From positions 1-64,000 of the forward strand of contig JABTUC010000001.1 of assembly GCA_015075545.1 (NCBI GenBank): 64,000 bases of DNA, given 5' to 3'. Numbering within the stretch: position 1 is the stretch's first letter; the number at the start of each line of letters is the position of its first letter. Of the stretch, positions 1-64,000 are shown piece by piece. A program made the translations under genes and the position numbers. This DNA is from Ideonella sp. GTDB taxonomy: Bacteria; Pseudomonadota; Gammaproteobacteria; Burkholderiales; Burkholderiaceae_C. The notes under the pieces were generated by a model. That model was not told where the DNA came from. It was given only the letters and a program-made list of their open reading frames with translations, and searched no databases.

Positions 1-356
1 AAGTCGGGCAGGTACACGTAGTAGGTTTCGCCCTCGTAGTTGTTGTGCATCGCGCGCCAGAACGCCGTGAGGCGCTGCTGGCCATCGAGCAGGTGCTCGG
101 TGACGCGGCCGGCGGTCTCGGGTGCTGTCGCGATGTAGCGCGAGATGAACTGCTCCCTGTCGCCGACCTGCAGCAGCAGCGTCACACCGACCGGCAGGTT
201 CTGCACCACTGTGTTCAGGAAACCGGCCACGCGCCAGCGGTCCCACGCCTCGAAGCGCTGGAAGCGTGGCAGTTTCAGCATGCCCGAGGCGACCTGGACG
301 TACCAGGTGCCCAGCGTGCGGTCCTGCGCCTTGCTGGACTGTTGAAGAATGGTCAT
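1..356 (-). CDS. DUF262 (GmrSD-like) protein, N-terminal part only
   Basis: Only the first 118 codons are inside the window; the gene runs off the left edge. The translation starts MTILQQSSK and carries LPRFQRFEAWD (about residues 29-39) and the DGQQR motif (91-95), the signature of DUF262/GmrSD N-terminal domains, a ParB/Srx-like nucleotide-dependent nuclease fold. The ATG lies inside the end of hsdS (ATGA overlap), so the two are translationally coupled. DUF262 genes are often carried inside type I restriction operons between hsdS and hsdR, so hsdR is expected further left (inference). The role is probably anti-phage defence, possibly against modified DNA, but the C-terminal part that would define the subtype is not visible. 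Confidence 0.8.
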   Translation of the reverse strand, partial: MTILQQSSKAQDRTLGTWYVQVASGMLKLPRFQRFEAWDRWRVAGFLNTVVQNLPVGVTLLLQVGDREQFISRYIATAPETAGRVTEHLLDGQQRLTAFWRAMHNNYEGETYYVYLPD

Positions 357-1609
357 GCGGCCGCTCCCTCGAGTTGTTCTTGGGCCTCGGGCAGGCGGAG
401 CTTGCCGGAGACGAGGCGGGGGAGGAGGCTGTCGCGAAGTTCAGCCAACGCTTTCGCTGTCAAACGATTCTCGCCAACCCTTCTCAGCAAGGGCCGAACA
501 ACTCGCGTGAATGCATCGGAGACCGCTACGGGCGCAAGAATCATTTCCAACGCCGCGACTTGGTCGGGCTTGACACGCTGATGGCTGTTGGACGTGCCCG
601 TCACCAAGGCGCGGACGGACGCCTCAAACGCTGATCCGGTCAGCGCGCAGTAGACGAGTTCAGTGCTCGCAGCTCGCCTCGCGACCCATGGCAGAAACTC
701 TGTCGAGCAGACCGCGTGTGCGCCTATTCGCGAGGGCAACCAAACGCGGGGGATGTGCGGGTTCAGCTTTGAATGAAGAACGGCGCCAACCGGCACGCGG
801 GTCTTGTTGCTCTTGATCGTCTCGCCGCGTTCGAACACAGGCAGTTGCTCCGCGTCGAACGCCGGCAAGCTGAAATGCTCGAATTCCTCCTCCGGTGCTG
901 TCAACGGGTTGACCGAGCCCTTTGCTAGTTCTGCCAAGTCACCAAACGTCCCTGTCTTCCACCCCTTCGGAATCAACCCCAGCGCCGACTCCTCGAACTC
1001 GGCGGGGAACAGCGCGGCCGTGGCGGCGTCCATGCCTTCGGGCTCGCGGCCCTCGGCCTTGGCGCGCACCGGGTCGAAGTCGATGAACCAGCTCTTGAAC
1101 AGGGCTTGGGCGATGGATTCGAGGGTGGCGTTGGTTTGGCGCAGGAGGTCGATGCGGTCGTCGAGACGGCCAAGCACATCGACAACTGCGTCCTGTTCGT
1201 CTAAAGGTGGACAAGGAACTTGAATCTTGTTCAGGTTGCCTTGCGTCAGTTTCGGCATGACAGCACCCGTCAAGTAGGGCGCGAGGTCTGCAGAAAGGAT
1301 CGCGTACTCAAGATACCGGGTACGGGCGCGCTCGTTGCCCTCGACGATATGAGCATGGTTGTTGACCCAGAAGCGGCCCGTCGCGCGAAAGGCAACCGGC
1401 GTGTTCCTGGTTCGCAGGTTCTCGCCGTCTTCGGCAATCAACAGGTACTCGCCGTCGAACAGAAACCCATCGACGTGGTCCACGACACCCGACGCGCCGT
1501 AGTACGGATAGGGGCCGGTGCGTCGATCGGCCTCCTTCACAGGCTTGCGCTTTGTGTCGTGGTTGACCGTAAGTTCACCGAGCGAAAGCACGGGCCACTT
1601 AGACCGCAT
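353..1609 (-). CDS. hsdS: Type I restriction-modification specificity subunit HsdS
   Basis: 418 aa. HsdS sets the DNA target of the HsdM2S methylase and HsdR2M2S nuclease through two target-recognition domains joined by conserved helices. Here TRD1 is about residues 1-135, the central helical spacer about 137-185 (PPLDEQ, then [11 protein letters not shown]), TRD2 about 215-365 and the C-terminal helix about 375-410 ([10 protein letters not shown]). The start codon lies inside the 3' end of hsdM (11 bp overlap) and the stop overlaps the DUF262 start. The second TRD looks less GC-rich than its neighbours, as expected for modules exchanged between strains. The recognition sequence cannot be read from the protein. 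Confidence 0.93.
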
Positions 1610-3239
1610 AGCCCATCGCTCCCAGCTTCTCCCGAATCACCGCATCCAGCTCCGCCCCCTTCGCCATCTGCTCGGCGAGCTGCGCGGTCAGCCGCTCCAT
1701 CTTCTCGGCGAACGCCTCGTCGTCGTCTTCGGCCGCTTCGGCGCCCACGTAGCGGCCCGGCGTCAGCACGTGGCCGTGCTCGGCGATCTCGGCCAGCTTG
1801 ACGGCGCGGCAGAAACCGGGCACGTCGGCATAGGGCTCGTCGGCGCCGTCCTTGCCGCCGCTCTCTCCGTCGTCTCGCCAACGATGCACGGTGGTGGCGA
1901 TGCGCGCCACGTCCTCGTCGTCGAGCACGCGGTTCACGCGCGTGGCCATGCGGCCGAGCTTGCGCGCGTCGATGAACAGCACCTCGCCGCGGCGGTCGCG
2001 GCTCGCGCGGCGGGGGCTGCCCTCACCCCCCGCCCTCTCCCGCGGGCGGGAGAGGGAGCCGGTCTTGTCCTTGGCGAGGAACCACAGGCACGCCGGAATC
2101 TGCGTGTTGAAGAACAACTGCGGCGGCAGCGCGACCATCACGTCGACCACGTCGGCCTCGACCATCGCCTTGCGGATCGCGCCCTCGTTGTTCTGGTTGC
2201 TGCTCATGCTGCCGTTGGCCAGCACCACGCCGGCCTGGCCGCGCGGGCTCAGGTGGTGCACGATGTGCTGCAGCCAGGCGGTGTTGGCGTTGCCCGGCGG
2301 CGGCGCACCGAAGGCCCAGCGCCGGTCTTCGGCCAAGCGCTCGCCGCCCCAGTCGCTGATGTTGAACGGCGGGTTGGCCAGCACGTAGTCGGCGCGCAGG
2401 TCGGGGTGCTGGTCGCGGTGGAAGGTGTCGGCCGGCTCGCGGCCGAGGTCGGCCGCGAGGCCGCGGATCGCGAGGTTCATCGCCACCAGCCGCCAGGTGG
2501 TGGGGTTTGCCTCCTGGCCGTAGATGCTGATGTCGTCGGCGCGGCCGCCGTGCGCCTCGATGAACTTCTCGCTCTGCACGAACATGCCGCCCGAACCGCA
2601 GCACGGGTCGTACACGCGGCCGTGGTGCGGCGCCAGCACCTCGACCAGCACCTTCACCACGCTGGCGGGCGTGTAGAACTGGCCGCCCTTCTTGCCCTCG
2701 GCGCTGGCGAACTGGCCGAGGAAGTATTCGTACACCTCGCCGAGCAGGTCTTTGGCGCGGTGGCCGCCCAGGGCGCCGCCGGCGAAGCCGATGGTGGAGA
2801 TCAGATCCACCAGCTCGCCGAGCTTGCCGGGCTCGAGCTGCGTGCGGCCGAAGCGCTTGTCGAGGATGCCTTTGAGGCGCGGGTTGTCGGCCTCGATGGC
2901 CTCGAGCGCGGCGTCGATGCGCACGCCGATGTCGGCCTGCTTAGCCTGGGCGCGCAGGGTTGCCCAGCGCGCCGGCGCCGGCACCCAGAACACGTTGGCC
3001 ATGGTGTAGTAGTCGCGCTCTTCCAGCGCGGCGGCGTGGTCGGCGGCGTCGGGCAGGTGGAGGTCGCCCGATTCGTCGGCGAAAGCGGCCTGGAGCTGCG
3101 CGCGGCGTTCGTCGAACGCATCGCTCACGTACTTGAGAAAGATGAGGCCGAGCACGATGTGCTTGTACTCGGCGGCGTCCATGCTGGCGCGCAGCTTGTC
3201 GGCGGCGGCCCAGAGGGTTTTCTTCAGGTCTTGATTCAT
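1599..3239 (-). CDS. hsdM: Type I restriction-modification DNA methyltransferase HsdM
   Basis: 546 aa N6-adenine methyltransferase subunit. It has the HsdM N-terminal helical domain (about 1-150), SAM-binding motif I DPCCGSGG (211-218) and catalytic NPPF (289-292), followed by FNISDWGGE. At about residues 390-408 the protein contains an Arg/Gly-rich stretch unlike HsdM homologues, just before the conserved [11 protein letters not shown]. It is encoded by a palindromic repeat inserted in frame (separate entry), which makes the protein slightly long for the family. It is preceded by the WYL regulator with a 49 bp gap and overlaps hsdS by 11 bp. No strong ribosome-binding site is visible. Catalytic motifs are intact, so methylation is probably functional. 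Confidence 0.94.
2033..2056. repeat. REP-like palindrome inside hsdM
   Basis: Near-perfect inverted repeat: arms CCCTCTCCCGC and GCGGGAGAGGG around two central bases. It is preceded by a C-rich CCCTCACCCCCC flank at about 2020-2031. This closely resembles the CCCTCTCCCGC..GCGGGAGAGGG extragenic palindromes common in betaproteobacterial and xanthomonad genomes (recalled). Here it is inside a coding region and keeps the frame, coding for an Arg/Gly-rich insert in HsdM. Confidence 0.7.
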
Positions 3240-3288
3240 CGTGGGTTGGACTGTGTCTCAGACTGGCGTGAGCAGGCAACGCTGCACG

Positions 3289-4287
3289 CTACACAGCGTT
3301 CGCGTAGGCGCGCGCGGCCGTCTGCAGGCGCTTGACCACGGCGGCTGCCAGTGCCGCCGGCGCCAGCACCCTGACGAACTCCCCATGCCGCAACACGTCC
3401 ATCGCCAGCTCCGTCGCATCGGCATACGGCACCCGCAGCGTCAGCGAGCCGTCGGCCTCCACCTTGGCCTCCTGCGCCGGATGCCACTGCTCGTGCTGCA
3501 CCCACTGCGCCGCCTCGGGCGCAAAGCGCAGCGTGGCCCACTGGGTCTTCTGCCGCGGCCCCGCAAAGATCCCGTAGCCGCCGTCGAGCTCGGCCTCCAC
3601 CTGCTTGATCGCCACGTCCTTGGCCTTGTGCTCGAGCATCGCGCCGTCGCGGATGGCGTCGAGCGCGAAGCGGCGTAAGGAGTCGGTCTTGTGGCACCAG
3701 GCGTCGAGGTACCAGGTGTTGCGGTAGTGCACCAGCCGCTGCGGTGACACGGTGCGCTGGCCTTCGGCCTTGCGGCCGCGGGTGTAGTAGGTCATCTCGA
3801 TGCGGCGGCGCTGCATCAGCGCGCCGCCGGCCAGCTCGAAGATGCGGCCGCCCACCGGGCGCCGCGCGGGGGTGACGATCTTCACGCGCTTCATCAGCTC
3901 GTGCGCCTCGCGCTCGCTGGTGCCGAGCATGCCGTGCAGCTTGTCGAGCAGCGGCTGCAGGTGGCGCGCCAGCATGCCGCCTTCGTCGAGCCCCTGGATG
4001 AGCTGGTGCATCGTGAGCAGCGCGTGGATCTCGCGCTCGCTGAACCAGACGCCGGGCAGCTCGTGCTGCACCTGGGTGCGGCTGCCGGGTTGGGCGGCGT
4101 CGAACTTGTAGCCGTTGGCGAAGCGGTCGTAGACGATCGGCGCGTCCATGCGGCTGCGCAGGTACTCGAGGTCGCGCTTGAGCGTGGCGCGCGACACCGC
4201 CAGCTCCTCGAGCAGCACGGCAAAGCTCACACAGCCGCGGTGGCGGATCAGCATCTCGATTTTGTAGAAGCGTTCGGTGCGGTCCAC
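3289..4287 (-). CDS. WYL-domain transcriptional regulator of the restriction operon
   Basis: 332 aa. An N-terminal winged helix-turn-helix occupies about residues 1-60 (VSRATLKRDLEYLR forms the recognition region). A WYL domain follows at about 145-215 with the signature WYLDAW (192-197), then a C-terminal WCX-type extension. Proteins of this layout (PafBC, BrxR/CapW and relatives) are often ligand-responsive repressors of defence operons. The gene is immediately upstream of hsdM on the same strand and is preceded by an 8 bp inverted repeat 15-35 bp before its ATG, which suggests autoregulation and control of hsdMS-DUF262 (inference). The ligand is unknown. Confidence 0.88.
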   Translation of the reverse strand: MDRTERFYKIEMLIRHRGCVSFAVLLEELAVSRATLKRDLEYLRSRMDAPIVYDRFANGYKFDAAQPGSRTQVQHELPGVWFSEREIHALLTMHQLIQGLDEGGMLARHLQPLLDKLHGMLGTSEREAHELMKRVKIVTPARRPVGGRIFELAGGALMQRRRIEMTYYTRGRKAEGQRTVSPQRLVHYRNTWYLDAWCHKTDSLRRFALDAIRDGAMLEHKAKDVAIKQVEAELDGGYGIFAGPRQKTQWATLRFAPEAAQWVQHEQWHPAQEAKVEADGSLTLRVPYADATELAMDVLRHGEFVRVLAPAALAAAVVKRLQTAARAYANAV

Positions 4288-4301
4288 GGATTGACTGGCT
4301 A

Positions 4302-4322
4302 CAGGCTCATTGGGTGAGCCTG
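4302..4322. promoter_or_regulatory. Inverted repeat before the WYL regulator, likely operator
   Basis: Perfect 8 bp inverted repeat CAGGCTCA / TGAGCCTG with a 5 bp spacer, 15-35 bp upstream of the WYL regulator start (4287). Size, symmetry and position fit a dimeric repressor's operator. A hairpin in RNA is the alternative, but there is no T-tract. Confidence 0.5.
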
Positions 4323-4387
4323 GCGGATCCTACCGGCTCGGTGGCATGAAACTCCGGCGCACCGTGTTCGAATTTCATGGTGCCTCC

Positions 4388-5010
4388 TCAGGCACAGACC
4401 TGGCGCTTGCCGATGTTGGCATGCCAGGGTTGGAGCTGGCGCACCATGCAGGTCTGCGTCAACCAGTCGAGGTAGCGGCGCACGGTGCTTTCGTTCACCC
4501 CCAGCGAGCGCGCGGGATCGGCGGCGTTCCACGTCTGGCCGTGATAGTGCGTGAGCATGAAGCATGGCCGGTGCGGCCACACGGATGCCGAGTTGCGGCA
4601 GGTCGCGCTGGAGAAAGAGATCAACGAAGCGCTGCCGCCATTCGTGGCTTTGTGCATCGTCGTCCGCCAGGTACGAGAGTGGATAGCCGCCGCGGTGCCA
4701 CAACGCGGCGACGTTCTCCGTGCCCGTCTCTTCGAGGTCGAAGCCTGCGGCCTCGACCACGGCCAGCCGGCCGGTGAGCGACTCGCTGCCTTGGCGCAGC
4801 AACCCCATCGAAGCACTGCCGAGCAACAGGAAGCGAGCAGGGAGGTTCTCGCGATCCATCAGCACGCGCAGCACCGGGAAGAGCTGCGGGGCGTGCTGCA
4901 CCTCGTCGATCACCACCAGGCCGCGCAGGTTCTGCAGCACGCTGAGCGGGCGGCGGAACTGCTCCGCAACGACCGGGTTCTCCAGATCGAAGTAGTTGGC
5001 GATGGGTCCG
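4388..5010 (-). pseudogene. Broken AAA ATPase with DUF4143 (AAA_14 family)
   Basis: Remnant of an AAA_14/DUF4143 ATPase. One frame reads YFDLENP, then LVVIDEVQ (Walker B) and FLLLGSAS, typical of the family. At about 4555-4565 the reading passes to a second frame carrying [10 protein letters not shown] and [12 protein letters not shown], the DUF4143 winged-helix part, which stops at 4388. A small frame-disrupting deletion (about 8 nt by comparison with recalled family sequence) lies there. The Walker A region expected before YFDLENP is absent or degraded, and the C-terminal nuclease-like half is missing. Intact members are about 380-400 aa; about 200 remain. It was probably disrupted during island rearrangement. 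Confidence 0.75.
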
Positions 5011-5129
5011 TCAACGTCTCGCGATTGCTCGCAACGTGCCGGGCCGTTTCGTTCGGCGTTGCTTGCCCGTCACGCTCGGTTGCAATGCTGCGTCGCTCGC
5101 GGAGGCTCCCAGCAGTCGTTCTCGCTCCT

Positions 5130-5156
5130 GTCCGAAAAACGTGCTATTTTTCGGAC
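5130..5156 (+). promoter_or_regulatory. Inverted-repeat operator/promoter abutting abiEi
   Basis: Perfect 10 bp inverted repeat GTCCGAAAAA / TTTTTCGGAC with a 7 bp spacer, ending at the base before the abiEi ATG. The spacer and right arm contain TGCTATTTT, usable as an extended -10, which would put transcription start at or next to the ATG (leaderless). AbiEi antitoxins are known to repress their own operon through inverted repeats, so this is the likely operator. No Shine-Dalgarno sequence precedes the ATG. Confidence 0.6.
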
Positions 5157-5816
5157 ATGAAAGCGCCTGCTCGAACCACTTCGGCACGCCAGATCCGGCC
5201 GTCGCGCCCTTCGGATGAGCCGGGCATCGAAGCCAGCATCGCGCGCCGTGTGCGACGCGCCAAGCCGGGTACGGTCTTCACGCCCGCTTTGTTCGCAGGC
5301 GTCGGCAGCCGCGCGGCAATCGACAAGGCCTTGCAGCGACTCGTTGCTCGCGGCGACCTGCGCCGCCTTTCCCGCGGCCTGTACGACAAGCCGCGACAAG
5401 ACCCGCTGCTCGGCACGCTGTGGCCATCCGTCGATGCGGTCATTGCCGCGCTCACCGGCAAGGACAAGCTGCGCCTTCAGCCGACCGGAGCCTATGCGGC
5501 GAACCTGCTCGGACTGTCCGACCAGGTGCCTGCGCGCGTCGAGTTCCTCACCGACGGTACGAGCCGCACCGTGAAGGCCGGCCCGATGCAGATCGTGCTC
5601 AAGCGCACCACGCCGCGCCAGATGGCCGCGGCCGGGCGCACGAGTGGCTTGGTGATTCAGGCGCTGCGCAGCCTCGGGGCCGATCATCTGACGCCGCAGC
5701 GGCTGAACAAGCTGCGCCGATCGATCCCAGTCGCACAGCGGCGTGCGTTGATCGACGACCTGACGCTCGCCCCGGGCTGGCTGCAGCCGACGCTGCGCGC
5801 ACTGGCAGCCGACTGA
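5157..5816 (+). CDS. AbiEi-type antitoxin (DUF6088 family)
   Basis: 219 aa. After a short basic tail, an N-terminal winged-helix region (about residues 25-85, with TPALFAGVGSRAAIDKAL and RGDLRRLSRGLYDKP) matches DUF6088/AbiEi antitoxins. The rest (PTGAYAANLLGLSDQVP, VLKRTTPRQM) matches their C-terminal domain. In type IV AbiE systems this protein represses the operon and counteracts AbiEii without binding it. The stop is 2 nt before the abiEii start, so the pair is one transcript. The ATG at 5157 was chosen because it follows the promoter inverted repeat; the open frame further upstream only overlaps the ATPase remnant. Confidence 0.82.
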   Translation: MKAPARTTSARQIRPSRPSDEPGIEASIARRVRRAKPGTVFTPALFAGVGSRAAIDKALQRLVARGDLRRLSRGLYDKPRQDPLLGTLWPSVDAVIAALTGKDKLRLQPTGAYAANLLGLSDQVPARVEFLTDGTSRTVKAGPMQIVLKRTTPRQMAAAGRTSGLVIQALRSLGADHLTPQRLNKLRRSIPVAQRRALIDDLTLAPGWLQPTLRALAAD

Positions 5817-5818
5817 CC

Positions 5819-6856
5819 ATGGTCGAACTGGCCGCTGCGTTTGTGGCGCTGCCAGCGGAGCGCCGCTCGCTGGCCTTCGCGCAGACCGCCGCCCGCCTGG
5901 CCGCATCGAGCGTGATGGTCGAGAAGGACTTCTGGGTGTGTTGGCTCCTCGGCCTGCTGTTTGCCGATGACGAGCTGGCGCCGCATCTGGTGTTCAAGGG
6001 CGGCACGTCGCTGTCGAAGGTCTATGGCGTCATCGACCGCTTCTCGGAAGACATCGATCTATCGATGTCACCGGCGTTCATCGGCGCGGACGAGGCCACG
6101 CTCGACGCAATGACCAGCCGCACGAAGCTGGACGCAGCGTTGACGCAGATGCAAGCGGCGTGCGGCGAGCGAACGCGCGCGCTGCTGATCCCTCGGCTCG
6201 AAGAGGCGATCACCGAACACCTCGGAAGGCGCAAGGGCCGCAAGCCCTGGTTGCGCTACGAGGACGACCCGGCGGCACGATCGCCCGTCGTCCACTTCGA
6301 CTACCCCTCGGGCGAAGCAACCGGCTTCGACTACCTTGCGCGTGAAGTGAAGCTCGAACTTGGATCGCTCACGGATCAGCGGCCGACGGAGACCCACGAC
6401 GTACGCGCGTGGGTGGTAGACGACTTCCCAGCCGCCTTCGGCGACTGGCAGTGCAAGGTCACCGCGCTCGAGCTGCCGCGCACGTTCTGGGAGAAGGCGA
6501 CGATCCTCCACGCCGAGCACCACCGCCCGGAGGATCAGCCGACGCCTGACCGCTACGCCCGCCACTACGCTGACATGGCGAGGCTCCTGCAGCACGCGAA
6601 CGCACCGGCCATGCTGAGCGATCACGCGCTGTGCGCGCGAGTCGTGGAGTGGAAGAGCCGAGTGTTCGCGCGCCAGTGGGCGCGCTACGACATCGCGCGG
6701 CCAGGCAGCTTCCGACTCCTGCCACCGCCGGCGCGACGCGCCGAACTGGCCCGCGACTACGCGCAGATGCGCGCGATGTTCCTCTCAGCGCCACCGACGT
6801 TCGACGCCGTGCTCGACACGCTCGACGACGCCGAACGAAGACTCAACGCGCGCTGA
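5819..6856 (+). CDS. AbiEii-type nucleotidyltransferase toxin
   Basis: 345 aa. The N-terminal MNT-like nucleotidyltransferase core shows VEKDFW (34-39), FKGGTSLSK (59-67) and the metal-binding DID triplet (78-80, in SEDIDLS). These are the defining motifs of AbiEii/AbiGii/MenT toxins, which use nucleotides to modify tRNA or related targets and stop growth during phage infection. The remaining ~250 residues form the usual helical C-terminal domain (FWEKATILHAEHHRP). The catalytic motifs are intact. It partners the adjacent antitoxin and sits at the edge of the island next to a tRNA gene. The cellular target is not predictable from sequence. Confidence 0.85.
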   Translation: MVELAAAFVALPAERRSLAFAQTAARLAASSVMVEKDFWVCWLLGLLFADDELAPHLVFKGGTSLSKVYGVIDRFSEDIDLSMSPAFIGADEATLDAMTSRTKLDAALTQMQAACGERTRALLIPRLEEAITEHLGRRKGRKPWLRYEDDPAARSPVVHFDYPSGEATGFDYLAREVKLELGSLTDQRPTETHDVRAWVVDDFPAAFGDWQCKVTALELPRTFWEKATILHAEHHRPEDQPTPDRYARHYADMARLLQHANAPAMLSDHALCARVVEWKSRVFARQWARYDIARPGSFRLLPPPARRAELARDYAQMRAMFLSAPPTFDAVLDTLDDAERRLNAR

Positions 6857-6895
6857 GCGACGAGGTCGCTCGCGGATCAGAGCATCGCCTCCGAA

Positions 6896-6917
6896 ACTGG
6901 CACCAGACTGGCACCAG
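6896..6917. repeat. Tandem 11 bp direct repeat between abiEii and the tRNA
   Basis: Two perfect adjacent copies of ACTGGCACCAG in the 115 bp between abiEii and the tRNA 3' end; nothing else is recognised there. Read in one frame it gives WHQTGTSK, which resembles C-terminal ends of tRNA-targeting phage integrases. It may be a remnant of an integrase gene or attachment region (inference). Confidence 0.5.
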
Positions 6918-6971
6918 CAAAAGAATCAACAACGGTTGCTGGCGACTGCTCTCGCCGAATCGCACTGTTTC

Positions 6972-7048
6972 TGGTAGGCCGTGCTGGGCTCGAACCAGCG
7001 ACCAAAGGATTATGAGTCCTCTGCTCTGACCAACTGAGCTAACGGCCC
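6972..7048 (-). tRNA. tRNA with CAU anticodon, probably tRNA-Ile2 (or elongator Met)
   Basis: A 77 nt cloverleaf on the minus strand with encoded CCA. Acceptor GGGCCGT/ACGGCCT (first pair G-U), D stem GCTC/GAGC, anticodon stem GAGGA/TCCTT with loop CTCATAA (anticodon CAT), T stem GCTGG/CCAGC. The TTAGCTCAG start and the body CTCATAATC..TTGGTCGCTGG resemble E. coli ileX rather than elongator tRNA-Met, so I favour Ile2 (lysidine-modified), which automatic tools commonly label Met. Its 3' end faces the defence island, the usual integration side of tRNA genes. Confidence 0.93.
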
Positions 7049-7098
7049 CGGGGAGGTGGCCGATTGTAGGAGCGCATCACACCCGCACCGGTGCACGC

Positions 7099-8121
7099 TC
7101 ACGGCCGGTGCGACAGCGCGTTGCCGATCAGCCGCGAGGTGATGTCGACGATCTGCACCATGCGCTCGTAGGCCATGCGCGTGGGCCCGATGACGCCGAG
7201 CGTGCCGACGACGCGGCCGTCGATCTCGTACGGCGCCGACACCACCGACAGCTCCTCGAACGGCACCACGCCGCTCTCGCCACCGATGTAGATGCGCACG
7301 CCGTCGGCGCGGCTCGACACCTCGAGCAGGCGCATCAGGTCGGCCTTCTTCTCGAACACGTCGAACAGCTTGCGCAGGCTGGCCATGTTCTGGCCGAAGT
7401 CCTGCACGCCCAGCAGGTTGCGCTCGCCCGACACCACCACCTGCTCGCCGTCGCCCGCCTCGCTGCCGGCCTGCACCGCGGCCGTCATCAGTTGCGCGAT
7501 CTCGTCGCGCAGCGCGGCGATCTCGCTGCGCAGGCGGTCGCGCATGCCGTCGATGTCGAGCCCGGCGTAGTGCGCGTTGACGTAGTTGGTGGCCTCCACC
7601 AGCTCCGATTGCGTGTAGTCGCGGCTGGTGGCGATGACGCGGTTCTGCACGTCGCCGTCGGCGCTCACCAGGATCAGCAGCACGCGGCGCTCGCTCAAGC
7701 GCAGAAACTCGATGTGGCGCACCACGCCGGGCCGCCGCGGCACGGTGACCACGCCGACGAAGTGCGACAGGTTCGACAGCAGCTGCGCCGCCTGCGCGAT
7801 CACGCGCTGCGGCTGGTCGGGCTGCAGTTGCTCGCGCACGTTGGCGAGTTCGGGCGCGAGCGGCGGCTTCTCCAGCGGCCGCGTGGTCATCATCATGTCG
7901 ACGAAGATGCGGTAGCCGCGCGCGGTGGGCACGCGCCCGGCCGAGGTGTGCGGGCTGGCGATCAGCCCCAGCTCCTCGAGGTCGGACATCACGTTGCGGA
8001 TGGTCGCCGGCGACAGCTCGAGCCCCGAGGCGCGCGACAGCGTGCGCGAGCCGATCGGCTGGCCGTCGGCGATGTAGCGCTCGACCAGCGTCTTGAGCAG
8101 CATCAGCGCTCGCTCGTCCAT
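7099..8121 (-). CDS. hrcA: Heat-inducible transcription repressor HrcA
   Basis: 340 aa. HrcA represses groESL/dnaK heat-shock operons through CIRCE elements, folded and active with GroEL help. It has an N-terminal winged helix ([21 protein letters not shown]) and [11 protein letters not shown](A)RGYR, both HrcA hallmarks, then the HrcA domain to the C-terminus ([15 protein letters not shown]). The start at 8121 ([12 protein letters not shown]) matches recalled homologues (MLDPRARTLLKTL). An ATG 12 nt upstream (8133) is also in frame, but it overlaps a TACAAT box (8137-8132) that could be the -10. No CIRCE element (TTAGCACTC-N9-GAGTGCTAA) is seen nearby. Divergent from nadK, as is usual in Burkholderiales. 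Confidence 0.93.
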
Positions 8122-8180
8122 GGCGAAATTCATTGTACGGATGCCGCGCAACGCACTCCCGGGCGAGGAAAACGCTGTGG

Positions 8181-8186
8181 TGTAAT
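8181..8186 (+). promoter_or_regulatory. Putative -10 box of nadK (leaderless)
   Basis: TGTAAT ends 7 nt before the nadK ATG and no Shine-Dalgarno is present, so transcription probably begins at the start codon. No convincing -35 is visible. Confidence 0.4.
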
Positions 8187-8193
8187 TCGCCGC

Positions 8194-9069
8194 ATGGGCA
8201 GCCGTTTCCGTCACGCGGCGCTGGTGGGCCGGCCCCAGACCGAGGGCACGCGCCCGGTGCTGGAGGAGATCGCAGGCTTGCTGGCGCAGCAGGGGCTGCA
8301 GGTCTCGCTGGAGCGCCAGACGGCCGAAGCCACCGGCATCGCGAGCCTCGGCGCGCTCGACATCGACCAGATCGGCACCACCTGCGACCTCACGGTGGTC
8401 GTCGGCGGCGACGGCACCATGCTCGGCGTGGCACGCCGGCTGGCCCGCTACGACGTGCCGCTGGTGGGCATCAACCAGGGCCGGCTGGGTTTCATCACCG
8501 ACGTGCCGATCGGCCAGGTGCGCGAGACGCTGCAGCCGCTGCTGGCCGGCGACTACGAGGAAGAGCAGCGCGCGATGCTCGAAGGCGAGGTCTGGCGCGG
8601 CGGGCAGCGCATCTTCGAAGGCCTGTCGATGAACGACGTGGTGGTGCACCGCGGCCTGGCCGCCGGCATGGTCGAGCTGAGCGTCGACATCGGCGAGGAG
8701 TTCGTCGCCAACCTGCGCGCCGACGGCCTGATCGTCGCCTCGCCCACCGGCAGCACCGCGTATGCGCTGTCGGCCGGCGGCCCGATCCTGCACCCCGGCA
8801 TCGCCGGCTGGGTGCTGGTGCCGATCGCCTCGCACACGCTGAGCAACCGGCCGATCGTGCTGCCCGATTCCGGCGAGATCCGCGTCGGCATCGTCGCCGG
8901 CCGCGACGCGTCGGCCAACTTCGACATGCAGAGCCTCACCAGCCTGCAGCACGGCGACCAGATCCGCGTGCGCCGTTCGCCGCACCGCGTGCGCTTCGTG
9001 CACCCGCGCGGCTGGAGCTACTACACCACGCTGAGGCGCAAGCTGCGCTGGTACGAAGGCGTGGTCTGA
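8194..9069 (+). CDS. nadK: NAD kinase
   Basis: 291 aa. It phosphorylates NAD+ to NADP+ with ATP in the cytosol. The signature GGDGT is at residues 71-75, followed by [22 protein letters not shown] (NE/ND-type motif) and [16 protein letters not shown], all conserved in NAD kinases; length is typical. It starts at the first ATG after the divergent hrcA promoter and leads into recN 12 bp later. A -10-like TGTAAT sits 7 nt upstream with no ribosome-binding site. Confidence 0.97.
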
Positions 9070-9081
9070 TCGCGCACGGCC

Positions 9082-10791
9082 ATGTTGAAGCGCCTCACCC
9101 TGCGCGACTTCGTGATCGTCACCGAGTTGGAGGTCGAGTTCGACGCCGGCTTCTCGGTGCTCACGGGCGAGACCGGCGCCGGCAAGTCGATCCTGATCGA
9201 CGCGCTGCAGCTTGCGCTCGGCAGCCGCGGCGACACCGGCCTGCTGCGCGAAGGCAGCACGCGCACCGAGGTCAGCGCCGAGTTCGAGGGCCTGCCGGCT
9301 GACCTGCGGCCCTGGCTCGAAGCCGCGGGTTTCGACGCCGGCGATGCGCTGCTGCTGCGCCGCACGCTCGATGCACAAGGCAAGAGCCGCGCCTGGATCA
9401 ACGGCAGCCCGGCCACGGTGGGCCAGTTGCGCGAGGCGGCCGATTACCTGGTGGAGATTCACGGCCAGCACGCCTGGCAGCGGCTGACCCGCGCCGGCGA
9501 CGCGCGCGCGCTGCTCGATGCGCAGGCCGGCGTCGACGCCTCGCGCATCGCCGCGCTGCACGCGCGCTGGAAGGATGCGGCCGCCGCACTGCAGCGCGCG
9601 CGCGAGCGCGGCGACGAGATCGAGCGCGAGCGCGAACGCCTGGCCTGGCAGGTCCACGAGCTCGAGCGGCTCGCCCCGGGCGCCGGCGAGTGGGACGAGA
9701 TCAACGCCGAGCACGGCCGGCTGTCGCACGCGCAGGCGCTGATCGACGCCGCGCGCGGCGCGCTCGAGCGCGTGTCGCAGGCCGAGGGCAGCGCGCTCGA
9801 ACAGACCGGGCGCGCACTGGCCGAGCTGCAGCCGGTGCTGCGCTACGACGCGGCGCTGGCGCCGGTGGTCGAGGTGCTGCAAGGCGCGCAGGCCCAGCTC
9901 GGCGATGCCGCGCACTCGCTGCACGCCTACCTCGACCGCGACCGCGCCGACGCGGCGCGGCTGGCCGAGGTCGACGCCCGCCTGTCGGCCTGGCACGGCC
10001 TGGCGCGGCGGCTGCGGCGCACCGCCGCCGAGCTGCCGTCGCTGCTGGCGCAGTGGCGCGGCGAACTGCAGGCGCTGGAGGCCGCACGCGACGTGTCGGC
10101 GCTCGAAGCCGCGCTGGCGCAGGCCGAGCAGGCGTATCGGCACGACGCCCAGCGGCTCAGCGCGCTGCGGCACGATGCGGCTGCCGCGCTGGCGCGCGCG
10201 GTGACGCAGGCGATGCAGGGGCTGGGCATGGCGGGCGGCCGCTTCGACGTGGCGCTGCTGCCGCAGACCGAGCCGCAGAGCTACGGCCTGGAGAACGTGG
10301 AGTTCCAGGTCGCCGGCCACGCCGGCGCGACACCGCGTGCACTCGCCAAGGTGGCCTCGGGCGGCGAGCTGTCGCGGCTGGCGCTGGCGATCGCGGTCAC
10401 CACCTCGCGCGTGCGCCCCGGCGCCCGTGCCGAAACCAGCGGCGCCGGCGTGACGCTGATCTTCGACGAGATCGACGCCGGCATCGGTGGCACCGTCGGC
10501 GACGTGGTGGGCGCGCTGATGAAGCAGCTCGGGCAGACCGCGCAGGTGCTGGCGGTGACGCACCTGGCGCAGGTGGCCGCCTGCGGCGACCAGCACTGGG
10601 TGGTGCGCAAGGCGCAGGCGCAAGGCCGCGCGCACAGCGAACTGCAGCGCGTCGGCGGCGAAGCGCGCGTGGCCGAGATCGCGCGCATGCTCGGCGGCGA
10701 GCGGCTGTCGGGCACCGCGCACGCGCAGGCGCTGCTGCAAGGTGCCGCGGCGCCGGCGGCGCGAGCGAGCAAGCGGCGCTCGCGCACATGA
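9082..10791 (+). CDS. recN: DNA repair protein RecN
   Basis: 569 aa SMC-like ATPase acting in double-strand-break repair. Walker A is GETGAGKS (29-36). A long Arg/Glu/Ala-rich coiled-coil region spans the middle (about 160-370). The ABC signature SGGELSRL and Walker [13 protein letters not shown] with the following [12 protein letters not shown] are in the C-terminal head. It follows nadK by 12 bp and its stop overlaps the rapZ start (ATGA), so nadK-recN-rapZ-LON gene is one operon. Confidence 0.97.
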
Positions 10792-11687
10792 ACACCCCGA
10801 TGGCGGCGCAGACGAACGTGTCGACGCGCGAGGTGGTGCTGGTCACCGGCATCTCGGGTTCGGGCAAGTCGGTGGCACTGCACGCGCTGGAGGACGCCGG
10901 CTACTACTGCGTCGACAACCTGCCGCCCGAGCTGATGCGCGAGCTGGTGCGTCTGGAACACGCCCGCGGCACCTATCGCGTCGCGGTGGCCGCCGACGTG
11001 CGTGCCGCGCGCTCGCTGTCGCCGCTGGTGCCGCTGATGGACGAGCTGCGCGGCGACGGCATCCTGGTGCGCGCGCTGTTCCTCGACGCCGCCACCGACG
11101 CACTGGTGCGGCGCTTCTCCGAGACGCGGCGCCCGCACCCGCTGGCCAACCCGGGCGCCAGCGACAACCAGACCGCGCTGGTCGAGGCGATCGAGCTCGA
11201 GCGCCTGATGCTCGGCGAGCTGCGCGAGGTGTCGACGGTGATCGACACCAGCCATTTGCGCCCGGCCGACCTGCGCTCGTGGGTGCGGCGCCTCGTGCAC
11301 GCGCGCCCGGCGGCGCTGACGCTGGTGTTCGAGTCGTTCGCGTTCAAGTTCGGCGTGCCGCTCGACGCCGACTTCGTGTTCGACGTGCGCATGCTGCCCA
11401 ACCCGTACTACATCCGCGAGCTGCGCGCGCTCACCGGCTCCGACGCGCCGGTGGCCGACTACCTGCGCGCACAGCCCGAGACCGGCGAGCTGCTGTCGCA
11501 GATCGAGGCCTTCCTGCGACGCTGGCTGCCGAGCTTCGAGACCGACCAGCGCAGCTACCTCACGGTGGCGATCGGCTGCACCGGCGGACAGCACCGGTCG
11601 GTGTACATCGTCGAGCAGCTTGCGCTGCGCTTCGCCGCCTTCGGTGCCGCGCTGGTGCGGCACCGCGAACTGGACGCAAGCGATTGA
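10788..11687 (+). CDS. rapZ: RNase adapter / P-loop regulator RapZ
   Basis: 299 aa. In E. coli RapZ binds GlmZ sRNA and RNase E and controls glucosamine-6-phosphate synthesis. It has Walker A GISGSGKS (21-28), [11 protein letters not shown], and the conserved C-terminal [13 protein letters not shown]. The start ATG overlaps the recN stop; an in-frame ATG 12 nt later (10800) is possible. In most Burkholderiales rapZ sits beside hprK and PTS genes; here it follows recN and no PTS gene is in view, so its partner pathway cannot be told from context. Confidence 0.94.
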
Positions 11688-12316
11688 TCGACCCCAAGAC
11701 CGACCCGCACAGCCTCAGCGACCTGCCGCTGTTTCCGCTGCACAGCGTGCTGTTTCCCGGCGCGCGGCTGCAGTTGCGCGTGTTCGAGGCGCGCTACCTC
11801 GACCTGGTGAGCCGCTGTCTGCGCGAGCAGCAAGCGTTCGGCGCGATCTGCCTGCGCCAGGGCTCCGAAGTGCGCGGCGACGAGCCGGTGCTGCTGGAGT
11901 CCACCGGCGTGCTGGCGCGCATCGAGGAGGTCGACGCCGAGCAGGCCGGCGTGCTGCGCGTGCGCTGCCTGGGCGAGCAGCGCTTCGAGATCGACGAGCC
12001 GGTGCAGCAGGCCGACGGCCTGTGGAGCGCCCGCGCCTGGCTGATCGACGACGACGCGGTGCTGGCGCCGCCCGAAGCGATGGTCGCCACCGTGCGCGCA
12101 TTGGCCAACGCGATCGGCGCGCTCGAGCGCAAGGGCGGTTCGCCGTTCCCGCAGCCCTACCGCTTCGACGACGCCGGCTGGATCGCCAACCGCTGGTGCG
12201 AGCTGCTACCGATCTCGCTGGCAGCCAAGCAGAAGCTGATGGCGTTGGAAGATCCGCAGATGCGGCTGCGGCTGGTCGACGAATACCTGCGCGGCAAGGG
12301 CGTGATCTCGGCCTGA
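11684..12316 (+). CDS. LON substrate-binding-domain protein
   Basis: 210 aa stand-alone protein with the N-terminal domain of Lon protease (PF02190): [26 protein letters not shown] (about residues 14-39) and [17 protein letters not shown]; no AAA or protease domain. Such proteins are widespread, of unknown exact role, and may bind unfolded or specific proteins. The only plausible start is a TTG at 11684 overlapping the rapZ stop (TTGA); there is no in-frame ATG or GTG before the conserved region. The function is not assigned beyond the domain. Confidence 0.85.
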
Positions 12317-12339
12317 CGGCGCGCGCCGCCGCAGGGCAC

Positions 12340-13410
12340 TCAGTCGGCCAGCGCACCAGCGAGCAGCTTGCGCACCGGCGCCGGCAGGCTCATGCGCAGC
12401 GCCTGCGCGTCGCCGACCCAGCGCGCGCCGAGCGCCTGGGCGATCGCACGGCGCGTGGCTTCGGCTGTGCGCGCCGGCAACTCCCAGCGCAGCGGCCGCA
12501 GGTGCCAGTCGAAGTGCGTCAGCGCGTGGCGGATCGCCGGCATCGCCTGGCCTTCGCCGCGCCAGCGCGCCAGCAGCGCGCGCGCGGCGCGCAGGTCGGC
12601 CGCCTCGGGCAGGCTCCACAGCCCGGCCCACACGCCGCGCTCGGGTCGCCGCACCAGCAGCACGTCGCCGCGATGGCGCAGCCACAGCAGCACGTGCCGG
12701 CGCTCGCCGCGCTGCGAGCGACGCGACTTGCGAGGCAACTCGGCGGCACGATCGGTGGCACTGGCGATGCAACTGGCCTTCAGCGGACACTCGGCACAGC
12801 GCGGCCGGCGCGCCAGGCACACCATGGCCCCGAGATCCATCAGGCCTTGCGTGTAGCGCGGCATCTCGGCCGCCTGCGGCAACAACGATTGCGCATACGC
12901 CCACAGCTCGCGTTGCGCGGCCGCTGTCGCCAGGTCGCCGTCGAAACCGGCGTGGCGCGCCAGCACGCGCTTGACGTTGCCGTCGAGGATCGCCGCGCGC
13001 TGGTCGAAGCAGAACGCGGCGATCGCCGCCGCGGTGGAGCGGCCGATGCCGGGCAGTTTCGCCAGCTCGGCACTGGTGCGCGGAAACTCCCCGCCGTGCT
13101 GCGCGACGACCGCTTGCGCGCAGCGATGCAGGTTGCGCGCGCGGCTGTAGTAGCCCAGGCCGCTCCACAGCGCGAGCACGTCGTCGAGTGGTGCCGCGGC
13201 CAGCACCGCGACGCCGGGATAGCGCGCAACGAAGCGCTCGTAGTACGCCGCCGCAGTGGCCACCTGCGTCTGCTGCAGCATCACCTCGGACAGCCATACG
13301 CGGTACGGGTCGCGCAGCCCTTGCCACGGCAGGTCGCGCCGCCCATGCCGGCGCTGCCACGCCAGCACGCGCGCGGCCACCGGCGTGGCGCGCGAAGCGG
13401 CGCGGCTCAC
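12340..13410 (-). CDS. mutY: A/G-specific adenine glycosylase MutY
   Basis: 356 aa. It removes adenine mispaired with 8-oxoguanine. An HhH-GPD core has the catalytic Glu in LSEVMLQQTQVA, the helix-hairpin-helix LPGIGRSTAAAIAAF and the catalytic Asp in ILDGNVKRVLAR. The [4Fe-4S] loop is Cys-X6-Cys-X2-Cys-X5-Cys (CLARRPRCAECPLKASC). The C-terminal NUDIX-like domain (GVWAGLWSLPEA, LTHFDWHL) recognises 8-oxoG. The start is a GTG 26 bp after the dynamin-like gene's stop; no ATG is available in frame near the conserved N-terminus. It converges with the LON-domain gene. Confidence 0.95.
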   Translation of the reverse strand: MSRAASRATPVAARVLAWQRRHGRRDLPWQGLRDPYRVWLSEVMLQQTQVATAAAYYERFVARYPGVAVLAAAPLDDVLALWSGLGYYSRARNLHRCAQAVVAQHGGEFPRTSAELAKLPGIGRSTAAAIAAFCFDQRAAILDGNVKRVLARHAGFDGDLATAAAQRELWAYAQSLLPQAAEMPRYTQGLMDLGAMVCLARRPRCAECPLKASCIASATDRAAELPRKSRRSQRGERRHVLLWLRHRGDVLLVRRPERGVWAGLWSLPEAADLRAARALLARWRGEGQAMPAIRHALTHFDWHLRPLRWELPARTAEATRRAIAQALGARWVGDAQALRMSLPAPVRKLLAGALAD

Positions 13411-13436
13411 CGGGGTGCGGCGCGGCGCGGGGCGCC

Positions 13437-15458
13437 TCAGGCGGCGCCGCCGGCAGCCTCGGCCGGCGTGCTGTGCGGCGCAGGCTTGGCGCGCACCAGC
13501 GACAGGTGCGGCGCGCGCTCGGCGCCTTCGGGCGCCGATGGCGGCGCAGCGGCGAGTTGGCGCAGCGCCTCGGCGAGCGCGTCGACCTTGACCAGCCAGC
13601 CGGCCAGCCGCTCGTCTTGCGCCTGCACCTCGGTGATGCGCCGCTCGAGTTCGCCGGCGGCACTCTGGATGCGCTCGAGGGCCTCGCGACGGCGCTTGAA
13701 GCCGCGGCGCCGGTCGCGCAGCTGCGACTCCATCTGCGCCGAGGTGGAGCGGCTCCACATCTCGATGTCGCCGGCGGCGTTCTCGAACACCACGCGCAGC
13801 TTGGACACCAGCATGCGCAGGAAGTGGTCGAGGAAGCCGGGCTCCGACAGCCGCCAGGCGTTGGCCGCGCCGAGGTAGCGCGTGTAGCTCGACTCGATCA
13901 GCGCCAGTTCGCGCTCGTAGCGCTCCATGCCCGGCGTGGCCGCCGCGGCGAGCGCGAAGCCGTACTCGGCGTTGAGCTGCTTGAAGCTGCCGCTGAGCAT
14001 CTGCTCGATCTCGCCCACCTTCTGCGTCGCGCCGGCCATCATCTCGCGCAGCCGAGCGCACAGCGCGACGAATGCCTTGCGCGCGCCGAGCTTGAACCAG
14101 CTCGCGTCGCTCGCCTTGCGCATCTGCGCGACCTCGTCGCGCACGCGGTCGCTCGACAGCAGTTGCATCGCCTGCTTGAGCTGGCGCGAATGCACCGCCT
14201 TCAGCGCCGACAGCCGCACCGTGCAGCGCTCGAACTCGGCGGAGTCGGCGTGCGCGCGCTCGAGCATCAGCTTGACCTTGTTGCCGCTCTTGCCGCGCAA
14301 CCCGCGCAGCTCGAGCAGCTGCTCGGTCAACTGCCGGCGCTGGTCGCCGAGCCGCTTGGCGGCCTGCGCGCGCAGCGCCTCCATGCCGTCGACCGCGATG
14401 CGGCCGATCACCGCGGCGCGCTGCGGCATCAGTTGCGCCGACAGCGCATCCTCCAGCGCCGGCAGGCGGCTCGCCTGCACGGCCGCCTCGTCGCCGGCCA
14501 CCCGCGCGGCCAGCGCGTCGCGCGCCGACAGCGGGAAAACGCGCTCGCGCTCGACCGCCAGCGTCTGCGCCACCACCTCGCACTGGTGCTGCACCTGCTG
14601 GTCGACCTCCTGGCGCGAGCTCAGCGGGTCGGCCAGGGTGTCGATCTTGTTGAGCACGACGAAACGCTCGAGCGCGCGGCCGTCGAGGTGCTCGCGCCAG
14701 ATCTCGAGGTCGGACTTGGTGACGCCGGTGTCGGCACCGAGGATGAACACCGTGGCATGCGCCGACGGCAGCAGCCCGAGCGTCAGCTCGGGCTCGGCGC
14801 CGATCGCGTTCAGCCCCGGGGTGTCGATCACCACCAGCCCGCGCTTGAGCAGCGGGTGCGGGTAGTTGATCAGTGCATGGCGCCACATCGGCACCTCGAC
14901 CGTGCCGTCGCTCGCGCGCGGTGGGTTGTCCTGCGGATGCTCGTCGTTCCAGAAGCCGAGCTGTCGCGCTTCGTCGAGGCTCACCTGCGACGTGCGCTTG
15001 ACTTCGGCCAGCGCCTCGGCAAGCTGCGCGGCCTCGAGCACCGGCAGCTCGATGCGGCGCCAGAGGTCGGGTTTCTCGCGCAACTCGGCCAGCGAGAGGG
15101 TCTTGAGCCGGGTGTCGATGGGCAGCAGCGACACGCCTGCGGGTTGCTCGGCATCCCACGACAGCTCGACCGGGCACATCGTCGTGCGCCCCGGCGTGGC
15201 CGGCAGCACGCGCCGCCCGGCATCGGCGAAGAAGATCGCGTTGATCAGCTCGGACTTGCCACGCGAGAACTCGGCCACGAACGCCAGCACCAGGCGGTCG
15301 CTGGCCAGGCGCTGGCGCAGCGCGTCGATCTGCGCGCCCGCGGCGGCGTCGCGCAGATCGTGATCGGACAGGAACTCGGCGTACTGCTCGACCGCGCGGT
15401 CGAGCGCGCGGCGCCAATCGGCAAGAGCGTCCAGGCGACGCGCAAGGGTGGAGATCAT
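13437..15458 (-). CDS. Bacterial dynamin-like GTPase
   Basis: 673 aa. A complete G domain is visible: G1 AEFSRGKSE (62-70), switch region TPGRTTMCP (88-96), G3 DTPG (212-215), G4 NKID (270-273). Long helical stretches follow to the C-terminus (coiled-coil rich, GFKRRREALERIQ), ending in an Ala/Pro-rich tail. There are no obvious transmembrane segments. Bacterial dynamin-like proteins remodel membranes; some act in fission or phage and antibiotic stress tolerance. It lies between mutM and mutY on the same strand (26 bp before mutY). The exact function is unknown. Confidence 0.85.
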   Translation of the reverse strand: MISTLARRLDALADWRRALDRAVEQYAEFLSDHDLRDAAAGAQIDALRQRLASDRLVLAFVAEFSRGKSELINAIFFADAGRRVLPATPGRTTMCPVELSWDAEQPAGVSLLPIDTRLKTLSLAELREKPDLWRRIELPVLEAAQLAEALAEVKRTSQVSLDEARQLGFWNDEHPQDNPPRASDGTVEVPMWRHALINYPHPLLKRGLVVIDTPGLNAIGAEPELTLGLLPSAHATVFILGADTGVTKSDLEIWREHLDGRALERFVVLNKIDTLADPLSSRQEVDQQVQHQCEVVAQTLAVERERVFPLSARDALAARVAGDEAAVQASRLPALEDALSAQLMPQRAAVIGRIAVDGMEALRAQAAKRLGDQRRQLTEQLLELRGLRGKSGNKVKLMLERAHADSAEFERCTVRLSALKAVHSRQLKQAMQLLSSDRVRDEVAQMRKASDASWFKLGARKAFVALCARLREMMAGATQKVGEIEQMLSGSFKQLNAEYGFALAAAATPGMERYERELALIESSYTRYLGAANAWRLSEPGFLDHFLRMLVSKLRVVFENAAGDIEMWSRSTSAQMESQLRDRRRGFKRRREALERIQSAAGELERRITEVQAQDERLAGWLVKVDALAEALRQLAAAPPSAPEGAERAPHLSLVRAKPAPHSTPAEAAGGAA

Positions 15459-15580
15459 GAACCGGGCGGGTAGCGGGCGGATCCTAGCCCAGCCACCTCA
15501 GCCACACCGGGGGCGATACAACTGCTGACAGGGCGCGCGGTGCGGCCGCCACATAGTACGCAGCACCCTGTGCGCCGGCG

Positions 15581-16411
15581 CTACCGTGTCTGGCAGCGCG
15601 GGCAGAAGAAGGTCGAGCGCTGCGCTTGCAGCACGCGCCGCACCGGCGTGCCGCAGTGCACGCACGGTTGGCCCTCGCGGCCGTAGACGCAGGCGCTGGC
15701 CTGGAACCCGCCAGCACCGCCGTGCACGTCGCGAAAGTCGCGCAAGGTGGAGCCTCCTTGCGCCAGCGCTCGCGACAACACCTCGCGCAGCGCATCGAGC
15801 AGCCGCTCGCAGCGTGCCAGCGACAGCCGCTGGCAGCGCGTGCGCGGGTCGATGCCGGCGCGATAAAGGGCTTCGCAGGCGTAGATGTTGCCGGCGCCGA
15901 CCACGATGTCGCCGGCGAGCAGCACCGCCTTGATCGACGCGCGCCGCTGCTTGCAGCCGGCATGCAGTGCGCGCGCGGTGAAGCGCGGATCGAACGGCTC
16001 GGCGCCGAGCCCGGCCAGCAGCTTGCGGGCAGGGTCGGCATCGAGGGCGTCGGACCACAGCACGGCGCCGAAGCGGCGCGGGTCGGTCAAGCGCAGCGTG
16101 CCCGCGCTGCTCACCAGCTCGAAATGGTCGTGCCGGCCGCGCGGCGGCGGCGCATGCTCATGCAGCCGCAGCGACCCCGACATCCCCAGATGCCAGAGCA
16201 ACCCGCCACTGCGCCTGCCGGCGGCCAGCGGCATCCAGATGTACTTGCCGCGTCGCACCAGATCGCCGATCTCCATGTCGTGCAAGCTGCGCACCGCAAC
16301 CCCCAACGGCCAGCGCAGCGACGCACCGACGTGCACCGCGCGCACCCGCGCGCCGCGCAGGCGATCGGCCAGGCCGATCCGCGTGACCTCCACCTCGGGC
16401 AACTCGGGCAT
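15581..16411 (-). CDS. mutM: Formamidopyrimidine-DNA glycosylase MutM
   Basis: 276 aa. It excises 8-oxoguanine and FapyG and cuts the abasic site. The mature N-terminus PELPEVE supplies catalytic Pro and Glu; [10 protein letters not shown] supplies the conserved Lys; the H2TH region is [10 protein letters not shown]..; and a C-terminal zinc finger (CVHC and CPRC pairs) ends the protein. With mutY it forms the GO repair system, here separated by the dynamin-like gene on the same strand. A GATAAT box stands 6 nt before its ATG. Confidence 0.97.
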
Positions 16412-16417
16412 GCGCAG

Positions 16418-16423
16418 ATTATC
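16418..16423 (-). promoter_or_regulatory. Putative -10 box of mutM (leaderless)
   Basis: GATAAT on the minus strand, 6 nt upstream of the mutM ATG, with no Shine-Dalgarno between. On the plus strand the same 68 bp divergent gap holds TAGAAT (16449-16454) ahead of the TPR gene, which does have a ribosome-binding site. Confidence 0.42.
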
Positions 16424-16479
16424 GATGCCGCCCTCGGATCGGCAGGCCTAGAATGCCTCGGTACTCAGGGGAGTTGCTC

Positions 16480-18294
16480 GTGCCGGCTCACGGTGATCGC
16501 AGTCGCAGTTTGACGCTCGGTGGGCTGTTCGCGGCATTGGCCTGGGCCTGTCTGCCGGCCCCTGCACAATCGGCGCAACCTGCCGCGCAGGCGGCGGCGC
16601 CGGCCAAGACCGAGCCCCAGAACTCGTCGCTCGATGCGCCGCTGTTCTACCAGTTGCTGATCGGCGAGATCGAGCTCAACGCCGGACATCCAGGCGCCGC
16701 CTACGAGGTGATGCTCGACTCGGCCAAGCGCACGCGCGACGAGGCGTTGTTCAAGCGCGCGGTCGAGATCGCGCTGCAGGGGCGCGCCGGCGACAAGGCG
16801 CTCGAGGCCACCCAGGCCTGGCGCCAGGCGGCTCCCGACAGCATCGATGCGCGGCGCTATCAGCTGCAGATCCTGCTGGCGCTCAATCGCCCCGACGACG
16901 CCGGCGAGCCCTTCAAGAGCTGGCTCGCGCTGACGCCGCCGGATCAGCGCGCAGCGCTGATCGCCGCATCGCCGCGGCTGCTGCAGCGCATGAGCGACCG
17001 CAAGCAGGCCGCGGCTCTGCTCGAACGGTGGCTCGCCAGCTATCGCGACGACCCGCAGACGCGTACCGCGACGCGCGTCGCGCTCGGGCGCATGTGGCTG
17101 GCCGCCAGCGACCCCGGCAGGGCTTTGCAACTGGCCCAGCAGGCCGCGGCCGACGACCCGGCGGCGGCGGCACCGATGCAGCTCGCGATCGAACTGATGC
17201 CGACCCGCCCCGACGCCGAGCCGATGGTCGTGCAATACCTGTCGCGGCCGCAAAGCGGCCCCGGTGTGCGGCTGTCGTACGTTGCCGCGCTGACGCGCGC
17301 GCAGCGCTACGCCGAGGCCGCGCAGCAGCTCGACCAGCTGACCCAGGCCCAGCCCGCGCTGGCGCCGCCGTGGCTCACGCTGGGTGCGCTGCGGCTCGAC
17401 ATGAAGCAGCCGCGCGAGGCCGAAACTGCGCTCAAGCGCTACGTGGAGCTGGTGCGCAAGCAGCCGGCGGCAGCGTCGGCAGCCAACGACGACGACAACG
17501 ACGCCACGCCAGACGGCGACGACGACCGGCGGCTGACCCAGGCGTGGCTGCTGCTGGCGCAGATCGCCGAGCAGCGCGGCGACCTCAAGGCCGCCGAGGC
17601 GTGGCTGGCGAAGATCGACGATCCGAAGAGCGCGCTCGAGGTGCAGAGCCGGCGCGCGTCGCTGCTGGCGCGCCAGGGCCAGATGGCACAGGCGCGCGAG
17701 CTGATCCGCCGCGTGCCCGCGCGCAACGACGACGGCGCGCGCGCCAAGGTGTTGGCCGAGGTGCAGTTGCTGCGCGAGTTCAAGCGCTGGCGCGATGCGG
17801 TCGACGTGCTGAGCGCGGCCAACAAGCGCTTCGCCGACGACGCCGACCTGCTGTACGAGCAGGCGATGCTCGAGGACAAGCTCGATCACTATGCCGAGAT
17901 GGAGCGCCTGCTGCAGCGGGTGATCGCGCTCAAGCCCGACAACGCGCATGCGCACAATGCGCTGGGTTACTCGCTGGCCGACCGCGGCGTGCGACTGCCG
18001 GAGGCCAAGGAGCTGATCCGCAAGGCGATGTCGCTCGCCCCCGGCGACCCGTTCATCGTCGACAGCATGGGCTGGGTCGAGTACCGCATGGGTCAGCGCG
18101 ACGAGGCGCTGCGCTGGCTGCGCCAGGCCTACGCGGCGCGTCCCGACACCGAAATCGCGGCCCACCTCGGCGAGGTGCTGTGGGCGATGGGCAAGACCGA
18201 CGAGGCCCGTCGCGTCTGGCAGGATGCACGCGGCCGCGACTCCGCCAACGAGGTGCTCAAGGAGACGCTGGCGCGTCTCAAAGTGAATCTGTGA
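16480..18294 (+). CDS. Exported tetratricopeptide-repeat protein
   Basis: 604 aa. AGGGGAG (16467-16473) ends 6 nt before a GTG at 16480, and a signal peptide (LTLGGLFAALAWACLPAPAQSA) follows, so the GTG is preferred to an upstream in-frame ATG at 16453 that the ribosome-binding site would not serve. The body is helical TPR repeats, clearest at the C-terminus (NAHAHNALGYSLADRG, ELIRKAMSLAPGDPF, DSMGWVEYRMGQ). An Asp-rich insert (NDDDNDATPDGDDD, about 330-345) interrupts it. It matches the periplasmic TPR proteins that precede lolB in many Burkholderiales; it may scaffold envelope assembly (inference). Its stop overlaps the lolB start. Confidence 0.85.
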   Translation: MPAHGDRSRSLTLGGLFAALAWACLPAPAQSAQPAAQAAAPAKTEPQNSSLDAPLFYQLLIGEIELNAGHPGAAYEVMLDSAKRTRDEALFKRAVEIALQGRAGDKALEATQAWRQAAPDSIDARRYQLQILLALNRPDDAGEPFKSWLALTPPDQRAALIAASPRLLQRMSDRKQAAALLERWLASYRDDPQTRTATRVALGRMWLAASDPGRALQLAQQAAADDPAAAAPMQLAIELMPTRPDAEPMVVQYLSRPQSGPGVRLSYVAALTRAQRYAEAAQQLDQLTQAQPALAPPWLTLGALRLDMKQPREAETALKRYVELVRKQPAAASAANDDDNDATPDGDDDRRLTQAWLLLAQIAEQRGDLKAAEAWLAKIDDPKSALEVQSRRASLLARQGQMAQARELIRRVPARNDDGARAKVLAEVQLLREFKRWRDAVDVLSAANKRFADDADLLYEQAMLEDKLDHYAEMERLLQRVIALKPDNAHAHNALGYSLADRGVRLPEAKELIRKAMSLAPGDPFIVDSMGWVEYRMGQRDEALRWLRQAYAARPDTEIAAHLGEVLWAMGKTDEARRVWQDARGRDSANEVLKETLARLKVNL

Positions 18295-18827
18295 GGCGGC
18301 GCGGCTCGCGGTGGCTCGCGGTCACTGCGTCGAGCCTGTTGCTGGCGTGTGCGGGCCTGACGCCGCCGCACGGCGCCGGCGATCGCCTGCTGAGCGGCCG
18401 GCTCAGCGTGCGCGTCGACTCCGATCCGCCGCGCGCGCTGAGCGCCGCGTTCGAGCTGAGCGGCGACGCCGGCACCGGCGCGCTGGTGTTGACCTCGCCG
18501 CTCGGCTCCACGCTGGCGCAGGCGCACTGGACACCCACCGAGGCGGTGCTCGAGACACCGGGCTCGAGCCGCAGTTACCCCGATCTCGACGCGTTGGCCG
18601 AGCACGCGCTGGGCGAGCGCGTGCCGCTGGCGGCGCTGTTCGACTGGCTGCGTGGCCGTCCGTGGCCAGACTCCCCCAGCCAGCGCCTGCCCGGCGATGA
18701 GCGCGGCTTCACGCAACTGGGCTGGCGCGTCACGCTGCCGCACGACGCGCAAGGGTGGGTACAGGCGCAGCGCGCCGCCGCGCCGGCGGTGACGATGCGC
18801 GCGCGGCTCGACCCGGCAACGCCATGA
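18291..18827 (+). CDS. lolB: Outer-membrane lipoprotein receptor LolB
   Basis: 178 aa. It accepts lipoproteins from LolA and inserts them into the outer membrane. The N-terminus is a lipoprotein signal (SSLLLAC, lipid-attachment Cys20). RLLSGRLSVRVD.., AFELSGDAGTGALVLTSPLG and the WLRGRPWP segment match LolB. The start is GTG inside the upstream stop (GTGA), and the stop overlaps the ispE start (ATGA). The linkage lolB-ispE-tRNA-Gln-prs is conserved in beta- and gammaproteobacteria. Confidence 0.9.
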   Translation: MRRRGSRWLAVTASSLLLACAGLTPPHGAGDRLLSGRLSVRVDSDPPRALSAAFELSGDAGTGALVLTSPLGSTLAQAHWTPTEAVLETPGSSRSYPDLDALAEHALGERVPLAALFDWLRGRPWPDSPSQRLPGDERGFTQLGWRVTLPHDAQGWVQAQRAAAPAVTMRARLDPATP

Positions 18828-19699
18828 AGGCGCTGTACGACCTTGCCGCACCGGCGAAGGTGAATCTCTTTCTGCACGTCGTCGGCAGGCGCGCCGACGG
18901 CTACCACCTGCTGCAGTCGGTGTTCGTGCTGATCGACTGGGCCGACACCCTGCACTTCGAGAGGCGCGACGACGCAGCCCTGCACCGGCACGATCTGTCG
19001 ACGCCGCTGCCGGCCGACGACCTGTGCCTGCGCGCGGCGCGCGCGCTGCAGCACGCGAGCAACTGCCCGCTCGGCGCCGACATCCACATCGACAAGCGCG
19101 TGCCGGCGGGAGCCGGGCTCGGTGGCGGCAGTTCCGACGCCGCCACCACCTTGCTGGCGCTGAACCGGCTGTGGGGCCTGCATTGGCCGCTCGAACGCCT
19201 GGCGGCGCTCGCGCTCACGCTCGGCGCCGACGTGCCGTTCTTCGTGCACGGCCGCAACGCCTTCGTGCAGGGCGTCGGCGAGCAGATCACGCCGATCGAT
19301 CTGCCGGCGCTGTGGCTGGCGGTGGTCAAGCCCGCGGCGTCGCTCGCCACCGCGGCCGTCTTCGCCAGCCCCGACCTCGAGCGCTCGACCCCCGCTGTTA
19401 TACTGCGCGACTTTCTTGCAGACACCCAGCTGAGCGACTGCGCCGCCGAGGGATTCGGGCGCAACGACCTGCAGCCGGTTGCGCAGCGCGAATGCCCCGA
19501 GGTCGGCCAGGCGGTCCGATGGTTGCAGCAGCGTTTCGGCAACGGCCGCATGTCGGGTTCGGGCAGCGCGGTGTTCGCGAGAGCCGGCACCGGCGATCGG
19601 CCGCAGGCGCACTGGGCTCCGCAGGAGCTTGCGCCGCAATGGGTCGGACGCATGTGCCGCAGCTTGGCGGTGCATCCGTTGCTGCACTGGCCGGGCTGA
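18824..19699 (+). CDS. ispE: 4-diphosphocytidyl-2-C-methyl-D-erythritol kinase IspE
   Basis: 291 aa GHMP kinase of the MEP isoprenoid pathway. N-terminal PAKVNLFLHVVGRRADGYH is diagnostic; the ATP-binding loop PAGAGLGGGSSDAA spans about 94-107; the C-terminal motif GRMSGSGSAVFA is intact. The ATG overlaps the lolB stop. Confidence 0.97.
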   Translation: MKALYDLAAPAKVNLFLHVVGRRADGYHLLQSVFVLIDWADTLHFERRDDAALHRHDLSTPLPADDLCLRAARALQHASNCPLGADIHIDKRVPAGAGLGGGSSDAATTLLALNRLWGLHWPLERLAALALTLGADVPFFVHGRNAFVQGVGEQITPIDLPALWLAVVKPAASLATAAVFASPDLERSTPAVILRDFLADTQLSDCAAEGFGRNDLQPVAQRECPEVGQAVRWLQQRFGNGRMSGSGSAVFARAGTGDRPQAHWAPQELAPQWVGRMCRSLAVHPLLHWPG

Positions 19700-19712
19700 A
19701 GAGGCTTGCTCT

Positions 19713-19737
19713 GGGCTGCGGCGTCGAGCCGCGGCCC
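19713..19737 (+). terminator. Hairpin between ispE and tRNA-Gln
   Basis: Ten-pair stem GGGCTGCGGC / GCCGCGGCCC (one U-G pair) around a 5 nt loop, 13 bp after the ispE stop and just before the tRNA. There is no T-tract, so it may be a processing site or weak terminator. Confidence 0.35.
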
Positions 19738-19741
19738 GTGT

Positions 19742-19818
19742 AGGGGAGTCGCCAAGTTGGTTAAGGCATCGGATTTTGATTCCGACATTCGAGGGTTCGA
19801 ATCCTTCCTCCCCTGCCA
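19742..19818 (+). tRNA. tRNA-Gln (anticodon TTG)
   Basis: 77 nt cloverleaf with encoded CCA: acceptor AGGGGAG/CTCCCCT, anticodon stem TCGGA/TCCGA with loop TTTTGAT (anticodon TTG), T arm GAGGG TTCGAAT CCTTC. It lies 28 bp before prs, the usual position in Burkholderiales. Confidence 0.97.
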
Positions 19819-19845
19819 AACCCCTCGCTGATCCACCCACGCGCC

Positions 19846-20808
19846 GTGCTGTTCAACACCGTGCTCTTCACCGGCAACGCCAACCCGGCGCTGTCGCGCG
19901 AGATCGCGCAGACGCTCGGCGTCGAACTCGGCAAGGCCAAGGTCGCGCGTTTCTCCGACGGCGAGGTCGACGTCGAGATCCGGCAGAACGTGCGCGCGCG
20001 CGACGTGTTCGTGGTGCAGCCGACCTGCGCGCCGACCAACGAGCACCTGATGGAGTTGCTGGTGATGGTCGACGCGTTCAAGCGCGCCAGCGCGCGCCGC
20101 ATCACCGCCGTGATCCCGTATTTCGGCTACGCGCGCCAGGATCGCCGGCCGCGCTCGACGCGGGTGCCGATCAGCGCCAAGGTGGTGGCCAACCTGCTCG
20201 AGACGGTGGGCGTCGAGCGCGTGCTGACGATGGACTTGCACGCCGACCAGATCCAGGGCTTCTTCGACATCCCGGTCGACAACATCTACGCCTCGCCGGT
20301 GCTGCTGTCCGACGTGAAGAGCAAGGCCTACCCCAACCTGGTGGTGGTCTCGCCCGACGTCGGTGGCGTGGTGCGCGCGCGCGCGCTGGCCAAGCAGCTC
20401 GGCACCGACCTGGCGATCATCGACAAGCGCCGCCCGACGGCCAACGTGTCGGAGGTGATGCACGTGATCGGCGACATCGAGGGCCGCCACTGCGTGATCA
20501 TGGACGACATGATCGACACCGCCGGCACCCTGGTGAAGGCCGCCGAGGTGCTGAAGGAGCGCGGCGCCAAGCGCGTCTATGCGTATTGCACGCATCCGGT
20601 GTTCTCGGGCCCGGCGATCGAGCGCATCGCGGCCAGCCAGCTCGACGAGGTGGTGATCACCAACACCATCGCGCTGGGCGAGGCGGCCAAGGGCAGCAAG
20701 AAGATCCGGCAGTTGTCGGTGGCGTTCCTGTTCGCCGAGACGATCCGGCGCATCTCCGACGGCGAATCGGTGACCTCGTTGTTCGCGGAGCAGAACAGCA
20801 ATTTTTAG
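19846..20808 (+). CDS. prs: Ribose-phosphate pyrophosphokinase
   Basis: 320 aa. It makes PRPP from ribose-5-phosphate and ATP for purines, pyrimidines, histidine and NAD. Motifs: [23 protein letters not shown], the PRPP loop region [12 protein letters not shown] (about 224-235) and DKRRP. It begins with GTG 28 bp after tRNA-Gln with no clear ribosome-binding site; homologues vary in their N-terminal residues, so a slightly different start cannot be excluded. Confidence 0.97.
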
Positions 20809-20818
20809 AGGAAGAAGC

Positions 20819-20867
20819 GGGTTCGCTGCGCGAACCCTTTCAGGTTGGGACTCCACCGGAGTCCTTT
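20819..20867 (+). promoter_or_regulatory. Tandem hairpins in the prs-rplY spacer
   Basis: Two hairpins, each followed by TTT: GGGTTCG-CTGCG-CGAACCC (20819-20837) and GGACTCC-ACC-GGAGTCC (20848-20864). They lie 10 bp after prs and about 45 bp before rplY. They could be weak terminators that lower read-through or a structured leader for L25 control. Confidence 0.5.
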
Positions 20868-20912
20868 GACGGGTCGCCTGGTCGCGGGCGCTCAACTCAC
20901 TTGGAGTGAAAC

Positions 20913-21647
20913 ATGAAGTTCGTCGCTTTCGAGCGCGCACAGCAGGGGACCGGAGCGAGCCGCCGCCTGCGCAACGCCGGCAAGGTGCCCGGCATCGTCT
21001 ACGGCGCCGGCCAGCCGCGCACCATCGAGGTCGACCACAACGCGCTGTTCCACGCGCTGAAGAAGGAGGCCTTCCACTCGTCGGTGCTCGAGATGGAGCT
21101 CGGCGGGCAGACGCAGAAGGTGCTGCTGCGCGATTTTCAGATGCATCCCTGGAAGCAGCAGGTGCTGCACATCGACTTCCAGCGCGTCGACGCCAACACG
21201 CGGGTGCGCATCAAGGTGCCGCTGCACTACAGCGGCGAAGAGAACTCGCCGGCGGTCAAGACCGACAAGTGCCTGATCAGCCACGTCGCGCACGACGTCG
21301 AAGTCGAATGCCTGGCCACCCAGCTGCCGGAGTTCATCGGCGTCGATCTGAGCGGCCTGGTGAAGGGCCAGTCGCTGCACGTGTCCGACATCGTGCCGCC
21401 GGCCGGCGTGCGCATCGTGCGCCACGGCACGCTCAACCCGGTGATCGTGGCGGTCACGCTGCCGAAGGCCGAGGAAGAGGAAGTCGCCGAGGCCGCCGCC
21501 GAAGCGGCGGCCGGTGCGGCAGCAGCGCCCGCGGCCTCCGCGCCCGCGGCAGCAGCGCCCGCCGCGACTGCGGCGGCCGCACCGGCAGCAGCGCCGGCCA
21601 AGGCCAAGGCTGCCGCACCCGCCAAGGACGACAAGAAGAAGAAGTGA
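20913..21647 (+). CDS. rplY: 50S ribosomal protein bL25 (CTC form)
   Basis: 244 aa. bL25 binds 5S rRNA; this is the long CTC/TL5 type with an N-terminal L25 domain (about 1-95, [14 protein letters not shown]) and a C-terminal beta domain (about 96-190, [19 protein letters not shown]). An Ala-rich low-complexity tail of about 50 residues ends in DDKKKK. A good ribosome-binding site (TTGGAG) precedes the ATG. It is followed by a strong terminator hairpin. Confidence 0.96.
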
Positions 21648-21679
21648 TGTCGCGCGCGACGACGCGCGCATCCCCCGAC

Positions 21680-21703
21680 AGCGGCCCCCCAACGGGGGCC
21701 GCT
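21680..21703 (+). terminator. Rho-independent-type terminator after rplY
   Basis: Perfect 10 bp stem AGCGGCCCCC / GGGGGCCGCT with a 4 nt loop, 32 bp after the rplY stop, followed by TCGCTT. Strong GC stem, weak T-tract as is common in GC-rich genomes. Confidence 0.7.
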
Positions 21704-21721
21704 TCGCTTGGCGACGGCCTC

Positions 21722-21727
21722 GATAAT
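21722..21727 (+). promoter_or_regulatory. Putative -10 box of pth (leaderless)
   Basis: GATAAT ends 7 nt before the pth ATG, directly downstream of the rplY terminator; no Shine-Dalgarno lies between. Confidence 0.42.
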
Positions 21728-21734
21728 CGCCGCC

Positions 21735-22334
21735 ATGATTCGATTGATCGTCGGCCTCGGCAACCCGGGCACCGAGTACGAGCAGACCCGCCACAACGTC
21801 GGCTTCCGCTGGCTCGATCGCGCGGCGCGCCAGCTCGGCGTCACGCTGAAGAGCGAGCGCAGCTACCACGGGCTGGTGGCGCGCGTGAACCGTGGCGCGG
21901 CGCCGCTGTACCTGCTGCAGCCGCAGACCTACATGAATCTGTCGGGCAAGGCGGTTGCCGCGCTGGCGCGGTTCTTCAAGATCGCGCCGCAGGAGATGCT
22001 GGTGGTGCACGACGAGATCGACTTGGCCGCAGGCCAGGTCAAGCTCAAGCTCGGCGGCGGCGTGGCCGGCCACAATGGGCTCAAGGACATCCAGGCGCAG
22101 CTCGGCAGCGCCGACTTCTGGCGGCTGCGCATCGGCGTGGGCCACCCCGGCAACCGCGACGAGGTGGCCGACTGGGTGCTGTGCAGGCCGTCGCCCGAGC
22201 AGCGCGAAGCGATCGATGCGTGCGTCGAGCGTTCGCTCGGCGCCTTGGAGTTGCTGATCGACGGACCGATGGAGCGCGCGATGATGAAGATCCATGCCAA
22301 GCCGAAGGCCGCGCCCGCGGCGCCTGCGCCATGA
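21735..22334 (+). CDS. pth: Peptidyl-tRNA hydrolase
   Basis: 199 aa. It releases tRNA from drop-off peptidyl-tRNA. [18 protein letters not shown](V)GF contains the catalytic His; [18 protein letters not shown] and [13 protein letters not shown] are all conserved. A Pro/Ala tail ends the protein. The ATG at 21735 gives the canonical [12 protein letters not shown] start; an upstream in-frame ATG adds 9 residues and is unlikely. Its stop overlaps the next gene. Confidence 0.97.
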
Positions 22335-22699
22335 ACGCGGCGGTTGTCTTGGCCGCGGCGCTGGCGCTGGCAGCGAGCGCGTCGCACGCGCAGGAGCGGG
22401 TCTACCGCTGCGGCGCGAGCTATTCGCAGGAGCCGTGCGCGGGCGGCATCGCGGTCGCAGTCGACGACGCGCGCAGCGAGAGCCAGCGTGCACAGGCGCT
22501 GCGAGTCGCGCAGCTCGATGCGCGGCTGGGTGCCGCGCTGGCCCGCGAGCGCCTGCAGGCGGAGCAGCGCGCCGCGCGCCAGGGCCCGATCCTGCTCGCC
22601 GACCCGCGGCGCACGGCCGGCGCGCGGGCGCTGCGCGGCCCCGAGAAGCGCGGCAAACCCGAGCGGATCACGTTGTACCGCGCGCCGGCCGACCGGTAG
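22331..22699 (+). CDS. Small exported protein, DUF4124-like
   Basis: 122 aa. An N-terminal signal peptide ([17 protein letters not shown]) is followed by [16 protein letters not shown], which resembles the start of DUF4124 domains with a Cys pair. An Arg/Ala-rich helical segment ([20 protein letters not shown]) and a basic tail follow. The ATG overlaps the pth stop, so it is co-translated. Probably periplasmic; no function is known. Confidence 0.72.
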
Positions 22700-22773
22700 C
22701 GGCTCGCCGTGCTGCCCGCGCAGTGGCGGCGAGGCACCCGGCCACCCCGCTTGGTGCGGGCCCGGCGCGGCCC

Positions 22774-23539
<766 letters not shown>

Positions 23540-23571
23540 GGCTGAACACCTTCTGAACGGGCCCGGCCAGT

Positions 23572-24161
23572 TTAGCCGCTGCTGTTGCGCCGCAGCAGGT
23601 GAAAGCACACCGCGCCGGCGCGGTCATGCCGCCAGAGTGCGAACCCCGGTGGCAAGCTTCCCGGCGGCTCGTGCGACTCGGCATAGATGAAGCCGTCGCC
23701 CACCACCAAGTGAGCAGCGGCTTCGATTGCCGATTCGAGCAGCCGCGGCTCGTCGAACGGCGGATCGAGCGCAACGAGATCGAAGCGCGGGCTTGCCGAG
23801 CGCATCCAGGCGAGCGCGTCGGCGCGCTCGATCGACACCGCGGTGGCCTGCAGGCGCGCCTTGGCGGCGCGCAGTGCGGCCAGCACGGTGGTATCGCGCT
23901 CGAGCATCACCACCTGCGCCGCGCCGCGCGACGCTGCCTCGAAGCCGAGCGCGCCGGTGCCGGCGAAGGCGTCGAGACAAACCCAGCCGGTGAGATCCTG
24001 CCCGAGCCAGTTGAACAGCGTCTCGCGCACCCGCTGCGGGGTCGGCCGCAGGCCCGGACGGTTGGGCACCGGCAGCGTGCTGCGCTTCCAGCGGCCGCCG
24101 ACGATGCGCACTTGGCGCGGCAGCGCGCCTGCCCGGCCGGCCGGAGCGCGTGACGCGCCGC

Positions 24162-24165
<4 letters not shown>
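23572..24165 (-). CDS. rsmD: 16S rRNA (guanine966-N2)-methyltransferase RsmD
   Basis: 197 aa. It methylates G966 in 30S subunits. The N-terminal [10 protein letters not shown] and [16 protein letters not shown] are family signatures, [13 protein letters not shown] is the SAM site and DPPF the catalytic motif. The start is a GTG overlapping the hisF stop by 4 bp (GTGA), so rsmD is attached to the his operon where hisI would be expected. rsmD-coaD-ferredoxin is the usual order for these three. Confidence 0.93.
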
Positions 24166-24938
<773 letters not shown>

Positions 24939-24963
24939 CGCGCGGCAGCCCCGGCGGTGGCGG

Positions 24964-25710
24964 TCAGCCCTCGCCGTTGAGCTCGTCGGCGCGCTTCTGC
25001 GCGGCGGCGAAGTCGAGCGCGCCGCTGTAGATGGCGCGACCGCAGATCACGCCGCGGATGCCCTCGTCCTCGCGCGCGCACAGCGCTTCGATGTCGGCCA
25101 TGCCGCTCAGGCCGCCGGAGGCGAAGACGGGAATCGTCAGCGCCTGCGCCAGCTTGACGGTGGCCTCGACGTTGATGCCGGTGAGCATGCCGTCGCGGCC
25201 GATGTCGGTGTAGATCACCGCGTCGACGCCGTAGTCCTCGAACTTCTTCGCCAGGTCGATCACCTCGTGGCCGGTGAGCTTGCTCCAGCCGTCGGTGGCG
25301 ACCTTGCCGTCCTTGGCATCGAGACCGACGATCACGTGGCCACCGAAGGCGCTGCAGGCGTCTTTCATGAAGCCCGGGTTCTTGACCGCCGCGGTGCCGA
25401 TGATCACGTAGGCGAGGCCGTCATCGAGAAAGCGCTCGATGGTGTCGAGGTCGCGCAGCCCCCCGCCGAGCTGCACCGGGATGCGATCGCCGACCTCGCG
25501 CACGACGGCCTTGACCGCCGCCTCGTTGACCGGCCTGCCGGCGAACGCGCCGTTCAGGTCTACCAGGTGCAGCCGTCGCGCGCCGGCGTCGAGCCAGCGC
25601 CGCGCCATGGCCGCCGGGCTGTCGCCAAAATGGGTGACGGCCTTCATGTTGCCTTGTTCCAGACGGACGCACTTGCCGTCTTTCAGGTCGATCGCCGGAA
25701 TCAGCAGCAT
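24964..25710 (-). CDS. hisA: Phosphoribosylformimino-AICAR-P isomerase HisA
   Basis: 248 aa (beta/alpha)8 isomerase producing PRFAR. Catalytic Asp in [14 protein letters not shown] and Asp in [25 protein letters not shown] is conserved. It is separated from hisH by 98 bp in which nothing is recognised. Confidence 0.98.
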
Positions 25711-25808
25711 GGCCGGGTGTCGAGCGGATGCGCGCTCTCGCGTCGTGGGGGTGGTTCGTCTTGCCGGTGCCGGACCTTACAGCGGCGGTGCGATCGACCG
25801 CGAAGGCC

Positions 25809-26459
25809 TCAGGGCTTCCAGGCAAGGAAGTTCCGGTAGAGGGTCAGACCGTGGGTGGCGCTCTTCTCTGGGTGGAACTGCGTGGCGAAAATGTTATCCC
25901 GCGCCACGGCACAGGTAAAGCTGCCGCCGTAGTCGGCGGACGCCGCGCTGTGGCATTCGTCCGACGGTTTCGCGTAATAGCTGTGCAGAAAGTAGAACCA
26001 GGCGGCGTCGGGCACGTCGCGCCACATCGGGTGCGAGCGATCGCGCTGCAGCACCTGGTTCCAGCCCATCTGCGGCAGCTTGTATCGGCTGCCGTCGCCT
26101 TGCAGCCGCCCTTCGAGCCGGAAGCGCAGCACCCGCCCGGGGATCAGCCCGAGCCCCGCCGTGTCCTGCTCCTCGCTGTGGTCGAGCAGCATCTGCATGC
26201 CCACGCAAACGCCGAGCAGCGGCCTGCTGGCGGCGGCTTGCAGCACCGCCTCGCGCAGCCCGCCGCGCTGCAGTTCGCGCATGCAGTCGCGCATCGCGCC
26301 CTGCCCCGGCAGCACCACCCGCTCGGCGGCCAGCACCCGGTCGGGGTCGGCGCTCAGCACCACCTCGAAGTCGCTGCCGCTCGCGGCATGCCGCAGCGCC
26401 TGCGTCACCGAGCGCAGGTTGCCCATGCCGTGGTCGACGACCGCCACGATGCGTGCCAT
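25809..26459 (-). CDS. hisH: Imidazole glycerol phosphate synthase glutaminase subunit HisH
   Basis: 216 aa class I glutamine amidotransferase feeding ammonia to HisF. Nucleophile Cys in [11 protein letters not shown], and the His/Glu of the triad in TQFHPEKS. The N-terminus [12 protein letters not shown] and [11 protein letters not shown] are as in the family. Confidence 0.97.
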
Positions 26460-26490
26460 CGCGATCCTCAGCGTCGGGCCAGACGGCGGC

Positions 26491-27141
26491 TCACAGGCTG
26501 CCCTTGGTCGACGGCACCGCGCCGGCGGCGCGCGGGTCGACCGCCAGCGCCATGCGCAGCGCGCGCGCGAACGCCTTGAACACGGTTTCGCACTGGTGGT
26601 GCGCGTTGTCGCCGTGCAGGTTGTCGATGTGCAGCGTCACCATCGCGTGGTTGGCGAAGCCCTGGAAGAACTCGTAGACGAGCTGGGTGTCGAAGCCGCC
26701 GACCATCGCGGCCTTGAACGGCACGCGCATGTGCAGCCCGGGCCGGCCGGAGAAATCGACCACCACGCGCGACAGCGCTTCGTCGAGCGGCACGTAGGCG
26801 TGGCCGTAGCGCGTGATGCCGGCCTTGTCGCCCACCGCCTGCGCCACCGCCATGCCCAGCGTGATGCCGACGTCCTCGACCAGGTGGTGGCCGTCGATGT
26901 GCAGGTCGCCGCGGGCCTGGATGTCGAGGTCGACCAGGCCGTGGCGCGCCACCTGGTCGAGCATGTGGTCGAAGAAGCCGATGCCGGTGGCCAGCCGCGC
27001 CTGGCCGCGGCCGTCGAGGGCGACGCGCACACGGATCTGCGTCTCCTTGGTGTTGCGCTCGACTTCGGCGCGGCGCGCGGCGGCGGGCTTCGCAGCGCGT
27101 GGCGCGGCGGGCTTGGCGGCGGCACGGCGGGTTGGACTCAT
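26491..27141 (-). CDS. hisB: Imidazoleglycerol-phosphate dehydratase HisB
   Basis: 216 aa monofunctional IGP dehydratase (no phosphatase domain). Mn-binding motifs [11 protein letters not shown] and [12 protein letters not shown] are intact. The first ~25 residues are an Ala/Pro/Lys-rich tail with repeats of AAKPAA, absent from most homologues (usual length about 195). The start at 27141 is one base from the hisC stop; a start nearer the conserved [11 protein letters not shown] cannot be excluded, but no in-frame ATG is there. Confidence 0.96.
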
Positions 27142-27142
27142 C

Positions 27143-28237
27143 TCACAGACTCGCTTTCAGCGCATCGATCATCAGCGCGTTCTCCTGCGGCGTGCCCACC
27201 GTGATGCGCAGGCATTGCGCCAGCAGCGGGTGCAGCGCGGAGACGTTCTTCACCAGCACGCCGCGTGCCTTCATGCCTTCGAAGGTGCGCGCGGCGTCGC
27301 TCACGCGCAGCAGGATCATGTTGGCCTCGCTCGGAAAGGCGCGCACGCCGGGCAGCGAACGCAGCGTCGCCTGCAGCCGCTGCCGCTCGTCGCGGATCAT
27401 CGCGGCCTGGCGCGCGTACTCGTCGGCATGCTCGAGCGCGAACAGCGTCGCCTCGGCATTCAGCACGCTCACGTTGTACGGCGCTCGCACCTTGTCGACC
27501 TCGTCGATCAGCGCGGCCTTGCCGCACAGGTAGCCCAGCCGCACGCCGGCCAGCCCGAACTTGCTCAGCGTGCGCATCACCAGCACGTGGTCGTGCGCGG
27601 GCATGCGCGGCAGCCAGCTGCGCGACGAGAACGGCTGGTAGGCCTCGTCGAACACCACCAGCCCGTGCTGCGCGCCGACTGCCGCGACGATGGCGTCGAT
27701 CACCGCGTCGTCCCACAGGTTGGCCGTGGGGTTGTTGGGGTAGGCGATGTAGGTCAGCGCGGGCCGCTCGCGCTCGATCGCCGCCAGCATGGCAGCGGCG
27801 TCGAGCTCGAACTCGCTCGTCAGCGGCACGCCGACGAAGCGCAGGCCGCGCAGCTTGGCCGACAGCCGGTACAGCACGAAGCCGGGCTCCGGCGCGAGGA
27901 TCGAAGCGCCCGGCACGTTGCACGCCACCGACAGCAGATCGATCAGCTCGTCGGAGCCGTTGCCGAGCATCAGCTTGCAGCCCGCGGGCAGCTCGACGAA
28001 GCGCGCCAGCGCGGCAGCGACGTCGGCCGCGCACTGCCCGGGGTAGCGGTTGATCGCCACCCGCCCCAGCCTCGCCCCCAGCGCGCGCTGCAGCGGCTCG
28101 GGCAGACGAAATGGGTTCTCCATCGCGTCGAGCTTGACCAGCCCCGCGCTCGGCTGGATCGCGTAGCCGTGGGTCGACTGCACGTCCTGGCGGATGACGC
28201 GCGCCAGGCGCTGCGCAAGCGGGGTCGGTTCAGCCAT
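27143..28237 (-). CDS. hisC: Histidinol-phosphate aminotransferase HisC
   Basis: 364 aa fold-type I PLP enzyme. The PLP Lys is in [14 protein letters not shown]; also present are [19 protein letters not shown] (phosphate binding), [10 protein letters not shown] and the Asp/Tyr pair in [10 protein letters not shown]. It starts inside the 3' end of hisD-GNAT (8 bp overlap). Confidence 0.97.
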
Positions 28238-30050
28238 GATTCACGCCAGCCAGCGGCAGCTCCATGCGGTGTTCGTTGTCTTCGTCGACCTCGCCGGTAT
28301 AGCGAAAGCCCAGCTTCTCGTAGAACGGACCGGCGTGGCCCGGCAGCATCTGGTGCGACAGAGCAACGGACGCCACGCCGAGCCGGCGCGCCTCGTCGAT
28401 CACCCAGCGCATCGTGCGCGCGCCATAGCCCTTGCGCTGCTGGCCGGCATCGATCAGCAGCCGCCACACGTATAGCTGATCGGCTGGGTCTTCCGGGTCG
28501 CGCCGCGCGTCCCACAGCAACAGCAGGCCGACCGGCACTTCGCCGTCGTAGATCGCCAGCGGTCGTCCCGGCGCGCGCACCGACGCCTGCGCGAGCGACT
28601 TGGCCACCGACCCCACGAGCCCTTGCTGCTCGGGGGCGACGGCGAGGTCGAGCAGGCGGTCGACGTTGGCGTCGGTCACCGGGCGCAGGTGGAAGCCGTC
28701 GCCTTCGTCCTGCGGCAGCGACGCGTCGAGCCGCAGCTGCGCAGCGCGCGCGTGCGCGTGCAGGCCTTCGCCCAGCGCCAGCTCGGCGGCGATCGGGCCG
28801 AGCGCGCGGGCGCCGCGCGCGCTCACCTCGATCAGGCTCGAGCGCTTGACGAAGTCGTACACGCCCAGCGGCGAGGCGAAGCGCGCGCTGCCCGAGGTGG
28901 GCAGCACGTGGTTGGGCCCCGCGCAGTAGTCGCCCAGGCTCTCGCTGGTGTACGCGCCGAGGAAGATCGCGCCGGCGTGCTCGAGCAGCGGCTCCCAGCG
29001 CTGCGGCGCGCGCGCGCTGATCTCCAGGTGCTCCGGCGCGATGCGGTTGGCGATCGCGCAGGCCTCCTCCATCGAACGCGTGCGGATCAGCGCGCCGCGG
29101 CCCTCGAGCGACGCGCGGATCACCTCGCGCCGCGGCAGCCCGGGCAGCAGCCGCGCCATCGCCGAAGCCACCGCGTCGAGGTACGCCGCGTCGGGCGACA
29201 GCAGAACAGCCTGCGCGAGCTCGTCGTGCTCGGCCTGGCTGAAGAGATCCATCGCCACCCAGCCGGCCTCGGTGCTGCCGTCGGCGAGCACCAGGATCTC
29301 GCTCGGGCCGGCGACCATGTCGATGCCGACCGCGCCGAACACCCGCCGCTTGGCGCTGGCCACGTAGGCGTTGCCCGGGCCGACGATCTTGTCGACGCGC
29401 GGCACGGCGGCCGTGCCGTAGGCGAGCGCGGCGATCGCCTGCGCGCCGCCGATCGCGAACACGCGGTGCACGCCGGCCAGGTGCGCGGCCGCCAGCACGA
29501 GCGGGTTGCGCTGCGGAGCACCGCCTTCGCGCGCCGGCACCGGCACCGCCATCACGATCTCGCCGACGCCGGCCACCTGCGCGGGGATCGCGTTCATCAG
29601 CACCGACGACGGATACGCCGCCTTGCCGCCGGGCACGTAGATGCCCACGCGGTCGAGCGGCGTCACCTTCTGGCCCAGCAGCGTGCCGTCGGCGTCGCGC
29701 ACCTGCCAGCCCTGGCAGCAGGCGCGTTGCTGGTGCTCGTGGTAGCGGCGCACGCGCGCCGCGGCAGCCTGCAGCGCGCCGCGCTGTGCGGCGCCCAGGC
29801 CTTCGAACGCGCGCTGCAGCTCGTCGCGCGCGATCTCCAGCTCGCCGACGCTGGCGGCGCGCACGCCGTCGAGCCGCGCCGTGTGCTCCAGCAGGGCGGC
29901 GTCGCCGCGCGCACGCACGTCGGCGACGATGCGCTCGACGGCCTGCTCGATGGCGCGATCGGTCTCGCCCGACCACTGCAGCACGCGCTGCAGCCGTGCG
30001 TCGAAGTCGGCCTCGGTGGTCGACAGGCGGGCGATGCGCAGCACCGTCAT
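28230..30050 (-). CDS. hisD: Histidinol dehydrogenase fused to a C-terminal GNAT acetyltransferase
   Basis: 606 aa in one uninterrupted frame; ordinary HisD is about 435. Residues 1-440 are complete HisD (histidinol to histidine, NAD, zinc): [37 protein letters not shown], zinc/catalytic residues in SQAEHDE (272-275), APEHLE (His341), [13 protein letters not shown] (Asp374) and the terminal HAHAR (431-435). A short linker (SLPQDEGDG) leads to residues 451-606, a GNAT N-acetyltransferase: [11 protein letters not shown], then [32 protein letters not shown] with the acetyl-CoA loop QxxGYG (537-543), and [11 protein letters not shown]. This GNAT resembles polyamine/diamine acetyltransferase-like proteins. 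It overlaps hisG by 4 bp and hisC by 8 bp. The acetyl acceptor is unknown. Confidence 0.95.
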
Positions 30051-30715
30051 GCGCTGCCCCTGCTCGCCGCGGCCAGCGCTTCGATCACCGGCCGTAGCGT
30101 CTCGCGCTCGAGCTTCAGCGACGCCGGATTCACCACCAGCCGGGCGCTGATGTCGATCACGCGCTCGACCTCGACCAGGTTGTTGGCCTTCAGCGTGTTG
30201 CCGGTGGACACCAGGTCGACGATGGCGTCGGCCAGGCCGGTGAGCGGCGCCAGCTCCATCGAGCCGTAGAGCTTGATGAGGTCGACGTGCACGCCCTTGT
30301 CGGCAAAGTGCTGCCGCGCGAGCTGCACGTACTTGGTGGCGACGCGGATGCGCGAGCCCTGCCGCACCGCTGCCGGATAGTCGAAGTCGGCGCGCACCGC
30401 CACGCTGAGGCGACAGCGCGCGATGCCGAGGTCGACCGGCTGGTACAGCCCCGCGGCGCCGCCCGCATGGCCCCAGGCGGCGTCGTGCTCGAGCAGCACG
30501 TCGAGGCCGACCACGCCGAGGTCGGCGCCGCCGTACTGCACGTAGGTCGGCACGTCGCTCGCGCGTACCAGCACCACGCGCAGGTCGGCGCGGTTGGTCG
30601 GCAGGATCAGCTTGCGCGAGGTCTCGGGATCCTCGAGCACCGACAGCCCCGCGCGCTGCAGCAGCGGCAGCGTCTCGTCGAAGATGCGCCCCTTCGACAG
30701 CGCCAGTGTCAGCAT
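30047..30715 (-). CDS. hisG: ATP phosphoribosyltransferase catalytic subunit, short form
   Basis: 222 aa. First, feedback-regulated step of histidine synthesis (ATP + PRPP). It is the short HisG type: [32 protein letters not shown] and the PRPP loop [16 protein letters not shown] are present, but the C-terminal ACT-like regulatory domain is absent. Short HisG needs HisZ, which is not in the window. Its stop overlaps the hisD start (ATGA). It begins 25 bp after murA. Confidence 0.97.
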
Positions 30716-30740
30716 GACGGCCTCACGCCGTCGCAGAGCC

Positions 30741-32105
<1,365 letters not shown>

Positions 32106-32366
32106 TCAATGGTGATGGGGCTGGTTCTCGGCGGCCCACTCGGCCGGGGTGAGCGTCTTCATCGACAGCGCGTGAATCTGCTCGCGCATTTTATCGCCGA
32201 GCGCCTGGTACACCTGCTGGTGGCGCCGCACGCGCGGCAAGCCCTCGAACGCAGGCGACACGATGGTGGCGAAGAAGTGCCGCCCGTCGCCCTCGACCTC
32301 CAGGTGCCGGCACTCGAGCCCGGCCGCGATGAAGCGGCGCACGTCCTCAACGGTGGGTTCGGTCAT
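32106..32366 (-). CDS. ibaG: BolA family protein, IbaG-like
   Basis: 86 aa. The conserved BolA core FATIVSPAFEGLPRVRRHQQVYQAL and the ending IHALSMKTLTPAEW match IbaG rather than BolA. IbaG-type proteins bind [2Fe-2S] clusters with monothiol glutaredoxins and influence the envelope and lipid traffic. Its position between the ABC exporter and murA is conserved. The His-rich ending QPHHH is of unknown meaning. Confidence 0.93.
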   Translation of the reverse strand: MTEPTVEDVRRFIAAGLECRHLEVEGDGRHFFATIVSPAFEGLPRVRRHQQVYQALGDKMREQIHALSMKTLTPAEWAAENQPHHH

Positions 32367-32411
32367 GGCGGCGATTATCGCCGCTCCCGTCGCCGGCCCG
32401 GCGGCGCGGGG

Positions 32412-33182
32412 TCACGAGCGGATCTTGTAGCCGATGTGCAGCAGCCGCAGCGCGACCGTCGCGACGATCGCGAAACTCGCCACCACCACCGACAGGCTGA
32501 GCAGCGGCGGGACGTCGCTGACGCCGAAGAAGCCGCGCCGAAAGCCGTCGATCATGTAGAAGAACGGGTTGAGATGGCTCGCCGCGCGCCAGAACGGCGG
32601 CAGCGAGTGCACCGAATAGAACACCCCGGCCAGGAACGTCATCGGCACGACGATGAAGTTCTGGAACGCCGCCATCTGGTCGAACTTGTCGGCCCACAGC
32701 CCGGCGATGAGGCCGAACGAACCCATCATCGCCGCGCCGAGCACGCCGAACAGCACGATCCACCACGGCTCGCGCGGCATCTCCGGCACGAACCACGACG
32801 TCACCGCCAGCACGCCCACGCCCACCGCGAGCCCGCGCAGCACCGAGGCGCCGACATAGGCGGCGTACCAGGCCGCCGGCGACAACGGCGTCACCAGCAG
32901 GAACACCAGGTTGCCGGTGATCTTGCTCTGGATCAGCGACGAGCTGGAGTTCGCGAACGCGTTCTGCAGCACGCTCATCATCACCAGCCCGGGGATCAGG
33001 AAACTCGTGTAGCGCACGCCCGGGTACACGTGAACGCGGTCTTCCAGCACGTGGCCGAAGATCAGCAGGTAGAGCATCGCGGTCAGCACCGGCGCCGCGA
33101 CGGTCTGGAAGCCGACCTTCCAGAAGCGCAGCACCTCCTTGTGGAACAGGCTGCCCGCGCCGGCGAGCGTCGGTGCTCGCAT
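32412..33182 (-). CDS. yadH: ABC-2 type permease (YadH-like)
   Basis: 256 aa with about six hydrophobic segments (VAAPVLTAMLYLLIFG; LIPGLVMMSVL; LRGLAVGVGVLAV; WIVLFGVLGAAMMGSFGLIAG; FIVVPMTFLAGVFY; LSLSVVVASFAIVATVALRLL) and the ABC-2 signature region NPFFYMIDGFRRGFFG. It partners the ATPase just upstream. The start at 33182 (MRAPTLAGAG) gives the usual length; an ATG at 33242 would add 20 residues. Substrate unknown. Confidence 0.92.
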   Translation of the reverse strand: MRAPTLAGAGSLFHKEVLRFWKVGFQTVAAPVLTAMLYLLIFGHVLEDRVHVYPGVRYTSFLIPGLVMMSVLQNAFANSSSSLIQSKITGNLVFLLVTPLSPAAWYAAYVGASVLRGLAVGVGVLAVTSWFVPEMPREPWWIVLFGVLGAAMMGSFGLIAGLWADKFDQMAAFQNFIVVPMTFLAGVFYSVHSLPPFWRAASHLNPFFYMIDGFRRGFFGVSDVPPLLSLSVVVASFAIVATVALRLLHIGYKIRS

Positions 33183-33266
33183 GTCAGCGGCGCCCGGCGG
33201 CCCCAAGCCACCGACGCGTCGGCTCGGGAGGCGGCGCGCCATGCAGGCACGGAGGCACGCGCGGCG

Positions 33267-34253
<987 letters not shown>

Positions 34254-34261
34254 CGCAGGCG

Positions 34262-34267
34262 ATTGTA
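34262..34267 (-). promoter_or_regulatory. Putative -10 box of yadG (leaderless)
   Basis: TACAAT on the minus strand, 8 nt upstream of the yadG ATG, with no Shine-Dalgarno. It would give yadGH-ibaG-murA-his their own promoter. Confidence 0.45.
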
Positions 34268-34386
34268 GGCAGACGCCGCGCGGCCGTTCCGATGCAAGAA
34301 TGCGCCGCCATGGGCCCCCCAGCTCGCCACGCCGGCTGCCTCCCGAGGCGGCACGATCCTCGCGCCTGCCGCTCGCGCGTGCGCCC

Positions 34387-35061
34387 ATGACCGAGCGCAA
34401 GAAGCCCCGCCGCACCGCCGAGCGCATCCTCGAGGTGACGCTCGAGCTGTTCAACCGCTTCGGCGAGCCCAACGTCAGCACGACGGCGATCTCCGCCGAG
34501 ATGCGCATCAGCCCGGGCAACCTCTACTACCACTACCCCGCCAAGGACGAGCTGATCAACGCGCTGGTCGACCGCTACGAGCGCGCACTGGCCGAGCTGC
34601 TCGACGCCGCCGACGCCGTGCGCAACGTCGAGGATGCGTGGCTGCTGGTGCACATGCTGTTCGAGCTGATCTGGAGCTACCGTTTCCTGTACCGCGACCT
34701 GAACGACCTGCTGAGCAAGAACCGCCGGCTCGAGACGCACTTCCAGGCGGTGCTGCGCGACAAGGCGCGCGCCATCGAGGCGCTGCTCGACGGGCTGGCG
34801 CGCGGGCAGGCGATGGCCGCGCGGCCACCGGAGGCGGCCGCGGTGTCGCACGCGATGGTGGTAGTGCTGACCTACTGGCTGAGCTACGAGTACGTTCGCG
34901 ACCCGCGCCGCGCGCTCGAGCCCGACAGCGCCGCCGCGGCGCTCAGGCGCGGCGCGTTCCACGTGCTGAGCCTGCTGCTGCCGTACCTCGAGCCGGCAGC
35001 GCGCGCTCATCTGCTGGCGCTAGCCGGGGCCTACCAGGACAATGCGGCGGCGACCGCGTAG
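34387..35061 (+). CDS. TetR-family transcriptional regulator
   Basis: 224 aa. The N-terminal TetR helix-turn-helix is ERILEVTLELFNRFGEPNVSTTAISAEM followed by the hallmark PGNLYYHYPAKDEL (about 40-53). The C-terminal half (about 85-210) is a helical ligand domain with Leu/Tyr-rich helices (FELIWSYRFLYRDLNDLL), similar to TetR proteins next to lipid genes. The start at 34387 (MTERKKPRR) was chosen; an in-frame ATG at 34300 adds an Arg/Pro-rich tail unlike the family. It diverges from yadG and precedes a TPR gene by 30 bp. Targets are unknown. Confidence 0.88.
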   Translation: MTERKKPRRTAERILEVTLELFNRFGEPNVSTTAISAEMRISPGNLYYHYPAKDELINALVDRYERALAELLDAADAVRNVEDAWLLVHMLFELIWSYRFLYRDLNDLLSKNRRLETHFQAVLRDKARAIEALLDGLARGQAMAARPPEAAAVSHAMVVVLTYWLSYEYVRDPRRALEPDSAAAALRRGAFHVLSLLLPYLEPAARAHLLALAGAYQDNAAATA

Positions 35062-35091
35062 ACCGACAACGACCGAGAGGAGAACTGCCCG

Positions 35092-35865
35092 ATGGCCAAG
35101 TGGACGGCTTTCCCGTACGCCAGCGACGATTACCAGCTCGATGCGGCCGCGCTGAAGAAGCAATGGGCGCGCCTGCACGCCGGCGACGCCGAAGGCATGC
35201 CCAAGGACGACAAGGTGCTCGCGGCGTGGTCGCTGTTCCACGCAGGCGAGTTCCAGAAGGCCGCCGAGGCCGGCCTGAAGGCAGGCGGCGCCGGCATCAC
35301 GGTGGCCAACAAGGCGCAGTCGATCTACGCCAACTACCTCGAGAAGAGCGAGAAGAACAAGCTCGCGTTGTTCCTCGAGGTGGCCGAGCGCGCCGAGGCG
35401 CAGCAGAAGAGCGACCCGAAGAACCCGAATGCGTACTACTGGATGGCGTACGCGCTCGGCCGCTACAGCCAGGGCATCAGCGTGGCCAAGGCGCTGGCGC
35501 AAGGGCTCGGCGGCAAGGTCAAAGGGGCGCTCGAGACGACGATCAAGCTGGCACCGAAGCACGCCGACGCGCACATCGCGCTGGGCACCTTTCACGCCGA
35601 GGTGATCGACAAGGTCGGCAAGCTGCTCGGCAAGACGCAGGGTGCCGACGCGGCGGCCGGGCTGAAGATGTTCCAGCAGGCGCTGAAGCTCAACCCGGCC
35701 AGCGCGATCGCGCGCATCGAGTACGCCAACGGCCTGGTGATGCTCGAAGGCGACAAGCGGATGAAGGAGGCCGAGAAGCTCTACGCCGAGGCCGCCGCCT
35801 GCGAGCCGCTCGACGCGATGGAGCGGCTCGACGTCGAGATGGCCAAGGAAGAGCTGGAAGACTGA
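35092..35865 (+). CDS. Cytosolic TPR-like protein of unknown function
   Basis: 257 aa with no signal peptide. Helix-turn-helix repeats rich in Ala/Lys resemble tetratricopeptide repeats (AWSLFHAGEFQKAAEAGLKAG, NAYYWMAYALGRYSQG, HADAHIALGTFHAEV, SAIARIEYANGLVML). Strong ribosome-binding site GAGAGGAG before the ATG. It lies 30 bp after the TetR gene, probably cotranscribed, and converges with the wax ester synthase-like gene. The family is seen in Burkholderiales but its role is unknown. Confidence 0.8.
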   Translation: MAKWTAFPYASDDYQLDAAALKKQWARLHAGDAEGMPKDDKVLAAWSLFHAGEFQKAAEAGLKAGGAGITVANKAQSIYANYLEKSEKNKLALFLEVAERAEAQQKSDPKNPNAYYWMAYALGRYSQGISVAKALAQGLGGKVKGALETTIKLAPKHADAHIALGTFHAEVIDKVGKLLGKTQGADAAAGLKMFQQALKLNPASAIARIEYANGLVMLEGDKRMKEAEKLYAEAAACEPLDAMERLDVEMAKEELED

Positions 35866-35883
35866 CGCCTGCGCGGGCGCGCC

Positions 35884-37302
35884 TCACTGCCACGGCAGCA
35901 TCAGCGTCACCAGCAGCAAGCGATCGAACTCGGGCCCGAAGCGATCGATGATCGCCTGCGGGTCGGGGCACAGCGCAGCGTCGGTCATGAGGCCGAACTG
36001 CACGCCGCCTGCGTAGCTGAGGATCGACGCGCCGACGCCGATGTGCCCCGACGCCGGCACCCAGAACATCGTCTGCCGGACCTCGCGTCCGCAGAAGCGC
36101 AGCATCTTGGCCGGCCCCGGCACGTTGGTCATCACGGCGGTGGTTTTCTTGGCGAACAGGTCGAGGATCGCGTCCTGCAGCGGCTTGATCATCAGGCCGG
36201 CAACGGCCAGCACCGCGAACGCCAGCAGCGGCTGGTAGCTGCCCTTGAGCTCGCCCATGCGCTGGCGCACCGCGTAGACGCGCTCGATCGGGTTGTCGAT
36301 GCCGATCGGCAGCACCAGCGGCGCGAGGCCGAACTTGTTGCCGAGCTGCCAGGCCTGGTCGAGCGGGCGCAGGTTCACCGGCACCATCGCGCGGATCTCC
36401 TGCCCCGTGGGGTCGTCGCCGCGGTCGCGCAGGTAGGCGCCGATGGCACCGGCCGCGCACGACAGCAGCACGTCGTTGACCGAGCAGTGCAGCGCCTTGC
36501 CGATCATCTTGACCGCGTCGAGCGGAACCGGTTCGTTCCAGGCCACGCGCTTGCGGCCCGCGGGCATGCCCTTGAGCCGGGTACGAGAGTCATCGGGCAT
36601 CAGCAACAGCGCGGCCACGTCGCCGAGCAGCCGGTAGCCGACGCGCGCCAGCTCGAGCGAACCCAGCATCTGCTGCGGCTGCGACAACAGCTCGACCGAT
36701 CGCGCCACGCCCTTGCCGGTGATGCCCATCGCCTTGGCGGCGATATCGGCGAGCGGCTCGATCACGGCGTCGGACAGCCAGTCGCCCTGGCCATCGCCGG
36801 TGTTGCGGCGCGGCTTGCGCACCGGCGGTTCGGCGCCGCCATCGGTGATCGACAGCGCCACCGAGATCAGCGCGATGCCGTCGCCGACGCAGTGGTGGAT
36901 GCGCACGATCAGCGCGCAGCCGCCTTCGTAGCGCTCGACCAGATGAAACTGCCACAGCGGCCGCCGCGTGTCGAGCCGCCGGGTCGCGAGCTTGCCGCAC
37001 AGCGCCTGCAGCGCCTGGCGCTCGCTTTGCCCCTTGCGCGGCGCGAGTTTTTCGCGCACCACGTGGCGGCGGATGTCGAACTGCGCATCGTCGACCCACA
37101 GCGCGCCGAGCGCGTCGGGCACCACCTTCTGGCGGAAACGGTCGTAGCGCAGCAACTTGGCTTGGACGCGAGCGCACAACTCGTCGTAGTCGAGCGCGGG
37201 CTGCAGCAACCAGACCCCGACGATCATCATCAGGTTGACGTCGTTGTCCATGCGCAGCCAGGCGGTGTCGACGCGCGACATGCGTTCGCTGGCGGCAGGC
37301 AT
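35884..37302 (-). CDS. Wax ester synthase / diacylglycerol acyltransferase family (WS/DGAT)
   Basis: 472 aa. The catalytic HHxxxDG motif HHCVGDG is at 136-142, within a condensation-type acyltransferase fold. The N-terminus (DTAWLRMDNDVNLMMIVGVW) and conserved C-terminal PGPAKMLRFCGREV, SYAGGVQFGLMTD match WS/DGAT proteins that join acyl-CoA to fatty alcohols or diacylglycerol for storage lipid. It is divergent from an acyl-CoA-binding protein (101 bp apart), which fits use of acyl-CoA. The physiological product (wax ester, triacylglycerol or other) is not known. Confidence 0.92.
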   Translation of the reverse strand: MPAASERMSRVDTAWLRMDNDVNLMMIVGVWLLQPALDYDELCARVQAKLLRYDRFRQKVVPDALGALWVDDAQFDIRRHVVREKLAPRKGQSERQALQALCGKLATRRLDTRRPLWQFHLVERYEGGCALIVRIHHCVGDGIALISVALSITDGGAEPPVRKPRRNTGDGQGDWLSDAVIEPLADIAAKAMGITGKGVARSVELLSQPQQMLGSLELARVGYRLLGDVAALLLMPDDSRTRLKGMPAGRKRVAWNEPVPLDAVKMIGKALHCSVNDVLLSCAAGAIGAYLRDRGDDPTGQEIRAMVPVNLRPLDQAWQLGNKFGLAPLVLPIGIDNPIERVYAVRQRMGELKGSYQPLLAFAVLAVAGLMIKPLQDAILDLFAKKTTAVMTNVPGPAKMLRFCGREVRQTMFWVPASGHIGVGASILSYAGGVQFGLMTDAALCPDPQAIIDRFGPEFDRLLLVTLMLPWQ

Positions 37303-37403
37303 GCGGGGTCTCCTCGGTTGTCGTGTCCGCGCGAGGCGGCGGCTGCAACGATGCTGGCTAAGATGGCGGGCGTCAACCGCTGCAAGCCCGAAGGGAGCCC
37401 ACG

Positions 37404-37658
37404 ATGCCCGACCTGAAAGCCGCCTTCGAGAAGGCCGTCGCCGAGAGCAAGAGCCTGCCCGAGAAGCCCGACAACGCCACGCTGCTGCAGATCTACGCGC
37501 TGTACAAGCAGGCCACCGCCGGCGACGTCGATGGCAAGCGGCCCGGTTTCTCCGATCTGGTGGGCCGTGCCAAATGGGACGCCTGGAACGGCGTCAAGGG
37601 CAAGGCCGGGGCGGCGGCGATGCAGGAATACATCGACCTGATCGAGTCGCTGAAGTAA
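37404..37658 (+). CDS. Acyl-CoA-binding protein
   Basis: 84 aa, the full ACBP fold: LKAAFEKAVAESKSLPEKP, the signature LLQIYALYKQATAGDV (about 27-42) and KWDAWNGVKG with the conserved Trp/Lys. It binds long-chain acyl-CoA and buffers or delivers it. A ribosome-binding site (GAAGGGAG) and a TAAGAT box upstream are present. Divergent from WS/DGAT, the likely partner. Confidence 0.95.
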   Translation: MPDLKAAFEKAVAESKSLPEKPDNATLLQIYALYKQATAGDVDGKRPGFSDLVGRAKWDAWNGVKGKAGAAAMQEYIDLIESLK

Positions 37659-37715
37659 CCCGGCCTGCCCGGGGCGTTGCCGGATCGCCGCGCGAGCGCC
37701 ACCTCGCACCCGACG

Positions 37716-38048
37716 CTAACGCTTCTTGCGCGGCGCCGCCTTCTTCGCGGCGCCGCCCGCCTTGCCGAGCAGCGCGTCGAGCTTCTTCTCGATCTCGCCT
37801 TCGATCGTGCGCGCGAAGACGCCCAGCAGCAGGCCGAGCCTGGCCTCGAGGTCGAAGTGGTCGGGCGCCACGATCAGGCGGCCATCGACGCCCGTACGGG
37901 TGAACTCCACGGTGTCGCTGGTCTCGCCCTCGATCACCGTGCACTCCATGCCGAACTCGCGCTCGACCTCTTCGGCCCAGGCCCACGCCACCTTGCGCGA
38001 CCTGGCCAGCCCGAGGGCGTGCGGGCGGTGGATTCGGATGTCGGGCAT
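37716..38048 (-). CDS. Polyhydroxyalkanoic acid system family protein
   Basis: 110 aa. MPDIRIHRPHALGLARSRKVA and the centre (DTVEFTRTGVDGRLIVAPDHFDLEARLG) match the small PHA granule-region family (PF09650). An Ala/Lys-rich basic tail follows (GKAGGAAKKAAPRKKR), as in PhaF/phasin-like DNA- or granule-associating proteins. Its ATG directly follows the aminopeptidase stop, so the two are one operon. The exact role is unknown. Confidence 0.88.
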   Translation of the reverse strand: MPDIRIHRPHALGLARSRKVAWAWAEEVEREFGMECTVIEGETSDTVEFTRTGVDGRLIVAPDHFDLEARLGLLLGVFARTIEGEIEKKLDALLGKAGGAAKKAAPRKKR

Positions 38049-39152
38049 CTACGAGGCTCCCGTGGCGACGGCGTGCAGTGTGGCGTGGCGCTCGGCCTTG
38101 GGCAATGCGGCCAGGCGCTTCACCTCGGAATAGAAGGCGTCGAAGTCGCCGCCCTTGCGCTCGAACAGGCGCTCGAACTCGGGCACCAGGTCGTTGTACG
38201 CACCCTGCACGGCGAGCGCCGCGTTGTTGACGCGCGCGAAGAACGCGTCGTAGCCGGCGTAGCCGCCCCAGCGCTCGACCTTCAGGCGCGCGTAGTCGGC
38301 GCGCAGCGCCTCGAACAGCTCGGCCTTGCGTGCCCGCTTCTCCGGCTCGGGCAGCGCCGAGGCGTACAGCGCGGCGAGCGCGCCGCGAGTCTTCAGCGTC
38401 AGTGCGCGGAACTCCTCGCGCCGCGCCTGCGCGGCGTCGAACGCGCGCTGCGCCGCGGCACCGCCACCCTCGGCGGCCAGCCAGCGGGTGACGCCGATGC
38501 GCTCGACCGCCACCGCGAACGACTCGTTGAACGTGGTGTCGTCGGCGGCGTAGGCCACCTGGTGCGCGAGTTCGTGGAACACCAGCCGCGCCACCTCGGC
38601 GTCGGGCCAGGCGATGAAGGTCGACAGCAGCGGGTCGCCGCCGAGCCAGTTGGTCCAGCCGAGCGTCGAGTAGGCGGGCACGCCGTAGACATCGACCTCG
38701 AAGCCGTGCGCGCGCAGGTCCGCTGCCAGTGCCTCGGCACCGGTCTTGTGGAAGTAGCCGCGGTAGCCGACGCAGCCCATGATGGGAAAGCACCAGGTCT
38801 TCAGGGTCAGCGAAAGTTCGGGCGTGGCCACCACGTTCCACACCACCGCGGGCCGGCCGATGTCGGCGTAGCGGGTGTAGCTGGCGTTGTCGGGCAGGTG
38901 CAGCGCACGCACCGCGAAGACGCGGATGCGTTGCGCCCGCTCTAGCTCGCGCTTCAGGCCGTCGGGGGTCGCCGGGTCGGCCAGCCAGCGGTCGACCGGC
39001 CGCGCGCGCTGAAGCAACTCGAGATGCCCGGCCACCGACTGGCCGATGTAGCCGAGCGACGTGCAACCGCCGGTGCCGCACAGCACCACGGCCGCAACGC
39101 CGAGGGCCGCGATGCCGCCCAAGCCCGCCATCAGCAGCGCCGTACGTCGCAC
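38049..39152 (-). CDS. Lipoprotein aminopeptidase-like zinc metalloprotease (PF10023)
   Basis: 367 aa. A lipoprotein-type signal (GIAALGVAAVVLCGTGGC, lipid Cys30) precedes TSLGYIGQSVAGHLELL, typical of the 'putative aminopeptidase' family. The zinc motif HELAHQ with a downstream NESFAVAVER supplies two His and a Glu. Probably anchored to a membrane facing the periplasm. Substrate unknown. Confidence 0.88.
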   Translation of the reverse strand: MRRTALLMAGLGGIAALGVAAVVLCGTGGCTSLGYIGQSVAGHLELLQRARPVDRWLADPATPDGLKRELERAQRIRVFAVRALHLPDNASYTRYADIGRPAVVWNVVATPELSLTLKTWCFPIMGCVGYRGYFHKTGAEALAADLRAHGFEVDVYGVPAYSTLGWTNWLGGDPLLSTFIAWPDAEVARLVFHELAHQVAYAADDTTFNESFAVAVERIGVTRWLAAEGGGAAAQRAFDAAQARREEFRALTLKTRGALAALYASALPEPEKRARKAELFEALRADYARLKVERWGGYAGYDAFFARVNNAALAVQGAYNDLVPEFERLFERKGGDFDAFYSEVKRLAALPKAERHATLHAVATGAS

Positions 39153-39383
39153 CGCATTCGCCGCCGCGCGCTCACGCGGGCCGCTGCGCGACCGCTGCAG
39201 GCCCCGATCGGCGGTGCTCGCGCGTGCTGGCCGGCGCTGTGTCGTCGGCGAGATGCACCACCAGCAGGGCCCTCATGGCCCGACTATCGCACAACGGACT
39301 CGCGCCTCCCCGCGACCACGGTGCCGCGCTGCATGCGCAGCAGGGCCGGCGTACACTGGCCGGCCCACCCGGAGGCAGCCACC

Positions 39384-40589
39384 ATGCGCCTGATCGAATC
39401 CATCCTGGCCGACGCGGCGGCGATCACCACGCTGCGCCGCGACATCCACGCCCATCCGGAGCTGTGCTTCGAGGAGCGGCGCACCGCCGACCTGATCGCC
39501 AAGGCGCTCACCGACTGGGGCATCCCGATCCACCGCGGCCTGGGCAAGACCGGCGTCGTCGGCATCGTGAAGAACGGCAGCTCGAGCCGTGCCGTGGGCC
39601 TGCGCGCCGACATCGACGCGCTGCCGATGGCCGAGATGAACCGCTTCGCGCACGCCAGCCAGCACGCCGGCAAGATGCACGCCTGCGGCCACGACGGCCA
39701 CACCGCGATGCTGCTGGCCGCGGCCAAGCACCTGGCCAAGCACCGCAATTTCGACGGCACCGTCTACCTCGTGTTCCAGCCGGCCGAGGAAGGCGGCGGC
39801 GGCGCGCGCGAGATGATGAAGGACGGCCTATTCGAGCAGTTCCCGATGGAAGCGATCTTCGGCGCGCACAACTGGCCGGGCATGGCGGTGGGGCACTTCG
39901 CGCTGCGCGAGGGCCCGGTGATGGCCTCGAGCAACGAGTTCAAGATCACGCTGAGCGGCAAGGGCGCGCACGGCGCGATGCCGAACCTGGGCATCGACCC
40001 GGTGCCCGCCGCGTGCCAGATGGTGCAGGCGTTCCAGACCATCATCAGCCGCAACAAGCGGCCGATCGACACCGGCGTGATCTCGGTGACGATGATCCAC
40101 ACCGGCGAGGCGACCAACGTGATCCCAGAGGCGTGCGTGCTCGAAGGCACCGTGCGCACCTTCACCACCGAGGTGCTCGAGCTGATCGAGCGCCGCATGA
40201 AGACGATCGCCGAGGCCACCGCCGCGGCTTTCGAGTGCAGCTGCGAGTTCGCGTTCGTGCGCAACTACCCGCCCACGGTCAACCACCCGTCGGAGACCGC
40301 GTTTGCGCGCACGCTGCTGGCCGACGTGGTGGGCGCCGACAACGTGCACGACTTCGAGCCGACGATGGGCAGCGAGGACTTCAGCTACTTCCTGCAGGGC
40401 AAGCCCGGCTGCTATTTCCTGATCGGCAACGGCGACGGCGCGCACCGCGACGGCGGCCACGGCATGGGCCCGTGCATGCTGCACAACCCGAGCTACGACT
40501 TCAACGACGATCTGATCCCGCTGGGCGCCACCGTGTGGGTGCGGCTGGCCGAGGCCTGGTTGGCGGCGCCGCGCAGCGCGGGCCGCTGA
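39384..40589 (+). CDS. M20-family amidohydrolase (hippurate hydrolase-like)
   Basis: 401 aa. Metal and catalytic motifs of the M20D group: GLRADIDALPM, HACGHDGHTAML, VFQPAEEGGGGAREM, the dimerisation domain GKGAHGAMPNLGIDPV and C-terminal MGSEDFSYFL with GPCMLHNPSYDFND. It probably hydrolyses N-acyl amino acids or similar amides. GGAGG (39371-39375) is 8 nt before the ATG, and a TACACT box (39352-39357) may be its -10. The 231 bp before it, back to the aminopeptidase gene, contains nothing else I recognise. The stop is immediately followed by the DUF2817 start. Confidence 0.95.
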   Translation: MRLIESILADAAAITTLRRDIHAHPELCFEERRTADLIAKALTDWGIPIHRGLGKTGVVGIVKNGSSSRAVGLRADIDALPMAEMNRFAHASQHAGKMHACGHDGHTAMLLAAAKHLAKHRNFDGTVYLVFQPAEEGGGGAREMMKDGLFEQFPMEAIFGAHNWPGMAVGHFALREGPVMASSNEFKITLSGKGAHGAMPNLGIDPVPAACQMVQAFQTIISRNKRPIDTGVISVTMIHTGEATNVIPEACVLEGTVRTFTTEVLELIERRMKTIAEATAAAFECSCEFAFVRNYPPTVNHPSETAFARTLLADVVGADNVHDFEPTMGSEDFSYFLQGKPGCYFLIGNGDGAHRDGGHGMGPCMLHNPSYDFNDDLIPLGATVWVRLAEAWLAAPRSAGR

Positions 40590-41681
40590 ATGGCCGGCTC
40601 GGTCGTCGAGGCCTTCGCGCAGAGCTACGCGCAGGCGCGCAGCCTGTTTCTGGGCGCCGCCGCCGGCGCCGGCCTCGGCGTGCAGTCGCACCCTCACCCG
40701 CAGCGCGGCCGCGACGGCGAACCGCTGGCGATGGACGTGGTGCGGCTGGGCTCGGGCGATGCCGATGCAGTGCTGATCATCAGCAGCGCCTGCCACGGCG
40801 TCGAGGGCTTCTGCGGTTCCGGGGTGCAGGTGGCGCTGCTGCGCGACCGCGCGTTTCTGGCCGCGGCGCAGCGCTCGGGTGTGGCGGTGCTGTTCGTGCA
40901 CGCGCTCAACCCACACGGCTTCTCGTGGTGGCGGCGCACGACGCACGAGAACGTCGACCTCAACCGCAACTTCCACGATTTCGGCCAGCCGCTGCCGATC
41001 AATGCGGCGTACGACGATATCGCGCACTGGCTCGTGCCCGAGCACTGGCCTGCGCAGGCGGCGGCTGCCGACGCGATGGCGAGCTATCTCGCGAGCCACG
41101 GCGAGAAGGGCTACCAGCGCGCGGTGTCGAGCGGCCAGTACGCCCACCCGCGGGGCTTGTTCTACGGCGGGCGCGAGCCGACCTGGAGCAACCGCACGCT
41201 GCGCGCGGTGCTGCGCGAGCACGGCGCGCGCTGCTCACGGCTGGGCTGGATCGACCTGCACACCGGCCTGGGGCCCAGCGGCTTCGGCGAGCGCATCAAC
41301 GCCAGCCGCGACGATGCCGCCGCGCTGGCCCGCGCGCGGCGCTGGTGGGGCGAGCGCGTGACCTCGATCTACGATGGCAGCTCGAGCTCGCCGCCGCTGC
41401 GCGGGCTGATGTGGCTGGCTGCGTACGAGGAGTGTCCGAGTGCCGAGTACACCGGCATCGCGCTGGAGTACGGCACGCTGCCGATGCTGGCCGTGTTCGA
41501 CGCGCTGCGTGCCGACCAGTGGCTCGAGAACCATCCGGACACCGGGCCCGAGCAGCGCCAGGCGATCAAGCAGCAGGTGCTCGACGCCTTCTACACCGAC
41601 ACCGACGCCTGGAAGCAGGCGATCGTCGCGCAGGCGCGCGAGGCGGTGCTGCAGGCCCTGGGCGGGCTCGCCCGCGCCTGA
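40590..41681 (+). CDS. DUF2817 zinc carboxypeptidase-like protein
   Basis: 363 aa, M14-type fold family DUF2817. The first zinc motif HGVEGFCGS (His and Glu), HALNPHGFSWWRRTTHENVDLNRNF and the third zinc His in WIDLHTGLGPSGFGE are present; the likely catalytic Glu is in GIALEYGTLP. The ATG abuts the M20 stop, suggesting coupled amide/peptide hydrolysis. Substrate unknown. Confidence 0.87.
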   Translation: MAGSVVEAFAQSYAQARSLFLGAAAGAGLGVQSHPHPQRGRDGEPLAMDVVRLGSGDADAVLIISSACHGVEGFCGSGVQVALLRDRAFLAAAQRSGVAVLFVHALNPHGFSWWRRTTHENVDLNRNFHDFGQPLPINAAYDDIAHWLVPEHWPAQAAAADAMASYLASHGEKGYQRAVSSGQYAHPRGLFYGGREPTWSNRTLRAVLREHGARCSRLGWIDLHTGLGPSGFGERINASRDDAAALARARRWWGERVTSIYDGSSSSPPLRGLMWLAAYEECPSAEYTGIALEYGTLPMLAVFDALRADQWLENHPDTGPEQRQAIKQQVLDAFYTDTDAWKQAIVAQAREAVLQALGGLARA

Positions 41682-41688
41682 GGCCAGC

Positions 41689-42333
41689 TCACCCGGGCCA
41701 CCAGCCGCGCTCGCGCAGCGCGCGCTCGACGCCTGCTGCGTCGACGAATCGCAGCGCCTTCCAGCCGAGGGCCGCTGCCGCGTCGATGTTGGCGGCGATG
41801 TCGTCGAGCAGCACCAGCCGATCGGGCGGTGCACCGAAGCGGCGGCTCGCCAGCTCGAAGAACGCGGGCTCCGGCTTGATCAGCCGCGAGCGCGACGAGT
41901 ACAGGCCGCTGGCGAAGCAGCCGATCAGCTCGGGGTGCGTACGGTCGAGGTGCGCGGCGTACGCCGCCGGCATGTTCGACAGGAAGTGCAGCCGCGCGCC
42001 GTCGGCACTCAGCCGCTGCAGCAGCTCGACCGTGTCGGCCTTGGGCGTCAGCGTCGGCGGGATGCCTTCGACCAGCGCCAGCAGATCGGCCTGCGGCAGC
42101 CCGGTGCGCGCCGCGATGCGCCGCACCAGCTCTTGCGCCTCGAGCACCCCGCGGTCGAACTGCGCCCAGTCGCCGTCGGAACCCTGGAACACGCGCGTCA
42201 CCAGCGCTCGCGCCGACGCCTCGCCGGCGGCGTGCGCCGGCATGAAGCGCCGCACGGCGCGCAGCGGCTGCCAGTCGAACAGCACGCCGCCGAAGTCGAA
42301 AACGATGCGCAGCGCATCGTCGCGGGCGGTCAC
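41689..42333 (-). CDS. HAD-superfamily hydrolase (YihX/epoxide-hydrolase-phosphatase-like)
   Basis: 214 aa from GTG 42333. Motif I is FDFGGVLFD (nucleophile Asp; the second Asp is Gly, as in YihX and sEH-type phosphatases). Motif II FLSNMP, motif III Lys in SRLIKPEPAFF, and motif IV VLLDDIAANIDAA are present. A longer start at 42450 (ATGA overlap with the phosphatase gene stop) is equally in frame but would add about 39 residues encoded by a repeat-like segment. YihX-type enzymes dephosphorylate sugar phosphates; the substrate here is unknown. Confidence 0.88.
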   Translation of the reverse strand: MTARDDALRIVFDFGGVLFDWQPLRAVRRFMPAHAAGEASARALVTRVFQGSDGDWAQFDRGVLEAQELVRRIAARTGLPQADLLALVEGIPPTLTPKADTVELLQRLSADGARLHFLSNMPAAYAAHLDRTHPELIGCFASGLYSSRSRLIKPEPAFFELASRRFGAPPDRLVLLDDIAANIDAAAALGWKALRFVDAAGVERALRERGWWPG

Positions 42334-42450
42334 CGGGCCCTCCGCAGCGCGCTCCGCGGCGAGCCCCTCGCAGCGGCTGGGCGCGCTCCCTGGGGTACCT
42401 TCGGGCTGCGCCCGCCGGTATTCGCCCTCGGGGCGGCCCGTCGGGCTCAT
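42334..42450 (-). repeat. Repeat-like intergenic segment
   Basis: GC-rich segment between the phosphatase-like gene and the conserved HAD sequence. In frame it would read MSPTGRPEGEYRRAQPEG.., which I recognise as a translation recurring at gene ends in Burkholderiales genomes. It includes short complementary blocks (AGCCCGACGGGC). It is probably a dispersed repeat rather than protein-coding sequence; copy number in this genome is not visible from one window. Confidence 0.4.
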
Positions 42451-42974
42451 GCGCCAGATCGCCAGCGCAGCACGAACGAGCGCTGGGCCTCGGTCTCCGG
42501 CGAGCGCGGCATCGTCGCCAGGCGCGCCAGGCCGCTGCGCTTGCGCGCGATCAGCGCCAGCGCGTCGGGCCCTGACAAGCCCTGCTCGATCAGCCAGCAA
42601 CCGAGCGCGGTGCCGGTGCGCCCGACGCCGGCGTGGCAGTGCAGGTACAGCCGCGCGCCGCGCACCAGCTCGGCGTCGAGCGTGTCGACGATGTCGCGCA
42701 TCAGCGCGACGCCGGGCACCGAGTAGTCGGTGATCGCGAAGCCGTGCCAGCGCGCCGCCGCCGGCAGCACGGCGGCATACGATGCCTGTGCGGGCCCGCT
42801 GCAGGTGAGGTCGAAGAAGCTGTCGACACCGGCGGCCAGCAGCGCATCGAGGCAGCCAGCCGGATGCGAGCCGGCCATGAAGCGGCCCGGCCACACCCAG
42901 TAGCAGTCGGCGTGCGGCAGCGCCAGCGCATCGCCGGCTGCGTGCAGCACCTCGGGTGGACAGACGGCGCGCAC
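42447..42974 (-). CDS. Tyrosine/dual-specificity phosphatase-like protein
   Basis: 175 aa from GTG 42974, which starts 2 bp after the stop of the upstream ABC ATPase gene. The Cys-X5-Arg active site is HCHAGVGRTGT, and the general acid Asp is likely in ITDYSVPG. The N-terminal part (CYWVWPGRFMAGSHP) is typical of prokaryotic DSP-like phosphatases. Being the distal gene of an amino-acid transporter operon is unusual; whether it acts on protein, inositol phosphate or nucleotides is unknown. Confidence 0.85.
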   Translation of the reverse strand: MRAVCPPEVLHAAGDALALPHADCYWVWPGRFMAGSHPAGCLDALLAAGVDSFFDLTCSGPAQASYAAVLPAAARWHGFAITDYSVPGVALMRDIVDTLDAELVRGARLYLHCHAGVGRTGTALGCWLIEQGLSGPDALALIARKRSGLARLATMPRSPETEAQRSFVLRWRSGA

Positions 42975-42976
42975 GG

Positions 42977-43723
<747 letters not shown>

Positions 43724-43740
43724 GGCTCGGTTGTCTGTCG

Positions 43741-44847
43741 TTATTGGCGGCGCATGCCGATGTTGAGGTAGGCCTCGACCCAGCGGCTGTAGCGCGACAT
43801 CGCGAAGCAGCAGACGAAGTACACCGCCGCCACGAAAAGCTGCCCCTCGAGGAAGAACTTGCGCCAGTCGGCGTCGCCCAGCGCGAGCTGCAGCGCGCCG
43901 GTGAGGTCGTACAGGCTGACGATGGTGACCAGCGAGGTGTCCTTGAACACGCTGATGAAGCTGCCGACGATGGCCGGCACCACCAGCCGCAGCGCCTGCG
44001 GCAGCACGATCTTGCGCGCGGTCTGCCAGTAGGTGAGGCCCAGCGCCTGCGCCGCCTCGACCTGGCCCTTGGGCAGCGCCTGCAGGCCGCCGCGCACCAC
44101 CTCGGCGAGGTACGCAGCGGCGAACAGCGTCATGCCCACCAGCACGCGCACCAGCACGTCGATCGTCGTGCCGTGCGGCATGAACAGCGGGAACATGAAC
44201 GACGCCATGAACAGCACCGAGATCAGCGGCACGCCGCGGATCAGCTCGACGTACAGCACGCAGACCGCGCGGATCGCGGGCAGGTGCGAGCTGCGCCCCA
44301 GCGCCACCAGGACCGCCAGCGGGAACGCCACCACCAGGCTCACCACCGACAGCGCCATCGTCAGCGGGAAGCCGCCCCAGCGCGAGGTTTCCACCTCGCT
44401 CAGGCCGAATACGCCGCCGCTCATCAACACGTAGCACACCGCCAGCACGATCAGCCACAACGGCGCCAGCCACGGCTTCCAGAACGGGCGCAGGCAGCTC
44501 GCGACCAGCAGCGCGATCAGGATCGCGCAGGCCACCAGCGGCCGCCACTGCTGCTCGTACGGATAGCGCCCGAACAGGATCAGCCGCCCTTTCTCGGCCA
44601 CCACGCCCCAGCACGCGCCGGTGTCGACCGCGGCGCGGCACGCGGCGTTGTCGGGCGCGAACACCGCGTTGACGATCGACCAGCCGAACAGCGGCGGCAC
44701 CACCCACAGCAGCAGCAGCAGCGTGACGACGGTGGCCAGCGAGTTGAGCCAGCCGTCGAAGAAGTTGCGCCGGAGCCAGGCCAGCAGCCCCTGCGTCGAC
44801 TGCGGCGGCGGGCGGCTCTCGATCGGCGTGAAGACAACCGCGCTCAT
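43741..44847 (-). CDS. aapM: General L-amino-acid ABC transporter permease AapM
   Basis: 368 aa inner-membrane permease, large Aap type. The first half has TM segments ([46 protein letters not shown]). The second half is the HisM-like domain with [36 protein letters not shown] (EAA loop) and [15 protein letters not shown]. The ATG overlaps the aapQ stop. Confidence 0.94.
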
Positions 44848-46016
44848 CGTTCTTTGATCGCCGCGCGGCGGTTGTACCAGTTCATCAGCACCGAAGTCAG
44901 CAGCGACAGCGTCAGGTAGCAAGCCATCGCGATCGAGATGCACTCGATCGCGCGGCCGGTCTGATTGAGCGACGTGTTGGAGATCGAGATCAGGTCGGGG
45001 TAGCCCACCGCCACCGCCAGCGAGGAGTTCTTCGTCAGGTTGAGATACTGGTTGGTCATCGGCGGGATGATCACGCGCAGCGCCTGCGGCAACTGCACCA
45101 GGCGCAGCTCCTTGGCGCGCGTGAGGCCGAGCGACAAACTGGCCTCGTGCTGGCCGTACGGCACCGCCTGGATGCCCGCGCGCACCACCTCGGCGATGTA
45201 GGCGGCGGTGTAGATCGTCAGGCCGAGCAGCACGGTCAGGAACTCCGGCGTCACCGCGCCGCCGCCGATCACGTTGATCTGGGTCTTCTCCGGCACGTCG
45301 AGGCCGGTGGGCGCGCCGCCGAGCCACCAGCCGAGCAACGTGACAGCCGCCAGGATGACCAGCGCGGGCAACCAGAACATCGGCGCCTGGCCCGTCGCCT
45401 CGTGCCGTGCCCTGACCCAGCGCCGCCAGCCCCACACGCCGATCAGGCCGATCACGAAGCCGCCGAACGTTCCCCAGTGGCCCGGCGCCGCCGCCGGCAG
45501 CGGAAACTGCAGGCCGTTCTTGCTGAAGAACACGCCGGGCAGCGGACGCAGCGCCTCGTCGATCGCCGGCAGCATCTCGGTGAGCACGAAGTACCAGATG
45601 AAGAGCTGCAGCAGCAGCGGCACGTTGCGCAGCAGGTCGACGTAGCCGCCGCACAGCGTGCGCACCAGCAGGTTGCGCGACAGCCGGCCGACTCCCACCA
45701 GCGTGCCGATGATCGTGGCCAGCACGATGCCGGCGACCGAGACGCGGATGGTGTTGCTCAACCCGACCAGGAACGCCTTGGCGTAGCTCTCGGACGAATC
45801 GAACGGAATGACGCTCTCGCCGATCGCGAACCCGGCGGGCTGCGTGATGAAGTCGAAGCCGCTCTTGATGCCGCGGGCCCGCATGTTCTCCAGCGTGTTG
45901 GAGAACAAGTACGTGCCTGCGGCGAAGATCAGCCCGAGCGCGATCACCTGGTACAGCACGCCGCGGAAGGCCTTGCTGCGCCAGGACCAGCTTCGTGTCT
46001 TGGGGGGAGCTGCCAC
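44844..46016 (-). CDS. aapQ: General L-amino-acid ABC transporter permease AapQ
   Basis: 390 aa permease partner of AapM. N-terminal TM ([19 protein letters not shown]), then [45 protein letters not shown] and the EAA loop [20 protein letters not shown].. with [16 protein letters not shown]. It lies downstream of aapJ, separated by a stem-loop. Confidence 0.95.
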
Positions 46017-46030
46017 GGAACCGAGAAGAA

Positions 46031-46057
46031 AGCGGGTTCGTCGCCGGCGAACCCGCT
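46031..46057 (-). terminator. Stem-loop between aapJ and aapQ
   Basis: Perfect 10 bp stem AGCGGGTTCG / CGAACCCGCT with a 7 nt loop; on the minus strand it is followed by TTTCTTCT. It lies 12 bp after the aapJ stop and 15 bp before aapQ. It looks like an attenuator or mRNA stabiliser giving more binding protein than permease. Confidence 0.6.
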
Positions 46058-46068
46058 GCGGCCGTTGC

Positions 46069-47085
46069 CTACCGGACCGGCGGCGCGTACATGAAGCCGC
46101 CGTGGTTCCACAGGTTGTTGGCGCCGCGCGGCAGCTTGAGCGCAGACTTCGGGCCTACGTTGCGCTCGAAGATCTCGCCGTAGTTGCCCACCGCCTTGAT
46201 GGCGCGGTAGGCCCAGTCCTTGTCCAGCCCGAGCAGCTTGCCGGTGTCTTCGCTGGTGCCGAGGATGCGCTGCACGACCGGATCCTTGCTGTCGGCCTTC
46301 ATCTGGTCGACGTTGGCCTGCGTGATGCCGTACTCCTCGGCCTCGATCAGCGCGAAAACGATCCACTTGACGTCGGTGAAGAACTCGTCGTCGCCGCGGC
46401 GCACGCTCGGGCCCAGCGGCTCCTTGGAGATCAGCTCGGGCAGGATCACGTGGTCGTCGGGGTTGCCCGCTTCCTTGTTGCGGATCGACGCCAGGCCCGA
46501 GGCGTCGGTGGTGTACGCCTGGCAGCGGCCGGCGAAGTAGGCCTTGTTGGTGGCCTCCTGCGTCTCGAACACCACCGGCTTCATGCTCAGGTTGTTGGCC
46601 TTCGAGTAGTCGTTGAGGTTCTTCTCGGTGGTGGTGCCCGACTGCACGCACACCGTGGCGCCCTTCAACTGCTTGGCCGAGGTGATCTTGGTCTTCTTGG
46701 GCACCATGAAGCCCTGGCCGTCGTAGTAGGTGGTGCCGGTGAACATCAGGCCCAGCGACGCGTCGCGCGTCAGTGTCCAGGTGGTGTTGCGCGACAGCAC
46801 GTCGATCTCGCCGGACTGCAGTGCCGCGAAGCGCTGCGACGCGTTCAGCGGCACCCACTTGATCTTGCTGGGGTCCTTCAGGATGGTGGCGGCGATCGCC
46901 TTGCAGATGTCGACGTCGAGGCCGCTCCAGTTGCCCTGACTGTCGGCCGCCGCGAAGCCGGGGAGGCTCGGGTTGACGCCGCAGACCAGTTGGCCGCGTT
47001 GGTTGATGGCGTCGAGCGTCTTGCCGGCATGCGCAGCCCCGATGAAGCTGAGGGCGAGCGCTGCGGCCACGACATGTTTGATCAT
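46069..47085 (-). CDS. aapJ: Amino-acid ABC transporter periplasmic binding protein AapJ
   Basis: 338 aa. A signal peptide (HVVAAALALSFIGAAHA) precedes a family 3 solute-binding protein: LVCGVNPSLPGFAAADSQGNWSGLDVDICKAIA, SRNTTWTLTRD and CVQSGTTTEKNL. It matches the broad-specificity L-amino-acid binder AapJ. An AGGAGA ribosome-binding site sits before the ATG at 47085. First gene of the operon aapJ-Q-M-P-phosphatase-HAD. Confidence 0.95.
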   Translation of the reverse strand: MIKHVVAAALALSFIGAAHAGKTLDAINQRGQLVCGVNPSLPGFAAADSQGNWSGLDVDICKAIAATILKDPSKIKWVPLNASQRFAALQSGEIDVLSRNTTWTLTRDASLGLMFTGTTYYDGQGFMVPKKTKITSAKQLKGATVCVQSGTTTEKNLNDYSKANNLSMKPVVFETQEATNKAYFAGRCQAYTTDASGLASIRNKEAGNPDDHVILPELISKEPLGPSVRRGDDEFFTDVKWIVFALIEAEEYGITQANVDQMKADSKDPVVQRILGTSEDTGKLLGLDKDWAYRAIKAVGNYGEIFERNVGPKSALKLPRGANNLWNHGGFMYAPPVR

Positions 47086-47190
47086 GGTTGGTTCTCCTGA
47101 CTGTGTTGCCAATGCCGGATTGTCACGAGCCGGGGTGGCCCGGCATACCGAGCAAACACCGATGCAGGGGTCGGCACGGCGCCGCGCGCG

Positions 47191-48789
47191 CTAGCGCAAG
47201 CGGCTCAGCAGGGCCGCGGTAGAAGCGTCCAACCCCGTGGTATCCCCAGTGTCGAAGCGCGGCAGCAATTGGTTGCACAGCGTCTTGCCCAGTTCGACCC
47301 CCCACTGGTCGAAGCTGTCGATGCCCCACACCGCGCCGCTGGTGAATACCCGGTGCTCGTACAGGGCGATCAGCGCGCCGAGGCTGCGCGGCGTCAGCGC
47401 TTCGAGCACCAGCGTCGTGCTCGGCCGGTTGCCCGGGAAGGTGCGATGGCGCGCCAGCACGCCGGCATCGACGCCCGGCGCCGCCGTCGGCACCGATTCG
47501 GCGCGCGCCTGCGCCGTGGTCTTGCCGAGCATCAGCGCCTGCCCTTGCGCCAGGCAGTTGGCCAGCGCCTTGCGCTGCAGCGCCGGGTACGGATGCGAGG
47601 CCTCGCGCACCGCGATGAACTCCACCGGAATCACGTCGGTGCCCTGGTGCAGCATCTGGAAGTACGCATGCTGGCCGTTGGTGCCGGGCTCGCCCCACAC
47701 CACCGGACTGGTGCCATAGCTCAGCGGCTCGCCGTCGAGGTCGACGCTCTTGCCGTTGGATTCCATCTCGAGCTGCTGCAGATACGCCGGCAGCCGCTCC
47801 AGCCCCTGGTGGTACGGCGCGATCGAGCGGCTCGCGAAGCCGTGAAAGTTGCGGTACCAGACGTCGAGCAGGCCGAGCTGCAGCGGCAGGTTGGCCTGCA
47901 GCGGCGCGTCGGCGAAGTGGCGGTCCATCGCGTGCGCGCCGGCCAGCAGCGCGCGGAAGTTCGTCTCGCCGATCGCGATCGCGATCGGCAGCCCGATCGC
48001 GCTCCACATCGAGTAGCGGCCGCCGACCCAATCCCAGAAGCCGAACGTGGTGTCGATGCCGAACTGCGCGGCCGCCGCGAGGTTGGTGGTCACCGCGACG
48101 AAGTGGCGCGCCGCATCGCGCCCGCCCTGCTGCGTGAACCACGCCCTCGCCACCCCGGCGTTGGCCATCGTCTCCTGCGTCGTGAAGGTCTTGGAGGCGA
48201 CGATGAACAGCGTCGACTCGGGCCGCAGCCTGCGCAGCACCGGCGCGATGTCGTGGCCGTCGACGTTGGAGACGAAGTGCAGGTCGATCTCGCGCGTCGC
48301 GAAGGCGTCGAGCGAGCGCACCGCCATCTGCGGCCCGAGGTCGGAGCCGCCGATGCCGATGTGCACGACGTCGCGGATGCCGCTGGCACGCACGTCGCGC
48401 ACGCGCTCGGCGAAGGCGAGCATCGCGTCGAGCACCGCGTGCACCTCGTCGCCGTGCGGGGCGGTGCCGCGCGGCGCGCGCAGCGCCGTGTGCAGCGCGG
48501 CGCGGCCCTCGGTGGTGTTGATCGGCTCACCGCGCAGCATCGCGTCGCGCCGCGCCGGCACACCGCATTCGCGGGCCAGATCGATCAGCAGATTGCGCGT
48601 AGAGAGGTCCCAGCGGTTCTTCGACAGGTCGGCAAAGACCTCGGGGGCCTGCAGCGACAGCGCCGCGAAGCGCCCGGTATCGCGCGCGAACGCCTCGCGA
48701 AGGTCGAACGCGCGGCCGTGCTGCCGGTAGTGGTCGTGCAGCGCGCGCCAGGCTGCGGTGCGGTCGCAGCGCGGCGCCGCGGCGCTCAC
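47191..48789 (-). CDS. pgi: Glucose-6-phosphate isomerase
   Basis: 532 aa. It interconverts glucose-6-phosphate and fructose-6-phosphate. [66 protein letters not shown] (catalytic Glu/His) and the C-terminal [12 protein letters not shown] Lys are conserved. GTG start inside the tal stop (GTGA), so tal-pgi are coupled. No strong terminator follows. Confidence 0.97.
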
Positions 48790-49739
48790 GCGCGCCGCTC
48801 CTCGATCAGCTTCTCGAGGCGGATGGCGTCGGCGGCGAACAGGCGGATGCCTTCGGCCAGCTTGTCGCTGGCCATCGCGTCGTCGTTGAGCGCGTAGCGG
48901 AACGCCGGCTCGTCGAAGTGCGCCTCGGGCAGGCTCAGGCCTCTGGCACGCGCCGGGTCCAGCGCGCGCGCCACCGGCGCATCGGCAGCCTGCAGCTGCG
49001 CCATCAGCTCGGGGCTGATGGTCAGCAGGTCGCAGCCGGCGAGCGCGAGGATCTGGCCGACGTTGCGGAAGCTCGCGCCCATCACCTCGGTGCGGATGCC
49101 GAAGTGCTTGTAGTGGTCGTAGATGCGCCTCACCGATCGCACGCCGGGGTCGTTGTCGCCCGCCATCGCCGCCTCGTCCCACTGCGCGCCAGCTCGGCTC
49201 TTGTGCCAGTCGTAGATGCGGCCGACGAACGGCGAGATCAGCGTCACCTTGGCCTCGCCGCAGGCCACCGCCTGCGCGAACGAGAACAGCAGCGTCAGGT
49301 TGCAATGGATGCCCTCGCGCTCGAGCTGCGCCGCCGCGCGGATGCCCTCCCAGGTCGACGCCAGCTTGATCAGCACGCGCTCGCGCGCGATGCCCGCGCG
49401 CTCGTACAGGCCGACCAGGTGGTGCGCGCGCGCCATGCTGGCGGCGCTGTCGAACGAAAGCCGTGCATCGACTTCGGTGGACACGCGGCCCGGCACGATC
49501 TTCAAGATCTCCAGCCCGAAGCGCACCAGCACCTGGTCGACGAGACTGTCCATCGACTCGCCGCGATGCGCCTTCACGGCCTCCTCGAGAATGTGCGAAT
49601 AGTCGGTCTGCTGCACCGCCTTGAGGATCAGCGACGGGTTGGTGGTCGCGTCGCGCGGCGCGTAGCGCGCCATCTGCAGGAAGTTGCCGGTGTCGGCGAC
49701 AACGGTGGTGTACTGCTTGAGCTGGTCGAGCTGGTTCAT
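48786..49739 (-). CDS. tal: Transaldolase
   Basis: 317 aa, TalB type. It transfers a dihydroxyacetone unit between sedoheptulose-7-phosphate and fructose-6-phosphate. ATTNPSLI, the Schiff-base Lys in [23 protein letters not shown] and [10 protein letters not shown] are conserved. It lies 61 bp downstream of the ABC transporter ATPase gene on the same strand. Confidence 0.97.
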
Positions 49740-49800
49740 GGTGCGCTCAGGCGGCGCGCGCCGCCGACTGACGAAGGGCCATTCGAGAGGTGCGCGCGGA

Positions 49801-50871
49801 TTATCGGCCGCGCCCGCATGCCACTGGCGGCACCTGCGGTAACACCGACACGCCGTGGTCGCTCAGGTGCAGCCACACCGCCTGCCCCGGAGTCCACGGC
49901 GGCTCGGGCTGCGGCCAGGCCACGAACACCTCGCCGAGCGCGGTGGCGATCGTCAGCTCCTGCGTGCCGCCGAGGTAGGCGCACTTCTGCACCGTGCCAG
50001 GCAGGCCGCCGTCGTCGCGCGCAGCCACGCTCCACGCCTCGGGCCGCACGGCGACGCGCACCGCACCGGGCGGCAGCGCGCGCCGCGGCCGCCAGTGCAG
50101 CGGGCCGAGCCGCACGCGGCCGTCGACCAGCGCCTCGCCGTCGAACAGCGCCGCCTCGCCCATGAAGCGGGCGACGAACTCGCTGGCCGGTTGCTCGTAC
50201 AGCGACTGCGGCGTGTCGTGCTGCGCGATGCGCCCCGCGTCCATCACGATGATGCGGTCGCTCACCGCGAGCGCCTCGCTCTGGTCGTGCGTCACGTAGG
50301 CCACCGTCAGCCGCAACCGCTGCTGCAGCGCGCGGATCTCGTCGCGCATGCTGCGGCGCAGCCGCGCGTCGAGATTCGACAACGGCTCGTCGAACAGCAG
50401 CACCCGAGGCTCGAGCACCAGCGCGCGCGCCAGCGCCACACGCTGCTGCTGGCCGCCCGACAGCTCGCCGGGCAGCCTCGTGTCGAAGCCCACCAGCCCC
50501 ACGCCGCGCAGCGCCTCGATCGCGCGCTCGCGTGCCCGCTCGCGCGGCAGGCCCGACATGCGCAGCCCGTAGCCCACGTTGCCGACCACGTCGAGGTGCG
50601 GGAACAGCGCGTAGCTCTGGAACATCATGCTGACGTTGCGCTCGGCCGGCCCGAGCGCGGTGACGTCGCGGCCGTCGATCAGGATGCGGCCGGCGCTCGG
50701 CGCCTCCAGCCCCGCGATCATGCGCAGCGTCGTCGTCTTGCCGCAGCCCGAGGGGCCGAGGATGGTCGTCAGCGTGCCGGTGGGCACCTCGAAGCTGATG
50801 TCGTCCACCGCCGGCGGCGTCGACGCCGCCGTGCCGTAGCGCTTGCCGACATTGCGGAACTCGATGCTCAT
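49801..50871 (-). CDS. ABC importer ATPase (FbpC/AfuC type), possibly for sugar phosphates
   Basis: 356 aa. Walker [11 protein letters not shown]-loop [14 protein letters not shown], signature [15 protein letters not shown], Walker [13 protein letters not shown] and [12 protein letters not shown] are intact, with a TOBE-type C-terminal domain ([24 protein letters not shown]). It is the ATPase of the three-gene importer; specificity is not encoded here. Such proteins are usually labelled iron(III) or putrescine transporters by default, but the surrounding sugar-phosphate enzymes suggest otherwise (see the binding protein). Confidence 0.9.
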
Positions 50872-50890
50872 GGTGCGATGCGCTGGTTGT

Positions 50891-53113
50891 TCATCGTGAG
50901 ACCGGTGCGGCTGCCGGGGCGACGCCGCGCCGGCCGAGCCGGCGCTCGCCGACCAACCACTGGATCAGCGCCGCCGCCGCCGACAGCAGCACGATCAGCA
51001 CGGTGCAGTAGGCCAGCGCGACGCCGTAGTCGCCGTTGCCGACGCGGCCGATGATGTAGGTGGTCGCCAGGTCGTTCTCGGCGGTGACGAGGAAGATCAC
51101 CGCCGACACCGTGGTCATCGCGCGCACGAAGCTGTACACCAGCGCCGCGACCAGCGCCGGCTTGAGCAGCGGCAGCACCACGTGGGCGAGCGTCTGCGCG
51201 GTCGACGCGCGCAGCATCAGCGAGGCCTCGTCGAGCGAGCGGTCGAGCTGCTTGAACGCCGCGGTGCCGGCGCGCACGCCCACCGGCAGGTTGCGGAACA
51301 TGAAGCACAGCATGATCACCAGCCCGGTGCCGGTGAGCTCCAGCGGCGGCACGTTGAACGCCAGGATGTAGCTGACGCCGAGCACGGTGCCCGGAATCGC
51401 GAACGCGAGCAACGCCGCGAACTCGAACGCGCCCTGGCCGCGAAACTCGGTGCGCGCCAGCAGCCAGGCGATCAGCAGCCCGAGCGCCGCGGTGGGTGGC
51501 GCCGCCAGCGCCGCGAGCTTGACGGTGGTGAACAGCGAGTTCCACGCCGTGCCCGCCCACACCAGCCCGAACTGACTCCATTCGAGCGCGAACGCAGTGT
51601 GGAAGTGCTGCAGCGTCGGCGTGTAGTCGCGCCCCCAGGTGCGCACGAAGCCGCCGATGAACGCGAAAAGGTACACCGCCACCGTGAAGGCCATCCACGG
51701 CAGGGCGACCGCTTGCACTGCGCGGCGCAGGCCGGCCGGCAGCGGCATCGGCAGCCCCGCGTCACCCTTGCCGCCGACGGTGGTGAACTGCTGCCGCCCG
51801 AGCAGCCGGCGCTGCAACCCGAACACCGCGAGCGCGAACAGCGTCAGCACCCAGGCCAGCGCGGCCGCGCGACCCTGGTCGTACTGCGCGCCGACGATGG
51901 CGAAGAAGATCTCGGTCGACAGCACTGCGAACTGGCCGCCGACCACGATCGGGTTGCCGAAGTCGGCCATGCTCTCGATGAAACCGACCAGGAAGGCATT
52001 GGCCAGCCCCGGCTTGAGCAGCGGCAAGGTCACGCTCAGGAACGCGCGGCGCCGGTCGGCGCGCAGCGTCTGCGCCGCCTCCTCCAGGCTCGGTGCCACG
52101 CCCTGCACGACGCCGCGCATGATCATGAAGGCCACCGGCGTGAAGGCGAACAACTGCGCCAGCCAGATGCCCAGCAGCCCGTAGAACCAGCGCGTCGGCG
52201 TGATGCCGAAGGCGTACTCGGCGAACTGGTTGACGAGGCCGGCGCGGCCGAACAGCAGGATCAGCCCGAGCCCGACGACGAACGGCGGCGTGATGATCGG
52301 CAGCAGCGCCAGCACCTTCAGCGGCCGCTGCCAGCGCAGCGAGCCGCGCTCGGCCATCAGCGCCAGGATCGTGCCCAGCGCCGTGGTGCCGGTGGCCGAC
52401 AGCAGCGCCAGCACCAGCGTGTTCCAGGCGACGCCGCAGCGCACGCTGCCGGCCAGGCACCCAAGGCCCCAGATGCGCTCGTGGCCCACGCGCTCCCACA
52501 ATGCCGTGAGCGACGCACGCGCGCCGTCGTCGAGGAAGGCGCCCGCCAGCGCGCGCCCGACCGGGTACACGATGAAGATCGCCAGCAGCACTGTGCAGCC
52601 GAGCACGCTGGCCGCAACGAACCGATCGCCGCGAAAGAGCCCCAGCCGCGCCAGCCCGAAGGCTGCCAGCAAGACCAGCGCGACGAGCACGACGAAGCCG
52701 CCGACCCCCAGGCCGCTCTGCTGGACAGCCAGTTCACCGAAGCGAGCATTCAGCGCCTCGAAGGCCCAGCCCTTGGCACCGATCGTGAAGGCGCTCGCCG
52801 CGAGCCCGAGCGCACCGACGAGGCCGCCCGCGAGCAGCCAACGGCCCTGCGCGCGGCCCGGCGGCAGTCGAGCACCGAACGCAGCCAGCGCCAGCCCGAC
52901 GAGCCCGATCAGCAACCACCAGCGCCCGTGCACCAGCGCCTGCACGATGGCGCTGCCCGTCTGCGAGCCACCGAGCACCTGCGGCAGCACGCGGTACCAA
53001 GCCGCGTCCTGGATCGCATACCACGGCAGTGCGACGTACGCGACCAGCCCGGCCGCGATCCACCCGCGCAGCCAGGGGTCGGGCCGGCGCTCGGCGCGCC
53101 GGGGCTCCGTCAT
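50891..53113 (-). CDS. Fused two-domain ABC importer permease (FbpB/AfuB type)
   Basis: 740 aa with about 14 hydrophobic segments, i.e. two ABC-permease halves in one chain. Each half has an EAA loop: LEEAAQTLRADRRRAFLSVT and LDEASLMLRASTAQTLAHVV, each followed by LPLLKPGL/LPLLKPAL. An extra hydrophobic N-terminal region (about 1-200) precedes the first domain. The ATG overlaps the binding-protein stop by 4 bp; the ATPase gene follows 19 bp after its stop. Confidence 0.92.
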   Translation of the reverse strand: MTEPRRAERRPDPWLRGWIAAGLVAYVALPWYAIQDAAWYRVLPQVLGGSQTGSAIVQALVHGRWWLLIGLVGLALAAFGARLPPGRAQGRWLLAGGLVGALGLAASAFTIGAKGWAFEALNARFGELAVQQSGLGVGGFVVLVALVLLAAFGLARLGLFRGDRFVAASVLGCTVLLAIFIVYPVGRALAGAFLDDGARASLTALWERVGHERIWGLGCLAGSVRCGVAWNTLVLALLSATGTTALGTILALMAERGSLRWQRPLKVLALLPIITPPFVVGLGLILLFGRAGLVNQFAEYAFGITPTRWFYGLLGIWLAQLFAFTPVAFMIMRGVVQGVAPSLEEAAQTLRADRRRAFLSVTLPLLKPGLANAFLVGFIESMADFGNPIVVGGQFAVLSTEIFFAIVGAQYDQGRAAALAWVLTLFALAVFGLQRRLLGRQQFTTVGGKGDAGLPMPLPAGLRRAVQAVALPWMAFTVAVYLFAFIGGFVRTWGRDYTPTLQHFHTAFALEWSQFGLVWAGTAWNSLFTTVKLAALAAPPTAALGLLIAWLLARTEFRGQGAFEFAALLAFAIPGTVLGVSYILAFNVPPLELTGTGLVIMLCFMFRNLPVGVRAGTAAFKQLDRSLDEASLMLRASTAQTLAHVVLPLLKPALVAALVYSFVRAMTTVSAVIFLVTAENDLATTYIIGRVGNGDYGVALAYCTVLIVLLSAAAALIQWLVGERRLGRRGVAPAAAPVSR

Positions 53114-54153
53114 TTGGGCAGCGAGTTGACGTCCTTCTCCCAGCGCGCGATCAGGCGCTTGCGCTCGGCGCTGGCGCCGTACTTGGCGTAGTCGTAGTCG
53201 ATGAACTTGATCTTGCGGAAGTCAGGCACGTTGGGGTCGAGCTTGGTCGCCATATTCGACGGCACCTGGAACGAGGCCTTGGTCTGGAACGGGATCTCCT
53301 GTGCCGCGGGCGACAGCGCCCAGTCGTAGAACTTCTTGGCCGCTTCGAGGTGGCGTGCACCCTTGACGATACTCATCGAGCCGATCTCGGCGCCGGTGCC
53401 CTCCGAAGGCGTCACCGTCTCGACCGGGAAGCCGTGCAGCTTTTCGGGCGGGCCGTCGTGCACGAAGCTGATCGACACCGCGGTCTCGCCGCGCGCCACC
53501 GCCTTGATCGGCGCGGTGCCCGAGCGCGTGTAGACGCTGATGTTCTTGTGCAGCGCCTTCAGGTAGTCGAACGCCTTGTCCTCGCCCCACAGTTGCACCA
53601 GCGTGGCGATCATCGTGTACGCGGTGCCGCTGGAGGCCGGATTCGCGACCTGGATCTCGCCCTTGTACTCGGGCTTGAGCAGGTCGGCCCAGCTCTGCGG
53701 CACGGCGAGCTTCTTCTTGGCCAGCAGCTCGGGGTTGTAGCCGAAGCCCAGCGGCCCCGAGTAGATGCCCACGGTCTTGTAGCCCGCCTGCTGCGCCTGC
53801 CGCTGCGCCCACGGCTGCAACTGCGGCAGCAGCGGCGACTTGTACTCCTGCGTGAGCCCCTGCTCGGCCGCTTGCAGGTGCGGGTCGCCGGTGCCGCCGA
53901 ACCAGACGTCGGTCTTGGGGTTCTCGCGCTCGGCGACCAGTTGCGCGAGCGCCTCGCCCGAGCCCTTCAAGCTCACATTCAGCTTGACGCCGGTGGCGCG
54001 TGCGTAGGCGGTCGACAGACCGTTGCACCAGTCGGCCTGCACCGAGCAGATGACGTTGAGCTGACCGCCGTCCTGCGCTCGCGCCGGCGCGGCGAGCCCC
54101 GTCGCGCCTGCCAATGCGACGGAGGCCAACAATCTCGTGATGTGAATGCGCAT
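53110..54153 (-). CDS. ABC importer periplasmic binding protein, AfuA-like
   Basis: 347 aa. Signal peptide (LLASVALAGATGLAAPARA), then a family 1/13-type solute-binding fold: LNVICSVQADWCNG, WFGGTGDPHLQAAEQGL, VANPASSGTAYTMIATL. It lacks the adjacent Tyr-Tyr pair that binds iron in FbpA. It has His232-Asp233 (SFVHDG) and Glu256 (GTGAEIG); the His-to-Glu spacing of 24 equals that I recall for AfuA (His205, Asp206, Glu229), which binds glucose-6-P, fructose-6-P and sedoheptulose-7-P. Neighbours tal, pgi and zwf use exactly these sugars. Ribosome-binding site AGGAG before the ATG. Sugar-phosphate specificity is inference. Confidence 0.85.
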   Translation of the reverse strand: MRIHITRLLASVALAGATGLAAPARAQDGGQLNVICSVQADWCNGLSTAYARATGVKLNVSLKGSGEALAQLVAERENPKTDVWFGGTGDPHLQAAEQGLTQEYKSPLLPQLQPWAQRQAQQAGYKTVGIYSGPLGFGYNPELLAKKKLAVPQSWADLLKPEYKGEIQVANPASSGTAYTMIATLVQLWGEDKAFDYLKALHKNISVYTRSGTAPIKAVARGETAVSISFVHDGPPEKLHGFPVETVTPSEGTGAEIGSMSIVKGARHLEAAKKFYDWALSPAAQEIPFQTKASFQVPSNMATKLDPNVPDFRKIKFIDYDYAKYGASAERKRLIARWEKDVNSLPK

Positions 54154-54258
54154 GGGTTTCTCCTGCTTCGACGCAACGATGGTAGCGATGGCTGCCGCGC
54201 CGATCCGCCGCCAGGCCACCGGACAAACCCGGTGGCCGCGAGCTTCGAACCTGCCGTG

Positions 54259-54264
54259 CACAAT
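54259..54264 (+). promoter_or_regulatory. Putative -10 box of zwf (leaderless)
   Basis: CACAAT ends 8 nt before the zwf ATG with no Shine-Dalgarno between, in the 119 bp divergent gap with the binding-protein gene. Confidence 0.4.
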
Positions 54265-54272
54265 CGGCGTCC

Positions 54273-55718
54273 ATGTCGTTCGACCTCGTTCTGTTCGGCG
54301 GCACCGGCGACCTCGCGTGGCGCAAGCTGATGCCCGCGCTGTTCCAGGCGTTTCGCCACGGCAAGCTGCCGGCCGGCGGGCGCATCCTCGCGGTGGCGCG
54401 CGACGCGCGCAGCGACGACGAGTACCGCGCACTGATCCAGGCGCGCTTCGTCGAGGTCGAGAGCGCCAAGCGCCCGAGCGACGAGGAGTTCGGGCGTTTC
54501 GCCGCGCTGCTGCACTACCGCCGCATGGATCTGTCGCAGCCGGCCGACTATGCCGGCCTGAAGCGCTGGCTCGACGGCCGCAGCGCCGACACGGTGGTGA
54601 TGTACCTGGCCACCAGCCCGCACCTGTTCCCGGTGGTGTGCGCGCAACTCGGTGCGGCGGGGCTCAACGGCGCGCACGTGCGCGTGGTGCTCGAGAAGCC
54701 GCTCGGCCACGACCTCGCCAGCGCGCGCGAGATCAACCGCGTGGTCGGCAGTGCATTCGGCGAGCACCAGGCGCTGCGCATCGACCACTACCTGGGCAAG
54801 CCGTCGGTGCAGAACCTGTCGGCGCTGCGCTTCGGCAACGCGCTGTTCGAGCCGCTGTGGCGCCGCGAGAGCATCGCCAACATCCAGATCACGCTGGCCG
54901 AGGCGATCGGCGTGGGCACGCGCGGCGACTTCTACGACCGCACCGGCGCGCTGCGCGACATGGTGCAGAACCACGCGCTGCAACTGCTGACGATGATCGC
55001 GATGGAGCCGCCGCCGACCCACGACGCCGACGCCATCCGCGACGAGAAACTCAAGGTATTGAAGTCGCTGAAAGCCTTCACCGCCGAGAGCGTGGCGCGC
55101 GACGTGGTGCGCGGCCAGTACCGAGCCGGCACCGTCGACGGCAAGGCCGCGAGCGGCTACCTCGACGAGGCCAAGGTGCCCGCCGACAGCACGACCGAGA
55201 CCTTTGTCGCCCTGCGCACCGAGGTGCAGAACTGGCGCTGGGCGGGCGTGCCGTTCTTCCTGCGCACCGGCAAGCGGCTGGCGGCGCGGCACGCGCAGAT
55301 CGTCGTCAACTTCAGGCCGGTGCCGCACCCGATCTTTCCGGGCAGCACGCGTGCCAACAAGCTGGTGATCAAGCTGCAACCCGAAGACGGGCTCGAGCTG
55401 CACCTGCTGGCGGCCAAGGGCGCGGGCCAGGGCGACTGGCTGGCGCCGGTGTTCCTCGACCTCGACTTCGACAAGGCGTTCGCGGCCGAGCGCGTCGGCG
55501 CCTACGAGCGGCTGCTGCTCGACGCGATCGCCGGCCGGCTCAACCTGTTCGTGCGCAGCGACGAGCAGGAGCAGGCGTGGCGCTGGATCGAGCCGGTGCT
55601 GCAGGCGTGGGCCGACGACCCGAGCCCGCCGCGGCCCTATGCGGCCGGCACCTGGGGGCCGCCGGCGGCCAGCGCGATGATCGCGCGCGACGGCTGCGTG
55701 TGGGACGAGGAGCAGTAG
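54273..55718 (+). CDS. zwf: Glucose-6-phosphate 1-dehydrogenase
   Basis: 481 aa. It oxidises glucose-6-phosphate to 6-phosphogluconolactone with NAD(P). The N-terminal nucleotide fold LVLFGGTGDLAWRKLMPAL has GTGDLAWRK where GASGDLAKRK is usual; the active site RIDHYLGKPSVQN, VLEKPLGHDL and RTGKRLA follow. It diverges from the sugar-phosphate-type importer and ends convergent with mlaB. Confidence 0.97.
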   Translation: MSFDLVLFGGTGDLAWRKLMPALFQAFRHGKLPAGGRILAVARDARSDDEYRALIQARFVEVESAKRPSDEEFGRFAALLHYRRMDLSQPADYAGLKRWLDGRSADTVVMYLATSPHLFPVVCAQLGAAGLNGAHVRVVLEKPLGHDLASAREINRVVGSAFGEHQALRIDHYLGKPSVQNLSALRFGNALFEPLWRRESIANIQITLAEAIGVGTRGDFYDRTGALRDMVQNHALQLLTMIAMEPPPTHDADAIRDEKLKVLKSLKAFTAESVARDVVRGQYRAGTVDGKAASGYLDEAKVPADSTTETFVALRTEVQNWRWAGVPFFLRTGKRLAARHAQIVVNFRPVPHPIFPGSTRANKLVIKLQPEDGLELHLLAAKGAGQGDWLAPVFLDLDFDKAFAAERVGAYERLLLDAIAGRLNLFVRSDEQEQAWRWIEPVLQAWADDPSPPRPYAAGTWGPPAASAMIARDGCVWDEEQ

Positions 55719-55733
55719 CCGGCTCGCTGCCGC

Positions 55734-55754
55734 CGCTCGCCGCTCGCCGCTCGC
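55734..55754. repeat. Three tandem copies of CGCTCGC
   Basis: Perfect 7 bp unit three times in the 74 bp between the convergent zwf and mlaB stops. Simple-sequence expansion; no function evident. Confidence 0.6.
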
Positions 55755-55792
55755 GGTAGCAGCGCAGGGCTGCCAGCGCGTCAGGAAGGTGA

Positions 55793-56104
55793 TCAGTGCG
55801 CGGCGTGCGGCGGTGCCGCGAACGCCAGCAGCGACTCGACGCCGTAGAGGCGCACCAGTTCGCCGAGCTTGGGCGGCGCACCGCGCACGTCGAAGCCCTT
55901 GTGCCAGGCGTTGGCGAGCCGCCGGCACTCGAGGAGCACCGCCACCGCTGCGGTGTCGAAGCTGCGCAGCGACGACGCGTCGATGGTCAGCGTGGCCGCA
56001 TCGTCGGCACGCATCGCCTGCGCCAGCATGTTCAACGTGGTGCCCGCCTCGCGCAGCGTCAGCACCTCGGGCAGTACGAGCATCGGATGATCCGCAACGG
56101 ACAA
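55793..56104 (-). CDS. mlaB: STAS-domain protein MlaB
   Basis: 103 aa single STAS domain (LTIDASSLRSFDTAAVAVLLECRRLA) that binds and regulates the MlaF ATPase. Last gene of the mla operon, 4 bp after the mlaC stop. Confidence 0.9.
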   Translation of the reverse strand: MSVADHPMLVLPEVLTLREAGTTLNMLAQAMRADDAATLTIDASSLRSFDTAAVAVLLECRRLANAWHKGFDVRGAPPKLGELVRLYGVESLLAFAAPPHAAH

Positions 56105-56108
56105 CGCG

Positions 56109-56717
56109 TCAGCTCTTGCCGGCGGCGATGGCCTTGTTCTTCTCGGCCAGGCGATCGATCAGGCCATCGATGCCGCCGACGCTCAGCTCGCGCGCGAACT
56201 GGCTGCGAAAGCTGTCGGTGGCCCACAGCCCGAGCACGTTGAAGTCGTAGATCTTCCAGCTGTCACCGGACTTCTCGAGCCGGTAGTCGAGCTGGATCGG
56301 GTCACCGCGGCCGACCACGTCGGTGCCGACCACCACCTCGTTGGCGTTGGCGCCGGTGCGCACCGGCCGCAGCTTGATGCTCTGATCCTTCACCTGCGTC
56401 AGCGCGCCGGCATAGGTGTTGATCAGGTAGGTCTTGAATTCCTCGGTCAGCCGCTTGCGTTGCTCGGGGGTGGCCGTGCGCCACTGCGGACCGACCGACT
56501 TGACGACCATGCGTCGCAGGTCGACGTGCGGCAGGATCTTGGTGTCGACGAGCACGCGGATTCGCGACACGTCGCCGGCCTGGATGGCCGCGTCGCTCTT
56601 CACGACGCCGATCACCTCGCTCGACAACTGCTGAACGAACGCATCAGGGGCCACCTCGGCCAGCGCCAGCGCTTGCGCCGCGCACAGGATCAACCCCGTC
56701 AGGGCTGCTCGAAACAT
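56109..56717 (-). CDS. mlaC: Periplasmic phospholipid-shuttle protein MlaC
   Basis: 202 aa. Signal peptide (ALTGLILCAAQALALA) then the MlaC/Ttg2D domain: VDTKILPHVDLRRMVVKSVG, QWRTATPEQRKRLTEEFKTYLINTYAGAL and WKIYDFNVLG. It carries phospholipid between the outer-membrane MlaA complex and MlaFEDB. AAGGAAAG ribosome-binding site upstream of ATG 56717. Confidence 0.95.
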   Translation of the reverse strand: MFRAALTGLILCAAQALALAEVAPDAFVQQLSSEVIGVVKSDAAIQAGDVSRIRVLVDTKILPHVDLRRMVVKSVGPQWRTATPEQRKRLTEEFKTYLINTYAGALTQVKDQSIKLRPVRTGANANEVVVGTDVVGRGDPIQLDYRLEKSGDSWKIYDFNVLGLWATDSFRSQFARELSVGGIDGLIDRLAEKNKAIAAGKS

Positions 56718-56779
56718 CTGCTTTCCTTCGCTTGTCGTCGCCAACAATGCAACCTTAACGCATGCGCCGAATCCGCGGT

Positions 56780-57523
56780 TCACTTCGTCGGCGTCGGCTC
56801 GGAGGCGTCGCTGTCGTCGGCATCGGGCTCCTCGGGCGGGTTGCCGTCGTACACCAGGCTGCGCCGCCGCGCCAGATAGCCGTCGCGGATCAGCGCGTAC
56901 TTGTCGAACGCGATCTCGTCGATCGTGCGCGTGGTCGACAGCAGGCTTGCGCGCACGCTGATCACGTGCACGGCAGCGAGCCCCCAGCGCTCGGGACGTC
57001 GATCGACGAATGCCTCGGGGGTGGCGCGCCAGTCGAGCGTCAGCGCGGCGGTGTCGCGCAGCGTGCTCGGACCGAACAGCGGCAGCACCAGGTAAGGCCC
57101 CGGCCCGATGCCCCAGCGGCCCAGCGTCTGGCCGAAGTCTTCGCGACGGCGCTCGATGCCGGCACCGGCGACGTCGACGAAGCCGCCGAAGCCGAACACG
57201 GTGTTGACGCCGAACTTCAGCCCCATCTCCAGTGCCGCCGAGGGCTTGCCCTGCAGCAACTGGTTGACCGCCGACCAGCCGTCGCCGAAGTTGTCGAAGA
57301 AGTTGCCGATGCGATCGCGAACGAACTGCGGCAGCACCGCCTGATACCCGGTGGCCACGGGTTTGATCAGCGCCGAGTCGAGCGTCTCGTTGAACGAGAA
57401 CACCGTGCGGTTGAAGCCCTCGAGCGGGTCGCTCGGTGTGGGGCCCGTGACGGTGGTGCAACCGCCGAGCGCGAACGCGGCTGCGGCGACGAACCCCGTG
57501 GTGGCCGCGCGGACGAGGGTCAC
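56780..57523 (-). CDS. mlaA: Outer-membrane lipoprotein MlaA (VacJ)
   Basis: 247 aa. Lipobox ALGGC near residue 22, then DPLEGFNRTVFSFNETLDSALIKPVATGYQ, GNFFDNFGD and FGQTLGRWGIGPGPYLVLPLFGPSTLRD, all MlaA signatures. It removes misplaced phospholipid from the outer leaflet. An acidic tail ends the protein (DADDSDASEPTPTK). GTG start overlaps the mlaD stop (GTGA). Confidence 0.96.
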   Translation of the reverse strand: MTLVRAATTGFVAAAAFALGGCTTVTGPTPSDPLEGFNRTVFSFNETLDSALIKPVATGYQAVLPQFVRDRIGNFFDNFGDGWSAVNQLLQGKPSAALEMGLKFGVNTVFGFGGFVDVAGAGIERRREDFGQTLGRWGIGPGPYLVLPLFGPSTLRDTAALTLDWRATPEAFVDRRPERWGLAAVHVISVRASLLSTTRTIDEIAFDKYALIRDGYLARRRSLVYDGNPPEEPDADDSDASEPTPTK

Positions 57524-58020
57524 TTCTTGGACGCTGCCGGCGCGGCAGGCTTGCTCGACGCGCCGGCGTCGGCAGCCTTGTCGAACAGCAGCCTGCCGAT
57601 CAGGTTCTCGAGCACCACGGCCGACTGCGTCTGCGTGATGGTGTCGCCCGGCGCGAGGTTCTTGTCGTCGCCGCCGGCCTCCAGGCCGATGTACTGGTCG
57701 CCGAGCAGGCCGGCGGTGAGGATCTTGGCCGAGGTGTCGCGCGGGAACTGCAGGCCCTTGTCGATCTCCATCGTCACCACGCCCTGGAAGGTCTTGGGGT
57801 CGAGCACGATCGACGTGACCCGACCCACCACCACGCCGGCGCTGCGCACCGGAGCGCGCACCTTGAGCCCGCCGATGTTGTCGAAGCGCGCCTGCAGCAT
57901 GTAGCCGTCGCGCTGGCCGAAGCTCGCCAGATTGGCGGCCTTCAATGCAAGGAAGGCCAGCGCCAGGATACCCAGCAGCACGAACAGGCCGACCAGCGTT
58001 TCGATGCCCCTCTTGCTCAT
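57520..58020 (-). CDS. mlaD: MCE-domain protein MlaD
   Basis: 166 aa. One N-terminal TM (TLVGLFVLLGILALAFLAL) and a single MCE domain (RFDNIGGLKVRAPVRSAGVVVGRV, QYIGLEAGGDDKNL); forms the periplasmic hexamer of the Mla complex. Ala/Lys-rich tail. Confidence 0.96.
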   Translation of the reverse strand: MSKRGIETLVGLFVLLGILALAFLALKAANLASFGQRDGYMLQARFDNIGGLKVRAPVRSAGVVVGRVTSIVLDPKTFQGVVTMEIDKGLQFPRDTSAKILTAGLLGDQYIGLEAGGDDKNLAPGDTITQTQSAVVLENLIGRLLFDKAADAGASSKPAAPAASKK

Positions 58021-58044
58021 CGCAGTCGATCCTTCAGTCGATCG

Positions 58045-58827
58045 TCATGGCGTCGAGAACATCAACGCCGTGAGAATGAAGTCCATGCCCAGCACCGCGA
58101 GCGAAGACACCACCACCGTGCGCGTGGTGGCGTGAGCCACGCCCTCCGGCGTGGCCTTGGTCTCGTAGCCCTGGTACAGCGCGACAAAGGTGCAGATGAC
58201 GCCGAACACCGCGCTCTTGACGATGCCATTGCCGATGTCGCGCCAGAGATCGACGCCCGACTGCTGGATCGACCAGAAGTTGCCGGGGTCGATGCCGATC
58301 AGCAGCACCGCGACCACCCAGGCACCGAGGATGCCGATGGCCGAGAACAGCAGCGCGAGGATCGGCATCGCGACGATCCCGCCGAGAAAGCGCGGCGCGA
58401 GCACACGGCCACGCGGGTCGATCGCCATCAGCTCCATCGCAGCGAGCTGCTCGCCGGCCTTCATCAGGCCGATCTCGGCGGTCAGCGAGGTGCCGGCCCG
58501 CCCGGCGAACAGCAGCGCGGTGACCACCGGCCCCAACTCGCGCACCAGCGACAGGTTGACCACCAGGCCGAGCGACTCGGCAGCGCCGTACTTGACCAGC
58601 GCGTAGTACATCTGCAATGCCAGCACGAAGCCTACCGCCAGACCCGACGCGGCAATGATCACCAGCGAGCGGTTGCCGATCGCGTGCACTTGGACAACGA
58701 CGAGGCCGAAGCGTCGCAGCGCCTGCGGCGAGTGGCGCAGCAGGTCGACGAAGAAGGCCGCGGCGTGGCCGAGCGACTGCAGCCAGCGCAGCGTGCGCAC
58801 GCCCAGCATCTGCAGCAGGTTGGTCAT
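58045..58827 (-). CDS. mlaE: Phospholipid ABC transporter permease MlaE
   Basis: 260 aa. MlaE/YrbE family: IGNRSLVIIAASGLAVGFVLALQ, VRELGPVVTALLFAGRAGTSLTAEIGLMKAGEQL and GYETKATPEGVAHATTRTVV. The ATG overlaps the mlaF stop. Confidence 0.97.
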   Translation of the reverse strand: MTNLLQMLGVRTLRWLQSLGHAAAFFVDLLRHSPQALRRFGLVVVQVHAIGNRSLVIIAASGLAVGFVLALQMYYALVKYGAAESLGLVVNLSLVRELGPVVTALLFAGRAGTSLTAEIGLMKAGEQLAAMELMAIDPRGRVLAPRFLGGIVAMPILALLFSAIGILGAWVVAVLLIGIDPGNFWSIQQSGVDLWRDIGNGIVKSAVFGVICTFVALYQGYETKATPEGVAHATTRTVVVSSLAVLGMDFILTALMFSTP

Positions 58828-59633
58828 GCCGCCATGCCCAGGTCTTCGGCGAGCGCGCGCGCCGGGTAGTGAAAGCGCACCGGCCCGTCGGGCTCGCCGC
58901 GGATGAACTGCCGCACTTCGGCATCGTCGGAGTCGCGCAGCTCTGCCGGCGCTCCATGGGCGACCACCTTGCCGCCCGACGACAACAGGTAGGCGTAGTC
59001 GGCGATCGCGAAGCACTCCTGCACGTCGTGCGACACCACCAGCGAGGTGGCACCGGTGGCGTCGTTGAGCTTGCGAATCAGATTGGCAGCCACCCCCATC
59101 GAGATCGGATCGAGCCCGGCGAACGGCTCGTCGTACATGATGACCTCGGGGTCGAGCGCGATCGCGCGCGCCAGCGCGATGCGCCGCGCCATACCGCCGG
59201 ACACTTCGCTGATGCGCAATTGCGCCGCGCCGCGCAGGCCCACTGCGTTGAGCTTCATCAGCACGATGTCGCGGATCATCGTCTCCGCGAGTTCGGTCTG
59301 CTCGCGCAATGGGAACGCGACGTTCTCGAACACGCTGAGGTCGGTGAACAGTGCGCCGAACTGGAACAGCATGCCCAGACGGCGCCGCAGGCGGTACAAC
59401 TGCGCCCGATCGGCCGCATCGACCGTCTCGCCGTCGAACACCACGCGGCCGCTGGTGGCCGGGTGCACGCCGGCGATCAGTCGCAGCAGCGTCGTCTTGC
59501 CGCAGCCCGAGCCGCCGAGGATCGCGGTGACCTTGCCGCGCGCGAACGCTGCGCTCACGTCGTTGAGGATCGTGCGGCTCGCGTCGTAGCCGAACGTGAC
59601 GTGGTCGAATTCGATCAGGGTGTCGGACTTCAA
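58824..59633 (-). CDS. mlaF: Phospholipid ABC transporter ATPase MlaF
   Basis: 269 aa from TTG 59633. Walker A GGSGCGKTT, MLFQFGALFTDLSVFENVAFPLRE, signature SGGMARRIALARAI, Walker B VIMYDEPFAGLDPIS and VVSHDVQECF are intact. The start is uncertain: the conserved LIEFDHVTFGY begins a few codons after this TTG, while a GTG at 59732 would add about 33 non-conserved residues; neither has a clear ribosome-binding site. First gene of mlaFEDACB, downstream of gltD on the same strand. Confidence 0.93.
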   Translation of the reverse strand: MKSDTLIEFDHVTFGYDASRTILNDVSAAFARGKVTAILGGSGCGKTTLLRLIAGVHPATSGRVVFDGETVDAADRAQLYRLRRRLGMLFQFGALFTDLSVFENVAFPLREQTELAETMIRDIVLMKLNAVGLRGAAQLRISEVSGGMARRIALARAIALDPEVIMYDEPFAGLDPISMGVAANLIRKLNDATGATSLVVSHDVQECFAIADYAYLLSSGGKVVAHGAPAELRDSDDAEVRQFIRGEPDGPVRFHYPARALAEDLGMAA

Positions 59634-59765
59634 GCTGTGGGGCCTGTCGGCGGCCCCGACAGCGCTGGCCGCAGTGGCCACGGGGCGCGGGCATTGTCGC
59701 ACGCCGCCTGCGCGGCGCAGGCCGCGCGGCACGCGTTGCGCCAGGGCGTGTGATGTGCCGCGCCG

Positions 59766-61247
59766 TCAGCGTGGCAGCAACGAGACACCCATCAGGTAGG
59801 CATCGATCGCGCGCGCCGCTTGTCGGCCTTCGCGAATCGCCCAGACGACGAGCGACTGGCCTCGCCGCATGTCGCCCGCGGCGAATACCTTGTCGACATT
59901 GGTACGGTAGCCGCCGCCGTCGTCGGTGCCCGCGCGCGCGTTGCCGCGCGAATCCCGCTCGACGCCGAACGCCTCGAGCACCGTGGCCAGCGGCGCGACG
60001 AAGCCCATCGCCAACAGCACCAGATCGGCCGCATGATCCTTCTCTGTGCCGGGCAGCTCGGACATGCGGCCGTCGCGCCATTGCACCTGCACGGTCCGCA
60101 GCGATTTCAGCTTGCCGCGGCGACCAGCCTTGCCATCGCCGACGAACTCCTTGGTCGCGACCGCGAACTCGCGCATGCAACCTTCCTCATGGCTGGAGCT
60201 GGTGCGCAGCTTGAGCGGCCAATACGGCCAGGTCAGCGGCTTGTCCTCCTGCTGCGGCGGCATCGGCAGCAGTTCGAACTGCGTGACGCTGGCCGCGCCC
60301 TGGCGGTTGCTGGTGCCGACGCAATCGCTGCCGGTGTCGCCGCCGCCGATCACGATCACGTGCTTGCCGCGCGCGGTGATCTGACCCGCGACCTCGTCGC
60401 CGGCGACGAGCCTGTTCTGTTGCGGCAGGAACTCCATCGCGAAGTGCACGCCGTCGAGGTCGCGCCCCGGCACGGGCAGGTCGCGACTCGCTTCGGCACC
60501 GCCGGCAAGCAGCACAGCATCGAACTGCGCCTTCAACCGATCGGCAGGAATCGTCTCGGTCGCCTCGTTGGTCACCGTGGTGCCCGCGGGCAACGCGCCG
60601 ATCAGCACGCCGGTGCGGAACGTGACCCCTTCGGCCCGCATCTGCTCGACGCGGCGATCGATGTGCGACTTCTCCAGCTTGAAGTCGGGGATGCCGTAGC
60701 GCAGCAGACCGCCGATGCGGCTGTTCTTCTCGAACACGGTGACGTCGTGGCCGGCGCGCGCGAGCTGCTGCGCCGCCGCGAGCCCGGCCGGGCCCGACCC
60801 GACGATGGCGACCTTCTTGCCGGTGCTGGCGGTCGGCGATTGCGGCCGAATCCAGCCCTCGGCCCAGCCGCGATCGGCGATCGCGTGCTCGATCGACTTG
60901 ATACCCACCGGGTCGTCGTTGATGTTCAGCGTGCATGCTGCCTCGCACGGCGCCGGGCAGATGCGACCGGTGAACTCCGGGAAGTTGTTGGTCGAGTGCA
61001 GCACCTCGGAGGCTGCCTTCCAGTCGTCGCGGTAGACGAGGTCGTTGAAGTCCGGAATGATGTTGTTGACCGGGCAGCCGCTGTTGCAGAACGGCGTGCC
61101 GCAATCCATGCAGCGGGCGCCCTGCACCGCAGCCTGCTGCGCCGACAGCGCGACGACGAACTCGCGCCAGGTCTTCAGCCGCTGCGGCACCGGCTCGTAG
61201 CCCTCTTCGATGCGCTGATACTCGAGAAACCCGGTGATCTTGCCCAT
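59766..61247 (-). CDS. gltD: Glutamate synthase small subunit GltD
   Basis: 493 aa. It passes electrons from NADPH to GltB. N-terminal [4Fe-4S] Cys sets [17 protein letters not shown] and [13 protein letters not shown] site [22 protein letters not shown] site [16 protein letters not shown]-terminal [16 protein letters not shown]. It starts 54 bp after the gltB stop, the usual order. Confidence 0.97.
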
Positions 61248-61301
61248 GGTGTGACGTACGCGCGCGCCGCTGGCGGCGCCTGATGTGGATGCTGCTGCGA
61301 C

Positions 61302-64000
<2,699 letters not shown>

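Follow-up and report, generated by a model that had tools for sequence, protein, structure and literature searches.

Histidinol dehydrogenase (HisD) has been described in fused form: hisD is named among the fused his genes in the available parts of two accounts (PMC1963479, PMC10138114), and in the available part of a gene-fusion survey HisD is joined only to HisIE, in HIS4 (PMC1963479). The accessible portion of a further account names a HisIE–HisD fusion for Bacteria and Eukarya and reports that it was not identified in Archaea (PMC11237513). The word acetyltransferase is absent from the main texts of PMC1963479 and PMC10138114. Here we analysed a window of 64,000 nucleotides from Ideonella sp. 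(contig JABTUC010000001.1), in which hisD continues in frame into a GNAT acetyltransferase. HisD is thereby joined to another enzyme in one chain, as it is in fungal HIS4 (hisI-hisE-hisD; PMC1963479); as far as the available text of that survey describes them, the HIS4 partners are pathway enzymes on the N-terminal side, whereas in this bacterial protein an acetyltransferase from outside the pathway is attached on the C-terminal side.

On the acetyltransferase side, the Enterococcus faecalis spermine/spermidine acetyltransferase (2fl4/9dsb) shares with the window GNAT the common fold, a similar length and the acetyl-CoA motif, and the alignment covers residues 13–157 of the 166 that follow HisD. 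The window GNAT differs from it in being 27% identical, in being fused to HisD and in its own conserved R496, R516, W549 and H566. The fusion is real and conserved, and it gives a well-known enzyme a domain architecture for which we found no description in open-licence papers, where absence is not proof; the initial annotation likewise knew of no described HisD–GNAT enzyme. Searches of the same literature gave no paper on acetylhistidinol and none on Rubrivivax hisD, and protein databases may well list the architecture without comment.

A HisD–GNAT fusion in one reading frame

The fused gene is a single 606-amino-acid open reading frame with an ATG start, in which HisD, linker and GNAT follow one another in one frame (Table 1). 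Its position and its overlaps with hisG and hisC were as first annotated, judged from the list of open reading frames, and both halves are complete, as claimed; the domain limits shifted slightly, with the GNAT beginning at residue 453 rather than 451 and the linker comprising 12 residues rather than about 10. One hisD match was found in the window genome, which is 85% complete. PADLOC gave no match, and an antiphage system was set aside.

Table 1 Features of the fused gene, its neighbourhood and related loci (plain coordinates refer to the window)
Feature	Position	Strand	Basis or remark
hisD-GNAT fused gene	28230..30050	-	606 codons + stop (28230-28232); ORF and family searches
HisD part, residues 1-440	28731..30050	-	Pfam/NCBIfam matches and alignment; six compared zinc/catalytic positions kept
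Linker, residues 441-452 (12 residues)	28695..28730	-	Sequence and length vary among relatives
GNAT domain, residues 453-606	28233..28694	-	Family match, sequence match to solved chains, domain model, fold search
Presumed acetyl-CoA binding motif Q538-x-x-G541-x-G543	28422..28439	-	Complete in 36/37 fused copies
H566	28353..28355	-	36/37 fused copies; other GNATs: Tyr 19/23, His 0/23
hisG	30047..30715	-	4-bp overlap with fused gene; ORF and family search
hisC	27143..28237	-	8-bp overlap with fused gene; family search: aminotransferase class I and II
Remaining his cluster	24162..27141	-	ORFs 26491-27141, 25809-26459, 24964-25710, 24162-24938; presumably hisB, hisH, hisA, hisF from sequence and order
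Positions kept in fused copies	V458, G495, R496, L511, R516, D518, L526, W549, R556, H566, Y584		Present in ≥90% of fused copies but ≤20% of the 23 other GNATs
HisD–HisC fusions	L087, L171, L172, L175, L177, L178, L179, L184, L191, L193, L195, L202, L207		Genus g119; in frame, variable linker; Pfam check for L171 only
DUF6364/PIN pair, examples	L074:2922-3579, L023:6524-7227, L086, L089, L168

Residues 29–441 match Histidinol_dh (PF00815) with an E value of 4.3e-159 and 530 bits against a cut-off of 27, which places this half in the HisD family, and TIGR00069 (hisD) gives a full-length match of 497.7 bits, about twice its cut-off of 243.8. In an alignment with E. coli HisD (1k75) in which aligned residues were counted by hand, Q272, H275, E340, H341, D374 and H433 are identical to E. 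coli Q259, H262, E326, H327, D360 and H419, which we take to be the four zinc ligands and the catalytic Glu–His pair; at these six positions, the annotation of a complete HisD with its zinc and catalytic residues is borne out. Residues 1–440 thus resemble known HisD (PF00815, TIGR00069) over the whole domain, in the position between hisG and hisC and at the six positions compared. The linker begins soon after H433, the last zinc ligand. In plain, unfused HisD (94 loci) the frame stops 2–15 residues past the point that corresponds to the end of HisD in the window, whereas the window protein has 166 residues more. The loop at about residues 175–205 of HisD is longer in the window, and in locus L018, from an Ideonella metagenome-assembled genome, it carries a short tandem repeat with units like NALVHGQR.

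The C-terminal half belongs to the GNAT superfamily. Acetyltransf_1 (PF00583) matched residues 492–582 of the whole protein (E = 8.3e-10), and residues 441–606 alone scored 43.8 bits against a cut-off of 20.7. The model of the GNAT domain (pLDDT 88) has the GNAT fold and gave 686 fold matches at E 0.001 or better, including 3exn, 9dsb/2fl4 and PaiA (1tiq). Together with the acetyl-CoA motif, these matches uphold the earlier description of a complete GNAT with its acetyl-CoA loop. By contrast with the domain model, the full-length model, built from 8 sequences, is poor (pLDDT 62), and its HisD/GNAT orientation is not usable.

The nearest solved chains by sequence, 2fl4 (E = 3.3e-7) and 9dsb (E = 4.1e-7), are named spermine/spermidine acetyltransferase, in keeping with the annotated resemblance to amine acetyltransferases; the identity of the nearest solved relatives is 27% or less, so the substrate cannot be read off from them. 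We assume that these E. faecalis proteins are kin to B. subtilis BltD. Against the NCBIfam rimI model the score was 16.6 bits, with a cut-off of 86.4, which places the domain outside RimI. Among plasmid sequences, 79 records carry relatives of the GNAT at less than 60% identity; 54 of these records are from Streptomyces, and the annotation of the 8 matches listed says no more than GNAT. A related GNAT in another family of the order (L006:1501-2766, genome G057) forms a fusion with a DUF2238 membrane protein.

An internal translation start that would free the GNAT appears unlikely. In the window there is no start codon from ten codons before the end of HisD to codon 457, the linker holds no in-frame ATG, GTG or TTG, and the first possible internal start is a GTG at codon 458 that lacks a ribosome-binding-like stretch. 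In 23 of 37 fused copies (counted by hand), a HisD residue two codons short of the end of that part is encoded by ATG, and in 1 of these 23 the codon is preceded by at least four matching ribosome-binding-site bases.

Occurrence of the fusion among relatives

A scan in which each species was represented by one genome and only the GNAT part served as query returned 10 loci. Seven were in-frame HisD–GNAT fusions after hisG and before hisC, among them that of Rubrivivax rivuli KYPY4, which is a strain record and not a metagenome assembly; the other three (two Leifsonia, one Novosphingobium) had no HisD. At L023, one of the seven fusions, the fused gene and hisC are separated by two small genes that match the pair at locus L074. 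A profile of eight such GNATs was then applied to 399 genomes of the family, with at most 9 first-look candidates scored per genome here and in the class search below, and gave 48 places in 41 genomes at 1e-15. All 16 places above 180 bits are fused to HisD; they fall in 15 genomes, the window's included, one of which has two copies. None of the remaining 32 exceeds 128.4 bits, and no HisD is present at the 15 of these that were retrieved. At 1e-60, and with at most 3 candidates scored per genome, 387 of the 399 genomes gave a HisD match.

In total we collected 37 complete fused copies from 36 genomes. Two loci (L020, L023) that are identical in HisD to L153 and L166 were counted once, and those broken off inside HisD (L094/L100 of G236, L103 of G368) or 45 residues after it (L173 of G807) were left out. 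Among six sampled genomes of the window's genus, four carry the fusion (G000, G002, G004, G005), one (G003) has an unfused hisD followed by a DUF6364/PIN pair, and in the last (G001) the contig ends at HisD residue 437. In G168 and G251 the fusion lies on a more distant HisD (62–63% identity). A second, different GNAT gene of 270 amino acids sits between hisG and the fused hisD of G168 (L071:654-1466), where hisC is not next, and a match in G251 (L084) points to a second GNAT gene at the same place.

Beyond the family, the GNAT profile found only the window at 1e-25 in 369 genomes of the class (3 of the family). At the level of the order, HisD was found at 1e-100 in 335 of the 349 genomes searched, which included 10 from the family. 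Among the matches listed for the full-length profile, the window scored 1167 bits and the next best, which has no tail, 882; the window alone extends beyond profile position 487 of 600, and the rows that continue past position 448 run through a stop codon, although a fusion that involves a highly diverged HisD could rank below these matches. Outside Burkholderiales, the search covered this GNAT subfamily only.

Origin and selection of the GNAT domain

Across the fused copies, 27 GNAT positions are the same in all 37 (counted by hand), and Y577 is among the residues found in 37 of 37. Eleven positions (Table 1) set the fused copies apart from the 23 comparison GNATs, a set in which L006 is a fusion with DUF2238 and two sequences come from Leifsonia; at six of these positions (R496, L511, R516, W549, H566 and Y584) none of the 23 has the same residue. 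This pattern is what would be expected of a GNAT subfamily with its own acceptor, and suggests one.

The 37 fused GNATs form one clade against the 23 others (support 100/97; 100% of 200 bootstrap trees), as 18 fused rows had in a first tree (99/95), which indicates a single origin of the domain. The GNAT is under purifying selection: dN/dS was 0.13–0.32 in all 12 pairs compared, one of which (L036/L038) involves the mixed case of genome G304 described below. In 9 of the 12 pairs the value exceeded that of HisD, indicating weaker constraint on the GNAT. HisD and GNAT distances are correlated, with r = 0.59 over all 37 copies and r = 0.52 over the 35 copies without G168 and G251, a value reached in none of 2,000 permutations. 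For the 20 copies in which all four proteins could be compared, HisG and HisC being nearly whole, the correlations were 0.44 for HisD–GNAT, 0.51 for HisD–HisG and 0.19 for HisD–HisC.

The fusion is patchy, and close relatives are without the GNAT tail. On the HisD trees, both of which comprise mainly the HisDs most like that of the window and are weakly resolved, fused copies are scattered, with 3 to 5 changes forced by well-supported branches: a tree of 146 rows, made by a quick method, required 16 changes of the GNAT label, 3 of them forced by starred branches, and a tree of 80 rows required 6 changes, 5 forced, when G001, cut off by its contig end, was counted as unfused. We read these data as a single gain of the GNAT, followed by inheritance in common with HisD, by repeated losses and by a measure of recombination. 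In G304, two HisD–GNAT copies (L036, L146) have GNATs and HisDs that disagree in kinship; L036 and L038 of G365 differ by a distance of 0.012 in the GNAT and 0.18 in HisD. Recombination could account for this discord, as could mixing in the assembly.

Plasticity of the hisD 3′ end

The C-terminal end of hisD is unusually plastic in genus g119, the genus of genome G223, in which matching coordinates also place R. rivuli (G415). Matches were present in 79 of its 81 genomes, and 73 hisD loci were classified; G797, G834 and G839, where the query range spans the GNAT, stand outside these loci, G837 has an unfused hisD and, on a different contig, a partial match extending across the GNAT, and G819, G853 and G856 are fragments. 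HisD–GNAT accounts for 23 of the 73 loci, followed by hisC in 17 and by a VapBC-like pair or part of one in 6. Another 13 encode HisD–HisC fusions. Where hisD is unfused, hisC is next in 22 loci, the VapBC-like pair in 9 and neither within range in 5, and 1 locus is cut off. Many g119 genomes also have a second, distant HisD-like gene (35–40% identity), perhaps for a HisD-related dehydrogenase with another substrate.

The HisD–HisC fusions of these close relatives are joined at the same C-terminal point of HisD as the GNAT is; the partner there is the next pathway gene, whereas in the window it is a GNAT. With 11 changes, 5 of them forced, their distribution over the HisD tree is scattered, so that they possibly arose several times, and the fusion accounts in the available parts of PMC1963479 and PMC10138114 make no mention of them. 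In one, L087, HisD runs straight into HisC, yet this locus nests with two HisD–GNAT copies on the HisD tree, so that its GNAT tail has likely been lost.

Over all 107 loci without a GNAT fusion, hisC is next in 47 (some at low identity), the DUF6364/PIN pair lies between hisD and hisC in 22, HisD–HisC fusions make up 13 and 25 show other arrangements. The members of the pair at L074 match DUF6364 and PIN, a VapBC-like toxin–antitoxin combination, and the pair also follows some fused copies; a toxin–antitoxin-like module thus sits inside a biosynthetic operon. Stand-alone GNAT genes after hisD, which the initial annotation had proposed to look for in relatives, were found downstream in none of the 107 loci (median 1.8 kb of downstream sequence; less than 0.7 kb in 3), and the reading that relatives carry hisD and GNAT as split genes was dropped.

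The patchy distribution, together with a junction that hosts other insertions and fusions, argues for an accessory rather than an essential function. Patchiness, the single origin of the GNAT and the other occupants of the junction became visible from relatives and had been absent from the initial annotation. Within one genus, the hisD end with a GNAT tail, a HisC tail, a VapBC-like pair or nothing forms a natural series of sister strains, which lets the effect of gaining or losing the fused domain be measured.

Possible roles of the tail

We propose, with a probability of about 0.6, that the tail N-acetylates small amines, that it is synthesised together with HisD and stays attached to it, and that it was acquired a single time and lost often. 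One polypeptide would then comprise a normal histidinol dehydrogenase, a short linker and an intact GNAT of its own subfamily. The joining of GNAT and hisD would have happened a single time, in an ancestral member of this Burkholderiales family; selection would then have preserved the tail in some lineages, and many others would have lost it or exchanged it by recombination. HisD would make histidine as usual, and the tail, expressed along with the his operon and kept next to HisD, would work as an independent acetyl-CoA-dependent N-acetyltransferase for a small primary amine, most plausibly neutralising or diverting an amine, histidinol or one similar to it, whose level increases while the pathway is active. 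Judged from the sequence, acetyltransferase activity of the tail is probable; we infer this catalysis, as well as a small-amine substrate and any benefit of the tether. Histidinol is attractive as the acceptor because HisD binds it and because histidinol inhibits histidyl-tRNA synthetase, but a polyamine or a foreign amine is at least as likely. As a HisD–acetyltransferase under selection in 36 sampled genomes, the fusion is a candidate chemical step or control beside the pathway.

It is possible, at somewhat less than even odds, that an ordinary polyamine-like amine or drug acetyltransferase was welded to hisD by stop loss and is co-expressed with it through a tether that is idle. The plastic hisD 3′ end in g119, with its VapBC-like pairs beside unfused hisD and its HisD–HisC fusions, agrees with such an accident, as do the spermine/spermidine acetyltransferase names of the two nearest solved relatives, the occurrence of more distant relatives on plasmids under a plain GNAT annotation and the joining of a similar GNAT to a membrane protein of the DUF2238 type. 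With an idle tether, however, occasional splitting would be expected, whereas the subfamily is never a separate gene next to hisD in the 107 loci, and no member above 180 bits lies elsewhere in the family sample, within the candidates scored per genome.

A sharper form of the small-amine explanation, which we regard as doubtful, holds that the tail acetylates histidinol (or histidine), so that HisD, or the pool of its substrate, would feed directly into a branch or safety valve. HisD acts on a primary amine, the subfamily was always joined to HisD in the family sample (16 of 16 above 180 bits), and the subfamily-only positions suggest a substrate of its own; yet most relatives do without the tail, our searches of open-licence papers met no report on acetylhistidinol, and the full-length model gives no structural sign of neighbouring sites. 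Unlikelier again is a dedicated histidinol (or histidine) N-acetyltransferase, a side branch of the pathway built into HisD in a clade of Burkholderiales; if it were so, the tail would trim the free pool of a toxic intermediate or make an N-acetylated imidazole product.

We consider it improbable that the tail is a protein acetyltransferase that tunes the pathway by acting on lysines of HisD, HisC or HisG: the fold matches do include N-terminal and ribosomal-protein acetyltransferases, but by sequence the nearest chains are named as small-amine GNATs and the rimI score lies far below its cut-off. An artefact of sequencing, assembly or gene calling, for which the incomplete window genome and the many metagenome assemblies among its relatives might speak, is refuted by those relatives, in agreement with the earlier statement that the fusion is not an assembly gap: a stop at the junction, sought in relatives for positions 28700–28740, occurs inside none of the 37 copies, which argues against a base-calling or assembly error there, and the same open frame recurs in 36 further complete copies from 35 other genomes, including the strain R. 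rivuli KYPY4.
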